Origin: Spirosoma fluviale
Lineage (GTDB): Bacteria > Bacteroidota > Bacteroidia > Cytophagales > Cyclobacteriaceae
Length of the DNA stretch: 51,824 nucleotides
Reading direction: 5' to 3'
NCBI GenBank assembly: GCA_945901615.1
Contig: CAMDLI010000007.1
Location: 1 to 51,824 of the forward strand
In this document: in pieces, positions 1-51,824 of the stretch
How the letters are laid out: every line of letters starts with the position of its first letter
Numbering within the stretch: position 1 is the stretch's first letter
The notes under the pieces: generated by a model
Database searches by the model: none
What the model saw: the letters and a program-made list of their open reading frames with translations, nothing else
Told to the model about the DNA's origin: nothing
Made by a program: the position numbers and the translations under genes

Positions 1-291
1 CTACTACCTTCGTTGGAAATGACTCGGATAAGCACGAGTTTCTCCCATATTTTTCAGGGAGGCTATGCTGCTGGCTACTACAGCTACAAGTGGGCTGAGG
101 TACTGGATGCGGATGCCTTTGAATTGTTTCTAGAAAAGGGGGTTTTCGACACTGAAACATCCGTTTCCTTTGAAAAAAACATTCTATCCGCAGGAGGATC
201 TGAACATCCTTCCCTCTTGTATGCACGATTTAGAGGACGAGATCCTAAACCAGATGCCCTACTTAAGCGTAGTGGATTGGTACTAGGGTAA
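1..291 (+). CDS. M3 family metallopeptidase, C-terminal end (partial)
   Basis: Only the last 96 codons are inside the window; the frame is open from base 1 and ends at TAA 289-291. The peptide carries the hallmark end of M3 oligopeptidases (Dcp/PrlC type): [21 protein letters not shown] followed by [19 protein letters not shown] and DALLKRSG. In this family that region forms part of the helical wall of the substrate tunnel, including the conserved G-Y-x-A-x-Y-Y-x-Y-x-W segment. The zinc-binding HExxH lies upstream of the window. The full protein would be a large peptidyl-dipeptidase or oligopeptidase. It is followed 37 nt later by a same-strand permease gene. The family is certain; the exact subtype is not resolvable from the tail. 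Confidence 0.93.
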
Positions 292-328
292 TTCACCTAT
301 TTGTAAAACAGAACTTGGGATTAATTCT

Positions 329-1429
329 ATGGCTACTAAAACCCTACAGCTCCCACCGTACCTAAAGGCCTTGGCGGTTTTATCCTTGTTGATTGTGGTG
401 ATTTTTATCCTCATCATTGGAAAGTCAATCCTTATTCCCTTGGCTTTGGCTGCGTTTTTCGCGGTACTCTTTACCCCTATGAGCCTGTTTTTAGAGCGGT
501 ACCGATTTCCGAGGGTACTTTCAAGCCTTATTTCTCTGGTGTTCATGGTAGGCCTAGTGGCCGGTTTGCTAAGTTTTATTGTAAGTAACTTGATTAGTTT
601 TTCTACAGACTTTGCAGATGTATCGGTACGAATAACTACACTTATCCAACAAGTTGACCAGTTTACAAGCACACAACTCGGTTTTCAACAGAAACTAGCA
701 GACCAATTGGATCCGGATGCGCTACTTGGTCTACTCAATAAAAATAGCAGCAGTATTTCTGCTTACGCAATCAATGCCATCGGATCTTTGAGCAGCCTTA
801 TTTTGATTCCGGTATTTATGTTTTTCTTTTTACTCTATCGGGATCACTTGGTTAACGTCCTCATCTCCATTTTTCGAGATGCTGATCCATCCGAAGTTAA
901 GTCACAACTAATCCGCTTAAGGAAAGTGGTGTTGAACTACATCTCAGGAGTAGGTAAGGTGATGGTGATTCTTGCAGTACTCAATATCACCGCTTATTCC
1001 CTAATTGGAGTAGAGCATGCCGTATTTTTCGGGATAATTGGAGCCATTTTAAACATCATCCCTTACGTGGGTCCATTTATTGGTGCTTTACTCCCCATGA
1101 GCTATGCCTTATTGACGATGGACAACCTACTCTCACCTTTGTTAATTCTCGCGGCATATCAAGCCATTCAACTTTTAGAAGGGAATTTCCTAACTCCAAA
1201 AATTGTAGGTAGTCAAGTCAATTTGAATGCATTCCTCACCTTTCTAGGACTCCTACTAGGCGCCTCTATTTGGGGGGTTGCTGGAATGATTTTGATAATT
1301 CCTATCCTAGCGATTCTCCGTGAAATTTTTGACCTTTCCGATTCTACCAAACCCTATGCTTTGCTTTTGGGCGAAGAAGTAAAGGAAAAAAAACCTGAAC
1401 CCCCGCATGATGAAAAATCTGATCAGTAA
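329..1429 (+). CDS. AI-2E family transporter (PF01594), first copy
   Basis: A 366-residue polytopic inner-membrane protein of the AI-2E/PerM (old UPF0118) family. It starts with two close hydrophobic segments (about residues 13-60), has a large soluble loop (about 90-145), and ends with the family-typical helices containing FFGIIGAILNIIPYVGP and the later AYQAIQLLEGNFLTPKIVG block. The C-terminus is a charged KEEK/PEPPHDE tail. Family members are linked to export of small molecules or Na+/H+ exchange; the substrate cannot be read from sequence. The gene overlaps the next gene by 23 nt, which suggests a shared transcript. A second, divergent copy lies at 7123-8217. Confidence 0.93.
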   Translation: MATKTLQLPPYLKALAVLSLLIVVIFILIIGKSILIPLALAAFFAVLFTPMSLFLERYRFPRVLSSLISLVFMVGLVAGLLSFIVSNLISFSTDFADVSVRITTLIQQVDQFTSTQLGFQQKLADQLDPDALLGLLNKNSSSISAYAINAIGSLSSLILIPVFMFFFLLYRDHLVNVLISIFRDADPSEVKSQLIRLRKVVLNYISGVGKVMVILAVLNITAYSLIGVEHAVFFGIIGAILNIIPYVGPFIGALLPMSYALLTMDNLLSPLLILAAYQAIQLLEGNFLTPKIVGSQVNLNAFLTFLGLLLGASIWGVAGMILIIPILAILREIFDLSDSTKPYALLLGEEVKEKKPEPPHDEKSDQ

Positions 1430-2342
1430 AATCCTTCTTTTCATTCCAATCATTTGGATAGGATGCGATAGCATCGATGACCAAAAAGGCAGGTTTCTGC
1501 TCAAAGGCAATAAGAAAATGGAGGAGAATGATCCAAAAACTGCCCTGGGATTTTATGAAGAAGCGATTGCGTTGGATTCCAATTTTAGTGATGCCTATTA
1601 CAACAAAGGGATGGCACACCTGCGATTGAATCAGCTTGAGGAAGCCATACAGGATTTCGGCAAGGCCTTACAGAAAAATCCAACTTATGTGGATGCGGTA
1701 TTTCAGCGAGGTTTGGCTTACTTGGATCTCGGTGCCAATTACAATGCAAAAGAGGATGCATCCCGTATGGTGTCCGAAAGCCCGACCGATTGGAGATCTT
1801 ATTTTTTGGCAGGACTTACCGAAGAGAAACTCAAAAACTATCCTGCAGCGCTACAATCCTTTCAAAAAGCATCGGAACTAGCTCCTAAAAATTCAGACCT
1901 CTTGGTCAATCAAGCCACCATTTACTTTTATCAAAAAGAGTACGAATCCGCCAAGTCGGTATTGGCAAAGGCGGAAGAAATCAATCCCTTGGAGCCAAAT
2001 CTACACAACTTAAGGTCCATGATTTCCTTTGAGGAAAAGGACTACTCAGGAGCAGTTCAGGCGGTAGAAAAAGCAATCGCTTTAGACAATCGACAGGCCT
2101 ATTTTTACAACAATCATGGATTGTACCTACTATATCTTAACCAATTGGAGGAAGGTCTTGCTTTAATCAATCAAAGTTTGGCGATGGATTCCAAAAACCC
2201 TTTTGCCCTTCGAAATAAGGGCATCTATTATACGCTAAATCGCGACAAAGTTACTGCCTTAAGCTATTTGGAAGAATTGGCAGTGAGCCATCCGGACATG
2301 GACTTGGTGCAGGAATACCTAACTAAGGCCAGAGCCTTGTAA
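1407..2342 (+). CDS. TPR-repeat lipoprotein
   Basis: A 311-residue protein. The N-terminus is a lipoprotein signal (hydrophobic stretch about residues 4-18 ending in WIGC, with Cys about 20), so it is probably anchored to a membrane facing the periplasm. The rest is a run of tetratricopeptide repeats, with TPR signatures such as A-x-x-x-Y-x-x-A-I-x-L-D and SDAYYNKGMAHLRLNQLEEA, spanning about residues 30-300. TPR arrays act as protein-binding scaffolds; no partner is evident. Two ATGs occur in tandem at 1407 and 1410. The start lies inside the end of the upstream permease gene (23-nt overlap), consistent with translational coupling. Specific function unknown. Confidence 0.9.
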   Translation: MMKNLISKILLFIPIIWIGCDSIDDQKGRFLLKGNKKMEENDPKTALGFYEEAIALDSNFSDAYYNKGMAHLRLNQLEEAIQDFGKALQKNPTYVDAVFQRGLAYLDLGANYNAKEDASRMVSESPTDWRSYFLAGLTEEKLKNYPAALQSFQKASELAPKNSDLLVNQATIYFYQKEYESAKSVLAKAEEINPLEPNLHNLRSMISFEEKDYSGAVQAVEKAIALDNRQAYFYNNHGLYLLYLNQLEEGLALINQSLAMDSKNPFALRNKGIYYTLNRDKVTALSYLEELAVSHPDMDLVQEYLTKARAL

Positions 2343-2370
2343 AAATCAGAATCAAAAATTGAAACTAAAA

Positions 2371-2398
2371 AAGCCGTAATGAATAAACATTACGGCTT
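2371..2398. terminator. Hairpin terminator between TPR gene and aconitase gene
   Basis: A perfect 11-bp stem, AAGCCGTAATG (2371-2381) with CATTACGGCTT (2388-2398), and a 6-nt loop. On the minus strand it is followed by TTTTAG, so it fits best as the aconitase terminator. It also lies 28 nt after the TPR stop and may work in both directions. Confidence 0.8.
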
Positions 2399-2417
2399 CA
2401 GTTGAATTTGGGTTAAA

Positions 2418-4679
2418 TTATGCTTTTACCTTGATCAAATTCAAGGCACTTCCAGCCTTAAACCATTCGATTTGACCTTGATTGTAGGTATGGTTAGCCG
2501 CTATTTTGTCATGCGTTCCATCCGCATGGTGGAAGACCACCTCCAAGGCTTTGCCTGGAGCGAAGCTGGTTAAGCCGACAATATCAATCACATCGTTTTC
2601 TTGAATCAAGTCGTAGTCTGCAGGGTTCGCAAACGTCAACGCAAGCATTCCTTGCTTCTTCAAGTTGGTCTCGTGGATTCGAGCAAAGGACTTCACCAAG
2701 ATTGCACGAACGCCTAGGAATCTAGGTTCCATCGCTGCATGCTCTCTGGAAGAACCTTCCCCATAGTTTTCATCTCCTACGACAATCGAACCAATACCGG
2801 CAGCTTTGTAAGCACGCTGTGTAGCAGGTACCTCACCATACACACCTGTCAATTGATTTTTCACCGAGTTAGTCGCTTCATTGAATGCATTGACCGCACC
2901 GATGAGCATGTTATTGGAAATATTGTCCAAATGGCCTCGGTACTTCAACCATGGGCCCGCCATTGAAATGTGGTCTGTAGTACATTTTCCTTTGGCTTTG
3001 ATCAACAACTTCAATCCTTTAAGATCCACTCCCTCCCAAGCAGTAAATGAATCCAAAAGCTGCAATCTGTCAGAAGTAGGGGACACCAATACCTGTACAG
3101 AAGATCCGTCTGCAGCAGGAGCCTGATAGCCTGCATCTTCCACATCAAAACCCTTGGTTGGTAATTCCAATCCTCTTGGCTCTTCCAAGCGAACTTGGTT
3201 GCCTTCAGAGTTGGTCAAGGTATCCGTAAGCGGGTTGAAGGTAAGGTCACCAGCAATGGCTAGCGCAGTTACAATCTCAGGAGAGGCAACAAAGGCGTGC
3301 GTGTTTGGATTTCCATCTGCACGCTTTGCAAAATTCCGATTGAAGGAAGTAATGATGGAGTTCTTTTCTTGTTTCTCAGCTCCATGTCTTGCCCACTGTC
3401 CGATACATGGCCCGCAGGCATTTGCAAGGACCACACCCCCCATTTTGTCGAAGGTGTCCAAAAATCCATCACGAGCCACAGTGAAACGAACTTGCTCGGA
3501 ACCAGGAGTGATGGTGTATTCTGATTTTGCTACTAATTTTTTGTCTACTGCCTGCTGCGCCAAGGAAGCGGCTCTAGAGATATCCTCATAAGAAGAGTTG
3601 GTACAAGATCCGATTAGACCCACATCCAATTTTGCTGGCCAACCGTTTTCTCTGACAGCAGCAGCGAATTTGGAAATCGGCCAAGCCAAATCTGGTGTAA
3701 ATGGACCATTAACGTGTGGCTCCAATTCAGAAAGATTGATTTCAATCACCTGATCAAAATACAACTCTGGCTGAGCATATACTTCAGGATCTCCAGTCAA
3801 GTGCTCAGCGATGCCATTGGCCAAGGCTGCTATATCAGAACGGCCTGTACCAGATAGGTAGGCGGCAGATTTGTCATCGTAACCAAAAATAGAAGTCGTA
3901 GCACCAATCTCGGCACCCATATTACAGATGGTTCCTTTTCCTGTAGCAGATAGAGAGCGCGCTCCTTCACCAAAATATTCAACGATTGCGCCAGTTCCAC
4001 CTTTTACGGTAAGGATTCCAGCAACTTTCAAGATCACATCTTTTGCGGCAGTCCAACCGGATAGCTTACCCGTTAACTTCACACCGATCAATTTTGGAAA
4101 CTTCAGTTCCCATGGCAATCCAGCCATCACATCACAGGCATCTGCCCCACCAACACCAATTGCAATCATCCCAAGACCACCTGCATTCGGGGTATGAGAA
4201 TCGGTTCCAATCATCATTCCACCTGGGAAAGCATAGTTTTCCAAGACTACCTGGTGGATAATTCCAGCACCTGGCTTCCAAAAACCAATGCCATACTTAT
4301 TAGATACAGAGGCTAGGAAATCATAGACCTCTTTGTTTTTATCTTTTGCTTTGCTCAAATCTTTATCTGCTCCAATTTCCGCTTGAATCAAGTGATCGCA
4401 GTGAACAGTAGAAGGTACAGCAACTTGAGAGCGACCGGCCTGCATAAATTGCAACAAGGCCATCTGTGCGGTAGCATCTTGCATCGCCACTCGATCCGGT
4501 TGAAAATCTACATAGGAGGTTCCTCTTTTAAAAGCCTGATTAGCAGCTCCTTCACTTAGGTGTGCGTAAAGAATTTTTTCAGTCAATGTAAGCGGTTTGC
4601 CCACCACCTTTCTAGCCGCTGCAATGCGACCTGGTGTTTGTGCATATACCTCCTTGATCATTTCGATATCAAAAGCCAT
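2418..4679 (-). CDS. acn: Aconitate hydratase
   Basis: A 753-residue aconitase of the mitochondrial type, interconverting citrate and isocitrate in the TCA cycle. The three [4Fe-4S] ligands are visible: Cys359 in [11 protein letters not shown], and Cys422 and Cys425 in [11 protein letters not shown]. The 63- and 3-residue spacing matches the mitochondrial enzyme. The C-terminal swivel domain has [15 protein letters not shown]. The ATG at 4679 was chosen because the protein then begins [12 protein letters not shown] as in homologues; an upstream ATG (4745) would add 22 unrelated residues and lie above the predicted promoter. It is monocistronic, with a TAnnTTTG box upstream and a hairpin terminator downstream. 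Confidence 0.97.
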
Positions 4680-4723
4680 CGTTTTGTATAGTTTATAAAG
4701 TAAATGGTTCAAATTTCCGACTG

Positions 4724-4731
4724 CAAATATA
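4724..4731 (-). promoter_or_regulatory. -7 promoter box of aconitase gene (TATATTTG)
   Basis: On the minus strand TATATTTG matches the Bacteroidota primary-sigma -7 consensus TAnnTTTG exactly. It lies 44 nt before the chosen ATG, implying a leader of roughly 35-40 nt. No good TTTG -33 element was found at the usual distance, so the call rests on the -7 box alone. Confidence 0.5.
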
Positions 4732-4864
4732 GGAAAAAGCAACAAAAAAGGTAACGAACATTCCGCTTTCAGGGTTGCCTCAATTGAAAGTAGAGCACCA
4801 AATTAACCTTGGTCAAAACTCATTGAAAATTGGGGCGAAAGAAATCTAGCGTGTAGTTCAGCGT

Positions 4865-5899
4865 TTAGTTGCCTAGGTCACTGAGAAATTGAAGTGTATC
4901 CACTCCATCTGCGTAATCCCAAGGTTGCGGGCATTGTGTTTGGCCAAAAGGAATAATTCCTGGAATACCCAACGTCTGATTCCCAACCACACATTGGATC
5001 TTGGCGTCCAGTTCCTTCAACTTCGTTTTTAGCTCCTGCTCGTCAGTATAAATTTCATAAAAAAGTACCCCTATGGGCGAAACCAAATCACTGGATTCCC
5101 TTAGCAGTAGAAATCCATTGTCTAAGTGCGTCGTACGATTGACCAAGTAAATTGATTTATTGTACTCGTAATTATTGAAGTACTTGTGATGATTTGCCAC
5201 CCAAGAATAGGATTGAAGAGCATCGAGCAGGTCAGTTAGCTGCCCTTGATTTTTGACAAAAACCTTGGATACATTTCTACATCCAAGGCCGAAGTAATCA
5301 AAAAAATCAGCTCCTAAAGCCTCCAAATCTGCTGTAGATTCATCCCCTTGAAGAATGGCTACAGAAGTCCGGTTGGAACGAATCAAGTGCGGATATTTCC
5401 CAAAGTAATAGTTGAAATACCGAGCTGAGTTATCGCTACCCGTGGCGATGTAGGCTTGCTTATTTTTCAGCATTTCTTCGATTTGAATCCGTTCTGAAAA
5501 ACGAGGTTCTATACTTTTCAATTCCTGAATCAACCAAAGCGGTAGCGCAGCATCTTGAGAGCTTAGTTTGATACTTGCCGAATGGCCAGCAATCAATACT
5601 GAAAGGATATCATGAAAGCCTACTGCAGGAATATTCCCTGAAAGCATCAATCCTACTTGCTTGGGTGATACTGGATCGAGAACTGTGTATGGAGCAAGCC
5701 ATTTTTCCAAGGAATGAGCATCTAGCAAGACTTGTATACCCTCCAATGCATGCTCCAAGGAGCGCTGAGTAAACCAAGGATTTTGATTTTCTGCTTGTTG
5801 AAAAAGAGGAATTTTCTCATCCTCAGAAATGTTGGAAATTCGAATTCCTAGTTGAACAAAGGCTGAAATTCGATCAGAAAGCGTAAAATCTGAATTCAT
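4865..5899 (-). CDS. Acyl-CoA reductase, LuxC-like
   Basis: A 344-residue protein resembling the LuxC-type acyl-CoA reductases common in Bacteroidota. LuxC relatives use NADPH and a catalytic Cys to reduce fatty acyl-CoA or thioesters to aldehydes. Visible features are the GLMLSGNIPAVGFHDILSVL nucleotide-site region (about residues 82-101), ATGSDNSARYFNYYFG (about 152-167), and DYFGLGCRNVSKVFV (about 200-214), whose Cys is the likely nucleophile. It is divergent from a ferredoxin gene with a 117-nt gap. The pairing recurs in the phylum, but the physiological substrate is not established here. No lux genes are nearby, so bioluminescence is not implied. Confidence 0.85.
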   Translation of the reverse strand: MNSDFTLSDRISAFVQLGIRISNISEDEKIPLFQQAENQNPWFTQRSLEHALEGIQVLLDAHSLEKWLAPYTVLDPVSPKQVGLMLSGNIPAVGFHDILSVLIAGHSASIKLSSQDAALPLWLIQELKSIEPRFSERIQIEEMLKNKQAYIATGSDNSARYFNYYFGKYPHLIRSNRTSVAILQGDESTADLEALGADFFDYFGLGCRNVSKVFVKNQGQLTDLLDALQSYSWVANHHKYFNNYEYNKSIYLVNRTTHLDNGFLLLRESSDLVSPIGVLFYEIYTDEQELKTKLKELDAKIQCVVGNQTLGIPGIIPFGQTQCPQPWDYADGVDTLQFLSDLGN

Positions 5900-5903
5900 T
5901 TTA

Positions 5904-5911
5904 CAAAGGTA
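5904..5911 (-). promoter_or_regulatory. -7 promoter box (TACCTTTG) abutting the acyl-CoA reductase ATG
   Basis: On the minus strand TACCTTTG, an exact TAnnTTTG match, ends 4 nt before the ATG at 5899. If used, transcription would start at or next to the start codon, giving an essentially leaderless mRNA. No convincing -33 element was seen. Confidence 0.4.
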
Positions 5912-5989
5912 TCCAAAAAAAAGCCCTTGGAATAAATTTAAATTAATTAGTGTGACAACTTTTTTATTGCGAAGGTGTTTAGGAGATTG

Positions 5990-5997
5990 TAACTTTG
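5990..5997 (+). promoter_or_regulatory. Promoter of ferredoxin gene (TAACTTTG)
   Basis: TAACTTTG matches TAnnTTTG. A TTG at 5967-5969 lies 20 nt upstream and could serve as the -33 element. The implied leader is about 15 nt before the ATG at 6017. A TGTGACAA sequence at 5951-5958 overlaps the upstream edge. Confidence 0.5.
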
Positions 5998-6016
5998 AAT
6001 TCTAATTTGACTACCT

Positions 6017-6364
6017 ATGGCAATAATGATAACAGACGAATGCATCAATTGCGGTGCTTGCGAACCTGAATGTCCAAATACGGCAATTTATGAAGGAGGG
6101 ATAGAATGGACCTGGGCTGGAGGCACTAAATTGAAAGAAGTATCTCTTCCAGATGGCAGCGTTGTAGCTGGCACAGACAAACAAACTCCCGTTTCTGATG
6201 AGTTCTATTACATCGTATCAGAGAAGTGTACCGAATGCAACGGCTTCCATGAAGAGCCCCAGTGTGCTGCAGTATGCCCTGTTGACTGCTGCGTTGATGA
6301 TCCGGATCACAGAGAAAGCGAAGAAGTGTTACTTGCTAGAAAAGCATTCTTACACGGCGACTAA
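6017..6364 (+). CDS. Ferredoxin with two 4Fe-4S clusters
   Basis: A 115-residue soluble electron carrier. The first cluster motif is [12 protein letters not shown] (Cys 9, 12, 15, 19). The second is [18 protein letters not shown], with an extended loop between its second and third Cys, as in Alvin/Chlorobium-type 2[4Fe-4S] ferredoxins, followed by VDCC. An insert of about 50 residues rich in acidic and polar side chains separates the motifs. It is divergent from the LuxC-like reductase and may supply it with electrons, which is inference from position only. It has its own promoter box and a strong terminator, so it is monocistronic. Confidence 0.93.
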
Positions 6365-6386
6365 TTAATAAAAACAACTGAATTGG

Positions 6387-6417
6387 GGCTGTTTCTGGAA
6401 AGGAACAGCCTTTTTTT
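6387..6417 (+). terminator. Intrinsic terminator of ferredoxin gene
   Basis: A 9-bp stem (6387-6395 with 6402-6410, one G-T pair; core GGCTGTT/AACAGCC), a 6-nt loop and seven T residues right after it. Confidence 0.9.
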
Positions 6418-6714
6418 AGTTCAACCGGAACCTACCTAGGGACTTAATTACTTTTTAAGCGGCAATCACCAGATGATGCAAAAGCTATACTGCTAAATCT
6501 CAATTAAATAGCTCTCAAAAAACCCAAAAAAAGACCCGATTTTCACTTCTTTAATTTGTTTAACTTATAGAGGTTTATATCGGATTTAAAACAACTTGTA
6601 CCCTATTTTTTACAGATTTTCAAAAAAAAGCAAGAATTGATTTTGAATTATAAATTGCTTTTAGCTTATCTTAGATGTGATATTTATAAATTCCAAACCT
6701 TAATCCCTAGAACA
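6418..6714 (+). other. Gene-free stretch before DUF3276 gene
   Basis: About 300 AT-rich bases between the ferredoxin terminator and the TTG chosen as the DUF3276 start. No coding frame, RNA gene or clear repeat was recognised. It must contain the promoter of the downstream gene; TATTTTTT near 6606 is a 7-of-8 match to TAnnTTTG but has no good -33 partner. Confidence 0.5.
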
Positions 6715-7044
6715 TTGGAAGATCACCGAGGATACGATAGAGAGGAAATTTTCTCCAAGAAAGTAAAAGCAGGAAAGCGAACCTATTTTTTTGATATCAA
6801 GTCAACCCGTGGTAATGATTATTACCTTACCATCACCGAAAGTAAGCGCAGAATTGATGGAGACAACTTTAGTTATGAGAAACACAAAATCTTTTTGTAC
6901 AAAGAGGATTTCTTCAAATTTGTAAATGCCTTGAATGAAGCAGTAGATCATGTTAAAAACGATTTACTTCCTGACTTCGATTTTGAGCAATTTGAAAATG
7001 AAGATTCTGAAAAGGAACTTGACAATGACTTGCGCTGGGAATAA
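6715..7044 (+). CDS. DUF3276 (Pur-alpha-like) nucleic-acid-binding protein, TTG start
   Basis: A 109-residue protein of the DUF3276 family, a Bacteroidota/Spirochaete relative of Pur-alpha that folds as a PUR repeat and binds single-stranded DNA or RNA. Diagnostic blocks are KVKAGKRTYFFDIKSTRGND, YYLTITESKRR and KHKIFLYKEDFFKFVNALNEA, followed by an acidic tail. Homologues begin MED..., which matches the TTG at 6715 (Leu codon read as Met, then EDHRGYDREEIFSKK). The frame is open upstream to 6637 but has no ATG, and the extra residues look non-family. A hairpin terminator follows. Role probably in nucleic-acid binding; targets unknown. Confidence 0.85.
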   Translation: MEDHRGYDREEIFSKKVKAGKRTYFFDIKSTRGNDYYLTITESKRRIDGDNFSYEKHKIFLYKEDFFKFVNALNEAVDHVKNDLLPDFDFEQFENEDSEKELDNDLRWE

Positions 7045-7091
7045 TCCAGTTGAAAAGCATTAGGGATACACATCCTATTCCAATATATTTG

Positions 7092-7116
7092 AGGAGGCTA
7101 ATGCCTCCTTTTCTTT
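7092..7116 (+). terminator. Intrinsic terminator after DUF3276 gene
   Basis: A perfect 7-bp stem AGGAGGC (7092-7098) with GCCTCCT (7103-7109), a TAAT loop and a T-rich tail. It sits only 7 nt before the next ATG. Confidence 0.8.
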
Positions 7117-7122
7117 TATACC

Positions 7123-8217
7123 ATGCAGCGGTTTTTCGTCTACCTCATTCTATTCTTTGCCACTTTCCTGGTGTTTGGCTGGTATTTTTCTGATATTTCC
7201 CTCTATTTGGTTACCTCTCTCATTCTAGCTGCACTGCTGAGGCCACTTACCAATAAGGTCAATGAAGTCCATATCCTAGGTCAGAACATTCCGCGAGGCA
7301 TCGCTATTCTAGCCTCTTATGCCACTGTTGTTTCTATCGTATTCTTGCTAGGGTTGCTATTCTTTCCATTAATCAATCGCCAAATCATTCTGTTGAGCGA
7401 TTTAGATTTGGACAGCATCTACTTACAACTTGAAGTGCCTCTAGAGAAGCTAGAGCGATTTTTGATGAAGTACCAACTTATTGAGAACAAAAAAGGCATA
7501 CTCCTTGAAGAACTGAGCCTTTCGGTACAATCGGCACTCCAAAAATTTGATATTGGTGGCTTCATCACTGGCGTAATCTCTGTTACCAGCAGCATATTTA
7601 TAGGTACAATGGCAGTGGCCTTTATCACTTTTTTTCTACTTCTCGAAAATGGGCTTCTTCGTCGAAACCTATTAAATCTTATTCCAAATGCCTATTTCGA
7701 GCTATCGGTGGCCACCTTTACCAAAGTTGAAAAATTACTTTCCAATTACCTTTTTGGGTTGCTACTTCAGGTATTGGCTATTTTTCTCCTCGCTGCTTCA
7801 GGCCTAAGCCTTTCGGGAGTCGAATACGCATTGACAATTGCTCTATTTGCGGCAATTGCTAATCTGATCCCGTATGCGGGACCAATCATCGGTACCATTT
7901 TCGGTATCGTGGTGGGCGTTTCTACAGGTGATTTTTCGTCAGACAACGACTACAGCTTTTTGCTTTTTAAGATCATCTCTGTTTTTGCAGCTGTACAAAT
8001 CATAGATAATGTGGTGCTACAGCCTGTTATTTTTTCCAAATCAGTAAAAGCACATCCCCTTGAAATATTTGTTATTATCTTTGCCGGAGCAAAAATCGCG
8101 GGAATCCAAGGGATGATATTTGCCATACCCGTTTACACCATTTTCAGAGTATCGATTTTGGAATTTTACAGAGGGTACAAATCCTACAAAATATTTAAAA
8201 TTAAAGCAACGAATTAA
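7123..8217 (+). CDS. AI-2E family transporter (PF01594), second copy
   Basis: A 364-residue polytopic membrane protein. It has the family layout: paired N-terminal helices (about residues 4-40), another helix near 65-85, a soluble domain (about 90-150), then C-terminal helices with ALFAAIANLIPYAGPIIG and a late VQIIDNVVLQPVIFSKSV block. It is only distantly similar to the copy at 329-1429. Its stop codon overlaps the next start by one base (TAATG at 8215-8219), so YchF translation is probably coupled to it. Substrate unknown. Confidence 0.92.
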   Translation: MQRFFVYLILFFATFLVFGWYFSDISLYLVTSLILAALLRPLTNKVNEVHILGQNIPRGIAILASYATVVSIVFLLGLLFFPLINRQIILLSDLDLDSIYLQLEVPLEKLERFLMKYQLIENKKGILLEELSLSVQSALQKFDIGGFITGVISVTSSIFIGTMAVAFITFFLLLENGLLRRNLLNLIPNAYFELSVATFTKVEKLLSNYLFGLLLQVLAIFLLAASGLSLSGVEYALTIALFAAIANLIPYAGPIIGTIFGIVVGVSTGDFSSDNDYSFLLFKIISVFAAVQIIDNVVLQPVIFSKSVKAHPLEIFVIIFAGAKIAGIQGMIFAIPVYTIFRVSILEFYRGYKSYKIFKIKATN

Positions 8218-9314
8218 TGGCATTACAATGTGGCATAGTAGGCCTTCCCAATGTGGGCAAATCTACCTTGTTTAATGCGCTATCAAGCGCCAAAGCTGAA
8301 GCAGCTAACTTTCCTTTTTGTACCATCGAACCCAATGTAGGCGTGGTCTCAGTTCCTGATGCTAGACTTCAAGAACTGGAAGCACTTGTAAATCCCCAAC
8401 GGGTAGTGCCTACTATCATTGAGTTTGTAGATATCGCTGGGTTAGTGAAAGGTGCTTCCAAAGGTGAAGGCTTAGGTAATAAATTTCTTGCCAATATCCG
8501 GGAAGTAGATGCCATCATACACGTCATCCGTTGCTTTGAAGACGACAACATCGTTCACGTTGCCGGTGGTGTAGATCCCTTGTTCGACAAAGAGGTCATT
8601 GACACCGAACTGCAGCTCAAAGATTTGGAGTCCGTAGAAAAAAAGATTCAGCGCATTGAAAAAATGGCCAAATCTGGAGATGCTAAATCCAAAAGAGAGT
8701 TGGAAACGCTTCTTCAATTTAAGGATGGACTAACTGCAGGCCTCAATGCACGGGCAATTGAAGTGGATAAAGAAGATCTAGAGGCTGTACGAGATCTCCA
8801 TCTGCTCACCATTAAGCCAGTGCTCTATGTGGCCAATGTGGATGAATCAAGTATCCATACAGGCAATACTTTTGTCGATCGACTTCGGGACAAGGTGAAG
8901 GAGGAAAATGCAGAAGTAATCATCCTCTGTGCTGCGATTGAGTCTCAAATCGCAGAATTAGATGATGCTGAAGAAAAAGACATGTTCCTAGATGAATATG
9001 GACTCAAAGAAAGTGGACTGAACCGTTTGATCTACGGGGCCTATTCCCTACTCAATTTGATCACCTACTTTACTGCCGGCGTACAAGAAGTTCGCGCATG
9101 GACCATACGCAAAGGATGGAAGGCTCCTCAGGCTGCTGGGGTGATCCACACCGACTTCGAAAGAGGGTTTATTAAAGCTGAAGTAATTGGTATCGCTGAC
9201 TACAAACAATTTAAAACCGAAGCGGGTTGTAGAGAAAACGGCAAAATATCCATTGAAGGCAAGGAATACGTTGTTCAAGATGGTGACATTATGCATTTTA
9301 GATTTAATGTTTAA
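8217..9314 (+). CDS. ychF: Redox-regulated ATPase YchF (Obg-like ATPase)
   Basis: A 365-residue YchF/OLA1 P-loop NTPase that prefers ATP over GTP and binds ribosomes; it acts in translation and stress responses. G1 is GLPNVGKST near the N-terminus, the G3 region is [20 protein letters not shown], and the G4 position reads NVDE rather than NKxD, which is the family signature explaining loss of GTP specificity. A helical coiled-coil insert (about 125-200) and the C-terminal TGS domain ([24 protein letters not shown]) complete it. Full length. The start overlaps the upstream stop by one base. Confidence 0.97.
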
Positions 9315-9411
9315 TTTTTCATTAAAAAATTGTGTAATTTTACGATGTTTACATTAAGCAAGAGTAAAAGATCCTTTGGATCTACATTATTTAATTTTAT
9401 TTTTCAATATC

Positions 9412-10302
9412 GTGAGAGTTCGACTAATATTTTCCCTGAAAAACAAAGGCTCATTTTTGCCTTTTCATCACCAGTACATCCTGGCCCAATTCCTCAAAGG
9501 ACTGATTGTCAAAGGAGGTAGAGAGGATTTCTACAACTACAATTTCTTTAATTTCTCAGGATTGAAGGGACAAACCAAGGTTAGCCGTAGTGGATTGCAC
9601 TACTATTCTAGCTTGGTGACGCTCGTGCTTTCTTCCCAGAGTGAGGAATTTATTGATTACTTACTGCAACAGGTTTTTGCAGCCCCAAAAATTGAGCTCG
9701 GTAATTTAATCCTCTCCCCTGAATATACGGAACTCGAGACTGAGCCCATTTTGGAGATTTCAAACAAATTTGTGTGCATCTCTCCATTGGTATTGATTAC
9801 GCCTGCCTTCAATGAAGAGGCGGGCAAACGTTTTATCAATCCAGACAGCGACGAGTTTTCTGATTTGTTATACGAATCAACGCTGACTCGTATGGAGAAA
9901 TCAGGATGGTACACCCCAGAACAAATGGAGTCTTTCTTCAAGTTCCAGGTGGTGCCAGACATGGTCTATGTCAACAAGTTGAAAGAGCAGCAAAAGAAAT
10001 TTGCGCGAATCTATGCCGTATACGACCTAGATGTGAAATATGAAGTAAGAGGCTACACGCTTCCATTCACGCTCTATGCTGCACCTGAAGTACAAGATTT
10101 TGTATTTAAGTGCGGATTAGGTGCCTTCACCCACAAGGGTTTTGGAATGATGGACTTAGCCACGCATCCTGCTGACAATAAGACTACCCCTTACAAATTT
10201 AAAAGAGAGGGATTTGTTCCTTACAAATCTACAGGGGATCGAGTAAGACAAAATGTAGCTCCCACGGAAGAAGAAACAGAATCTTCCACAGAGGAATTTT
10301 AA
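9412..10302 (+). CDS. Stand-alone Cas6-like protein (CRISPR RAMP endoribonuclease family), GTG start
   Basis: A 296-residue protein with Cas6 architecture. It opens with a ferredoxin-like strand RVRLIFSLKN followed by LPFHHQYILAQFLKGLI (His19/His20 in the region where Cas6 enzymes often carry catalytic or RNA-contacting residues). NYNFFNFSGLKG matches the FTFS block of Cas6. Near the C-terminus FKCGLGAFTHKGFGMMDL resembles the glycine-rich loop G-x-G-x(4)-G-F-G of RAMP proteins. A tail of about 45 residues ends in an E/T/S-rich stretch. GTG 9412 was chosen because it sits directly at the first RAMP strand; TTG/ATT alternatives upstream add unrelated residues. No CRISPR array or other cas gene is in the window. 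Family moderately sure; substrate unknown. Confidence 0.75.
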   Translation: MRVRLIFSLKNKGSFLPFHHQYILAQFLKGLIVKGGREDFYNYNFFNFSGLKGQTKVSRSGLHYYSSLVTLVLSSQSEEFIDYLLQQVFAAPKIELGNLILSPEYTELETEPILEISNKFVCISPLVLITPAFNEEAGKRFINPDSDEFSDLLYESTLTRMEKSGWYTPEQMESFFKFQVVPDMVYVNKLKEQQKKFARIYAVYDLDVKYEVRGYTLPFTLYAAPEVQDFVFKCGLGAFTHKGFGMMDLATHPADNKTTPYKFKREGFVPYKSTGDRVRQNVAPTEEETESSTEEF

Positions 10303-10325
10303 TTTACTACAAGCTTTAAAAAATA

Positions 10326-10363
10326 AGCCTCCAAAAATCTAGAATTTTGGAGGCTATTTTTTT
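10326..10363. terminator. Bidirectional terminator between Cas6-like and DUF5103 genes
   Basis: A perfect 11-bp stem AGCCTCCAAAA (10326-10336) with TTTTGGAGGCT (10345-10355), an 8-nt loop, a T7 run on the plus strand and a T-rich tail on the minus strand. It serves two convergent genes. Confidence 0.9.
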
Positions 10364-10375
10364 ACCTATAAAAAA

Positions 10376-11644
10376 TCAGAGCCTTCTCCTATTGGGTTGC
10401 AGGTACACATAACCTACCAACTGATCGTAGCGAGATCCAAGCGCTCTGTAATACACCAGGATTTCGTATTCATTCTCAGTTTGAAAATGACTCCCTTCTA
10501 AGGGTTCAAAATCCAATTTACCAGCTCCAAGATCTGTTGCATACTGGTAGTCATACCATCCTTGCTTCAAAAGTAGGGAAGTGCTGTAAAGCTGCTTCTT
10601 GGCATCATAGACTAAGGTAGCCTCAGGAGCTTTACCCCATTGACTAAGGGCACCCATTAGTTTAATGGTTTTTCCAGGCGCATCATTCAAGTAAAAAGTA
10701 GTGTAGATGTATTCACTCTCCACTTCAGGATCCCCTCCTGGCCGGTCGTTCGTTTGCACTACATATTGCCCATTCAGGTCCAAATATTGTGCATAGGCTC
10801 CACCAGGCCGTGGAAAATCTACCCTTGCCTCCGCCGAAATTAAAGATTCTTCTACCTTGATCGAGGCCACATTCACTCCTGTAGCACGGATAAACCGTAA
10901 GTCTAAAAATCGAAATTCATTACCCGCTCGGAAGGTGCTCTCCCCTTCAAACGGTTCGTAGCGAATCAACTTCGAGTTCTGATTCAAAAAAGTAGGTTTG
11001 GAGAGGTATTTAACATTATCCCAGCGTTGATTTTGACGCATGTACACCTTGACTTGAGCGAGCGGATCAATCACCTCCAAGTTGCTGTAATTTACATTGG
11101 CATTGATTTGCTGCAAGGCACGCCGATCTTCAGTCTGCACTGGAGGCACCAATTGTGCGCCGACCACCGCTAGATTCTCGACAATCATAAACCTTCGCGT
11201 GAAGATGACCGCATTTTCATCTCGGTTCTTGTAGACTTTTAGGAGGTAATTTCCGGATTTACTTACGTGTGGAAGGGTAAACGAGTACCGAATGTAGGGC
11301 ATTCGCGTATTCACAGAATAGGCATAATCCAGCACATTGTACTCGTTAAATGCAAGCGAAAAATCAGTGTCTTTCAAGGCTGATTTTTTCCAATCTGCAT
11401 CACAATGCACCAGTTTGGCAGAATACAACTCAGGATCATAAGACAAATCATCAAACAGCACCACCAAGGACTTCGAATCCGTCAAGGAAATCACAGGAGA
11501 AAGCAGCTGGCTTTCTGTCCCTGCTCCCTGAGGGAACATACGAACCGATAAAATATGATCTACGAATACTTTATCTTCTAGAACCTGCGCATTTACTCTA
11601 AATGCTATGGTCGTGAAGAGGATAAAAAGGAAACGTAATTTCAT
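10376..11644 (-). CDS. DUF5103 secreted protein
   Basis: A 422-residue Bacteroidota-specific protein with a Sec signal peptide (MKLRFLFILFTTIAFRVNAQ, cleavage after AQ-like end). The ATG at 11644 was chosen because it begins this signal peptide; an upstream alternative overlaps the ABC-F gene. The mature protein is beta-rich (for example YIRYSFTLPHVSKSGNYLLKVYK cut short here to its theme of Ig-like strands) and ends with a YLQPNRRRL tail. DUF5103 proteins are conserved in gliding and marine Bacteroidota but have no proven function; a surface or periplasmic role is likely. It follows the ABC-F gene by 14 nt, so they share a transcript. Confidence 0.88.
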   Translation of the reverse strand: MKLRFLFILFTTIAFRVNAQVLEDKVFVDHILSVRMFPQGAGTESQLLSPVISLTDSKSLVVLFDDLSYDPELYSAKLVHCDADWKKSALKDTDFSLAFNEYNVLDYAYSVNTRMPYIRYSFTLPHVSKSGNYLLKVYKNRDENAVIFTRRFMIVENLAVVGAQLVPPVQTEDRRALQQINANVNYSNLEVIDPLAQVKVYMRQNQRWDNVKYLSKPTFLNQNSKLIRYEPFEGESTFRAGNEFRFLDLRFIRATGVNVASIKVEESLISAEARVDFPRPGGAYAQYLDLNGQYVVQTNDRPGGDPEVESEYIYTTFYLNDAPGKTIKLMGALSQWGKAPEATLVYDAKKQLYSTSLLLKQGWYDYQYATDLGAGKLDFEPLEGSHFQTENEYEILVYYRALGSRYDQLVGYVYLQPNRRRL

Positions 11645-11658
11645 CGAAACATTGAAAT

Positions 11659-13587
11659 TTAAGCGAGGGTGGCTTGCTGTTGAAGCTGGGAGATTTGATC
11701 CACCAACTTCTCCCAAGAGGTATTTGCAGTTTCAAGTGATTCTTCCACTTGCTGGTAGCTAGCCTGGATTTTTTGAGCCGTATCCTCATCCAAATACAAG
11801 GATGGATCAGCCAATTTATCCTCCAACTCCTTCTTTTTAGCCTCATGCTGACTGATTTCTTTTTCAACCAGTTGCAACTGCTCTTCCAATTTTTTCAGTT
11901 CTCGCTTGGCCTGCTGGACGTCCTCCTTACTTTTCGGGGGAGTCACTTCCACTTTGACCGGCTTTTGGGCAACCGCTGTGGCAGGAACGTCCACCTGCTG
12001 ACTTCTCCAAAACTCGTATTCTTCGTAGGTACCTGGATATTCTTTGATTTCGTGCTGCTCAATGTACCAGATCTTGTTCGCCACTCCCTTGATGAAGTGC
12101 CTGTCGTGAGATACGGTAATGAACGTACCTTCGTATTGCTGTAAGGCTTGAATTAGAATGTTGACCGATTGAAAATCCAAGTGGTTGGTTGGTTCATCGA
12201 GCAATAAAAAATTAGCCTCAGAGATAAGCGTTTTGGCCAAGGCTACGCGTGATTTTTCTCCTCCTGATAGCACCTTGATTTTCTTGTACACTTCCTCATT
12301 GGAAAACAAGAAACATCCCAATACCCCTCTCAGCTCCATTTCTGTCTTTTTGCTTCCCGCCTGAGACATTTCCTGGATGATCTCATTGTCCAGCGTCAAT
12401 GCTTCCAGCTGGTGCTGCGCAAAAAAGGCCTTGATCAAATTGTGTCCTTCCACTCGCGTACCCTGCCCTAGTTCCGTACCGGCGATGATGCGGAGTAGCG
12501 TAGACTTACCCTTGCCGTTGGCACCAATCAAGGCGATTTTATCACCTCGCTCAATTCTTCCTGCGGTATTTTTCAAAATGGTCAGGTCTCCATAAGCCTT
12601 AGACACCTTATCCAAGGTAATTACGTCCCTACCTGATTTTTGAGAAAACTTAAACTTAAAATTCACAAAGGCCTCATCATTGACCACTTCATGTACCCGG
12701 TCCAGCCTACCCAAAGCCTTGATTCGGGATTGCACCTGGTTGGACTTGGTAGCCTTAGCACGGAATCGCTCAATGAATTTCTCAGTCTGCTTGATCATCT
12801 GCTGCTGATTTTCAAAGGCATTTTGCTGGAGCTCCATGCGGAGTTTCTTCTCCTCCCTGTAGTAGGAATAGTTGCCAGCATAGGCCGTCAAGGTCTCGTT
12901 GGCCACTTCTACAGTGGTACTGATACAGTTATCCAAGAAAGTTTGATCATGGGACACCACGATGACTGCCCCCTCGTAATTTTTCAAGTAGTTCTCCACC
13001 CATTGGATGGAAGGAAGGTCAAGGTGGTTGGTGGGCTCATCCAGCATGAGCAGGGAGGGCTTTTCTAGGAGCAACTTGGCGAGCATAACCCGCATTCTCC
13101 AGCCTCCAGAAAATTGACGAAGTGGCTTTTGAAGGTCACTGGTTTGAAAGCCTATTCCCTCCAGTACCTCTTCTGCCTTCGCTTTGATGGTGTAGCCTTC
13201 ATTGGACTCAAAGCGGTCCTGCAAAAAAGCTAACTTATTGATCACTTCATCCGAATAGTCGGTTTCCATCAACTTCAACACCTCTTCTATTTCGGCTTGA
13301 ATGGCTAATGTTTCTTTGAATGCTGCCAAGGCTACGTCCAAAATGCTATCGTCAGATTGGTAAGAAAGCAAATCCTGATTCAAAAATCCGAGGGTACAGT
13401 CTTTTGCTTTTTGTACATCGCCAGAGGACGGGAGGTAGTCGCCGTTGATGATTTTTAGTAAGGTGGATTTTCCGGTACCGTTTTGACCTACGAGACCAAT
13501 TTTGTCTTTTGGCTTGATGTGCAAGTTGGCATTTTCGTATAAGGCACGACCGCCAATAAAATAAGAGAGGTTACTAATCGATAGCAT
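11659..13587 (-). CDS. ABC-F family ATPase (ribosome-associated, Uup/EttA-like)
   Basis: A 642-residue protein with two ABC domains and no membrane segments. Domain 1 has Walker A GQNGTGKST (about 35-43), signature FSGGWRMR and Walker B LLMLDEPTNHLDL. Domain 2 has GANGKGKST, LSGGEKSR and LLLDEPTNHLDF. The linker (about 240-310) is rich in basic and Gln residues, as in the P-site tRNA interaction motif of ABC-F proteins. A C-terminal coiled coil (about 560-640, K/E/Q-rich) resembles the Uup DNA- or RNA-binding tail. ABC-F proteins act on the ribosome to relieve stalls or confer antibiotic protection; which applies here is unclear. Confidence 0.94.
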   Translation of the reverse strand: MLSISNLSYFIGGRALYENANLHIKPKDKIGLVGQNGTGKSTLLKIINGDYLPSSGDVQKAKDCTLGFLNQDLLSYQSDDSILDVALAAFKETLAIQAEIEEVLKLMETDYSDEVINKLAFLQDRFESNEGYTIKAKAEEVLEGIGFQTSDLQKPLRQFSGGWRMRVMLAKLLLEKPSLLMLDEPTNHLDLPSIQWVENYLKNYEGAVIVVSHDQTFLDNCISTTVEVANETLTAYAGNYSYYREEKKLRMELQQNAFENQQQMIKQTEKFIERFRAKATKSNQVQSRIKALGRLDRVHEVVNDEAFVNFKFKFSQKSGRDVITLDKVSKAYGDLTILKNTAGRIERGDKIALIGANGKGKSTLLRIIAGTELGQGTRVEGHNLIKAFFAQHQLEALTLDNEIIQEMSQAGSKKTEMELRGVLGCFLFSNEEVYKKIKVLSGGEKSRVALAKTLISEANFLLLDEPTNHLDFQSVNILIQALQQYEGTFITVSHDRHFIKGVANKIWYIEQHEIKEYPGTYEEYEFWRSQQVDVPATAVAQKPVKVEVTPPKSKEDVQQAKRELKKLEEQLQLVEKEISQHEAKKKELEDKLADPSLYLDEDTAQKIQASYQQVEESLETANTSWEKLVDQISQLQQQATLA

Positions 13588-13591
13588 GGCG

Positions 13592-13599
13592 CAAAAATA
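13592..13599 (-). promoter_or_regulatory. -7 promoter box (TATTTTTG) abutting the ABC-F ATG
   Basis: On the minus strand TATTTTTG, an exact TAnnTTTG match, ends 4 nt before the ATG at 13587. It would give a leaderless or nearly leaderless transcript. No -33 element was identified. Confidence 0.35.
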
Positions 13600-13668
13600 A
13601 CCAATACTGACCTTTAATCTGAATCATTCTCTGAAGTATTCAATTAAATTTACCCAAAATACAAGGAC

Positions 13669-14859
13669 ATGACTTCTCTACTTCGTTTCTACCCTACCCT
13701 TTTAGTAGTTTTCCTTCTTAGCCTATCCGCTTGCAAAGAGGAAAAAGCAGCATCCGCTAGCGGTCCAATCGGACAAAAAATTTCCATTGCGGATGCAAAA
13801 GCGGATGTTCAGCTGGACAAACTTAAGCTTCCTGAGGGATTTACCATTGATGTCTGGGCGGCGGAAGTGCCCAATGCGCGCTCCATGGCCCTTTCTGAAA
13901 CGGGGATCGTCTTTGTTGGCAATCGGCAAGAAAATAATGTGTATGCTTTGGTAGACGAAAATGCGGATGGCAAGGCTGACAGCAAGTATATTTTGGCTAC
14001 AGACCTTCGCATGCCCAATGGAGTTGCCATCAAAGATGGAGACCTGTATGTGGCAGAAGTGTCACGGATTATTCGATTTAAGGATATTGAAAATAACCTG
14101 ACAAACCCAACTTACGAGGTGGTCTATGGCGGCTACCCCGACGAAGCACACCATGGATGGAAGTTTATCGCCTTTGGTCCAGATGGCTTACTCTACATTC
14201 CTGTGGGTGCCCCTTGTAATATTTGCATTTCCGAGGATCCTATTTTCGCGAGCATCACCCGGTTGGATGTAAGCAAGCCGGGTGCGAAACCAGAAATCTA
14301 TGCGCATGGTGTTCGTAATTCGGTAGGAATGGCCTGGCATCCAGAGACCAAGGAACTGTGGTTTACCGACAACGGCCGTGACATGCTAGGCGACGATACG
14401 CCAGATTGCGAACTGAATAAAGCAACTAGCCTTGGCCAACATTTTGGCTATCCCTACTGGCATTCAGGCACCATAAAAGATCCAGAAGTAGGTTCAGAAG
14501 GAAAGGAAGCGGCTTTTTATACTGCACCAGAGGCCAAACTTGGAGCACATACCGCACCACTAGGATTACGATTTTATACTGGGGATCAATTCCCTGCTTC
14601 CTACAAAAACCAATTGTTCATCGCCAAGCACGGAAGCTGGAACCGTAGCAAAAAGTCTGGCTATGAGGTAGTCCTTGCCCGATTGGATTCAATGGGCAAG
14701 GTAAGTTCACAAGAAATCATGGTATCAGGCTGGCTTGACCAAGCCACGCAAGAGGCCTGGGGCAGACCAGTAGACGTGCAGCAACTAGCAGATGGGAGTC
14801 TGCTGATCTCTGACGATGTAGCGAATTGCATTTATCGATTGAGCTATCCCAAGCAATAG
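13669..14859 (+). CDS. PQQ-type sugar (sorbosone/glucose) dehydrogenase, lipoprotein
   Basis: A 396-residue protein with a lipoprotein signal (LLSLSAC lipobox, Cys about 22). The mature part is a six-bladed beta-propeller of the glucose/sorbosone dehydrogenase family: KLPEGFTIDVWAAEVPNARSMAL, LPNG-like MPNGVAIKDGDLYVAEV, HHGWKFIAFGPDGLLYIPVG, HGVRNSVGMAWHP and LWFTDNGRDMLGDD. In the family these loops carry the PQQ- and calcium-binding residues and the catalytic His. It probably oxidises sugars or alcohols in the periplasm and passes electrons to the respiratory chain; the substrate is not predictable. It is divergent from the ABC-F gene. Confidence 0.9.
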   Translation: MTSLLRFYPTLLVVFLLSLSACKEEKAASASGPIGQKISIADAKADVQLDKLKLPEGFTIDVWAAEVPNARSMALSETGIVFVGNRQENNVYALVDENADGKADSKYILATDLRMPNGVAIKDGDLYVAEVSRIIRFKDIENNLTNPTYEVVYGGYPDEAHHGWKFIAFGPDGLLYIPVGAPCNICISEDPIFASITRLDVSKPGAKPEIYAHGVRNSVGMAWHPETKELWFTDNGRDMLGDDTPDCELNKATSLGQHFGYPYWHSGTIKDPEVGSEGKEAAFYTAPEAKLGAHTAPLGLRFYTGDQFPASYKNQLFIAKHGSWNRSKKSGYEVVLARLDSMGKVSSQEIMVSGWLDQATQEAWGRPVDVQQLADGSLLISDDVANCIYRLSYPKQ

Positions 14860-14892
14860 CAAGCGGGAAAAAAAAAACCACCTGAATCAAAA

Positions 14893-14916
14893 AAAGGCTG
14901 TCTATCGACAGCCTTT
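14893..14916. terminator. Bidirectional terminator between sugar dehydrogenase and ABC1 kinase genes
   Basis: A perfect 10-bp stem AAAGGCTGTC (14893-14902) with GACAGCCTTT (14907-14916) and a TATC loop. It directly precedes the ABC1 kinase stop on the other strand; the minus-strand tail is a run of T. Confidence 0.88.
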
Positions 14917-14918
14917 CC

Positions 14919-16238
14919 TTATTTAAGCCAATCTGGCTTGGTAGTATCCACTTCAGCTTTAAGCTGGTTGAGCAGGTTGTAGAGCCCAAAATAGGTACGG
15001 TTGATGTACAAACCGTGCTTAGAGCCTCTCGCCTGCCTCGAACTCCTAAACATCTTGTCATTGGAAATCCGATCCCCAAGCATGAAGATCTTCTCGAAGT
15101 AACTGTCGTCAGCAAAATCAAAACGATCCACATGAAAAGGCTGCCCAAGTAAAGAAATCATTTCAGCAAAGATGCCTTTGAAATAGGTTTTCTCCTCCTC
15201 CGTATCCTTATCCGAAATAAATTCAAGCTCATAAAAAATTTGATCTAGTTCGGCTGGATTCATCACCAATTCCCGCTTAATCAAAGCAAAATACCCCTGG
15301 TAAAAATCTTCTGGAATTACCTTGACGCAACCAAAATCGATAATTCCAAGCGTTCCATCCTCTTGAATGATAAAGTTTCCCGGATGTGGATCTGCATGCA
15401 CCTGCTTCAAATTATGCACCTGGTGGTGGTAAAAGTCCCATAGGGCTTGCCCTACTTGGTTTCTCATAGCTTGGCTAGGGGTAGTATCCATCCATTCTTT
15501 GATGTGCTTGCCAGCAATCCAATCCATGGTAATGATTCGTTCCGAACTCAGCGCATCGTAATATTTAGGGAAACGAATGTTGGGAATGTGGGCGCAGGCT
15601 TCGGAGATCTCACGTGATCGAGCTATTTCCAGATTGTAATCGGTCTCTTCAAGCAAGCGTTCTTCTACCTCAGACATGTAGTGGTCCAACTCCTTCTCAT
15701 TCATGTTGAGCAAGCGCAACGCAAAAGGACGCACCAATCTTAGATCGGAACTTACCGAGTCCGCAATGCCTGGGTACTGAATTTTTACTGCAAACGTCTT
15801 TCCTTGAGCAGTCGCTTGATGCACCTGTCCAATGGAAGCTGCATTAACAGCAGAACGCGTGAAGGTTTCAAATAGCTGCTCAGGTGTTTTCTGGAAGTGC
15901 TTTTGAAAAGTCTTAACCACCAGCGGATAGGATAGCGGGGGTGCAGAATACTGGGCCATCGTAAACTTATCCTGATAGGCCCGTGGAAGTAAATTTTTAT
16001 CCATGGACATCATTTGAGCCACCTTCAAAGCTGAGCCTTTTAGCTCGCTAAGAGAGTTGTAGATGTCTGTGGCATTGTTTTGGTGCAACTCCTCTCTATT
16101 GAGGGAAGGATTGACCATCTTTTTTGCGTAATGTTTGACGTAATTCCCCCCTACCTTCGCTCCCGTGGAAATAAATTTGGCAGCCCGCTGAACTTTGGAG
16201 ACAGGGATTGAACCCTGCTCTTTTACCTGCTTAGACAT
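14919..16238 (-). CDS. ABC1/AarF (UbiB-like) atypical kinase
   Basis: A 439-residue ABC1-family atypical protein kinase-like ATPase. It shows the family KxGQ-like region (SELKGSALKVAQMMSMD), the ATP-binding Lys segment FAVKIQYPGI, the catalytic HADPHPGNF and the metal-binding IIDFGCVK. UbiB/AarF/Coq8 proteins support isoprenoid quinone biosynthesis or lipid handling and act at the inner membrane. No C-terminal transmembrane helices are evident here, so it may be soluble or peripheral. It starts 3 nt after the TetR regulator gene; the two form an operon. Confidence 0.92.
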   Translation of the reverse strand: MSKQVKEQGSIPVSKVQRAAKFISTGAKVGGNYVKHYAKKMVNPSLNREELHQNNATDIYNSLSELKGSALKVAQMMSMDKNLLPRAYQDKFTMAQYSAPPLSYPLVVKTFQKHFQKTPEQLFETFTRSAVNAASIGQVHQATAQGKTFAVKIQYPGIADSVSSDLRLVRPFALRLLNMNEKELDHYMSEVEERLLEETDYNLEIARSREISEACAHIPNIRFPKYYDALSSERIITMDWIAGKHIKEWMDTTPSQAMRNQVGQALWDFYHHQVHNLKQVHADPHPGNFIIQEDGTLGIIDFGCVKVIPEDFYQGYFALIKRELVMNPAELDQIFYELEFISDKDTEEEKTYFKGIFAEMISLLGQPFHVDRFDFADDSYFEKIFMLGDRISNDKMFRSSRQARGSKHGLYINRTYFGLYNLLNQLKAEVDTTKPDWLK

Positions 16239-16241
16239 GAA

Positions 16242-16907
16242 TTATTTAGGTTGGTAGAGAAACTTGGCGAAGTCCAAAAAGGAATCCAGTGCACTTTTTC
16301 CCATCAAGTCAAAGGCTAGGTTAACTGATTTTTCGATTGCCGCATCCGTTTTTTCAAATCTTGGGCTTCGATCATCCAGCCAGTAGCGAAACACGAAACC
16401 TACCTGCATCCAAAGAGCTTCGTCGTATTTCTCAGAAATAAAAGGCCTACTCGCTATTTCCTGCGTTTCTTTTCCCTCCATAACGAGCTCAGAAGCAAAA
16501 TCACTAAACTTCTCTTTGAAGTCTCTGGTGTCTTTCGGTAACGATTTAAAGGTGCTGGACTTGTCTTGGTAGAGGCAGAGTAGATAGGATCTATTTTTCT
16601 TCAATTCTTCAATCCAGGTATAAAGAAATGCAAGGAATTTTTCTCGGACCGAATATTCCTTATACACCTCCTGCTCCTCCAATTGGCGCTGCGTTTCTTC
16701 AAATAAAGCCAACCAAATGGCAGACTTTACAGACTCAAAAGAGGTAAAGTAGTTGTAAACCTCCTCTTCTTTGATTTTTAAATCTTTGGCAAACTTGAAA
16801 ATGGAAGCAGGTTCTTTGCCATGCTCAAGAACATGCGCTACAAATCCCTCCACTATCAGTTGTCGATAGTCTTTCTTGCTTGTTTTTTTAGGTGTTGCTG
16901 TTTCCAT
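16242..16907 (-). CDS. TetR-family transcriptional regulator
   Basis: A 221-residue protein with an N-terminal TetR-type helix-turn-helix (about residues 14-60: QLIVEGFVAHVLEHG, ASIFKFAKDLKIKEEEVYNYF, SFESVKSAIW) and an all-helical ligand-binding half that contains few of the usual conserved motifs. It is the first gene of an operon with the ABC1 kinase, 3 nt apart, which suggests it controls that kinase and itself. Inducer unknown. The HTH recognition helix reads KEEEVYNYF, typical of TetR (usually xxLYxHF). Confidence 0.88.
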   Translation of the reverse strand: METATPKKTSKKDYRQLIVEGFVAHVLEHGKEPASIFKFAKDLKIKEEEVYNYFTSFESVKSAIWLALFEETQRQLEEQEVYKEYSVREKFLAFLYTWIEELKKNRSYLLCLYQDKSSTFKSLPKDTRDFKEKFSDFASELVMEGKETQEIASRPFISEKYDEALWMQVGFVFRYWLDDRSPRFEKTDAAIEKSVNLAFDLMGKSALDSFLDFAKFLYQPK

Positions 16908-16971
16908 TTGGATTCATTACGTATAGGGTAGTAACACACAAAAAGGCCTTCGGGTTTGCTGAAAACAAAAA

Positions 16972-16996
16972 AAAGTCGGAATTCTTTTCCGACTTT
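16972..16996 (-). terminator. Terminator of hslV
   Basis: A perfect 10-bp stem AAAGTCGGAA (16972-16981) with TTCCGACTTT (16987-16996), a 5-nt loop and a T-rich minus-strand tail, 20 nt after the hslV stop. Confidence 0.88.
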
Positions 16997-17016
16997 CTGA
17001 TTCCGAACAACTTCGG

Positions 17017-17559
17017 TTAAGCGCTTACTTTTTCTACCACCAAGTTATGGTTGGTGTAGATGCAAACATCTGCTGCAATATGCAAGCTTTCTCGAACCAT
17101 CTCCTCAGCAGATAGCTGTGGAGCAAATTTCTTCATGGCCCGAGCGGCAGATTGTGCAAACACACTTCCCGAACCGATCGTAGCAATCTCCATATCTGGC
17201 TCGATCACATCCCCATTACCAGAGATAATCAAAATATCGTCTTTGTCAGCCACAATCATCATGGCCTCCAAGCGGCTGAGCATGCGATCCATGCGCCACT
17301 CCTTGGCTAGCTCCACAGCAGCACGCTTCATGTTATTGCCATATGCACCTAGCTTTTCTTCAAACTTGTCCAATAAGGTGAAGGCATCAGCGGTAGAGCC
17401 CGCAAATCCCGTGACAATTTTACCTCCCTGAAGAACTCTGATCTTCTTCACCGTGCTCTTCGCAACGGTATTGCCTAGGGTCGCTTGCCCATCGGCACCG
17501 ATTACAACCTCTCCATTGTGCCGAATGGCTACTACGGTGGTAGATTTAATTCTTTCCAT
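17017..17559 (-). CDS. hslV: ATP-dependent protease proteolytic subunit HslV
   Basis: A 180-residue HslV (ClpQ) peptidase. The predicted catalytic N-terminal threonine is Thr7 (MERIKS then TTVVAIRHNG), so a six-residue propeptide must be removed, as is normal for Bacteroidota HslV. Further conserved blocks are IGADGQATLGNTVAK, GFAGSTADAFTLLDKFE and GSGSVFAQSAARA. It forms a double hexamer that degrades proteins delivered by the HslU ATPase. hslU is not adjacent; the gene is flanked by terminators and stands alone. The leader contains a GAGTTC-N7-GAACTC inverted repeat (17577-17595) of unknown meaning. Confidence 0.96.
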   Translation of the reverse strand: MERIKSTTVVAIRHNGEVVIGADGQATLGNTVAKSTVKKIRVLQGGKIVTGFAGSTADAFTLLDKFEEKLGAYGNNMKRAAVELAKEWRMDRMLSRLEAMMIVADKDDILIISGNGDVIEPDMEIATIGSGSVFAQSAARAMKKFAPQLSAEEMVRESLHIAADVCIYTNHNLVVEKVSA

Positions 17560-17576
17560 GGAAAATTTATTTTCTA

Positions 17577-17595
17577 GAGTTCCAGTTTAGAACTC
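17577..17595 (-). promoter_or_regulatory. Inverted repeat in hslV leader
   Basis: GAGTTC (17577-17582) and GAACTC (17590-17595) are separated by 7 nt, 18 nt upstream of the hslV ATG. It could be an RNA hairpin near the ribosome-binding region or an operator. It overlaps two imperfect direct copies of AACTGGA on the minus strand. No known regulator site was recognised. Confidence 0.25.
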
Positions 17596-17630
17596 CAGTT
17601 AAAGATGCATTTCAAAAACTATACAAAAGC

Positions 17631-17658
17631 AAAAAGTCCTCGTTGAACAGGACTTTTT
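17631..17658 (-). terminator. Terminator of pyruvate dehydrogenase E2 gene
   Basis: A perfect 10-bp stem AAAAAGTCCT (17631-17640) with AGGACTTTTT (17649-17658) and an 8-nt loop, 13 nt after the E2 stop on the minus strand, whose tail continues T-rich. Confidence 0.85.
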
Positions 17659-17671
17659 GACAGTTTAAATC

Positions 17672-19321
17672 TTAGATAAGGATTCGAACCGGATCTTCCA
17701 GCAGCCCTTTCAGGGTTTGGAGGAATGCAGATCCCACCGCTCCATCGACTACTCGGTGATCACAGGAAAGTGTCACCTTCATCACATTACCGATTTTCAT
17801 TTGGCCATCCTTGACGATGACCGTTTCCTTGATCCCTCCTACTGCTAGGATACAGGCATCAGGGGGATTGATGATGGCGGTAAACTCATCGATGCCAAAC
17901 ATGCCCAAATTGGAGATCGTGAAGGTGTTTCCTTCCCAATCTTTGGGTTGTAGCTCTTTGTTTTTAGCCTTTTGGCCCAATGTTTTGGCTTGATTCGAAA
18001 TTTGGGATAGCGACAGCTGATCTGCAAATCGAATCACAGGAACCAACAATCCCTCTTCTACTGCTACCGCCATGCCGATATGGATGTGGTCGTTGTAGCG
18101 AATTTTATCTCCCAGCCAGCTGGAGTTTACTTTGGGATTTTGACGCAATGCCGCTGCCGATGCTTTAATGACCAAGTCATTGAACGAAATCTTTGCAGTA
18201 CCAAACTCGTTCATGCTCTTTCTCGCCTCGATCGCCTTGTCCATGTTAATTTCCATGGTCAAGTAGAAGTGAGGCGCAGAGTACTTACTTTCTGCCAATC
18301 GCTTGGCTATGGTTTTACGCATTTGAGAAACCTTCTCTTCAGTGAAGCTCTCATGACCAAGTGCAGGAGCAACTCCTACTGGGCTTGAGGCTGCCTGAGG
18401 GCTAGCTGAAACTGCAGCTGGCACAAAGGTTTCAATATCTCTTTTTACAATACGTCCACCCTCACCGCTACCGGCTACTTGACGAATGTCTATTCCTGTT
18501 TCACTCGCTATCTTTTTGGCTAATGGAGAGGCCTTAACACGCTCATTTCCAGTTGAACTAGCAACTACTGCTGCAGCAACTGGTGCTTGAACTACTACGG
18601 GAGCAGGTGCAGCAGCAGCCACAGGAGCTGCAGGACTAGCAACTTCAACAGGAGCTGCTGTAGATCCTCCTCCTTGGTGGGCTGCCAAAAGGCTCTTAAA
18701 ATCAGCACCCTTTTCTCCTATCACTGCGATGACACCGTCCACCGGCACACTTCCACCAGCTTCTACACCGATGTATAACAAAACCCCATCTTCGTAGGAT
18801 TCCAACTCCATGGTGGCTTTGTCTGTCTCTACTTCAGCGATGATTTCTCCCGACTTCACCACATCACCCACTTTTTTCAACCAAGTGGAAATGGTACCTT
18901 CCTGCATGGTATCGCTCATCTTAGGCATCGTTACCACAACCGCTGGAATAGAAGATGTATTGACAACTGTGGCTGGGGCTTTTACTTCAACAGCAGCAGG
19001 CGCTGGGACCGCAGCTGGAATGGTTACTTCTACTTTGGCTACTTCAGAAGCTGCTCCAGATAACAAATGTTGGAATGCTTCTCCCTTCTCTCCAATTATT
19101 GCGATGATTCCATTTACTGGAACTGAATCTTTCTCTTTTACACCTACATAAAGCAAAACCCCTTCCTCGTACGATTCCAGTTCCATAGTGGCTTTATCGG
19201 TCTCCACCTCTGCAAGAATATCTCCCGGCTTTACAGTGTCTCCTACTTTCTTCAACCAGGATGCAATCACACCTTCTTCCATGGTGTCACTCATTTTTGG
19301 CATTCTAATAATTTCGGCCAT
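17672..19321 (-). CDS. pdhC: Pyruvate dehydrogenase complex E2, dihydrolipoamide acetyltransferase
   Basis: A 549-residue E2 that moves acetyl groups from E1 to CoA. Two lipoyl domains are present (about residues 1-80 and 125-205), each with ETDKATMELES; the first lipoylated residue is Lys43. Ala/Pro/Val-rich linkers follow. The peripheral-subunit-binding domain is VKASPLAKKIASETGIDI...GSGEGGRIVKRDIE (about 260-295). The catalytic domain ends with the active-site block CDHRVVDGAVGSAFL. E1 and E3 genes are not adjacent; the gene has its own strong promoter and terminator. The PDH assignment over other 2-oxoacid E2s follows the double lipoyl domain and KAxPLA pattern. Confidence 0.93.
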   Translation of the reverse strand: MAEIIRMPKMSDTMEEGVIASWLKKVGDTVKPGDILAEVETDKATMELESYEEGVLLYVGVKEKDSVPVNGIIAIIGEKGEAFQHLLSGAASEVAKVEVTIPAAVPAPAAVEVKAPATVVNTSSIPAVVVTMPKMSDTMQEGTISTWLKKVGDVVKSGEIIAEVETDKATMELESYEDGVLLYIGVEAGGSVPVDGVIAVIGEKGADFKSLLAAHQGGGSTAAPVEVASPAAPVAAAAPAPVVVQAPVAAAVVASSTGNERVKASPLAKKIASETGIDIRQVAGSGEGGRIVKRDIETFVPAAVSASPQAASSPVGVAPALGHESFTEEKVSQMRKTIAKRLAESKYSAPHFYLTMEINMDKAIEARKSMNEFGTAKISFNDLVIKASAAALRQNPKVNSSWLGDKIRYNDHIHIGMAVAVEEGLLVPVIRFADQLSLSQISNQAKTLGQKAKNKELQPKDWEGNTFTISNLGMFGIDEFTAIINPPDACILAVGGIKETVIVKDGQMKIGNVMKVTLSCDHRVVDGAVGSAFLQTLKGLLEDPVRILI

Positions 19322-19354
19322 GTTCTAGTAGCTCTTGTAGTTAATTTAAGTGCC

Positions 19355-19386
19355 CAAAAATAGTTTTTAAAAACGCTTTATTCAAA
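19355..19386 (-). promoter_or_regulatory. Promoter of pyruvate dehydrogenase E2 gene
   Basis: The best promoter in the window. On the minus strand TTTG (19383-19386) is followed after 20 nt by TATTTTTG (19355-19362), matching the Bacteroidota consensus TTTG-N19/20-TAnnTTTG fully. The ATG is 33 nt downstream of the -7 box. Confidence 0.75.
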
Positions 19387-19429
19387 TTATATGCTGTATT
19401 TTCCATTCAGTTTTTGACCTCTTGCATCC

Positions 19430-20389
19430 ATGCCCTTAGTCCAAGTCCGCAATCTCAAAAGACCTAAATATCTCTTTAACGGTCACTTAGAAACAGTTTT
19501 TCCTACCCTATTTCGAAAAATAATCTTACCTCCTACAGCGCAGGATCTTGTAGAAACTCACGATGGTGATGTCTTAGAAGTAGATTGGCACCGAAGAGGA
19601 AGCACCAAACTAGTGGTAATCAGCCATGGTTTGGAAGGCAATAGCAGCAGATCTTATGTCTTAGGAATGGCAAAAGAAGCCCTAAAAAATGGATTTGATG
19701 TCTTGGCCTGGAATTACCGAGGCTGTGGTGCAGCACTCAACCGGAAGGCTATTTTTTACCACAGCGGCGCTACCTACGACTTAGAAACCATCGTCAACTA
19801 TGCCTCTCCAGGCTATGAAGAGATTTCTTTGATCGGTTTCAGTTTGGGAGGAAATCTGACCCTCAAATACCTAGGCGAGAAGCGAAAATTAGATCCAAAA
19901 ATTAAAAAAGGAGTGGCGATTTCCGTACCCTTGGATCTTGGAGGGTCTTGTGATAAAATTTCCACTGCTGCATTTGGGCTCTACACCCGACGATTTCTTA
20001 AGAGTCTTCACTTGAAGATTGAGAAAAAATCCGCCCATTTTCCAGATGAATTTCCCTTGGAAAAATTTGCCTCCATTCGTACCCTTCGAGATTTTGACAA
20101 CACTTTTACCGGTCCCTTGCATGGATTCTTCGATGCTGAAGAATATTACCAAATCAACTCAGCATTGCAGTTCTTGCCAGACATTCAAGTTCCTGCACTC
20201 GTTTTAAACGCAGAAAACGATCCTTTCCTCAGCCCTGCCTGCTACCCCATTCAGTTGGCACAACAATTGGATCAGGTACACTTTGAATTTCCCATTCAGG
20301 GAGGTCATGTCGGTTTTATGCAAGCTGATCCCCGTCTACCCTATTATTCTGAAGCCCGAGCAGTTGAATTTATTTGCCAGGATTCCTAA
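19430..20389 (+). CDS. YheT-family alpha/beta hydrolase
   Basis: A 319-residue alpha/beta hydrolase of the YheT/ABHD1-3 type. The family-typical start is RPKYLFNGHLETVFPTLFR. The oxyanion region is VVISHGLEGNSSRSY, the nucleophile elbow GFSLGG puts Ser138 as nucleophile, and GGHVGFM near the C-terminus provides the catalytic His. Relatives are carboxylesterases or lipases; the substrate is unknown. It is followed 29 nt later by an HMCES gene on the same strand, then FabH. Confidence 0.92.
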   Translation: MPLVQVRNLKRPKYLFNGHLETVFPTLFRKIILPPTAQDLVETHDGDVLEVDWHRRGSTKLVVISHGLEGNSSRSYVLGMAKEALKNGFDVLAWNYRGCGAALNRKAIFYHSGATYDLETIVNYASPGYEEISLIGFSLGGNLTLKYLGEKRKLDPKIKKGVAISVPLDLGGSCDKISTAAFGLYTRRFLKSLHLKIEKKSAHFPDEFPLEKFASIRTLRDFDNTFTGPLHGFFDAEEYYQINSALQFLPDIQVPALVLNAENDPFLSPACYPIQLAQQLDQVHFEFPIQGGHVGFMQADPRLPYYSEARAVEFICQDS

Positions 20390-20418
20390 CTTCGAGAAAA
20401 ATAGCTAAAACTGCGCCC

Positions 20419-21117
20419 ATGTGTGGAAGATATTCACTTGCCAAAAGTAAAATCGAATTAGAAGAACGCTTTCAAGCAGAAATGCTGGTAGATTTTTCTC
20501 CACGATACAACATTGCCCCTACGCAGTTGGTGCCCGTGATCACCTCCGATAGTCCCAAAGGATTTTCATTTTTTTACTGGGGAATTACCCCAGATTTTGG
20601 TCAAAACAAGCCTGTTTCGGCCAAACTAATCAATGCAAGAGCTGAATCTGTTCATGAAAAAGTAACTTTTAAATCCTCCTTCCTAAAAAGACGTTGCATA
20701 ATCCCAGCAGATGGATTTTACGAATGGAAAAAAGTGGGAAAGAAAACCAAAATCCCCCATCGCTTTGTCCTACGTGAGGAGGAACCTTTTGCTTTTGCTG
20801 GTATTTGGGAAGAATATGAAACGGTATCCGGAGAGTCTCAACATACTTTTTTAATTCTCACTACCAGCCCAAATGAATTGGTGTCAGAAGTCCACGATCG
20901 CATGCCCGTGATTTTGAGGCCTGGACAAGAGAAAAAATGGTTGGACAGTTACAGTTCTGAGGCCGAACTTCTGGAATTATTGAAGCCCTACCCCACTGAA
21001 TTGATGGGTAGCTACACGGTATCTCCCTTGGTAAATTCAGTTCAAAATGATTCTCAAAGTCTCGTCCGGAAGACCTCCCCTATGGATCAATTTGGGAATT
21101 ACACCCTTTTTGGATAA
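20419..21117 (+). CDS. SOS response-associated peptidase family protein (HMCES/YedK)
   Basis: A 232-residue SRAP-domain protein. The ATG at 20419 was chosen because it gives MCGRYSL: Cys2, exposed after Met removal, forms the covalent thiazolidine link to abasic sites in single-stranded DNA. Other conserved parts are ARYNIAPTQ-like SPRYNIAPTQLVPV, LINARAES, CIIPADGFYEWKK and HDRMPVIL. HMCES/YedK shields abasic sites at replication forks. The protein is normal in length. It lies between YheT and FabH, with no SOS-gene neighbours; no LexA site was recognised. Confidence 0.94.
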   Translation: MCGRYSLAKSKIELEERFQAEMLVDFSPRYNIAPTQLVPVITSDSPKGFSFFYWGITPDFGQNKPVSAKLINARAESVHEKVTFKSSFLKRRCIIPADGFYEWKKVGKKTKIPHRFVLREEEPFAFAGIWEEYETVSGESQHTFLILTTSPNELVSEVHDRMPVILRPGQEKKWLDSYSSEAELLELLKPYPTELMGSYTVSPLVNSVQNDSQSLVRKTSPMDQFGNYTLFG

Positions 21118-21211
21118 GCCGAACAAGCCCAACTTTTGTTGTTGAACTAATTTGCAGTACCGATATTGCAACGCTATTTACCCAAACACCCATCTACTTT
21201 ACGCTAAGCCC

Positions 21212-22210
21212 ATGTATACTTCACGAATTCTAGCAGCGGGACATTATGTGCCTGAACGGATAGTCACCAATGCCGAACTTTCCCAAATGATGAATACCAA
21301 CAACGAGTGGATTGTCGAGCGCACCGGAATTCAGGAGAGACGTTGGTATACACCTGGAGTGGACACCGTAAACAACATGGCTGCTAAAGCAAGTAAAATG
21401 GCCATGGAACGAGCTGGTGTAGAAAAAGATGAAATTGACTTCATTATTTTTGCTACAATTACCCCGGATTACTTTTTACCGGGCAATGGCGTGCTACTGC
21501 AGCGGGAACTGGGATTCAAAACAATCGGTGCTCTAGACATTCGAAATGCTTGTTCTGGCTTTATCTATGCCCTTTCCATTGCCGATCAGTTTATCAAAAC
21601 CGGCATGTACCAAAAAATTCTAGTTGTCGGTGCTGAAATCCAATCTTCAGCCTTGGATAAAAGTGATGAAGGCAGATCCAGTTCGGTGATATTCGCGGAT
21701 GGAGCAGGTGCGGTAGTAGTGGGCAGATCAGCGACTGGTCAAGCAGGAATTATCAGTACACACCTACATTCTGAAGGAGCTCACGCCGAAGAACTCTATT
21801 GCCTAGCCCCAAGTTCCAGTGGAAAAGTACGAATCTCCAAAGAACTGATTGAGCGAGGGGAGTTTTTGCTTAAAATGAATGGAAATGCAGTTTTCAAGCA
21901 TGCTGTAGTTCGCTTTATGGAAGTGATCCAGGAAGCATTGGCATTCAATCAGTTGACTAAGGACGACATCGACCTCCTTGTGCCCCATCAGGCCAATTTG
22001 AGGATTTCACAATACATCCAACAGAAACTGGAGTTGCCCGACGAGAAGGTATTCAATAACATCATGCATCTGGGCAATACTACGGCAGGAACCATCCCTA
22101 TTGCACTCTCCCAAGCTTGGGAACAGGGAAGGTTGAAAGAAAATAAGCTGATTTGTCTTGCAGCTTTTGGCTCAGGTTTTTCTTGGGCTTCCGCACTATT
22201 GAAATGGTAA
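21212..22210 (+). CDS. fabH: Beta-ketoacyl-ACP synthase III (FabH-type)
   Basis: A 332-residue KAS III thiolase-fold enzyme that condenses an acyl-CoA with malonyl-ACP to start fatty-acid synthesis. The ATG at 21212 gives MYTSRILAAGHYVPE as in the family. The catalytic triad is visible: Cys114 in IRNACSGFIYAL, His in VPHQANLRI and Asn in HLGNTTAGTIPIAL. The last block reads GNTTAGTIP where classic FabH has GNTSAASIP, so it may be a paralogue with a special acyl donor such as a branched-chain starter. The next gene starts 4 nt after its stop. Confidence 0.9.
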   Translation: MYTSRILAAGHYVPERIVTNAELSQMMNTNNEWIVERTGIQERRWYTPGVDTVNNMAAKASKMAMERAGVEKDEIDFIIFATITPDYFLPGNGVLLQRELGFKTIGALDIRNACSGFIYALSIADQFIKTGMYQKILVVGAEIQSSALDKSDEGRSSSVIFADGAGAVVVGRSATGQAGIISTHLHSEGAHAEELYCLAPSSSGKVRISKELIERGEFLLKMNGNAVFKHAVVRFMEVIQEALAFNQLTKDDIDLLVPHQANLRISQYIQQKLELPDEKVFNNIMHLGNTTAGTIPIALSQAWEQGRLKENKLICLAAFGSGFSWASALLKW

Positions 22211-22214
22211 CCGA

Positions 22215-22763
22215 GTGAAGTCGGAGCTAGACCTTAATCTCTGGCTAGATAAAACGCTAGTTCAACGGCAAAATCAACTGAAAACTGATTTTTTGGACCT
22301 TTTTGAACAGCTAGGCAACTCCGTTACAAATGAGGAATTAACCCATTTTTTCTCAAAATCGAAGGGTAAAAAAATCTCCAAAGGAAATCAGCTGCTTGGA
22401 TTCCCCTACCTGGTGCTTGACCTGATTCGAGAATTTGATTTGGACTTTGGTTGTAACCTTCGGTTCGTAAGCTGGTTTGGCCATGGACTTTATTGCTGCG
22501 TTTTTCTGGGCAAACAAATGCCACAACCTGACCGATTATTTAGTGAGAATGGATTCCGATTGGGGCGAAATGACCTCCCCTGGGATTTGGCAGCACAAGT
22601 AGATTGGGTACAGGCCCGCAGTACCAACCTCGAATACCCTCAGAACCAAGGAGAAGCGAGGCTCTGGATTAAGGAGATTGCATTGGTTGGAGATCAAGAA
22701 AATTGTCTTCAAATTTTAAGGGAAGAATTGAAGAAAATTCTCCAGGCAAATGCGGTTGTGTGA
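22215..22763 (+). CDS. Unknown protein coupled to FabH, GTG start
   Basis: A 182-residue protein that I do not recognise. It starts with GTG 4 nt after the fabH stop, which points to translational coupling. It has no signal peptide or membrane segment. Visible traits are an N-terminal helical part (LWLDKTLVQRQNQLKTDFLDLFEQLG), a central aromatic core (LRFVSWFGHGLYCCVFLG) and a Leu/Lys-rich C-terminal helix. The position suggests a link to FabH action or an unrelated cytoplasmic role; nothing more can be supported. Confidence 0.7.
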   Translation: MKSELDLNLWLDKTLVQRQNQLKTDFLDLFEQLGNSVTNEELTHFFSKSKGKKISKGNQLLGFPYLVLDLIREFDLDFGCNLRFVSWFGHGLYCCVFLGKQMPQPDRLFSENGFRLGRNDLPWDLAAQVDWVQARSTNLEYPQNQGEARLWIKEIALVGDQENCLQILREELKKILQANAVV

Positions 22764-22888
22764 TCAAAAAATTTAAGGATTTCATGTACTTTTAAACAGG
22801 AAATGATTTTTTACGTAGGAATAGGGAAATTACTCAATTCCGCGTACCGAAATCTATTTCCAACCTACCTTTAAGATCCTGATTTGCC

Positions 22889-24454
22889 ATGAAGTATGTA
22901 CTGATCGCAGTATTCTCCCTTCTTCATTTATCGCTTTTTGCACAGACTTCAAAAATCGCTGTGAGGTACACCAATGATTCTTCAATTGTTGGGACAGGTG
23001 TAGTTGAAAATCAGCGTCAAACTGGACTATGGAAATTTTACAATGCAAAAACCAACACCTTAATTACAGAAGGAACGTTTAAAAATGGCCTTCGTGATGG
23101 ACAGTGGGCGAGTTTTCATGCCAATGGCAAGCCAAAAGAGCTAGCGGATTACCGGAATGGAAAACTTTTTGGACCAGCTCGATTTTTTGATTCGAATGGC
23201 TACTTAGTGAAAGACATGATCTTTCAGGATAGCATTTTGGTGGGCAAATACACGGAATATTATGGGAGTACTGAAAAGGATTTTTACGTGGATCCTACTC
23301 AGGTCAAGTTGGAAGGCAATTATGCAGCTGGTAAAAAAGGGGGACAATGGTTGTCCTACTTCCCGGAGGGGGAACTTGCTGTGCGCGAATTTTATGTCGA
23401 TGGATTGCGTGATGGACCCTATTTCGAATTTGATCCGCAAGGAAATGTCATGGCCGAAGCCACTGCAGTCAAAGGGCAATTTGAAGGTGTTTACAAGACC
23501 TTTTCTTTACCTAATGTGATCTACCAGTCTGGTACCTACAAAAACGGGGGGAAAATTGGCGCTTGGAAAAGCTTTTACCCTGGAACAAAAATCCCAGAAT
23601 CTGAGGAATACTACGATGATTTTGGCAATCGCATTGGCGAGTGGAGCTATTTTTATGAAACTGGACGCTTGGCGCGAAAAGAGCGTTATGAAAACAACGT
23701 AGCCGTGGGTGTTTGGGAGGAATATTTTCCCAACAAAGAAATTTCCAAACGCAAAACCTATGTCTTGGGTGTTCCCGAAGGTGATTATGTAGAAAACCAC
23801 AGTTCGGGCAAACTTTCAGTACAAGGTCAATATGCAGGAGGTGCGAAAGTTGGGGTATGGAAAAACTTCTACCCAGATGGACAACTCTATGCGCTTGGGG
23901 AATACAAAAACGATCTCAAAACTGGACTCTGGAAGTATTTCAATAAAATCGGTCTTCTAGTGGCCGAAGGAGAATACCTGTTGGGTATGGAAAATGGACA
24001 GTGGGTTTACTACTACGATGGAGGACAACTCAAGTCTGTAGGTCGATTCAACCTGGGCTTCGAAGATGGTATTTGGGGACTTTTTTACGACAACAGGCAA
24101 TTGACACAGGAGGAATTCTGGGACAATGGCAGATTGCTGAATGTCGGACCCTACTATTCCTATGATGGAAAAGAAACAAGAGATGCCGGTACCTTAAAAG
24201 ATGGCACTGGAACTCGAATCACCTACTATGTGACTGGTCAAAAAGAGTCTGAAGGAAAATACCTTTCTGGCAAAGCAGATGGTCTTTGGATGTACTACCA
24301 TGAATCTGGACGGAAAGCCTCTGAGGGTATCATGAAGGATGGCAAGAAACAGGGAACATGGAAGTTTCACAATTCCGCAGGAAGACTAGAAGACCTCATC
24401 CAATTCAAAGATGATGAGATTCAGTATTCTACTGAACGCACTGACCTTCGTTAA
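22889..24454 (+). CDS. Secreted MORN-repeat (YwqK-like) protein
   Basis: A 521-residue protein with a Sec signal peptide (MKYVLIAVFSLLHLSLFAQ). The rest is a tandem array of about eighteen MORN-variant repeats of the form G-x-W-x-x-Y/F-x-x-G-x-L-x-x-x-G-x-Y-x-x-G, for example GVWKNFYPDGQLYALGEYKN and GLWMYYHESGRKASEG. Such arrays make a long beta-hairpin rod. Database names call these YwqK antitoxins, but the signal peptide and the absence of a YwqJ-like toxin argue against that here. A scaffold or envelope role is more likely. It is followed by a 56-residue gene. Confidence 0.9.
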   Translation: MKYVLIAVFSLLHLSLFAQTSKIAVRYTNDSSIVGTGVVENQRQTGLWKFYNAKTNTLITEGTFKNGLRDGQWASFHANGKPKELADYRNGKLFGPARFFDSNGYLVKDMIFQDSILVGKYTEYYGSTEKDFYVDPTQVKLEGNYAAGKKGGQWLSYFPEGELAVREFYVDGLRDGPYFEFDPQGNVMAEATAVKGQFEGVYKTFSLPNVIYQSGTYKNGGKIGAWKSFYPGTKIPESEEYYDDFGNRIGEWSYFYETGRLARKERYENNVAVGVWEEYFPNKEISKRKTYVLGVPEGDYVENHSSGKLSVQGQYAGGAKVGVWKNFYPDGQLYALGEYKNDLKTGLWKYFNKIGLLVAEGEYLLGMENGQWVYYYDGGQLKSVGRFNLGFEDGIWGLFYDNRQLTQEEFWDNGRLLNVGPYYSYDGKETRDAGTLKDGTGTRITYYVTGQKESEGKYLSGKADGLWMYYHESGRKASEGIMKDGKKQGTWKFHNSAGRLEDLIQFKDDEIQYSTERTDLR

Positions 24455-24496
24455 ACAATCCTTGGCTGAATCGGTTCATCACTAAAACCGAAACTT

Positions 24497-24667
24497 ATGT
24501 TTGGATTATTCAAAAAGAAAAGCGAGAAGGAAAAACTCCAGGAAACCTATGCCAAAATGATGGCAGATGCGCATAAACTATCGCATAGCAACCGAACTGC
24601 TGCGGACAAATTGATGGCAGAAGCAGAAGAGGTGGCCAAACAAATCGACGCCCTCAACAAGGCCTAA
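24497..24667 (+). CDS. Lacal_2735 family small protein
   Basis: A 56-residue cytoplasmic protein, starting MFGLFKKKSEKEKLQETY and continuing in one charged amphipathic helix with a second (ADKLMAEAEEVAKQID). Start, basic KKKSEKEKLQ and the AHKLSHSNR block match the Bacteroidota family named Lacal_2735, whose function is unknown. It starts 42 nt after the MORN gene and its stop lies 6 nt from the convergent cupin gene. Confidence 0.85.
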   Translation: MFGLFKKKSEKEKLQETYAKMMADAHKLSHSNRTAADKLMAEAEEVAKQIDALNKA

Positions 24668-24673
24668 TCCACT

Positions 24674-25195
24674 TTATTTTCTTGAGTAATCGTCCTGCAA
24701 CCGGACAATATCAGCTTCGTCTGAAGGATTGTTTGGATCAGTATGCATCCAAATCTCAGCAACTACTCCCCATCCTTGCGTACCAATCAAACGATGGCGC
24801 TCTCCCTGCTGAAGCGAAACTACTGCATGGGTGACCATAGGTACAGCTGCTTCTTGCTCATCGATCAAACTCCGGCTTATGGCAGCTTCACCTCCTACTA
24901 AGGTCCATAACTCCGCACGACGGTAATGGTACTGCCAAGAAAGTCGCGCTCCGGGTGCTACCAGTAAAAATTTGGGACTCAACTTCTGCGCATACTGCTC
25001 TTCAGAAAGTGTTACTTCAGGAAAAAATTGCGCTTTAAATGCTCGAATCTGAATTTCATCCAACACAAAAAATCCTCCCCAAGGGCGCTCAAAATCTTGG
25101 GTGGAAATCGAAAATCCTGCCTCGCCTAAATAGCGTTCTACAAGTTCAGCAATTTGAGTTTTACTCAAATCGGGGGAAAGAATAAGTGGTTTCAT
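24674..25195 (-). CDS. Type II phosphomannose isomerase-like cupin protein
   Basis: A 173-residue protein resembling the isomerase half of ManC-type type II phosphomannose isomerases. It has the RPWGGF block (here ERPWGGFFVLD), LLVAPGARLSWQYHYRRAELWTLVGGEA and a later HRLIG, containing the cupin metal-ligand positions His/Gln/Glu. It may convert fructose-6-phosphate and mannose-6-phosphate or a related sugar. A separate ManC guanylyltransferase without this domain lies at 47649-48725, so the two steps could be split between genes; that is inference. Family confident, exact substrate uncertain. Confidence 0.8.
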   Translation of the reverse strand: MKPLILSPDLSKTQIAELVERYLGEAGFSISTQDFERPWGGFFVLDEIQIRAFKAQFFPEVTLSEEQYAQKLSPKFLLVAPGARLSWQYHYRRAELWTLVGGEAAISRSLIDEQEAAVPMVTHAVVSLQQGERHRLIGTQGWGVVAEIWMHTDPNNPSDEADIVRLQDDYSRK

Positions 25196-25216
25196 ACACT
25201 AGAATTAAAAAGAATT

Positions 25217-25224
25217 CAAAGGTA
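25217..25224 (-). promoter_or_regulatory. -7 promoter box of the cupin gene (TACCTTTG)
   Basis: On the minus strand TACCTTTG, an exact TAnnTTTG match, lies 21 nt before the ATG at 25195, implying a leader of about 15 nt. Confidence 0.5.
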
Positions 25225-25396
25225 GACATTTTTCTAGTTTCCAACTTGGAGGTCAATAAAATTGTCAAACTGCAGTAGAAAATGGGATTTCAAATGAAAC
25301 AGTCTCCACTTCCCTACTTTCTTATTTAAATTACCGATACCTTCTTTGATTTTTTTTTAAAAGTATTTTTATGCCGCCCAATATTTTGCTTATTTG

Positions 25397-26656
25397 ATGG
25401 CACACTTCAGAGTCATGCACCTAATTAATCCACAAAAGGCCCTTACTAAAATTGAAGGCGTAGTTGAAGTAAAAAACTACCTACTTCGAATTCGCCTAAT
25501 CAAGAATTTGTACCAGAAAGGCGCTTCTACTGCCAATGAAGTTTGTGGGAGTATGGGAATTTCTTTACCCACTGTAAATGCACTCTTGACAGATCTAATG
25601 CGTTCAGGAGAGGTGATCAAACAAGGTCGTGCAGCATCTCAAGGTGGAAGGAAGCCAGATTTATACCGATTGGCACCGGACGCATTCTATGTAGTAGCTG
25701 TGGACCTCAGCAAGTACTCCTGCAACTTGGCACTCTACAACTGCCAACAGGAAATCATACGGGAAAAAGTGACGCATAAACTCGTGCTAAACAATGAGCC
25801 AGAGACCTTCGAACTACTTTGTCAGCACATCAAGAGCTACCTAGGTGCATCTGCCCTCCCTTTGGATAAAATCATTGCGATCGGAATTTCCATGCCGGGA
25901 TTAATTGATTCCAAGGCTGGGATTAACCATACCTACCTCAATTTTGGAGGAAAAAGCTTGCAAGCGCACCTCGAAAGCAGGTTTCCGCAATCCATATTCC
26001 TGGAGAATGATGCACGAGCCATGACGCTTGCAGAATACAAGTTTGGGGGCGTACAGGGTGCGCAACACGTGCTGGGAATTTTTGTAGGATGGGGCATCGG
26101 ACTAGGGATCATCGTGGACGGGAAAATCTACCAAGGTACTTCTGGATTTGCAGGTGAATTTGCGCACTCCCCACTTTTTGAATCGCAAGAGATCAATTGC
26201 ACCTGTGGGAAAAAAGGCTGCTTGGAAGCTGTAGCCTCGGGTACTTCCATCGTCCGCATGGCTGAAGAAGCACTATTGCTCGACAAAGACAGCATCCTAG
26301 CACGAATGGCAAAAACCTACAAGGGAGCGATCGACCCCAATCTTGTGGTGCGTGCCGCCCAAGAAGGAGATCAACGCGCCATCACCATCTTGTCAGAGGT
26401 AGGCCTTAATCTGGGAAGGGGAATTTCCATGCTGATTCAGCTCCTCAATCCTGAACTCATCATCCTTGGAGGTGTGGTTGCTGAAGCCAATCAGTATATT
26501 TTGACCCCAATTCAACAAGCGTTGAATGTGTACAGCATGGCCAAATCCAGAGAAAAAACCAAGATTGTGCTGTACCAATTGGGAAATGAAGTAGGATTAC
26601 GAGGGGCCATTGCCGTGGTTACCGATAAACTATTCGAAGAAGTCCTTGCCAAGTAA
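25397..26656 (+). CDS. ROK-family transcriptional regulator (NagC/Mlc-like)
   Basis: A 419-residue sugar-responsive regulator. The N-terminal winged helix (about residues 28-80: LIKNLYQKGASTANEVCGSMGIS, PTVNALLTDLMRSGEV, GGRKPDLYRL) is followed by a ROK/ASKHA kinase-fold domain (VVAVDLSKYSCNLALYN). The zinc site is C-T-C-G-K-K-G-C-L-E-A. The ATG at 25397 directly follows a TTG; a second ATG at 25415 is also possible. NagC-type members repress uptake and catabolism genes of amino sugars or glucose. It is divergent from the PMI cupin gene, which is a candidate target. No operator was identified. Confidence 0.9.
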   Translation: MAHFRVMHLINPQKALTKIEGVVEVKNYLLRIRLIKNLYQKGASTANEVCGSMGISLPTVNALLTDLMRSGEVIKQGRAASQGGRKPDLYRLAPDAFYVVAVDLSKYSCNLALYNCQQEIIREKVTHKLVLNNEPETFELLCQHIKSYLGASALPLDKIIAIGISMPGLIDSKAGINHTYLNFGGKSLQAHLESRFPQSIFLENDARAMTLAEYKFGGVQGAQHVLGIFVGWGIGLGIIVDGKIYQGTSGFAGEFAHSPLFESQEINCTCGKKGCLEAVASGTSIVRMAEEALLLDKDSILARMAKTYKGAIDPNLVVRAAQEGDQRAITILSEVGLNLGRGISMLIQLLNPELIILGGVVAEANQYILTPIQQALNVYSMAKSREKTKIVLYQLGNEVGLRGAIAVVTDKLFEEVLAK

Positions 26657-26669
26657 AATTGAAGCTGGT

Positions 26670-27044
26670 TCAATGAACCACATCCTTTGCAAGTACAATC
26701 AGGTAATTCGTATTCTGTTCTGAAATCAGCCCTACATCATAGCAGATCTGGTACGACTGCCCATTCGAACCTACTCCGTGTTGAGTCATGTATCGAAAGT
26801 TAAATCCTTCCAGCAACAAGCATTCTCTGTCAACCTTTGTTGGCTTCTTTTCCAATGCGAGAAATGCGAGCAGGATAGCTCTGTTCCGCTTCAGAACTCG
26901 GTTGATGATTCGTATCTCTTTATTTTGAACTGAATTTTGCTGATTGTTGAAGTTATTTCTGCAACCCTCGTCACAAAATTTCTTATCTAATCTCCCATAA
27001 AGGACTTGAGCACAGCATTGGCAATAGCGCTTTTCTGTTGGCAT
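26670..27044 (-). CDS. Small zinc-ribbon-like protein of unknown function
   Basis: A 124-residue protein. The N-terminus carries YCQCCAQVLYGRLDKKFCDEGCRNNFNN, two Cys pairs (C8/C10-11 and C24/C28) resembling the DUF2116/YacG type of zinc ribbons. Downstream is a positively charged helix (NRVLKRNRAILLAFLALEKK) and a C-terminal beta-like part (GQSYQICYDVGLISEQNTNYLIVL). No signal peptide. Probably cytoplasmic, perhaps nucleic-acid or protein binding. It is convergent with the ROK gene; its start lies about 110 nt from the oxidoreductase terminator region. Confidence 0.75.
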   Translation of the reverse strand: MPTEKRYCQCCAQVLYGRLDKKFCDEGCRNNFNNQQNSVQNKEIRIINRVLKRNRAILLAFLALEKKPTKVDRECLLLEGFNFRYMTQHGVGSNGQSYQICYDVGLISEQNTNYLIVLAKDVVH

Positions 27045-27117
27045 AGTTGAAAAAATTAACTGCTAAGAAGCTTAAACTTCACCCAAAGTTTATGCTAGAA
27101 AAATTACATAAAAAAAT

Positions 27118-27146
27118 CTCGAAAGGGAGAAATCCTCCCTTTCGAG
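27118..27146 (-). terminator. Terminator of the DUF1080-oxidoreductase operon
   Basis: A perfect 12-bp stem CTCGAAAGGGAG (27118-27129) with CTCCCTTTCGAG (27135-27146), extendable by one T-A pair, a 5-nt loop, and a T7 run on the minus strand. It lies 9 nt after the oxidoreductase stop. Confidence 0.92.
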
Positions 27147-27155
27147 AGCTTAAAT

Positions 27156-28505
27156 TTAGAATTTACGGTACTTTCCGTCGAGGAACTTGTTTGCTTTTCG
27201 CTCCGCGAATTTTGCTTTTTTACTGTTCCAGTGGAGGGTTTCGTTTGGAAAACGGCCTGCAATCACCCCAAGAAGAATGGTCTCGGTTAAGCGAGCTGAA
27301 TATTCGAAAGGAGCACTGCATTCGCCTTTACCCAAACAAGCATCTACAAATTGGTGGTAATGCTTCTTACTTTCTCCCACATAATCCTTCACTGGAGCAC
27401 CCAAATTGAACGGAGTCACGTCAAATTTCTTGTACTTTCCATCCACAATCAACCGAGGTAGCTGCTGAAAGTGTGGGAGTAGCAATCGTCCTTTTTCACC
27501 TAGAAACATAGCCCCTTGATCAGGAAGCTTGTCTCCATTAGGCAGCATCAAATCCTCATGTTGCTCAGGAGCCCCAACTCCATCGTACCAGACCCACTTC
27601 AAGGTATCTGTGGTGTAAGGTGTCGCTGGAAATTCATAAGTCACGATATTATTTTCTGGAAATCCAAAACCTGTTGGCTTTCTACACTTATTGACAATCG
27701 TACGTGGCACATCTAGCTGAAGGGCATTGTAGGGCGTATCAAAAATATGGACCCCCATATCCCCAAGGGTACCACAGCCGTAGTCCAATATCTTCCTCCA
27801 GTTGCCAGGATGGTAAACCCCCTCCTTAAAATCCCGCTCAGGAGCTGTGCCCAACCATAAGTTCCAATTCAAATTGCTCGGCACCGCATCGCTTCCTTTT
27901 GGTTCTTTTCCGTCATATCCCCAGTTTTTGGGAGACCAAGCACGCACCGTATGAACCTTACCAATGATTCCAGATTGAATGAGCAGGGTAGCTAGCTTGT
28001 AATCGTAAAAGGAATGTACCTGAATTCCCATCTGGGTGACTAAATTCTTTTTTTCAGCCAGCTTTTTCATCGCTCTGGCCTCTGTCACATGGTGGGTAAG
28101 CGGTTTTTGACAATACACGGCCTTATTCATCTCCATGGCCATCAAAGAGGCTGGCGCATGGGTATGGTCTGGAGTGGACACCACGACCGCATCAAACTGA
28201 TCTTCCATTTCACTCAAGAGCATGCGGTAATCAGCGTAGGTCTTTGCTTTAGGAAAAAGAGCAGTGGCATTACTTAAGGCATTTGAATCCACATCGCAAA
28301 GTCCCACTACTTCTACCATGGCATGGCTAGAGATGGCCCGCAAGTCTTCCATTCCCATTCCACCCAAACCGATGTGAACAGTCCTGAGTTTGCCTTTGGC
28401 AGTTACTTCGGCTAGAAGTGCCGGGGCCAAGGATAAGCCAGCAATGCCTAGGGCTGACTTCTTAATAAAATTTCTACGATCGATTACTTGATAGTCTTTT
28501 TTCAT
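27156..28505 (-). CDS. Gfo/Idh/MocA oxidoreductase with Tat signal
   Basis: A 449-residue NAD(P)-dependent sugar oxidoreductase. The start DRRNFIKKSALGIAGLSLAPALL is a twin-arginine signal, so it is exported folded with its cofactor. The Rossmann motif is HIGLGGMGMEDL, then VVVSTPDHTHAPASLMAM and EK/QKP motif YCQKPLTHHVTEA. The DMGVHIFD region matches the usual catalytic-His block. Such exported Gfo/Idh enzymes oxidise sugars at C3. It follows a DUF1080 gene by 23 nt; DUF1080 (PF06439) proteins are annotated as 3-keto-disaccharide hydrolases, so the two likely act in one keto-sugar route (inference). Confidence 0.92.
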   Translation of the reverse strand: MKKDYQVIDRRNFIKKSALGIAGLSLAPALLAEVTAKGKLRTVHIGLGGMGMEDLRAISSHAMVEVVGLCDVDSNALSNATALFPKAKTYADYRMLLSEMEDQFDAVVVSTPDHTHAPASLMAMEMNKAVYCQKPLTHHVTEARAMKKLAEKKNLVTQMGIQVHSFYDYKLATLLIQSGIIGKVHTVRAWSPKNWGYDGKEPKGSDAVPSNLNWNLWLGTAPERDFKEGVYHPGNWRKILDYGCGTLGDMGVHIFDTPYNALQLDVPRTIVNKCRKPTGFGFPENNIVTYEFPATPYTTDTLKWVWYDGVGAPEQHEDLMLPNGDKLPDQGAMFLGEKGRLLLPHFQQLPRLIVDGKYKKFDVTPFNLGAPVKDYVGESKKHYHQFVDACLGKGECSAPFEYSARLTETILLGVIAGRFPNETLHWNSKKAKFAERKANKFLDGKYRKF

Positions 28506-28528
28506 AAGTAAAAGGGGTATTCAAGGGT

Positions 28529-29194
28529 TTATTGTACTTCTTTGATTTTGATATTTCGAAATCGGACCACGTCACCATGGCCCAAAAATCCAATATGTCC
28601 TCGACTTCTTTGGAGTCCAGGATGTTCTTTTTTGTCTAACGTACCGTTTTTACTGGCTTCAAGGTAATTGCCTTCCAAAATCACTACCCCATTGAGCACA
28701 ACGGTGACATAAGGATGCTGCACGCGTACCTCCTGCTGATTCCACTCTCCCGAAGGCCGCAAATAGCCCCGTTTGGCAGAAATTACCCCATAGACAGATC
28801 CATGGTATTGGTACGGCTGTAGGCTTGCATATTTTTCTGCTTCATTGTCCAATATCTGTAATTCTTTCCCCACATAGGCGGCATCTCCTTCTAGTGGTGC
28901 ATGGATTCCCAAGCCATTGTTGGCCCCAGGGGTTAGTTGAAACTCAAATCGCAGTACAAAATTTCCGTATTCCTTCTCAGTGTATAAATTTCCACCTCCC
29001 CCACCTTGGGGCTCAATGACAATCATCCCATCCTTGACTAGGTACGAACTTTTGTTTCCTACCCATCCAGACAAGGTCTTCCCATCAAAAAGGGATTTAA
29101 AGCCTTCATCTTGGGCCTGTAACGAGCTTACTGGCAAGAAGTACTGCAACCCAATTGAAATAAATGCGGCAAGAATTCGTACAGATGAATGCAT
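28529..29194 (-). CDS. DUF1080 (3-keto-disaccharide hydrolase family) secreted protein
   Basis: A 221-residue protein with a Sec signal (hydrophobic stretch about residues 6-27 ending SLQAQ). The mature part is a concanavalin-like beta-sandwich of PF06439: FKSLFDGKTLSGWVG, GMIVIEPQGGGGGNLYTEKEYGNFVLRFEF split here into its recognised starts, NNGLGIHAPLEGD, and GHIGFLGHGDVVRFRNIKI. Its family cleaves glycosides after C3 oxidation. It is the first gene of a two-gene operon with a Tat-exported Gfo/Idh oxidoreductase, which fits periplasmic keto-sugar breakdown. A promoter box lies upstream. The exact substrate is unknown. Confidence 0.9.
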   Translation of the reverse strand: MHSSVRILAAFISIGLQYFLPVSSLQAQDEGFKSLFDGKTLSGWVGNKSSYLVKDGMIVIEPQGGGGGNLYTEKEYGNFVLRFEFQLTPGANNGLGIHAPLEGDAAYVGKELQILDNEAEKYASLQPYQYHGSVYGVISAKRGYLRPSGEWNQQEVRVQHPYVTVVLNGVVILEGNYLEASKNGTLDKKEHPGLQRSRGHIGFLGHGDVVRFRNIKIKEVQ

Positions 29195-29220
29195 AGTGAA
29201 TGAAAAAAAACTGGCTTATA

Positions 29221-29228
29221 CAAATCTA
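29221..29228 (-). promoter_or_regulatory. -7 promoter box of DUF1080 operon (TAGATTTG)
   Basis: On the minus strand TAGATTTG, an exact TAnnTTTG match, is 26 nt before the ATG at 29194. The -33 element is not clear. Confidence 0.5.
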
Positions 29229-29335
29229 AAAGTGTTCTTCAATTATTCCCCTTTTTTCATCAAAAAAACGCAGGTTGAACAAAAAAGAGAATCAGTCTAC
29301 TTAGTTCATGTCGAATTCCTTCAAAATTAATCCCC

Positions 29336-29343
29336 TAAATTTG
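29336..29343 (+). promoter_or_regulatory. -7 promoter box of msrAB gene (TAAATTTG)
   Basis: TAAATTTG, an exact TAnnTTTG match, lies 59 nt before the msrAB ATG at 29403, implying a leader of about 50 nt. The -33 element is not clear. Confidence 0.5.
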
Positions 29344-29402
29344 AAACAGACAGCCTGAATTCAGAGTTTAAACCTTACCCGCGAACTGAAGTTCAATACG
29401 TT

Positions 29403-30530
29403 ATGCGAACCAAATTTCAAATGATACTCAAATCAAAATTTAGCTATCCCATGATCGCCCTGATTGCATCTCTTCTACTTGCTTGTAATGGAGGATCTAC
29501 TCCTACGGAATCCAAGAATCCTTCAGCAGAATCAGAAGATCCCAAAGAAATCTTCTCCGCATCGCAGCAGGTAGCCACCTTTGCTGGAGGTTGCTTTTGG
29601 TGTGTGGAAGCTCCTTTTGAGGATCTAGACGGGGTGATATCTGTAGTTTCAGGTTATTCCGGAGGAAAAGAAAAGAACCCTACCTACGGCGAAGTGGCTG
29701 GAGGCAAAACTTCCCACCGGGAGTCGGTTCAAATTACATTCGACCCTGAAGTGATTAGTTATGCCGAATTGGTCGATATTTTCTGGCAAACCTACGATCC
29801 CACGGATGTAGGAGGCTCTTTTTTTGATCGAGGAACTCAATACGAGTCAGCTATTTTCTTTCACAATGACCAACAAAAAAAAGTGGCAGAGGAAAGCAAA
29901 AAGCTTCTTGATCAGTCCAAACGATTTTCCAAGCCTATAGCCACGCCCATCATCAAGTTTACCAACTTCTACCCTGCTGAGGATTACCACCAGGACTACT
30001 ACAAAAAGAGCCCTCAAGATTACTATGCCTACCGAAGAGGTTCAGGTAGAGATGCATTCATTCAAAAACATTGGCCTGAGCTCAGTGCTAAAAAATACCC
30101 TTCGCCATCCAAAGGAGAACTAAAAGGCAAATTGAACGAACTTCAGTACGAGGTTACTATGGAAGGCGCTACCGAATTTGCCTTCAACAACGAATACAAT
30201 GGCAATAAGGAGGAAGGAATCTATGTTTGTGTAGTGACCGGAGCACCCCTATTTAGCTCCAAGGATAAGTATGAATCTGGCTCTGGATGGCCTAGTTTTA
30301 CCAAGCCTATCGATGCGCGGGTGATTGACAAGCCAATTGACAAAACCCTAGGCATGATGCGGGTAGAAGTACGAAGTAAGTTAGGAAACTCACACTTAGG
30401 CCATGTCTTCAACGATGGTCCAGCGCCTACAGGATTACGCTACTGCATGAATTCCGCCGCCATGAAGTTTATCCCCAAATCCCAAATGGAGGCTGCAGGC
30501 TACAAGGATTACCTTTGGGTAGTGGATTGA
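29403..30530 (+). CDS. msrAB: MsrA-MsrB fusion methionine sulfoxide reductase, lipoprotein
   Basis: A 375-residue protein with a lipoprotein signal (LIASLLLAC, Cys28) and a Ser/Pro/Glu linker. The MsrA domain (about 55-205) has GGCFWCVEAPF, with catalytic Cys64, and YHQDYY. The MsrB domain (about 235-370) has SGSGWPSF, HLGHVFNDGP and RYCMNSAAMKF, containing its catalytic Cys. It reduces both S and R sulfoxides of protein methionine, here outside the cytoplasm. The MsrB domain lacks the usual zinc Cys pairs (YVCVVTG and NSHLGHVF), so it is the zinc-free type. ATG 29403 or 29421 could be the start. Confidence 0.95.
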   Translation: MRTKFQMILKSKFSYPMIALIASLLLACNGGSTPTESKNPSAESEDPKEIFSASQQVATFAGGCFWCVEAPFEDLDGVISVVSGYSGGKEKNPTYGEVAGGKTSHRESVQITFDPEVISYAELVDIFWQTYDPTDVGGSFFDRGTQYESAIFFHNDQQKKVAEESKKLLDQSKRFSKPIATPIIKFTNFYPAEDYHQDYYKKSPQDYYAYRRGSGRDAFIQKHWPELSAKKYPSPSKGELKGKLNELQYEVTMEGATEFAFNNEYNGNKEEGIYVCVVTGAPLFSSKDKYESGSGWPSFTKPIDARVIDKPIDKTLGMMRVEVRSKLGNSHLGHVFNDGPAPTGLRYCMNSAAMKFIPKSQMEAAGYKDYLWVVD

Positions 30531-30566
30531 TCTGCAGCAGTTACAAACCCATTGGTATTCAAGGTT

Positions 30567-31175
30567 CTAGCCCAGTAACTTTCGGAAAGTAAGGTTGATT
30601 CTTGGCTGATTTACCTTTTTTGTTTTGGGGAGCTGGTGTTCCCAGTGATGCTGACTTGCTCCCTCCATCAGCAGCAGGCTACCATGGGAGAGCTCAAGAT
30701 TTATTTTAGGTTCTTTCCCGGTGTAAGGCCGCATTTGAAAAGAGCGGCTAGCCCCAAAGGTAAGTGAAGCTATTTTTGGGTTTTGACCTAAGACGGCTTC
30801 ATTGTCTCGATGCCAACCCATGCTGTCTTGACCGTCTCGGTAATAATTGCAGAGCACGTGCGTGAAGTCATGCTGCGTGAAGTCCTGCAAGCGCTGCTTA
30901 ATTGTCTCCAATTCCTTCGTAAAGGGCTGCGCTTGCATCGCAATTCCAGAATACCCATAAGACACCTTTGGGTCCCCATAGAGCGCAGTAAGACGAGGCT
31001 GGAGGATTTGCTTGCCAAACATCCAGATCGGCTCCTGCTGCCAGGCTAAGCCTTCCTGCAGGACCTTAAAAAGATGATCCGCTTCTTCTATGGAAAAAAA
31101 ACTAGGGTGGAAAAAAGCATCCCCATGAAAAGGAAGCAGGTTCCTAGATTCCTGAGGAAGGAGTGAATACTGCAT
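30567..31175 (-). CDS. AlkB-like 2-oxoglutarate/Fe(II) dioxygenase
   Basis: A 202-residue AlkB-family dioxygenase of the ALKBH2/3-like bacterial type, which removes alkyl groups from damaged DNA or RNA bases. The metal and co-substrate motifs are visible: the H-x-D pair in GWHRDNEAVLG, the distal His in QHHWEHQLPK, and the R-x-N-L-T-F-R 2-oxoglutarate-binding end. LCNYYRDGQDSMGWH is a family block. ATG 31175 is preferred; a TTG three codons upstream is also in frame. It is convergent with msrAB, another repair gene, with a 36-nt gap. Confidence 0.92.
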   Translation of the reverse strand: MQYSLLPQESRNLLPFHGDAFFHPSFFSIEEADHLFKVLQEGLAWQQEPIWMFGKQILQPRLTALYGDPKVSYGYSGIAMQAQPFTKELETIKQRLQDFTQHDFTHVLCNYYRDGQDSMGWHRDNEAVLGQNPKIASLTFGASRSFQMRPYTGKEPKINLELSHGSLLLMEGASQHHWEHQLPKTKKVNQPRINLTFRKLLG

Positions 31176-31230
31176 ACCGATCAACTCGATTTCAAGGGAA
31201 TTGGTTTGGAGAAAAAAAACCGCCAGCAGA

Positions 31231-31271
31231 AGGTAGGCCTGCCTAAAGAATATAGTAAGGCAGGCCCACCT
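31231..31271 (-). terminator. Large inverted repeat after the Dabb gene, possible terminator
   Basis: A 9-bp perfect stem GGCCTGCCT (31236-31244) with AGGCAGGCC (31258-31266), flanked by AGGT/ACCT after a one-base mismatch. It lies just after the Dabb stop on the minus strand, followed by a T8 run about 11 nt further. It may be a terminator, or a dispersed palindromic element. Confidence 0.5.
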
Positions 31272-31283
31272 ACCGCAGCCAGG

Positions 31284-31718
31284 TTACTTTTTCGTCCAAT
31301 AATCAATTACCGTTACCTTATCCAAATGTGGACCCAAGAGTGTTACAAACTCCTTGTGTGCGGGATGTGGGATATAGGTATCACGGTCCGCATCCGAGTG
31401 GAAGGTCACGGTAAAGGCATGCGTTAAACCCTGATTGAGTCCTTCCGGACTAGAGTTGATTCCCCATTCAAAGCCTTTGATCTCGGTAATTTTTGAGGGT
31501 AGTGCTTGAAAAGCTGCGACTATCCCATCAACATCTTGCTGAGAGGAAGTTGCTTTAAATCCAAAAAGGACTACATGGCGAAGAACGGAATCTGGCATAG
31601 ATGCATTATTTAGGTTGGTTTCTGGACTAGTGCTCGAAAGCGTTTCTGCTTCCTTTTCTTTGGGAGCGCAAGAAAGTAGAAGGAGGAAAGAAATGAGGTA
31701 AATCGGGCTATTTTTCAT
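31284..31718 (-). CDS. Dabb (stress-response A/B barrel) domain lipoprotein
   Basis: A 144-residue protein with a lipoprotein signal (ISFLLLLSC, Cys about 17) and a Ser/Thr/Pro linker. The Dabb domain (about 45-140) has the family start LRHVVLFGFKATSS, the middle INSSPEGLNQGLTHAFTVTFHSDADRD in part, and the end YIPHPAHKEFVTLLGPHLDKVTVIDYW in part. Dabb proteins are small ferredoxin-like dimers seen in stress or enzyme contexts; function unknown. It ends near a strong palindrome. Confidence 0.9.
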   Translation of the reverse strand: MKNSPIYLISFLLLLSCAPKEKEAETLSSTSPETNLNNASMPDSVLRHVVLFGFKATSSQQDVDGIVAAFQALPSKITEIKGFEWGINSSPEGLNQGLTHAFTVTFHSDADRDTYIPHPAHKEFVTLLGPHLDKVTVIDYWTKK

Positions 31719-31824
31719 GGGTTTCTGGTTTTGAGGAATGGAGTTAGAATAAGCAGGTGCTTAAAATTCAAAACTAAATCAAGAAGTTGTTAAAGCTAAA
31801 CTTCTTGATTGAAAAAATGAAATA

Positions 31825-31861
31825 AAAAATCCCCAAGCGACTGGGTCACCTGGGGATTTTT
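31825..31861 (-). terminator. Terminator of the cold-shock operon
   Basis: An 11-bp stem AAAAATCCCCA (31825-31835) with TGGGGATTTTT (31851-31861) and a 15-nt loop, 18 nt after the csp stop on the minus strand. Confidence 0.85.
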
Positions 31862-31878
31862 AGCAAGGGAATGTGGAA

Positions 31879-32073
31879 TTACTTGACCACTTTCACGTTA
31901 ACGGCATTGATGCCTTTCTTTCCTTGTACCAATTCGTACACTACTTTGTCATTTTCACGGATTTCGTGAACCAAGCCTGTGTGGTGAACGAATACGTCCT
32001 CACTATTATCAGATGGGGTAATGAATCCAAAGCCTTTGGTTGTGTTAAAGAATTTTACTGTTCCTTCATTCAT
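31879..32073 (-). CDS. Cold-shock domain protein (CspA family)
   Basis: A 64-residue single-domain cold-shock protein that binds single-stranded RNA and melts structure. RNP1 is KGFGFI and RNP2 is VFVHH; the start is MNEGTVKFFNTTKGFG. It is the last gene of a four-gene run (desaturase, DEAD-box helicase, basic protein, csp). Its ATG lies inside the end of the preceding gene (8-nt overlap ATGAATGA), indicating translational coupling. A strong terminator follows. Confidence 0.95.
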   Translation of the reverse strand: MNEGTVKFFNTTKGFGFITPSDNSEDVFVHHTGLVHEIRENDKVVYELVQGKKGINAVNVKVVK

Positions 32074-32326
32074 GATTTTTGAAATTTTGATTTGTTTTTA
32101 CTCGATTTTGATTGGACTGATTTGAAATAAATTTTTTCTCTACTGGCGGTTCTGGAGGAGTATCAGAGATGTTTCCGAATTCATCCACATAAGCGATCAT
32201 GTTATCTAGACTTCCATCTTTTGGTTGTCCTTTTCGCTCAAGCTTCTTCTCCATTTTATCTTTCTGCTTTCTCTTCTTTAGTTCCGCCTTTTGTTTTTTG
32301 ATAAATGTGTTTTGATTTTTTGACAT
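32066..32326 (-). CDS. Small highly charged protein in the cold-shock operon
   Basis: An 86-residue protein that I recognise only by context. The first 40 residues are a Lys/Glu-rich helix (KKQKAELKKRKQKDKMEKKLERK), then a more ordered middle (DGSLDNMIAYVDEFGNISDTPPEPP) and a Lys/Asn-rich tail. No signal or membrane segment. It follows the DEAD-box helicase by 9 nt and overlaps csp by 8 nt. An RNA-binding or helicase-assisting role is inferred from charge and neighbours only. Confidence 0.75.
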   Translation of the reverse strand: MSKNQNTFIKKQKAELKKRKQKDKMEKKLERKGQPKDGSLDNMIAYVDEFGNISDTPPEPPVEKKFISNQSNQNRVKTNQNFKNHE

Positions 32327-32335
32327 GCAAGTGGT

Positions 32336-33529
32336 TTAGTTTACAAATGTGATGGCATGACCTACTTTACCGGCTCTACCTGTTCTTCCGATTCGATGGA
32401 TGTAAGCATCCATTGTCATCGGTAGCTGATAATTGATCACATGGCTCACATCAGCTACATCGATCCCTCTGGCCGCAACGTCAGTAGCTACCAATACTCG
32501 GATGTCCCCGCTCTTAAATTCATCGATCATTCTGTTTCGAAAATTCTGGGACTTATCTCCGTGGATTTGACCGGCTTTGATACCGGCTTGTACTAACTTT
32601 TTAGCTAAACGATCCGCTAGCCTTTTAGTTTCAGTAAATAGAATTACTTTTTCCAATTCTGGGTTTGCGAACAAGTCTGCTAGTACATCAAACTTATCTT
32701 GTCCTTCTGGAACACGAATCGTTTGTTGCTCAATATTTTCATTGGTAGATCCCCCACCAGAAACCTTCACCTCTAAAGGATTAGAAAGTAGGCCATCAAT
32801 CAATTTCTTTTGACCCGGCTCAAGCGTTGCTGAAAACAAGAGTGTTTGATCTCTAGTCCCGATTCGATTGACCAATTTATTGACATCTAAGACAAAGCCC
32901 ATGTCCAACATCCGATCAAACTCATCCAAAACAAGGGTATTTACTTTCCTGAGATCTAATTCACGACGATCTGAAAGGTCTAAAAGCCTTCCTGGAGTGC
33001 CTACAATCACTTGAAGTTTGCGCTGCAATTTCTGGTGATCAGAATTTATATTGGTTCCTCCGATAAAAGTGGCAGAGTAGAGCTGCATACCTAGGGTAAG
33101 CGACTTAAATTCTTCTTCTATTTGCAAGGCCAACTCTCTTGTAGGTGTCACCACCAAGGCAGTGTAGTTTCTAGGATCCTTCTGCGCATGTTCGATGATA
33201 GGAATCAAGAAGGCGGCAGTTTTTCCCGACCCTGTCTTTGAAATCGCCATCATATCTCTTCCTTGGAGGAGGGGTGGAATGGATTGCTCCTGAATGTTGG
33301 TCAGCGTCTGATATCCTTTTGCTAGGATATTTTGAAGCAACTTAGCCGTCAAACCAAGGTCTGCGAAGGTCTTTTCCGTACGGAATCCTTCTTGTCCACT
33401 AGGCTGGGCTTTTTTTACGAAAAGACGGGGATCTAGAGTAGATTCCTTCTTTTTTACCGTTCTGCGGTCCTGATTCCCTCCGCGAGGAGCTGGTGCAGGT
33501 TTGGTATTTTTACTTGTAGAGTTATTCAT
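32336..33529 (-). CDS. DEAD-box RNA helicase (cold-shock type)
   Basis: A 397-residue DEAD-box helicase. Motifs in order: FADLGL Q-motif region, motif I SKTGSGKT, motif Ia PTRELALQ, GG and TPGRLLD, motif II written VLDEFDRM (DEFD instead of DEAD), motif III SAT, and C-terminal VLVATDVAARGIDV, HRIGRTGRAG. The N-terminus is a basic, Pro/Lys/Gln-rich tail of about 45 residues. It unwinds short RNA helices, for example in ribosome assembly at low temperature. It follows the desaturase by 9 nt and precedes the basic protein by 9 nt. Confidence 0.94.
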   Translation of the reverse strand: MNNSTSKNTKPAPAPRGGNQDRRTVKKKESTLDPRLFVKKAQPSGQEGFRTEKTFADLGLTAKLLQNILAKGYQTLTNIQEQSIPPLLQGRDMMAISKTGSGKTAAFLIPIIEHAQKDPRNYTALVVTPTRELALQIEEEFKSLTLGMQLYSATFIGGTNINSDHQKLQRKLQVIVGTPGRLLDLSDRRELDLRKVNTLVLDEFDRMLDMGFVLDVNKLVNRIGTRDQTLLFSATLEPGQKKLIDGLLSNPLEVKVSGGGSTNENIEQQTIRVPEGQDKFDVLADLFANPELEKVILFTETKRLADRLAKKLVQAGIKAGQIHGDKSQNFRNRMIDEFKSGDIRVLVATDVAARGIDVADVSHVINYQLPMTMDAYIHRIGRTGRAGKVGHAITFVN

Positions 33530-33538
33530 TAGTTGGTT

Positions 33539-34639
33539 TTAAGCCTTGACAGGCTGCATTTCTACATTACCAAGGTGGTAAAGCATTTTAGCATGGGCCT
33601 TCAAAGCATCAAAAAATGTCTTTTTTGTATAATAAGGAATATTGTATTCTGCCGCAGTAGCCTTTACAATTGGGGCAATGTGGCGATAATGTACATGGCA
33701 AATGTCTGGGAACAAATGGTGTTCAACTTGATAATTTAAACCACCAATTGCCCAAGAAAATAAGTGATTTTTTTCAGAGTAATTTGATGTAGTAGCTAAT
33801 TGGTGCAGCATGCGCTCTCCCTCAACGATACCAAACTCGTTGGCTTGTGGAAAGGATACTTCTGGCATGATGTGGGCTGTTTGGAAAACTAAAGAAATGC
33901 TAAGACCTGTCACAAAGTGGAGCGCAAGGAACGCAAGTATGATTTCACCAACTCCAAAAGGAGAGAAGGCAATCGGTAGTCCAAGGATAATGAAATAGTA
34001 AACCAATTTCCAAGCAATGATTTTCAACACCGTATTTCGGTATACGTTTTCACCTTTGAACATGCCCATCTTGTAATAGCGGTCAAAGCGGATAAAGTCT
34101 TTAGATGTTACCCAAGAAACCGTTGACAAACCGTAAAAGATCCAAGTATACCAATGCTGAAAGGCATGCATCTTGTTCTTAGGGGCATGAGGAGAAAATC
34201 GAAGGAAAAATGGTGCATTGATGTCATCGTCACCTTCAGGGATGTTGGTGTAGGAATGGTGAAGTACGTTATGTTGAACTCTCCAAACCGTCGCATTGGC
34301 GCCAACTAAATTGAGTGTGTAGCCAAGCAACTTGTTGATTTTAGGGTTCTGCGAATAGGTGCCATGGATGGCATCGTGCATAATTCCCATCCCTATGCCG
34401 GCCATTCCCAATCCACTTGCAACATAGCAAGCAAACAATTGCCAAGTCTGAACCACTGCTCCCGTAGTTACGAGGACAATCGGCACAAAATACAAGCACA
34501 ACATGACAAAGGTCTTGAAGATCATTTCCTTGTTCGCAAACTTAGTTTGTTGCGTAGAAGTGAAATAAGCGTTGACTCTGCTTCTTAAGGTTATGGAAAA
34601 TTCAGACAGAGCTGAATCAGAAAATCGAATGGTCTTAAT
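33539..34639 (-). CDS. Fatty acid desaturase (acyl-CoA desaturase family), probable ATT start
   Basis: A membrane di-iron desaturase of about 366 residues that puts double bonds in acyl chains and keeps membranes fluid. Histidine boxes are HDAIHG (about 88-93), HNVLHH (about 123-128) and QVEHHLFP. The first ATG in frame is at 34525, but the frame remains open upstream with family-like sequence: KTIRFSD, then SEFSITLRSRVNAYF and TKFANKEMIFKTF. Between the TAG stop and 34525 there is no ATG, GTG or TTG codon. ATT at 34637-34639 (or 34640-34642) gives the usual length and the KTIRF start. Other options are ATA, CTG or a recent mutation of ATG. First gene of the cold operon. Confidence 0.88.
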   Translation of the reverse strand: MKTIRFSDSALSEFSITLRSRVNAYFTSTQQTKFANKEMIFKTFVMLCLYFVPIVLVTTGAVVQTWQLFACYVASGLGMAGIGMGIMHDAIHGTYSQNPKINKLLGYTLNLVGANATVWRVQHNVLHHSYTNIPEGDDDINAPFFLRFSPHAPKNKMHAFQHWYTWIFYGLSTVSWVTSKDFIRFDRYYKMGMFKGENVYRNTVLKIIAWKLVYYFIILGLPIAFSPFGVGEIILAFLALHFVTGLSISLVFQTAHIMPEVSFPQANEFGIVEGERMLHQLATTSNYSEKNHLFSWAIGGLNYQVEHHLFPDICHVHYRHIAPIVKATAAEYNIPYYTKKTFFDALKAHAKMLYHLGNVEMQPVKA

Positions 34640-35040
34640 AATGAGGTAGTTTGGGTGAAACTAGTAAATCTTGGTTCTCTAAAGGATGTTAACTGCAGGT
34701 TTTAACTCAAAAAGCAAAGCTTCTATTGAATTAAAAAAGTAGAAGATGAAGAAGTAAAACCTGTGTTGGAGAACTCTTGATTTGCTACTTGTGGCAGGTG
34801 AACCGCCGATGCTAAACTTGATAACAAGTATCGAAGACATTTCCTCGACACACAAGAGTAGGTAGAGAAAACGAGAATTCCTAATTTATTGGAATAAAAG
34901 GAAGCCTAGAGGGCTGTTTCCCAGCACATTTTCATTGGTTCAGTCCTTTGTTAGGTTATCCCCATCATGCATCTTTTCAAGACAGGTAGCAAACCAGCAT
35001 CGGGAAAAATAGAAGGTCCGTTAATCAAATGACCAACGCC
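34640..35040 (-). other. Gene-free stretch upstream of the desaturase operon
   Basis: About 400 bases without a convincing gene. On the minus strand it precedes the desaturase; on the other side it follows the cytochrome stop. Small helices are possible, e.g. ACTTG-ATAA-CAAGT (34815-34829 region) enclosed by CGAT/ATCG, and GGAAGCC/GGCTgTTTCC near 34900-34921. It may hold a long leader with RNA structure for the cold operon and a weak terminator for the cytochrome; no exact TAnnTTTG box was found. Confidence 0.4.
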
Positions 35041-36093
35041 TCACTTAGAATTAGATTTTGCAGCTTTTATGGGTTTGAAGGGACCAAACTTATGTTGCTC
35101 CTCTGAAAATCCGTCAGTAAAAGGCCCGAAGGGATGGTCCATGGGCTTCTTTGAAATATCTGGCCAATCTTGTGAAAGGTCTTTCGTGGGTCGCTCCATG
35201 CTGTTGACATAGGCGGCAAGATCCCAGGATTCCTCATCGCTCAAGATAGGCTGCTCGAATGTCGCGCCCAAGGGCATGTTTGCTTTTACATAGCCTGCAA
35301 ACCGGGAGAGGCGATAAAGCCCTGCTCCATGATTGTAACTCGCTTCTCCCCAAAGTGGCGGATACACATAGCCGGTACCATCCGGTTTGGCCTGCCCTTT
35401 TCCATCAGTCTGGTGGCAACTAGCGCATTGCTTCTCGTACACCAACTTGCCTTTTGCAGGATCTGAGGCACGATCCAATAGTGGCACTTCATAGAGGCCC
35501 GATCCTATTGGTACTTCTCCCTTAGGAACCTCCTTACCCACCCAGTTGATGTAGGCAACCATCGCCTTCATCTCTTTGGAATCTCTCGCCAATGGCTTGC
35601 CGTTGAGACTTCGTTCAAAACAATCGTTGATCCGCTTCTGAATGTCTTCTTCGGTTCCAGACCTCGCTCTGAATTTTGGATAGGTAGCAGCTACGGCACT
35701 GTAATTGTTCCCAAAAGGAGCCGTTCCTGCTTGCAAATGGCAATTTTGGCAGTTCATTCCATTTGAAATGGCTTTTACCTTGCCCTTTGGACCAAGGTAT
35801 TCTGCAGTATTTACTACCAATTCCTTCCCATAGTTCAGCTCTTCCGCATTGGGTTCCTGATCCATAACTGACCAATCAGCTGCTTTCCAAACGGAGGTTG
35901 GATCAACCAATGACTTCACCACAGGGATTTCAACGGCCTCCACAGGTATATCCTGAGGTCCTTCTGCAAGACTTGGCAACTGTACCCCAGATAAAGATAA
36001 AAAAAGCACAAAACCTAGCCCCAACACTAAAGCCATAGAAAGTCCGAGCAGGGCTACAACTAGGGATATAAGCTTAATAAATGGCTGCCTCAT
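35041..36093 (-). CDS. TsdA-like di-haem cytochrome c (possible thiosulfate dehydrogenase)
   Basis: A 350-residue exported protein with an N-terminal membrane anchor (about residues 8-36). It has two c-type haem motifs, CQNCH (Cys115, Cys118, His119) and CASCH (Cys223, Cys226, His227). Between and after them are the TsdA-family blocks YPKFRARSGTEEDIQKRIND, SLNGKPLAR, YVYPPLWGEASYNHGAG and VKANMPLGATFEQPILSDEESWDLAAYVNSMERP in part. TsdA joins two thiosulfates to tetrathionate. Sulfur genes 2.4 kb downstream (YeeE pair, persulfide dioxygenase) support a sulfur role, but the substrate is not proven. Confidence 0.8.
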   Translation of the reverse strand: MRQPFIKLISLVVALLGLSMALVLGLGFVLFLSLSGVQLPSLAEGPQDIPVEAVEIPVVKSLVDPTSVWKAADWSVMDQEPNAEELNYGKELVVNTAEYLGPKGKVKAISNGMNCQNCHLQAGTAPFGNNYSAVAATYPKFRARSGTEEDIQKRINDCFERSLNGKPLARDSKEMKAMVAYINWVGKEVPKGEVPIGSGLYEVPLLDRASDPAKGKLVYEKQCASCHQTDGKGQAKPDGTGYVYPPLWGEASYNHGAGLYRLSRFAGYVKANMPLGATFEQPILSDEESWDLAAYVNSMERPTKDLSQDWPDISKKPMDHPFGPFTDGFSEEQHKFGPFKPIKAAKSNSK

Positions 36094-36150
36094 CTAAATT
36101 AGATTCTTCTAGTAAAATACAAAGTTGCGCTCTCCGGACCTTCCTTTCTT

Positions 36151-36164
36151 GTGACTCCAATCAC
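36151..36164 (-). promoter_or_regulatory. Possible Crp/Fnr-type site upstream of the cytochrome gene
   Basis: GTGA-N6-TCAC, preceded by TT and followed by TCAA, resembles the TGTGA-N6-TCACA site bound by Crp/Fnr-family regulators. It lies 58 nt upstream of the cytochrome ATG. The match is imperfect at the outer positions and chance occurrence is possible. Confidence 0.3.
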
Positions 36165-36327
36165 TCAATCTTCCACAAATTAAAAAAAGTAGGTGAAAAT
36201 CCGTTGGAATCGAGATAGAACCTGAAAACTTTGGTTCAGCTTGCGCACAGCTAATTACCCAAACAGCGCAGCAAGTTAGATTACATGCCTGCCCGGTTAA
36301 ACCCTGAACCACAGCAATTAAATTGCA

Positions 36328-37050
36328 TCATGCGGATGAAATCTGCGCTTCAAAAACCAGTTTGCCCTGAACTCGCCCTTGTAAAAAAGGAGATGATTTA
36401 TCCCCTAGAACGGTTAAACTCACCTCATCCCCTCCCTTGCATTCTGCCAAGTAGTTTATCGCAAGTTGAGAAGGAAACATTCCCTGTACAGCCACCCTAT
36501 TTTCTACCCAACGGATGTAGCTCGTATGGTTGACATGATTGTAAAGGTCCAAATCCGAATGCTGCACCTGTATCATGCTCGTATCCTGTATTGGACCTGA
36601 AGGCTCCAATTTGATTGGTTGCCAGCTTGGAGCATCCTGGGGATTGAAAAGGGCGCTGGGCAATACAGATTCGGGCTTAAGGATCCTCTTTTTCTCAATA
36701 TGCACCAATAACCAGGAAGACATTGCACGAGCCACCACTTCTTCCTGCTCATTCCAAACCATAAACTCTCGAAAAGCAAACGCACCAGCCTGTCCTCTGC
36801 CTCCAGTGAATAGTCGAAGGCGATCTCCCCAACGTGGAAATTGGTTAACCTTTATTTCGATTCTTGAAAGCGCCCACATCAATTGTTGCTCCAATAAAGA
36901 CCTTCCAAAACCTTCAGAATCAGCATGCTTCCAAGCAATTTCTTGAAATAAATCTGCCAAACAGGAGAGGCGCATGTCTCCATGTGGATGCACTTGATAG
37001 GCTCCTACTTCGAATACCTTTTCAAACTGAAAGTTCTCAGGTAAGCTCAT
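36328..37050 (-). CDS. Acyl-ACP thioesterase
   Basis: A 240-residue double hot-dog acyl-ACP thioesterase (PF01643) that releases free fatty acids from ACP. Diagnostic blocks are FEVGAYQVHPHGDMRLSCLADLFQEIAW in part, WALSRIEIKVNQFPRWGD, FREFMVW, and the second hot-dog HSDLDLYNHVNHTSYIRWVEN, whose Asn/His pair is catalytic in this family. Its ATG overlaps the TGA stop of the upstream MFS gene by 4 nt (ATGA), so both are translated together. It precedes the cytochrome gene on the same strand by 234 nt. Confidence 0.92.
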   Translation of the reverse strand: MSLPENFQFEKVFEVGAYQVHPHGDMRLSCLADLFQEIAWKHADSEGFGRSLLEQQLMWALSRIEIKVNQFPRWGDRLRLFTGGRGQAGAFAFREFMVWNEQEEVVARAMSSWLLVHIEKKRILKPESVLPSALFNPQDAPSWQPIKLEPSGPIQDTSMIQVQHSDLDLYNHVNHTSYIRWVENRVAVQGMFPSQLAINYLAECKGGDEVSLTVLGDKSSPFLQGRVQGKLVFEAQISSA

Positions 37051-38213
37051 GCTCCTGCTACGTTTTCTTGCGCATGTAAGATATTTTTGCTAAAACTAGT
37101 GAGCAATAGAATACCCAATCCGTTAATTCCAATTAGTGCGAAAGAAACTTTTAAATCAAAAAGTTCGGCCACAAAACCAATGAGCGGCGGGCCTACCAAA
37201 AATCCAAAGAAGGAAATCGTGGACACCAGGGCTAGGGCTACACTAGGTGAATACAGTTTGGATCGGCCTGCAATACCGTAGGAAACGGGAACAATGGAGG
37301 CAACACCTGCACCTACCATCAAAAATCCGATAGCCGCAGTGAACAGATTGGGAAAGCCCACCGACAGCAGTAGACCAAAGAATATGAGCAGCCCACTGAC
37401 TTGAAGTACGGGCACCTTGCCAAAACGATTGGTTGCCTTGTCAGTCACGAATCTTCCTAAGGCCATAGCACCCATAAAGCATACGTAGCCCAATGACACG
37501 TATTGGGGTTCCGCTTCAACGATTTTTTTAAAATAAACACCCGACCAATCAAACATGCAGCCTTCTGCCATCATGCCCAAAAAGGAGATCAAGCCTACAC
37601 GCAGAAGCAGCGCATCTGGCTTTCGCAATACGAGTCCTCCCTCCTCACCTGGGGCAGGCTTGTCGTTGATGACAAATTTTTGTGACAACAAAATCATTGC
37701 TGCAGAAAGCAAAGCTACAACAAGGTAGTGCGCAGCGGGAGAAAAGTTAAGGAAAATCATGCCTGCACCTACCCCTGCACCGGTAAATCCAGCCATGCTC
37801 CAGATGCCGTGGAAGGAGGCGAGAATGCTTTTCCCAAACTGATTTTCCAAGCCAAGGGCTTGGGTATTCAATGAAATGTTCATGATGTTGCCCAGTACGC
37901 CAAATCCCATCAATACTGGTGCTATTGTCCAAATACTTGGGGCCAAACCGATCAAGGGGAGCGTGAATGCGTAGGCAAAACTACAAATCAAGATCACGCT
38001 GCGACTACCGTAGCGATGTACCGACCAACCTGCGATGGGTAACCCAAGCATGGAACCTATGGGCAAACAGAGCAAAAGCGTGCCAAGCTGCCCTTCAGAG
38101 AGTTGGAACTTACTTTGAATGTCCGGGATGCGTGCAGCCCAGCTGGCAAAGCATATTCCCATAAAGAAAAAAAGTGCTCCTAGAGCAACCCTGCGTTGGG
38201 AAAGGTAATTCAT
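37047..38213 (-). CDS. MFS transporter (YbjJ-like)
   Basis: A 388-residue major facilitator protein with about 12 membrane helices. It starts with the RRVALGALFFFMGICFASWAARIPDIQ-type helix typical of YbjJ-like carriers, contains HRYGSRSV (loop 2-3 signature) and DKATNRFGKVP (the equivalent repeat in the second half). Substrate unknown. It is translationally coupled to an acyl-ACP thioesterase by an ATGA overlap, which hints at export of a fatty acid or derived compound (inference). A TACCTTTG promoter box precedes it. Confidence 0.92.
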   Translation of the reverse strand: MNYLSQRRVALGALFFFMGICFASWAARIPDIQSKFQLSEGQLGTLLLCLPIGSMLGLPIAGWSVHRYGSRSVILICSFAYAFTLPLIGLAPSIWTIAPVLMGFGVLGNIMNISLNTQALGLENQFGKSILASFHGIWSMAGFTGAGVGAGMIFLNFSPAAHYLVVALLSAAMILLSQKFVINDKPAPGEEGGLVLRKPDALLLRVGLISFLGMMAEGCMFDWSGVYFKKIVEAEPQYVSLGYVCFMGAMALGRFVTDKATNRFGKVPVLQVSGLLIFFGLLLSVGFPNLFTAAIGFLMVGAGVASIVPVSYGIAGRSKLYSPSVALALVSTISFFGFLVGPPLIGFVAELFDLKVSFALIGINGLGILLLTSFSKNILHAQENVAGA

Positions 38214-38238
38214 GAGTGAAGGTGACTACAAAACAGGT

Positions 38239-38246
38239 CAAAGGTA
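38239..38246 (-). promoter_or_regulatory. -7 promoter box of the MFS-thioesterase operon (TACCTTTG)
   Basis: On the minus strand TACCTTTG, an exact TAnnTTTG match, is 25 nt before the MFS ATG. Confidence 0.5.
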
Positions 38247-38334
38247 AGCAGAAAGCAAAGGAAAGCGATACCAATTCCATAGACAGCACAAACTATTCTT
38301 GGGATCTAGGAGTTAACGTAGAAATTTAAAGCCC

Positions 38335-38415
38335 ATGGAATTTGTCATTGTAGGTAGCATCCTCCTCACCATCATTATTTTTATCCGGTTTATCTTCAAA
38401 AAGGTCTTTAACTAA
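38335..38415 (+). CDS. Possible 26-residue single-helix membrane peptide
   Basis: ATG 38335 to TAA 38415 encodes a 26-residue peptide starting MEFVIVGSILLTIIIF and ending FKKVFN: one hydrophobic helix with a basic C-terminus. It sits alone on the plus strand in the gap between the MFS gene and the sulfur operon, directly before a hairpin. No SD or clear promoter supports it, and chance is possible. Function unknown. Confidence 0.35.
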   Translation: MEFVIVGSILLTIIIFIRFIFKKVFN

Positions 38416-38448
38416 AAAGTGCCGCCCATTAGTCAAAGCGACACTTTT
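38415..38448 (-). terminator. Hairpin after the sulfur operon
   Basis: A 7-bp stem AAAAGTG (38415-38421) with CACTTTT (38442-38448), one mismatch, then CGC/GCG. It lies 33 nt after the last YeeE stop on the minus strand. The T-rich part is mostly within the stem, so it is weaker than the other terminators. Confidence 0.55.
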
Positions 38449-38481
38449 GAAAAAGAATTTATTTTTTAATCGAGAATCGAA

Positions 38482-38976
38482 TCAATTGGGGAAATATTTT
38501 TCAAACTTGCCATATACCCAGGTTCCCGCCAAGGCTGCCACCAAGGTTACCAAGACAACGGTGTATCCACTTCCAATCTGTGCAAACAAAGGTCCTGGGC
38601 ATGCACCTGTAATGGCCCAGCCCAGCCCAAAAATAAAGCCCCCAATCACTTGGCCTTTTTTAAATTCTTTGGTGGGAATGACGATTGCTTCTCCCTGAAT
38701 GGATTTGATGTTTAAACGCTTGATCAACTGAATCGAAATAATACCTGTCACGATCGCGGATCCAATGACTCCGAACATGTGAAAGGACTGGAGACGAAAC
38801 ATCTCCTGGATTCGGAACCAGGATATAATTTCTGCTTTCACAAAAACAATTCCGAAGACAGTCCCAATGAGTACATACTTCAATAAGGCCAGGCCTTTGT
38901 CTTTGGTTTGACTGGAGTTAGGTGCTACGCAGTTTGGATCAGCGATTGAACCTATTTTATCTGTAGTGTTTGACAT
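38482..38976 (-). CDS. YeeE/YedE-type sulfur transport protein, C-terminal half type (DUF6691)
   Basis: A 164-residue membrane protein with about four helices. The key block is GWAITGACPGPLFAQIGSG, containing the Cys of the sulfur path in the YeeE/YedE (TsuA) family; LRLQSFHMFGVIGSA is also family-typical. Together with the preceding gene (193 residues, 12-nt gap) it makes up a split YeeE-like transporter of thiosulfate or another sulfane-sulfur species. Last gene of a minus-strand operon with an MBL-rhodanese protein. Confidence 0.9.
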   Translation of the reverse strand: MSNTTDKIGSIADPNCVAPNSSQTKDKGLALLKYVLIGTVFGIVFVKAEIISWFRIQEMFRLQSFHMFGVIGSAIVTGIISIQLIKRLNIKSIQGEAIVIPTKEFKKGQVIGGFIFGLGWAITGACPGPLFAQIGSGYTVVLVTLVAALAGTWVYGKFEKYFPN

Positions 38977-38988
38977 AAGTTCTGGTGA

Positions 38989-39570
38989 TTAAAATCCAAC
39001 TAATTTCATAAGTGGCGCTAACAATACGTGAGTCATGAAAAACCCACCGACCATAAAGAAAATCGTAGCTACCAAGGAAGGCCACTGCAAGGAACTAATC
39101 CCCATAATCGCATGGCCTGAAGTACAGCCTCCTGCATAGCGCGTTCCAAATCCTACTAGAAAGCCACCAATCACAAAGAATAAAATTCCCTTTCCGGTAA
39201 AGGCCGTATCCCAGTTGAAAATTTCTAGTGGCATTAAGTCCGAAAAATTGGTGAGGCCCAAGGCTTTCAAATCTGCTTGGGTAGCTTCTGAAATGACAAT
39301 CGTGTCTGGATTGGCAAGGAAATTCATCGCAATAAAGCCACCAATTGCCGTTCCTAGGACAAATAGAAGATTCCAGATCTCCTTCTTCCAGTCGTAGGTG
39401 AAAAAAGGTATTCCAGCTGGAACACAAGCTGCGCAAATGTGACGCAAGGAAGAAGAGATCCCAAAGGCCTTATTCCCAAGGATAAGAAGCGCAGGTACAG
39501 TGAGTCCAATCATGGGCCCCGCCACATACCATGGCCAGGGCTGAGAAATCCATTCAATAAATTGATTCAT
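38989..39570 (-). CDS. YeeE/YedE-type sulfur transport protein, N-terminal half type
   Basis: A 193-residue membrane protein with about five helices. [16 protein letters not shown] is the YeeE/YedE signature with the substrate-handling Cys. [10 protein letters not shown] adds two further Cys near the membrane. In full-length YeeE proteins the GGCTSGH and GACPGP blocks are in one chain; here they are on adjacent genes 12 nt apart, which is common in Bacteroidota. Likely moves thiosulfate or persulfide sulfur across the inner membrane. Confidence 0.92.
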
Positions 39571-39681
39571 AGGTGCTTAATAGGTTTACTCGTTCTATTT
39601 TACTGTAAAATAATCAGGATTTATCTTTGGATTGATATCCAGAGTAGAAATGTCTCCTTTGCTAGATTAGATTGTTTTCCC

Positions 39682-41103
39682 TTACAGCAAGGTGCTAGGA
39701 CAAACATAAGCCGAAACCTCAATTTTGCCTAATTCCTTGATTGACTTAAACCCACCTGCGACATCGATTAGGTTATCATAGCCTCTAGCTCTTAGAATAG
39801 AGCTAAAAATCATGGAACGATATCCCCCAGCACAATGAACATAATAGGTTTTGTTTTTATCCACCTTCAGCATGCTGTCGTTGATGTAGTCTAGAGGAGC
39901 ATTTTCTGCCTCAATCACATGTTCTGAAAGATATTCTGAATTCTTCCGAACATCCAAGATATTGATGTTCGGATCTCCTGCTTTGATCTTTGCAAATTCG
40001 TCCACAGTGATCGAAGTGATTGAATCCACTTCTCTGCTGTCATTTTTCCAAGCAGCAATTCCACCCGACAGGTATCCAATGGAATAATCGTAGCCCACTC
40101 TCGCCAATCTGGTGATTACCTCTTCTTCTCTACCTACCTCAGCAACCACCAAAATCTCTTGCTTCAAATCAGGAATCATCGCTCCTACCCAAACTGCAAA
40201 GCTTCCATCGATGCCAATGTTAATAGAGTTCGGGACAAATCCTTTTGCAAATATTTGTGCATCACGCGTATCCAAGATCAAGGCGGAAGTTTCATTGGCA
40301 GCAGCCTCAAATTCAGCCGGACACAAAGGTTTCACTCCTCTTTCCAAAACTTCGTCAATGCTATCGTAGCCTTCGATATTCATCATCACATTTTGTGGGA
40401 AATAAGCTGGAGGAGGTGTTAAACCTGTCAACACTTCCTTAATGAACGCCTCCTTGGTCATTTCCTGAAGTGCATAGTTGACCTTCTTTTGATTTCCTAA
40501 GGTATCGGAGGTTTCCTTACTCATATTTTTGCCACAGGCAGAGCCAGCACCATGTGCCGGATATACGATCAAGTCATCTGAAAGCGGCATCAGCTTGTTT
40601 CTCAAAGAATCGTACAGATAGCCTGCTAACTTTTCTTGATTGAGGTCTTTTACTACCTTTTGCGCCAAGTCAGGACGCCCTACATCGCCAATAAATAGGG
40701 TGTCTCCCGTAAAAATTGCTTCTTCTTTTCCCTCTTCATTGGTCAATAGGTAACAAACCGATTCCATGGTGTGACCTGGGGTATGGAGTACGCGAATTTT
40801 GGTTTTACCCAAGGTAAATACCTGGTTGTCTTCGGCCACGATGGCATCAAAGCCTAGGGCCATTTCCGTAGGGCCATACACGATTTGAGCACCTGTCTTA
40901 GCGGCTAGGTCCATGTGGCCAGAAACGAAGTCCGCGTGAAAATGCGTTTCAAATACATATTTGATTTTGGCATTTCGTCTTGCTGCCTTTTCAATGTAAG
41001 GCTGAACTTCTCTAAGCGGATCGATAATGGCTACTTCTCCGTTTGATTCTATGTAGTAAGCACCCTGTGCCAAACATCCAGTATAGATTTGTTCGATTTT
41101 CAT
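39682..41103 (-). CDS. Persulfide dioxygenase-like MBL protein fused to two rhodanese domains
   Basis: A 473-residue cytoplasmic fusion. The MBL part (about 1-245) has THFHADFVSGH, HTPGHTMESVCYL and IFTGDTLFIGDVGRPDL, matching ETHE1-type persulfide dioxygenases that oxidise glutathione persulfide to sulfite. Two rhodanese domains follow. The first (about 265-355) has VVAEVGREEE where the loop Cys should be, so it is probably inactive. The second (about 370-460) has HCAGGYRS with the catalytic Cys. It likely handles sulfane sulfur together with the YeeE pair and thioredoxin. Confidence 0.93.
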   Translation of the reverse strand: MKIEQIYTGCLAQGAYYIESNGEVAIIDPLREVQPYIEKAARRNAKIKYVFETHFHADFVSGHMDLAAKTGAQIVYGPTEMALGFDAIVAEDNQVFTLGKTKIRVLHTPGHTMESVCYLLTNEEGKEEAIFTGDTLFIGDVGRPDLAQKVVKDLNQEKLAGYLYDSLRNKLMPLSDDLIVYPAHGAGSACGKNMSKETSDTLGNQKKVNYALQEMTKEAFIKEVLTGLTPPPAYFPQNVMMNIEGYDSIDEVLERGVKPLCPAEFEAAANETSALILDTRDAQIFAKGFVPNSINIGIDGSFAVWVGAMIPDLKQEILVVAEVGREEEVITRLARVGYDYSIGYLSGGIAAWKNDSREVDSITSITVDEFAKIKAGDPNINILDVRKNSEYLSEHVIEAENAPLDYINDSMLKVDKNKTYYVHCAGGYRSMIFSSILRARGYDNLIDVAGGFKSIKELGKIEVSAYVCPSTLL

Positions 41104-41169
41104 ATGATTATGTCTTTTTAGGCCTTCAAAAATTTAGGTAAACTTATGACTTGTGGTTCTTGGGTTAAA

Positions 41170-41181
41170 TGACTTTTGTCA
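41170..41181 (-). promoter_or_regulatory. Palindrome TGAC-N4-GTCA upstream of the MBL-rhodanese gene
   Basis: TGACTTTTGTCA is a perfect 4+4 inverted repeat in the gap between thioredoxin and the MBL gene, 66 nt before the MBL ATG. The half-site spacing resembles Crp/Fnr-family operators. On the minus strand it reads TGTGACAAAAGTCA. A related sequence lies at 41568-41579. Confidence 0.4.
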
Positions 41182-41188
41182 CAGGAGT

Positions 41189-41509
41189 TCAGACTTTAGC
41201 CAATAGGCTATTTTCGATGTGGTGAATAAGCTGATGGGTAGGAACCAGCCCAGACTGCCTCCATAAAATTTTTCCTTTCGTAAAAAGGATCAACGTAGGC
41301 ACTCCCCTCACTTGAAATTTACTTGCAGCAAGCGGGTTGCGGTCTATATCCACCTTTAGAATCTTGACTTTGGTTCCAAGCTGCTTGGAGGTATCCTCTA
41401 AAATAGGCTGCATCATTTTGCATGGACCACACCATTCGGCAAAGAAGTCAACCAATACCGGGGTATCCCCATCGATGAGCTCTTGAAATGTTTTGGACTT
41501 TGGAAGCAT
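41189..41509 (-). CDS. Thioredoxin
   Basis: A 106-residue thioredoxin with DFFAEWCGPCKMM (active-site WCGPC), then VDIDRNPLAASKFQVRGVPTLILF with the cis-Pro. No signal peptide, so cytoplasmic. It is the first gene of the sulfur run, 85 nt upstream of the MBL-rhodanese gene, and could accept or reduce sulfane sulfur from the rhodanese domain (inference). A partial copy of the downstream palindrome lies upstream. Confidence 0.95.
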   Translation of the reverse strand: MLPKSKTFQELIDGDTPVLVDFFAEWCGPCKMMQPILEDTSKQLGTKVKILKVDIDRNPLAASKFQVRGVPTLILFTKGKILWRQSGLVPTHQLIHHIENSLLAKV

Positions 41510-41567
41510 GTTGGTTTAGTTTTCAAATTACCCCACAAATCTACCACCTGCTCTACCCTATTCACGG

Positions 41568-41579
41568 TAATCTTTGTCA
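41568..41579 (-). promoter_or_regulatory. Degenerate copy of the palindrome upstream of thioredoxin
   Basis: TAATCTTTGTCA shares 9 of 12 positions with TGACTTTTGTCA, with one intact half-site TGTGACAAA on the minus strand. It lies 58 nt before the thioredoxin ATG. Confidence 0.25.
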
Positions 41580-41677
41580 CATGACGAGCTAGGCTCCATT
41601 TAGAAAGGTTAAAAATTTCAAAAATTCTCGAGTTGGTCTAAAATTTCATAGTTTCGTAGCTCTAATTGAACGAATTA

Positions 41678-44662
41678 ATGCTCACTTACAAGCAAATCAA
41701 CAACCTCAGCGGTTGGCTTATTTTTGCCATCTCCACGCTCGTATACATCCTTACTGTCGAGCAGACAGCTAGTTTTTGGGATCCAGGGGAATTCATTGCC
41801 GTTTCCTACAAACTGCAAGTTCCCCATCCTCCTGGAGCACCCTTCATGTTGTTGGTGTACCGAATGTTTGGATTCTTAGCGATGGGAGACCCCTTGCAGG
41901 TGGCTTATTGGATGAATATTGGTAGTGCACTCTTCGCTGGCTTCACCATCCTTTTCCTATTCTGGTCCATCACCTTGATGGGTAAGCGTCTATTTTCGGT
42001 AGTCGAAGGGGAAGAAACCAAAGGACAAACCATCTCCTTGATGGGTGCTGGCATGGTAGGAGCTTTGGTGTACACCTTTTCCGATAGTTTTTGGTTTTCT
42101 GCAGTAGAGGCTGAAGTTTATGCCATGTCTTCTTTCTTCACCGCCATTGTGATTTGGGCGTTTCTGAAGTGGGATGTGATCAAAGATCCCAAAGAAGAAA
42201 ATAGATGGATGGTATTTATCGCCTATCTCGTAGGCCTTTCCATTGGGGTTCACTTGCTCAACTTGGTGACTCTTCCTGCACTTGCATTGATTTATTACTT
42301 CAAGAAGTATCCAAACCCAAGTTTAAAAGGAGCCTTTTTTGCCATGTTCTTGGGTGGAATTGCCCTAATCATCATCAATAACTTGATCATTCCTGGCCTG
42401 CCAAGTCTTGCAGGGGCAATGGAAATCTGGATGGTCAATTCCATGGGATTACCCTTTGGATCTGGAATTATATTTTTTGCATTGCTTTTTATCAGTGCCC
42501 TAGTGATCGCATTCCGTATTTCAATCCAACGCGAAATGGCGGTCTTCAACACCATTTTACTTTCCCTCACCTTTATTCTAATTGGCTATGGCAGCTATGC
42601 GTTGATCGTGGTAAGGTCAAATCAAGACCCCATCATCAATGAAAATGCGCCAAAGGACATTATTAGCTATGTCTCCTACTTGAAGCGAGAGCAATACGGC
42701 TACAGACCCCTCTTACATGGGCAATACTTTACCGCCACATTAACTGACCAAGAAGAAGGAGATCCCATCTACATGAAGGGTAAGAATTCGTATGAGATTG
42801 TAGATTACGATTTAAAGAATACCTACGATCCCGAAAAAACCACAATTCTCCCACGAATTTACTCCACCCAGGAGAGTCACAAGCGGATCTACCGTGCCAA
42901 ACTGGGTTTGAAAGAAGGGCAGGAACCCACGTTTGGGGACAACCTCTATTTCATGTTTAGCCACCAGCTCGGACACATGTATTGGCGCTATTTTCTATGG
43001 AACTTCTCGGGTAGAGAAAGTGACTTTTCGGATGCGAATTGGCTAGGGATTGCAGATGCCTTCTCGGACAAGTATCCGGAATACATCACGGACAACAAGG
43101 CGCACAACAACTACCTCATGCTTCCTTTGATTTTGGGATTAGTAGGCTTTTTCTTCCAAGCGAAGAAAGATCAAAAGTATTTTTATGTCAATCTCATGCT
43201 CTTCTTGATGATGGGAGTGGTATTGGTACTCTACCTCAACTCCCCTCCGATCGAACCTAGAGAGCGCGATTACATTTATGTAGGTAGCTTCTATGCCTTT
43301 GCCATTTGGATTGGATTGGGTGCCCTAGCCCTTGCGCATGGCTTAAATAAGTTTACCAAAAACCTGAGTACTGCAGGAATAGTAGCAACCCTATTGACCT
43401 TACCAGTAGCTGGCTTGATGGCATCTGAAAATTGGGACGATCACAACCGAAAAGGCAGGTATTTTTCCGTGGATGCAGCTCGAAATTTCTTGGCTTCTTG
43501 TGCTCCAAATGCAATCCTTTTTACCGGTGGAGATAACGATACCTTCCCGCTCTGGTATGTGCAGGAGGTCGAAAACTTCCGCACGGATGTTCGCGTGATT
43601 GTCTTAAGTTATTTTGATACCGACTGGTATGTGGAACAGATGACCCGACCGGTAAACGAGTCGATGGCATTGCCATTCTCACTAGCTCCAGAGCGCTATC
43701 AAAAAGGCACCAACGATGTCATTTATGTGATGGAAAAAGAAGGGCTAGATGCCATTTCTGCACGTGAATACCTCAAGCTGATCAACAGTGGCTCCGAATT
43801 GCTTCAAATGAAGACCTCCGGAAAAACCTTAATCAACATGGTACCTTCCAGAAATTTAATTTTGGATGTAGACAGCAGCTTTCTAGCAAATGATGAAATC
43901 GTACCCCCACAATTCAAGGACCTGTTTGTACCGCAGATGAACTTACAAGTAGGAGGTAATTACGTCACCAAAGGAACACTCATGCTGCTTGATTTGATAG
44001 TAAGCAACAATTGGGAACGACCGATTTATTTCAATAATACCTCGTTGTCTACTTTGGGATTAAACCTAGAAGAGCACGTGGTTATGGAAGGGTTGACCTA
44101 CCGACTACTTCCGATTCGAAAACCAGAGTCGATGCGAGAGGAATTGGTGAACACCAACTTGGCCATGAAAAACTACATGGAGAATTTTGCCTTCAGAGGT
44201 ATGAATGATTCCAAGGTTTACTTGGACGAGGAATACCGCAGATTTACTTCCAACCATCGCAGTGCACTCAATTCGATTGCCCTTGCGCTTATTGAGGAGG
44301 ACAAGCTAGCAGATGCAGCCAAGCTTTTGAATTTTGGCTTGGAAACAATTCCTGACAAAGCTGTACCTTATGATTTGAGCAGTGGCCAATCTGTCCCCTT
44401 ATTCTTTGAAGTGGGTGAAGACGAAAAAGCGATGGAAATCGTAGACAAAATTTCAAAACGCTCCCTTGATATGATCACGTTCTACACCAAGAATGATCTT
44501 GGTTACGATAGAGAACTGCTGGTATCCATCGAGATGGTCAAGTTCTTTATCCCATTACTGGAGGAACGCGGGTACACAGAAAAGTCCCTTGACCTGAAAA
44601 AAAGGTTGGAAAGCCTGATTGGAAAAGAAAGTGAGGATCCAAGTACCATTCGAAGAAGGTAA
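41678..44662 (+). CDS. DUF2723 membrane protein (protein O-glycosyltransferase-like)
   Basis: A 994-residue protein with about 10-12 membrane helices in its first 560 residues and a large soluble C-terminal part. The start is at ATG 41678 (LTYKQINNLSGW), with the family block TASFWDPGEFIAVSYKLQVPHPPGAP; most relatives have D-C-G-E where this has D-P-G-E. Asp and Glu here are the expected catalytic residues, as in GT-C transferases. Later NSPPIEPRERDYIYVGSFYAFA, NAILFTGGDNDTFPLWYVQEV and NNWERPIYF are conserved. DUF2723 proteins are linked to protein O-glycosylation in Bacteroidota; the substrate is not known here. Confidence 0.92.
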   Translation: MLTYKQINNLSGWLIFAISTLVYILTVEQTASFWDPGEFIAVSYKLQVPHPPGAPFMLLVYRMFGFLAMGDPLQVAYWMNIGSALFAGFTILFLFWSITLMGKRLFSVVEGEETKGQTISLMGAGMVGALVYTFSDSFWFSAVEAEVYAMSSFFTAIVIWAFLKWDVIKDPKEENRWMVFIAYLVGLSIGVHLLNLVTLPALALIYYFKKYPNPSLKGAFFAMFLGGIALIIINNLIIPGLPSLAGAMEIWMVNSMGLPFGSGIIFFALLFISALVIAFRISIQREMAVFNTILLSLTFILIGYGSYALIVVRSNQDPIINENAPKDIISYVSYLKREQYGYRPLLHGQYFTATLTDQEEGDPIYMKGKNSYEIVDYDLKNTYDPEKTTILPRIYSTQESHKRIYRAKLGLKEGQEPTFGDNLYFMFSHQLGHMYWRYFLWNFSGRESDFSDANWLGIADAFSDKYPEYITDNKAHNNYLMLPLILGLVGFFFQAKKDQKYFYVNLMLFLMMGVVLVLYLNSPPIEPRERDYIYVGSFYAFAIWIGLGALALAHGLNKFTKNLSTAGIVATLLTLPVAGLMASENWDDHNRKGRYFSVDAARNFLASCAPNAILFTGGDNDTFPLWYVQEVENFRTDVRVIVLSYFDTDWYVEQMTRPVNESMALPFSLAPERYQKGTNDVIYVMEKEGLDAISAREYLKLINSGSELLQMKTSGKTLINMVPSRNLILDVDSSFLANDEIVPPQFKDLFVPQMNLQVGGNYVTKGTLMLLDLIVSNNWERPIYFNNTSLSTLGLNLEEHVVMEGLTYRLLPIRKPESMREELVNTNLAMKNYMENFAFRGMNDSKVYLDEEYRRFTSNHRSALNSIALALIEEDKLADAAKLLNFGLETIPDKAVPYDLSSGQSVPLFFEVGEDEKAMEIVDKISKRSLDMITFYTKNDLGYDRELLVSIEMVKFFIPLLEERGYTEKSLDLKKRLESLIGKESEDPSTIRRR

Positions 44663-44762
44663 AGGAATAAGTCAACGGCTAACAGACCACGGTCCACGGC
44701 AGACTTTATTTGATTTCAGAATTTTTCATTCTTTGTTCAATTGTACTTAACAGAGATTTCAT

Positions 44763-44801
44763 AAAAAAGGCCAGCAGAACTGATTCTGCTGGCCTTTTTT
44801 T
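44763..44801. terminator. Strong bidirectional terminator
   Basis: A perfect 17-bp stem AAAAAAGGCCAGCAGAA (44763-44779) with its complement (44784-44800) and a CTGA loop, with T runs on both strands. It serves the DUF2723 gene and the convergent methyltransferase gene. Confidence 0.95.
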
Positions 44802-44813
44802 GATTGAGGTGAA

Positions 44814-45590
44814 TTATTTTTTCCAGAGGATGTAAAATAAGTCCAGACCTTCCTTCGGGTCCTCCACCACAAGGTAGTCCTCGTGAGAAATAGCCACCAC
44901 AGAAGCTCCTTGTGTCCGGTGCAGACGATTCCGATTGAATCGGTTCAAGAATTCATAGGGCCATCTAAGCACTGAATTCGGCAACTTGTGCTGCAGGTCT
45001 AGGAAATCAAAACGCATGATTCTTTGCACAGACTTGCGATTGGCTTCGTGGTAGGTCCAAACCTTTCCATTCCCCCCTATTCCTTTTGCCTCGATCCGAT
45101 CAAAAATAGGTTGAGCCAAGTCAATCAATTGCTGTGGGATGTATTCTCGTTCATGCCAAGGGTTTCGAGAGAGCGTGTGGGTGTTATTTGGAGTAGAAAT
45201 AATGGCCTTCCCACCTGGCTTCAGCATTCTGTAGATCTCTTGGAGGAAAAGACGGTCCTCGTAGATGTGTTCGATCACCTGAAAGCTCACAATGGTATCG
45301 TAGGTATTGTCAGCAATTCCTTCAAATGGCGGGATCACAGCCTGCTTGAATTCAACGCCTGGGTATTTTTGTTGCAAAGTTTGAATTACCTCACCTATTT
45401 TATCCAAACCTAGGTATTGGCTGGCATGTGGCAACAATTCTTCCACACCTCTTCCTTCTCCACAACCGATTTCTAGCAAATTTCCAGAAATCCAGGGTTT
45501 GGCAGCAATATAGGCTTTGAGCAATCGTTGATGAATGGGATTGTCGCTGATCAACTTATCTGAAGCAATTTCCGTTGTATAGGTAGCCAT
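44814..45590 (-). CDS. Class I SAM-dependent methyltransferase
   Basis: A 258-residue methyltransferase. Motif I is LLEIGCGEGRGVEEL (about 38-52), motif II region YDTIVSFQVIEHIYEDRLFL (about 93-112), and MLKPGGKAIISTPNN is motif III. The C-terminal part is variable (WTYHEANRKSVQRIM, then a Arg-rich NRFNRNRLHRTQG). Methyl acceptor unknown; similarity is to small-molecule or glycan methyltransferases. It is divergent from the GWxTD gene, with its own TACTTTTG box. Confidence 0.9.
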   Translation of the reverse strand: MATYTTEIASDKLISDNPIHQRLLKAYIAAKPWISGNLLEIGCGEGRGVEELLPHASQYLGLDKIGEVIQTLQQKYPGVEFKQAVIPPFEGIADNTYDTIVSFQVIEHIYEDRLFLQEIYRMLKPGGKAIISTPNNTHTLSRNPWHEREYIPQQLIDLAQPIFDRIEAKGIGGNGKVWTYHEANRKSVQRIMRFDFLDLQHKLPNSVLRWPYEFLNRFNRNRLHRTQGASVVAISHEDYLVVEDPKEGLDLFYILWKK

Positions 45591-45610
45591 TAGAAATTTT
45601 AGTATTTTGG

Positions 45611-45618
45611 CAAAAGTA
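45611..45618 (-). promoter_or_regulatory. -7 promoter box of the methyltransferase gene (TACTTTTG)
   Basis: On the minus strand TACTTTTG, an exact TAnnTTTG match, is 20 nt before the ATG at 45590. Confidence 0.45.
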
Positions 45619-45651
45619 AGGCTAATTTTTAAAACCTGAGAACTAAACCAA

Positions 45652-46887
45652 ATGAATCAAAAGTACTTCAAGCTACTGCCTTTATTCTGCTTTTTAGTAA
45701 TCCTGTCCCATACCACAGTTGCACAAACAACGCTGAGCTCCACAGACCAGGCACTTCGGTATTCAATTTATGCCCGACTGGGCTTAAAAATCATTCCAAT
45801 TAAGCTTTCCGATACGTCTTACAAACTTCAGTTTGTAGTGGAAAAAATCGAAGAGAATGCCAGTTTGGAAACATATGAACTCAGTTACACGCTTCTTTCT
45901 TCCTATGAGGAAGAAATTCAAGCCGAAAAAAAGATAAAGCTTGGTGCGGAGCAATTGCTTGGTGATACGGAGCGGCATTGGCTGTTTGAAACTACAGTAG
46001 AGGTACCGCTCTCACAGCAAACAGCTATTGCATTTTTTGAAGCGCTAGACAGTCGACAAAAAGATGCCTACACTACCCATTTGGATTTGAAGGGATCCTT
46101 TGTATTTGACCAACCTAATTTTGGCTATTTCTATGCCAATTCAGTTCCATTTGATCAAAGCTACCTTACAAAAGACCAATCGATACTCTTTAAAACAAGC
46201 AAGGGACCTACCCTATTTTCATTTTTTTACCCCAGCCCTTTTGCAGTACCCTTCCCTCCTATGGAAACCCGACTTGCCGATGTGCCCAAGGAGGTAGTGG
46301 TAGAAAATCGGGGCGATTTCTTGTCAAATATTCCCAAAAAACTAACGGATGAGGGATATTATTTTTTTCAATCGGACAGCACCGCTTCTACTGGCTTATT
46401 GCTTCGAACTGTGCATGATGCATTCCCTAAAGTCAAAGATTGGAATGAGATGGTAGAGATGACTACCTACATTTCAACCAAAAAAGAACATGAAAGCCTA
46501 CTGCTGGCTCAAGACAAAAAGAAGGCTTTGGATGCGTATTGGCTTAATTTGACTCGAAACGAAGAAGTAGCAAAGGACCTTATTCGAAATTACTTCAAGA
46601 TGGTAGAGTTTGCCAATATCCTGTTTACCGACTTTAAAGAAGGCTGGAAAACAGACCGAGGGATGGTTTACATTGTAATGGGCCCACCTCAGGAAGTCAA
46701 TTTTTTTGAAGACCGGGAAGTCTGGTCCTATGCTGGGATAGACGACACTTCCAAAATTAGGTTTACCTTTACGCGGGTTAAAACAATTCTTAGCCCACAT
46801 TTCTATACCCTGAACCGATCAAGGGCCTACCAGCCGATTTGGTTCAAAAACATTTCACAATGGAGAAGCGGAAGGATGGCTTTCTAA
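45652..46887 (+). CDS. GWxTD-domain secreted protein
   Basis: A 411-residue protein with a Sec signal peptide (LPLFCFLVILSHTTVAQ). The C-terminal GWxTD domain (about 300-405) has EGWKTDRGMVYIVMGPPQEV followed by EVWSYAGID. GWxTD domains occur in Bacteroidota and Acidobacteriota exported proteins; function is not known. The N-terminal part (about 30-290) is beta-rich and less conserved. Its last 28 nt overlap the start of rlmB, so RlmB is probably coupled to it. Confidence 0.9.
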   Translation: MNQKYFKLLPLFCFLVILSHTTVAQTTLSSTDQALRYSIYARLGLKIIPIKLSDTSYKLQFVVEKIEENASLETYELSYTLLSSYEEEIQAEKKIKLGAEQLLGDTERHWLFETTVEVPLSQQTAIAFFEALDSRQKDAYTTHLDLKGSFVFDQPNFGYFYANSVPFDQSYLTKDQSILFKTSKGPTLFSFFYPSPFAVPFPPMETRLADVPKEVVVENRGDFLSNIPKKLTDEGYYFFQSDSTASTGLLLRTVHDAFPKVKDWNEMVEMTTYISTKKEHESLLLAQDKKKALDAYWLNLTRNEEVAKDLIRNYFKMVEFANILFTDFKEGWKTDRGMVYIVMGPPQEVNFFEDREVWSYAGIDDTSKIRFTFTRVKTILSPHFYTLNRSRAYQPIWFKNISQWRSGRMAF

Positions 46888-47636
46888 TCGATAAAGGAGC
46901 CTTCGACAAAGATTTTATTTTTGGAACCCGAGCTGTGATGGAATCCATCCATGCCGGTAAAGAGATTGACAAAGTACTCGTTCAGAAAGAACTCAACAAC
47001 GACCTCATCAAGGAACTACTTCAGCTTTGCAAGGCAGAACATATTCCTGTGGTACGGGTTCCAGATGCCAAGCTGAACCGCATCACACGCAAAAATCATC
47101 AAGGCGTGATTGCACAGATGTCGACCATTGCCTATGCTTCTTTGGACAACGTCATTGATCAATGCTATGCTGTGGGTAAGTCACCTCTGATTTTGGTGCT
47201 AGATCATTTGACAGATGTGCGGAATTTTGGGGCAATTGCCCGTACTGCAGAATGTGCAGGCGTAGATGCTATCGTAATTCCTGAAAAAGGGAGTGCTCAG
47301 ATCAACTCAGATGCCGTAAAAACCTCAGCAGGAGCCTTGAACTTCATCCCAGTAGCGCGTGTAAAAAACTTATTTTATACCTGCAGAGATTTACAAAAAA
47401 TGGGATTATCCCTTATCGCAATCACAGAGAAAACAGAAAAGCTCATGTATGAAGGAGACTTCGCTTCTCCTGTAGCGCTCATCATGGGTTCCGAAGAAGA
47501 TGGAATATCCCAAGAGATCATGGGCATGGTCGATGACCGGGTGAAAATCCCGCTTTCAGGCAATATCGAAAGTTTAAATGTGTCCGTATCCGCTGGAATA
47601 GCGATCTACGAGGCCATACGCCAACGCAAAAAATAA
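46860..47636 (+). CDS. rlmB: 23S rRNA (guanosine-2'-O-)-methyltransferase, RlmB-like SpoU family
   Basis: A 258-residue SPOUT (TrmH/RlmB) methyltransferase acting on rRNA. The N-terminal substrate-binding domain opens FIFGTRAVMESIHAGKEIDKV. The knotted domain has motif 1 LDHLTDVRNFGAIARTAE, motif 2 ALIMGSEEDGIS and motif 3 IPLSGNIESLNVSVSAGIAIYE. ATG 46860 starts a sequence beginning MEKRKDGFLI; a TTG seven codons earlier is also open but lies further inside the GWxTD gene. It overlaps that gene by 28 nt. Confidence 0.92.
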   Translation: MEKRKDGFLIDKGAFDKDFIFGTRAVMESIHAGKEIDKVLVQKELNNDLIKELLQLCKAEHIPVVRVPDAKLNRITRKNHQGVIAQMSTIAYASLDNVIDQCYAVGKSPLILVLDHLTDVRNFGAIARTAECAGVDAIVIPEKGSAQINSDAVKTSAGALNFIPVARVKNLFYTCRDLQKMGLSLIAITEKTEKLMYEGDFASPVALIMGSEEDGISQEIMGMVDDRVKIPLSGNIESLNVSVSAGIAIYEAIRQRKK

Positions 47637-47648
47637 AAAAACAGGATT

Positions 47649-48725
47649 TCAAATGAAATCTTCTCCTTTTTTCTTCGCCTGAGCTACAAAATCTCGAAAC
47701 TTATTTTCAGCATCCAGTTTACAAATCAGCAGGACATTTTCGGATTCATTGATCAGGTAGTGATCTAATCCTTGAACGACCACGAGCTTATCGCTATCGG
47801 TTTTAATCAAACAATTTTTTGTTTCATAGAGTACCGCATTGGCTTCCACTACATTGTTTTGGTCATCCTTATCACGAAGTTCGTGTAGACTTTGCCAGGA
47901 ACCGATATCTGACCATCCAAAATCTCCAAGAACTACAAACACTTGATCCGATTTTTCCATGATGCCGTAGTCAATGGAAATATTTTTTAAGGTTGTATAG
48001 GTGGTAGCTATATAATCCTCTTCGGTACTGGTTCCGAATTGTGATTTTCCATCTTCAAATACATCCGCTAGGTCTGGCATGTGCTGCTTAAACGCTTCAA
48101 TCAAGCTCTCAACCTTCCAGACAAACATGCCTGAATTCCAAACGAAGTCACCACTTTCCAAGAAGGTAGCAGCAAGTTTGGCATTGGGCTTTTCCGTAAA
48201 GGTTTTTACTTTCAATACCTGCATATCTTCCGAATCGGGAAGGTATTGAATGTAGCCATAGCCCGTTTCTGGTCGGTTGGGTTTGATCCCTATCGTCAGC
48301 AGCCTATTGTGAACTTGAGCGGCTGAGATAGCAGTAACTAAAGTTTGAAGGAACCTACCCTCTTGCAGAATCAGGTGATCCGCGGGAGCCACCACCATGG
48401 TTGCGTTGGGATCAAAATTTGAAATTTTATAAGCCGCATAGGCCAAGCAAGCAGCTGTATTTTTACGAAGTGGCTCTGCCAGAATTTGGTAATCAAGAAG
48501 CTCTGGAAGCTGTTCGCTCACGAGGCTTGCATGCGCTTGATTGGTAACCACATAAAATTGTTCGGCTGGAGCTATTTCTCTAAACCGATCAAAAGTCATT
48601 TGCAGGAGTGTCCTCCCCGTACCCAAGACATCTAAAAATTGCTTAGGCTTACTGCTTTTGCTGTAGGGCCAAAAACGGGAGCCAACCCCTCCGGCCATAA
48701 TTACGATGTATGGTTGGTCCTTCAT
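47649..48725 (-). CDS. manC: Mannose-1-phosphate guanylyltransferase
   Basis: A 358-residue nucleotidyltransferase that makes GDP-mannose. The sugar-nucleotide signature IVIMAGGVGSRFWPYSKSSKPKQFL in its first part is present (G-x-G-x-R at about 13-17). Further blocks are VVAPADHLIL, TIGIKPNRPETGYGYIQ, KTFTEKPNAKLA and DYGIMEKSDQVFVVLGDFGWSDIGSW. It has no C-terminal isomerase cupin, which is the short type. It follows kdsD by 6 nt in a two-gene operon. A type II PMI-like cupin lies elsewhere (24674-25195). Confidence 0.94.
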   Translation of the reverse strand: MKDQPYIVIMAGGVGSRFWPYSKSSKPKQFLDVLGTGRTLLQMTFDRFREIAPAEQFYVVTNQAHASLVSEQLPELLDYQILAEPLRKNTAACLAYAAYKISNFDPNATMVVAPADHLILQEGRFLQTLVTAISAAQVHNRLLTIGIKPNRPETGYGYIQYLPDSEDMQVLKVKTFTEKPNAKLAATFLESGDFVWNSGMFVWKVESLIEAFKQHMPDLADVFEDGKSQFGTSTEEDYIATTYTTLKNISIDYGIMEKSDQVFVVLGDFGWSDIGSWQSLHELRDKDDQNNVVEANAVLYETKNCLIKTDSDKLVVVQGLDHYLINESENVLLICKLDAENKFRDFVAQAKKKGEDFI

Positions 48726-48731
48726 GGAAGT

Positions 48732-49700
48732 TTAAACAATTCCTTCTTTCATTAAGTCATGAATATGCACAAATCCAGCGATTTTATCGCCATCCACCAC
48801 TACCAGTTGTGTAATGTTGTGCGCTTTCATAAGGGCAAAAGCTGCGGTTGCATACTCATCTACCCCAATTGATTTGGGATTTATAGTCATGATATCCTTT
48901 GCTTGTAGCTCCTGAATAGCAAGTGTTTTTTGCAGCATTCGTCGTAAATCGCCATCCGTAATGATTCCTTTCAGATCTCCTGACTCGTTTAGCACCGCTG
49001 TAGCACCCAACCGCTTACTTGAGATCTCCACAATTACGGCTGCAACGCTTGCATTTTCATACACTGTTGGCAATTGATTGTTGGAAAGCAGGTCCCCAAC
49101 TTTCAGGTAGAGCTGCTTCCCTAGTGATCCTCCGGGATGGTAGCGTGCAAAATCTGAGGGAGTAAATCCACGAGCTTCTAAAAGGCAGATAGCCAAGGCA
49201 TCCCCAAGCGCCAAGTGGGCAGTAGTACTCGTAGTGGGAGTTAGATTGTGAGGACAAGCCTCTTCGGAGATTGTCGCATCGAGCACAAAGTGTGCATGCT
49301 CTGCAAGAAAGGATTGTGTGTTGGAGACCAAGGCCACTATCTTGACTCCCAGTTGCTTTACCAAAGGCAGGAGCACCTTTATTTCAGCAGTATTCCCAGA
49401 TTTGGAGATGAAAAGTACCGTATCGTATTGCTGCACCATCCCTAGGTCACCATGGATGGCATCCGCAGCATGCATAAAGAGTGCTGGGGTACCCGTGGAG
49501 TTGAGCGTGGCCACCAGTTTATTAGCGATCCAAGCACTTTTTCCCACACCTGTAATAACCAATCGGCCTTTAGATTGAAGCAGGTGGTGCACACAGTTTT
49601 CAAAGTCCTCATTTAGGCGGGTAGAAAGCTTGGCAATCGCTTCTGATTCATTTAAAAGAACCCGAACGGCGGTGTTTCTAATATTTTTTCTTAACTTCAA
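48732..49700 (-). CDS. kdsD: Arabinose-5-phosphate isomerase (KpsF/GutQ/KdsD family), TTG start
   Basis: A 322-residue isomerase that makes D-arabinose-5-phosphate for Kdo synthesis. The SIS domain (about 30-180) has ITGVGKSAWIANKL and ISKSGNTAEI, with HGDLGMV near the active site. Two CBS domains follow (about 205-320: EISSKRLGATAVLNE, ITDGDLRRML, NITQLVVVDGDKIAGFVHIHDLM). The start is TTG at 49700 because the frame has no ATG between the upstream stop and the SIS domain, and KLRKNIRN matches homologues. It leads a two-gene operon with manC and has a TACCTTTG box upstream. Confidence 0.94.
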   Translation of the reverse strand: MKLRKNIRNTAVRVLLNESEAIAKLSTRLNEDFENCVHHLLQSKGRLVITGVGKSAWIANKLVATLNSTGTPALFMHAADAIHGDLGMVQQYDTVLFISKSGNTAEIKVLLPLVKQLGVKIVALVSNTQSFLAEHAHFVLDATISEEACPHNLTPTTSTTAHLALGDALAICLLEARGFTPSDFARYHPGGSLGKQLYLKVGDLLSNNQLPTVYENASVAAVIVEISSKRLGATAVLNESGDLKGIITDGDLRRMLQKTLAIQELQAKDIMTINPKSIGVDEYATAAFALMKAHNITQLVVVDGDKIAGFVHIHDLMKEGIV

Positions 49701-49729
49701 TTTTACCTGCGTTAAACATTAGTTTTGTA

Positions 49730-49737
49730 CAAAGGTA
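49730..49737 (-). promoter_or_regulatory. -7 promoter box of the kdsD-manC operon (TACCTTTG)
   Basis: On the minus strand TACCTTTG, an exact TAnnTTTG match, lies 29 nt before the TTG start at 49700, implying a leader of about 25 nt. The recQ promoter must share this 97-nt gap on the other strand. Confidence 0.5.
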
Positions 49738-49797
49738 TAAAAGTAATCGTTCAATCTGTTGCCCAGGTAGACATCACCCTCAAAGCCCTTTCTTCTA

Positions 49798-51824
49798 GTG
49801 GAAGAAAAAGTAAAATTAGAACTCAAGAGAATCTTCGGATTTAGTCAGTTCCGTGGAAACCAGGAACTTATAGTTGATAATTTACTCAACCAGCGGAACA
49901 CTTTTGTGATTATGCCCACTGGTGCTGGCAAATCACTCTGCTACCAATTGCCTGCAGTAGTTAGTGAAGGAACCGCCATCGTCATCTCTCCTTTGATCGC
50001 CTTGATGAAAAATCAAGTAGATCAACTCAATGCTATAGGTGTAAATGCACATTTTTTAAATTCTACGCTAACCAAATCTGAGGCTACCAAAGTAAAGAAT
50101 GAGGTTTTGAAAAAGAAAACCAAATTACTTTATGTGGCACCAGAATCCCTGACAAAAGAGGAGAATGTTGCATTTTTGAAGGAAGCACATTTAAGTTTCG
50201 TGGCCATCGATGAGGCGCATTGTATCTCAGAATGGGGGCATGATTTTCGCCCAGAATACCGAAAAATCAAATCCATTGTAGCCCAGATTGCCCCCCATCT
50301 ACCGATTATTGCACTGACTGCCACTGCTACACCAAAGGTGCAGCAAGACATACAGCGCAACTTACAGATGGAGGAAGCGGATTTATTTAAATCCTCTTTC
50401 AACCGGACGAACTTGTATTATGAGATTCGGCCGAAGGTCAAAAATGATTCAAAGAAATCACTGATCAAATTCATCAAGCAACACAAAGGTAAGTCTGGCA
50501 TCATCTATTGCTTGAGTAGAAAAAAGGTAGAGGAGATTGCGGAGTTATTGAAAGTCAATCAAGTTAATGCTGCTCCCTACCATGCGGGTTTGGATTCAGC
50601 AATTCGAATAAAAACTCAAGATGACTTCCTAAATGAAGAGTTGGATGTCATTGTAGCTACTATTGCCTTCGGAATGGGAATTGACAAACCAGATGTCCGG
50701 TATGTGATTCACTACGATGTACCCAAATCTCTGGAAGGCTATTACCAAGAAACAGGTAGAGCAGGTAGAGATGGACTTGAAGGGCACTGCTTGATGTATT
50801 ACCGCTACGAAGACATTGTCAAATTAGACAAGTTCAACAAGGACAAAGCGGTCACGGAACGAGAGAATGCCAAAATCCTCCTGCAGGAAATGTCAGCCTA
50901 CTCCGAGACAAGTGTCTGTAGACGAAAGTTTATCCTAAATTATTTTGGGGAGATTCTTGAAAAAGATTGTGGCTTTTGCGACAACTGCAAACGGGAGCGC
51001 GAAACATTTGAGGGAGTACATGCGCTTAGCATTGCCTTGGAGGCAGTGAAGCAAACACAAGAGCGCTTTGGCATTGAGCACTTAGTGAAAGTGATTATTG
51101 GAGAAAAAGATGACTACATCATTAGTTATCAGCACGATACGCTCCCTGTTTTTGGAAAAGGCAAGGGTGAAAATGAACGGCATTGGACTTCAGTGATTCG
51201 CCAAGGGATGATTGCTGCCCTCTTGGAGAAAGACATTGAGAATTATGGACTCCTAAAATTAACGCCAAAGGGAGAGAACTTTTTGGAGGACCCCTACTTA
51301 ATCGAGCTATATAAAGATCAGGATTTCGAGCAGCTGGGACAGAATGAGGTCGAAGAGGAGCAACTGCAGTCGGCCCAAGCCTATGATGAGAAATTATTTG
51401 AGCTCTTAAAAGTTGAGCGGAAGCGTGTAGCAAAATCAAAAGGGCTTCCTCCCTATGTGATTTTCCAGGATCCATCCCTCGAAGAGATGGCGACAGTTTA
51501 CCCTACGACTAAGGAAGAACTTTCCCAAATCAATGGAGTAGGAATGGGAAAAGTAGAAAAATTTGGTGCCTCTTTTCTACAGGTGATTCAAAATTATGTA
51601 GCCGAAAATGAGTTAGAAACAGCCTCAGAGGTGCTAATCAAGACCTCAGGTACTCGATCTAAAGTTAAAATTTCCATCATCCAGCAAATCGATCGAAAAA
51701 TTAAGCTGGAAGAGATTGCTCAAAACCTCAATCTTTCGTTGATAGATTTGCTACAAGAAATTGAACAGATCACCTACAGTGGCACCAAACTAAACATAGA
51801 CTATTACATACACCGCATCATGGA
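49798..51824 (+). CDS. recQ: ATP-dependent DNA helicase RecQ (3' end outside window)
   Basis: The first 675 codons of RecQ; the frame is open to the window edge and no stop is reached. GTG 49798 is the likely start because an in-frame TAG lies about 30 nt upstream and the protein then begins EEKVKLELKRIFGFSQFRG. Superfamily 2 motifs: 0 FGFSQFRGNQE, I PTGAGKS (Lys45), II IDEAHCISEWGHDFRPEY, V/VI IAFGMGIDKPDV and QETGRAGRDG. The zinc-binding RQC Cys are CRRKF...CGFCDNC. Near the end is an HRDC domain (LFELLKVERKRVAKSKGLPPYVIF in part) and a helical tail. Unwinds DNA at stalled forks. Confidence 0.96.
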   Translation, partial: MEEKVKLELKRIFGFSQFRGNQELIVDNLLNQRNTFVIMPTGAGKSLCYQLPAVVSEGTAIVISPLIALMKNQVDQLNAIGVNAHFLNSTLTKSEATKVKNEVLKKKTKLLYVAPESLTKEENVAFLKEAHLSFVAIDEAHCISEWGHDFRPEYRKIKSIVAQIAPHLPIIALTATATPKVQQDIQRNLQMEEADLFKSSFNRTNLYYEIRPKVKNDSKKSLIKFIKQHKGKSGIIYCLSRKKVEEIAELLKVNQVNAAPYHAGLDSAIRIKTQDDFLNEELDVIVATIAFGMGIDKPDVRYVIHYDVPKSLEGYYQETGRAGRDGLEGHCLMYYRYEDIVKLDKFNKDKAVTERENAKILLQEMSAYSETSVCRRKFILNYFGEILEKDCGFCDNCKRERETFEGVHALSIALEAVKQTQERFGIEHLVKVIIGEKDDYIISYQHDTLPVFGKGKGENERHWTSVIRQGMIAALLEKDIENYGLLKLTPKGENFLEDPYLIELYKDQDFEQLGQNEVEEEQLQSAQAYDEKLFELLKVERKRVAKSKGLPPYVIFQDPSLEEMATVYPTTKEELSQINGVGMGKVEKFGASFLQVIQNYVAENELETASEVLIKTSGTRSKVKISIIQQIDRKIKLEEIAQNLNLSLIDLLQEIEQITYSGTKLNIDYYIHRIM

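Follow-up and report, generated by a model that had tools for sequence, protein, structure and literature searches.

The fatty acid desaturase gene on the minus strand of the window, that is, of the whole stretch of 51,824 nucleotides analysed here, very probably begins at an ATT codon (34639–34637), a very rare start, as judged from the alignment of homologous genes. Codons of the same class, AUU, AUC or AUA (hereafter AUH), occupy this place in relatives from several families of Bacteroidota, and the pattern suggests that ATT, ATC or ATA is kept there to control the amount of desaturase. With moderate confidence, we favour the reading that this conserved AUH start, on the gene that heads an operon, is limited by IF3 and holds the desaturase at a lower level than the partner proteins of the operon. 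To our knowledge, few bacterial genes have been documented with a conserved start codon that IF3 rejects, among them infC, sigR and pcnB, and no description of such an AUU/ATT-type desaturase start in Bacteroidetes was found in titles and abstract openings of the open-licence literature. The desaturase would add a membrane-lipid gene, spread over several families, to conserved starts of this type, and the finding would tie start-codon stringency to cold adaptation.

The desaturase frame and the codons in its start column

The desaturase frame is bounded upstream by an in-frame TAG (34663–34661) and ends with TAA at 33541–33539; it contains no ATG, GTG or TTG before the ATG at 34525–34523, just as the initial annotation had stated. 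Read from the second of two adjacent ATT codons (34639–34637), the gene (33539–34639) has 366 codons plus the stop, and the resulting 366 residues agree with the normal length of about 366 that had been expected from an ATT start. The 367-residue frame matched the Pfam family PF00487 with an E-value of 8.6e-34 and 117.9 bits (gathering score, 29.7), and three His boxes, HDAIH, HNVLHH and QVEHH, were recognised; a Pfam score above gathering together with the three boxes places the protein among the PF00487 fatty acid desaturases. In both features it is like the acyl-lipid and acyl-CoA desaturases, but it differs from known desaturases in that searches returned neither an NCBIfam model scoring above its cut-off nor a solved structure with an E-value up to 0.001. 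The records nearest to the window sequence were from Cyclobacteriaceae and Algoriphagus.

Homologues were compared at the alignment position of the window codon 34639–34637, called here the column. They were taken from 58 relatives (30 loci), a contig search in which 80 of 141 loci were retained, a sample of 396 members of the class (matches at E up to 1e-105 in 61 genomes), samples of three families with 24, 249 and 46 genomes, and 20 stretches of paralogues and distant homologues; the set consists of the best-scoring loci, not of every match. Identical genes were merged, and the 138 distinct genes classified first were joined by 19 others to give 157. Two loci cut by a contig end (L020, L052) were left out of the count and two more (L011, L054) are partial. 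When a BLAST match started at residue 6 or later, the column was extrapolated without gaps. A gene was classed as AUH-only if it had AUH in the column and its frame, from the upstream stop down to the column, contained no canonical start.

It was found that 84 of the 157 distinct homologues were AUH-only (ATT 42, ATC 39, ATA 3), while 17 had AUH in the column plus an upstream canonical start. Another codon in the column, with a canonical start at or before it, was seen in 55 genes; the alignment, which had been proposed as a way to see whether homologues have ATG there, revealed ATG in the column itself in 16 genes. The one remaining gene (L104) lies outside all classes and is best read as having an ATC start with two extra codons. 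The sampling was uneven, 40 of the first 76 AUH-only genes coming from the window's own group (L001–L056, L161). The AUH-only genera, Algoriphagus, Cyclobacterium, Splendidivirga, Niabella, Christiangramia/Gramella, Eudoraea, Flagellimonas/Allomuricauda, Maribacter, Aureibaculum, Muriicola and Pseudozobellia, span four Bacteroidota families, and two loci (L165, L168) are from other families. The AUH start was also present in the cultured strains Algoriphagus marincola DSM 16067, A. mannitolivorans DSM 15301 and Christiangramia echinicola DSM 19838.

These counts bear on how the codon acts. It is possible, although we consider it doubtful, that AUH is simply a weak start which fixes a low level of desaturase translation with no IF3-dependent regulation. 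Such a start would account for the conservation and the stoichiometry without any sensing, and the replacements by ATG or by an upstream ATG show that the level can be retuned; yet GTG or TTG would serve equally well, and neither occurred in the start column of any of the 157 distinct homologues. The IF3-limited start that we favour has to accommodate the same replacements, since the 16 genes with ATG and the 17 with AUH plus an upstream canonical start indicate that the rare codon is not indispensable. That it can be dispensed with is likewise indicated by ATG genes with an intact operon and by the upstream ATGs of some Flavobacteriaceae.

A tree was built from 137 desaturase proteins with the first ten residues removed. 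The AUH rows fell within one group of 104 rows (SH-aLRT 96) covering Flavobacteriaceae, Cyclobacteriaceae, Splendidivirgaceae and Chitinophagaceae, and 10 gains or losses are required to explain the AUH label on this group. The third base of AUH-only rows switched between T, C and A on at least eight occasions. Because the two earliest branches (L165 and L168, long branches whose placement is unsure) have ATC, AUH may be ancestral in the 104-row group, and in that case the Algoriphagus paralogue and Sinomicrobium/Pricia, among others, may have returned to AUG. An in-frame ATG lies 11 codons upstream of the AUH column in some members of the Flagellimonas/Allomuricauda group; loci of this type are L063, L076, L078, L085, L087, L094, L096, L100, L101, L103 and L106, and the column codon is ACT in L096 and L100.

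Position of the translation start

The initial annotation had allowed either of the two adjacent ATT codons as the start. The second (34639–34637) was retained and the first (34642–34640) was dropped, because the codon preceding the column is unconserved: 18 different codons were counted at this place in 76 AUH-only genes. Codon 2 was AAA, AAG, AAT or AAC in 74 of the 76. The paralogue L111–L117 has its ATG exactly in the AUH column, and an AUH copy was also read in five of the seven genomes that carry it. As a control, we inspected how five neighbouring genes at these loci begin; their start columns were canonical (ATG or GTG) in 152 of 156 cases (cold-shock protein 71/73, small protein 37/38, cytochrome 14/15, MFS 16/16, thioesterase 14/14); the DEAD-box helicase was unusable for this purpose, with ATG in 13/24 and few N-termini that align. 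Upstream of the column, 92% of AUH-only genes have A at −12 and 49% have it at −3 (75 genes). Bacteroidetes are described in PMC6847099 as lacking Shine-Dalgarno sequences and relying on A at −3 and on mRNA structure.

Could translation truly begin at the internal ATG (34525–34523), codon 38 when the start is counted as 0, so that the block upstream of it is not protein? In 73 of 76 AUH-only genes codon 38 is the first internal ATG, a canonical-only gene caller would choose it, and the corresponding ORF is in the ORF list. However, pN/pS, calculated from 20 pairs of relatives of which some share members, was 0.113 over codons 1–37, 0.119 over codons 38–299 and 0.88 in the 15 codons upstream. 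By these ratios the N-terminal block is under protein-level selection and, as ATG-start homologues carry the same block, the earlier claim that it is a real part of the desaturase was upheld. The methionine at codon 38 is kept in 45 of 47 homologues with canonical starts just as in the AUH ones, so its conservation is no argument for a start there; homologues that truly begin at this methionine, which had been named as what would overturn the ATT start, did not emerge. We regard an internal start as very improbable. Should the ATT start be correct, gene callers limited to ATG, GTG and TTG would trim 38 residues off such proteins.

An upstream canonical start feeding the frame through frameshifting, or through termination and reinitiation at ATTAA, is hardly more credible. 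The sequence ATTAA does contain a TAA in another frame that overlaps the start, and a canonical start in one of the other two frames crosses the column in 20 of the 76 AUH-only genes, but the remaining 56, among them the gene in the window, lack one in both of these frames within at most 400 nt upstream, and the sequence upstream evolves without codon constraint. Reinitiation was discarded on the ground that the window and most relatives have no canonically started ORF crossing ATTAA. A sequencing or assembly error with ATG as the true codon might be suspected in a metagenome-assembled genome as fragmented as this one (2.4 Mb, 181 contigs, 74.75% complete), but it has practically no probability left, as the comparison of this base in other strains, suggested at the outset, returned codons of this class in 84 of the 157 distinct homologues, from independent assemblies and cultured strains. 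Error, internal start and frameshifting were each tested and rejected, by homologue columns, pN/pS and the scan of the other frames.

Operon context and the upstream leader

The desaturase is the first of four genes. A DEAD-box RNA helicase (32336–33529, minus strand; PF00270, PF00271) has its ATG 9 nt past the desaturase stop and is followed by an 86-aa protein with no Pfam or NCBIfam match (32066–32326, minus strand; start column ATG in 37/38 loci) and, as the last gene, by a cold-shock-domain protein (31879–32073, minus strand; PF00313; start column ATG in 71/73 loci). With helicase and cold-shock-domain genes adjoining on the same strand, these genes form, by content and order, a cold-shock operon headed by the desaturase, and cold induction is predicted for it. 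A cold-shock-like operon with the desaturase at its head had already been proposed, and the description could be extended to many genomes: Algoriphagus has the same gene order, and at most flavobacterial loci the cold-shock-domain gene directly follows the desaturase. In Christiangramia/Gramella (L065–L073, L083, L088, L093 and others) several cold-shock-domain genes flank the desaturase, up to one before and four after it.

Of the 73 AUH-only genes with enough flank, 71 had a helicase or cold-shock gene on their own strand no more than 600 nt downstream, compared with 6 of 47 canonical ones; the raw table reads 71 AUH linked, 2 AUH unlinked, 19 other linked and 43 other unlinked. When AUH and operon linkage were compared by phylogenetic pairing, there were too few independent events and the median p was 0.5. 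ATG stands in the column with a cold-shock gene still downstream in L232, L233 and L238, while L235, L237 and L239 have AUH with no cold-shock gene in the stretch examined. The idea that AUH and operon linkage change together was not upheld, given the few independent events and the three ATG loci just mentioned, and on these counts the AUH–operon link is an association only.

A leader of about 210 nt (34640–34852 in the window; loci L001–L056 and L161) lies between the desaturase start and a promoter-like pair (34853–34885, minus strand) made up of ATTAGGA (34885–34879) and TACTCTTG (34860–34853). The pair is conserved in the alignment, and we take it to resemble the Bacteroidetes −33/−7 consensus. 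The core of the leader (34692–34818, minus strand; model R1) is structured and strongly conserved: in 14 freshwater relatives 98 of its 127 columns were invariant, compared with 27 of 40 among the first coding positions and 5 of 151 further upstream. Model R1 found exactly one copy in 21 of 24 genomes of the same genus and none in 14 genomes of other genera (E up to 0.01), and in 47 other loci outside the genus it gave nothing under E 0.3; among the loci and genomes searched, the leader appears confined to the window's genus. In 20 cases the copy was just upstream of a desaturase match and in the last one (G015) it was upstream of a remnant. At this locus (L217) the leader, the ATT start and the N- and C-termini of the desaturase are kept and the middle is deleted, which leaves a 94-codon in-frame remnant preceding an intact helicase, small protein and cold-shock operon; the leader or the start may serve the downstream genes there. 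Desaturases of Eudoraea and Flagellimonas/Allomuricauda (L074–L102) have conserved upstream blocks of their own, for example around CAGCTCTCT and AGCAATAGTGC, which are unrelated to the Algoriphagus leader by model R1.

RNAalifold gave a weak consensus for the whole leader, with 2 of 19 pairs double-changed, and two stems, P3 and P4, were therefore named by hand. P3 (34697–34762, minus strand) pairs 34762–34751 with 34708–34697, with 87.3% of cells paired and one double-changed pair. P4 (34700–34738, minus strand) is a hairpin of 34738–34728 with 34708–34700 that could be folded in all 24 sequences tried, although its apical part differs. The two stems compete for one arm and are mutually exclusive, with few compensatory changes, and the shared arm hints at a possible switch. 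A combined structure, B, consisting of CUGC:GCAG, AAGUAG:CUACUU and P4, had 94.2% of cells paired and 7 double-change cells versus 2.0 in shuffles (0 of 500); when slid by +3 columns it also had 7 double-change cells, but just 54.2% pairing. A search of Rfam 15 over 31700–35200 yielded two matches below gathering, both outside the leader, and none in the leader.

IF3 and comparable systems

As set out in PMC10158994, IF3 permits nothing but Watson–Crick pairs at the first two bases of the codon and excludes weak pairs at the third. AUH would match the initiator tRNA at its first two bases and not at base 3, which is the kind of pairing that IF3 excludes, and for this reason initiation at the desaturase would be held low and would depend on the IF3/30S ratio; it is by this reasoning that we infer an IF3-limited start. 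The cold-shock protein, and probably also the helicase, are translated from the same mRNA from an ordinary AUG, and the AUH codon would set the stoichiometry within the operon by damping the desaturase.

How such a start would respond to cold is less clear. In E. coli the ratio of initiation factors to ribosomes rises about 3-fold in the cold (PMC6511846), and IF1 and IF3 are reported to favour cold-shock mRNAs (PMC6511846 and PMC6511841). Since the factors rise and yet favour these mRNAs, whether cold would raise or lower initiation at an AUU start is unpredictable; the factors raised in the cold could repress rather than induce it. If E. coli, where IF3 rises in the cold, is the guide, it is a paradox that a cold-shock gene should have a start repressed by IF3. 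A leader able to form either of two exclusive stems may bring in a temperature response of its own, like the cspA leader of E. coli. We also considered that AUH and a bistable leader together make a cold-tuned initiation switch, in which the leader opens in the cold while the third-base mismatch makes initiation dependent on IF3/30S, and desaturase synthesis lags or limits itself relative to that of the cold-shock protein; this seems to us unlikely. If it were true, several Bacteroidota families would regulate membrane adaptation in part through a start codon.

The cspA thermosensor leader (PMC9947658, PMC6511846) is similar to the desaturase leader in being structured, in having possible alternative foldings and in preceding a cold-shock mRNA; the desaturase leader differs in that it was found only in the window's genus, with its sequence relations checked by Rfam alone, and a thermosensor role would be by analogy. 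For sigR of Streptomyces, PMC5472188 describes a GTC start repressed by IF3, which holds SigR below RsrA. By that account, sigR is like the desaturase in that a non-canonical start heads an operon, is conserved in a group and is proposed to keep the first protein below its partner; an upstream ATG yields a longer form of SigR, to which the 17 desaturase genes with an upstream canonical start are parallel. The two differ in that sigR has GTC, is restricted to one genus and had its repression by IF3 measured, whereas the desaturase has AUU, AUC or AUA in several families and its repression is deduced.

At least five genomes with an ATG paralogue beside the AUH gene, together with the natural AUH-to-ATG replacements, constitute a natural test bed for these ideas.

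The infC gene of E. coli, which encodes IF3, has an AUU start. The desaturase shares with infC, as with sigR, a start outside ATG, GTG and TTG and the conservation of that codon, and IF3 repression would be a further property in common. It differs from infC in its product: infC encodes IF3 itself, which allows direct autoregulation, whereas the desaturase is a lipid enzyme. A search for infC in the window's own genome, whose assembly is incomplete, did not find the gene. In 16 of 16 genomes of the window's genus the candidate start of infC was TTG, and because infC seems to start with TTG there, autoregulation of IF3 through AUH is not seen in this genus. The candidate start was ATT in Splendidivirga and ambiguous in Niabella and Cyclobacterium. 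All 12 flavobacterial genomes examined had no canonical in-frame start in infC and a candidate ATA start within a conserved ATA GCA ATA/ATT, that is, a conserved start of the AUH class as in the desaturase. AUH in 84 desaturase genes and the apparent ATA start of flavobacterial infC strengthen the presumed link to IF3. The flavobacterial infC loci with ATA are L190–L198, L200, L202 and L204.
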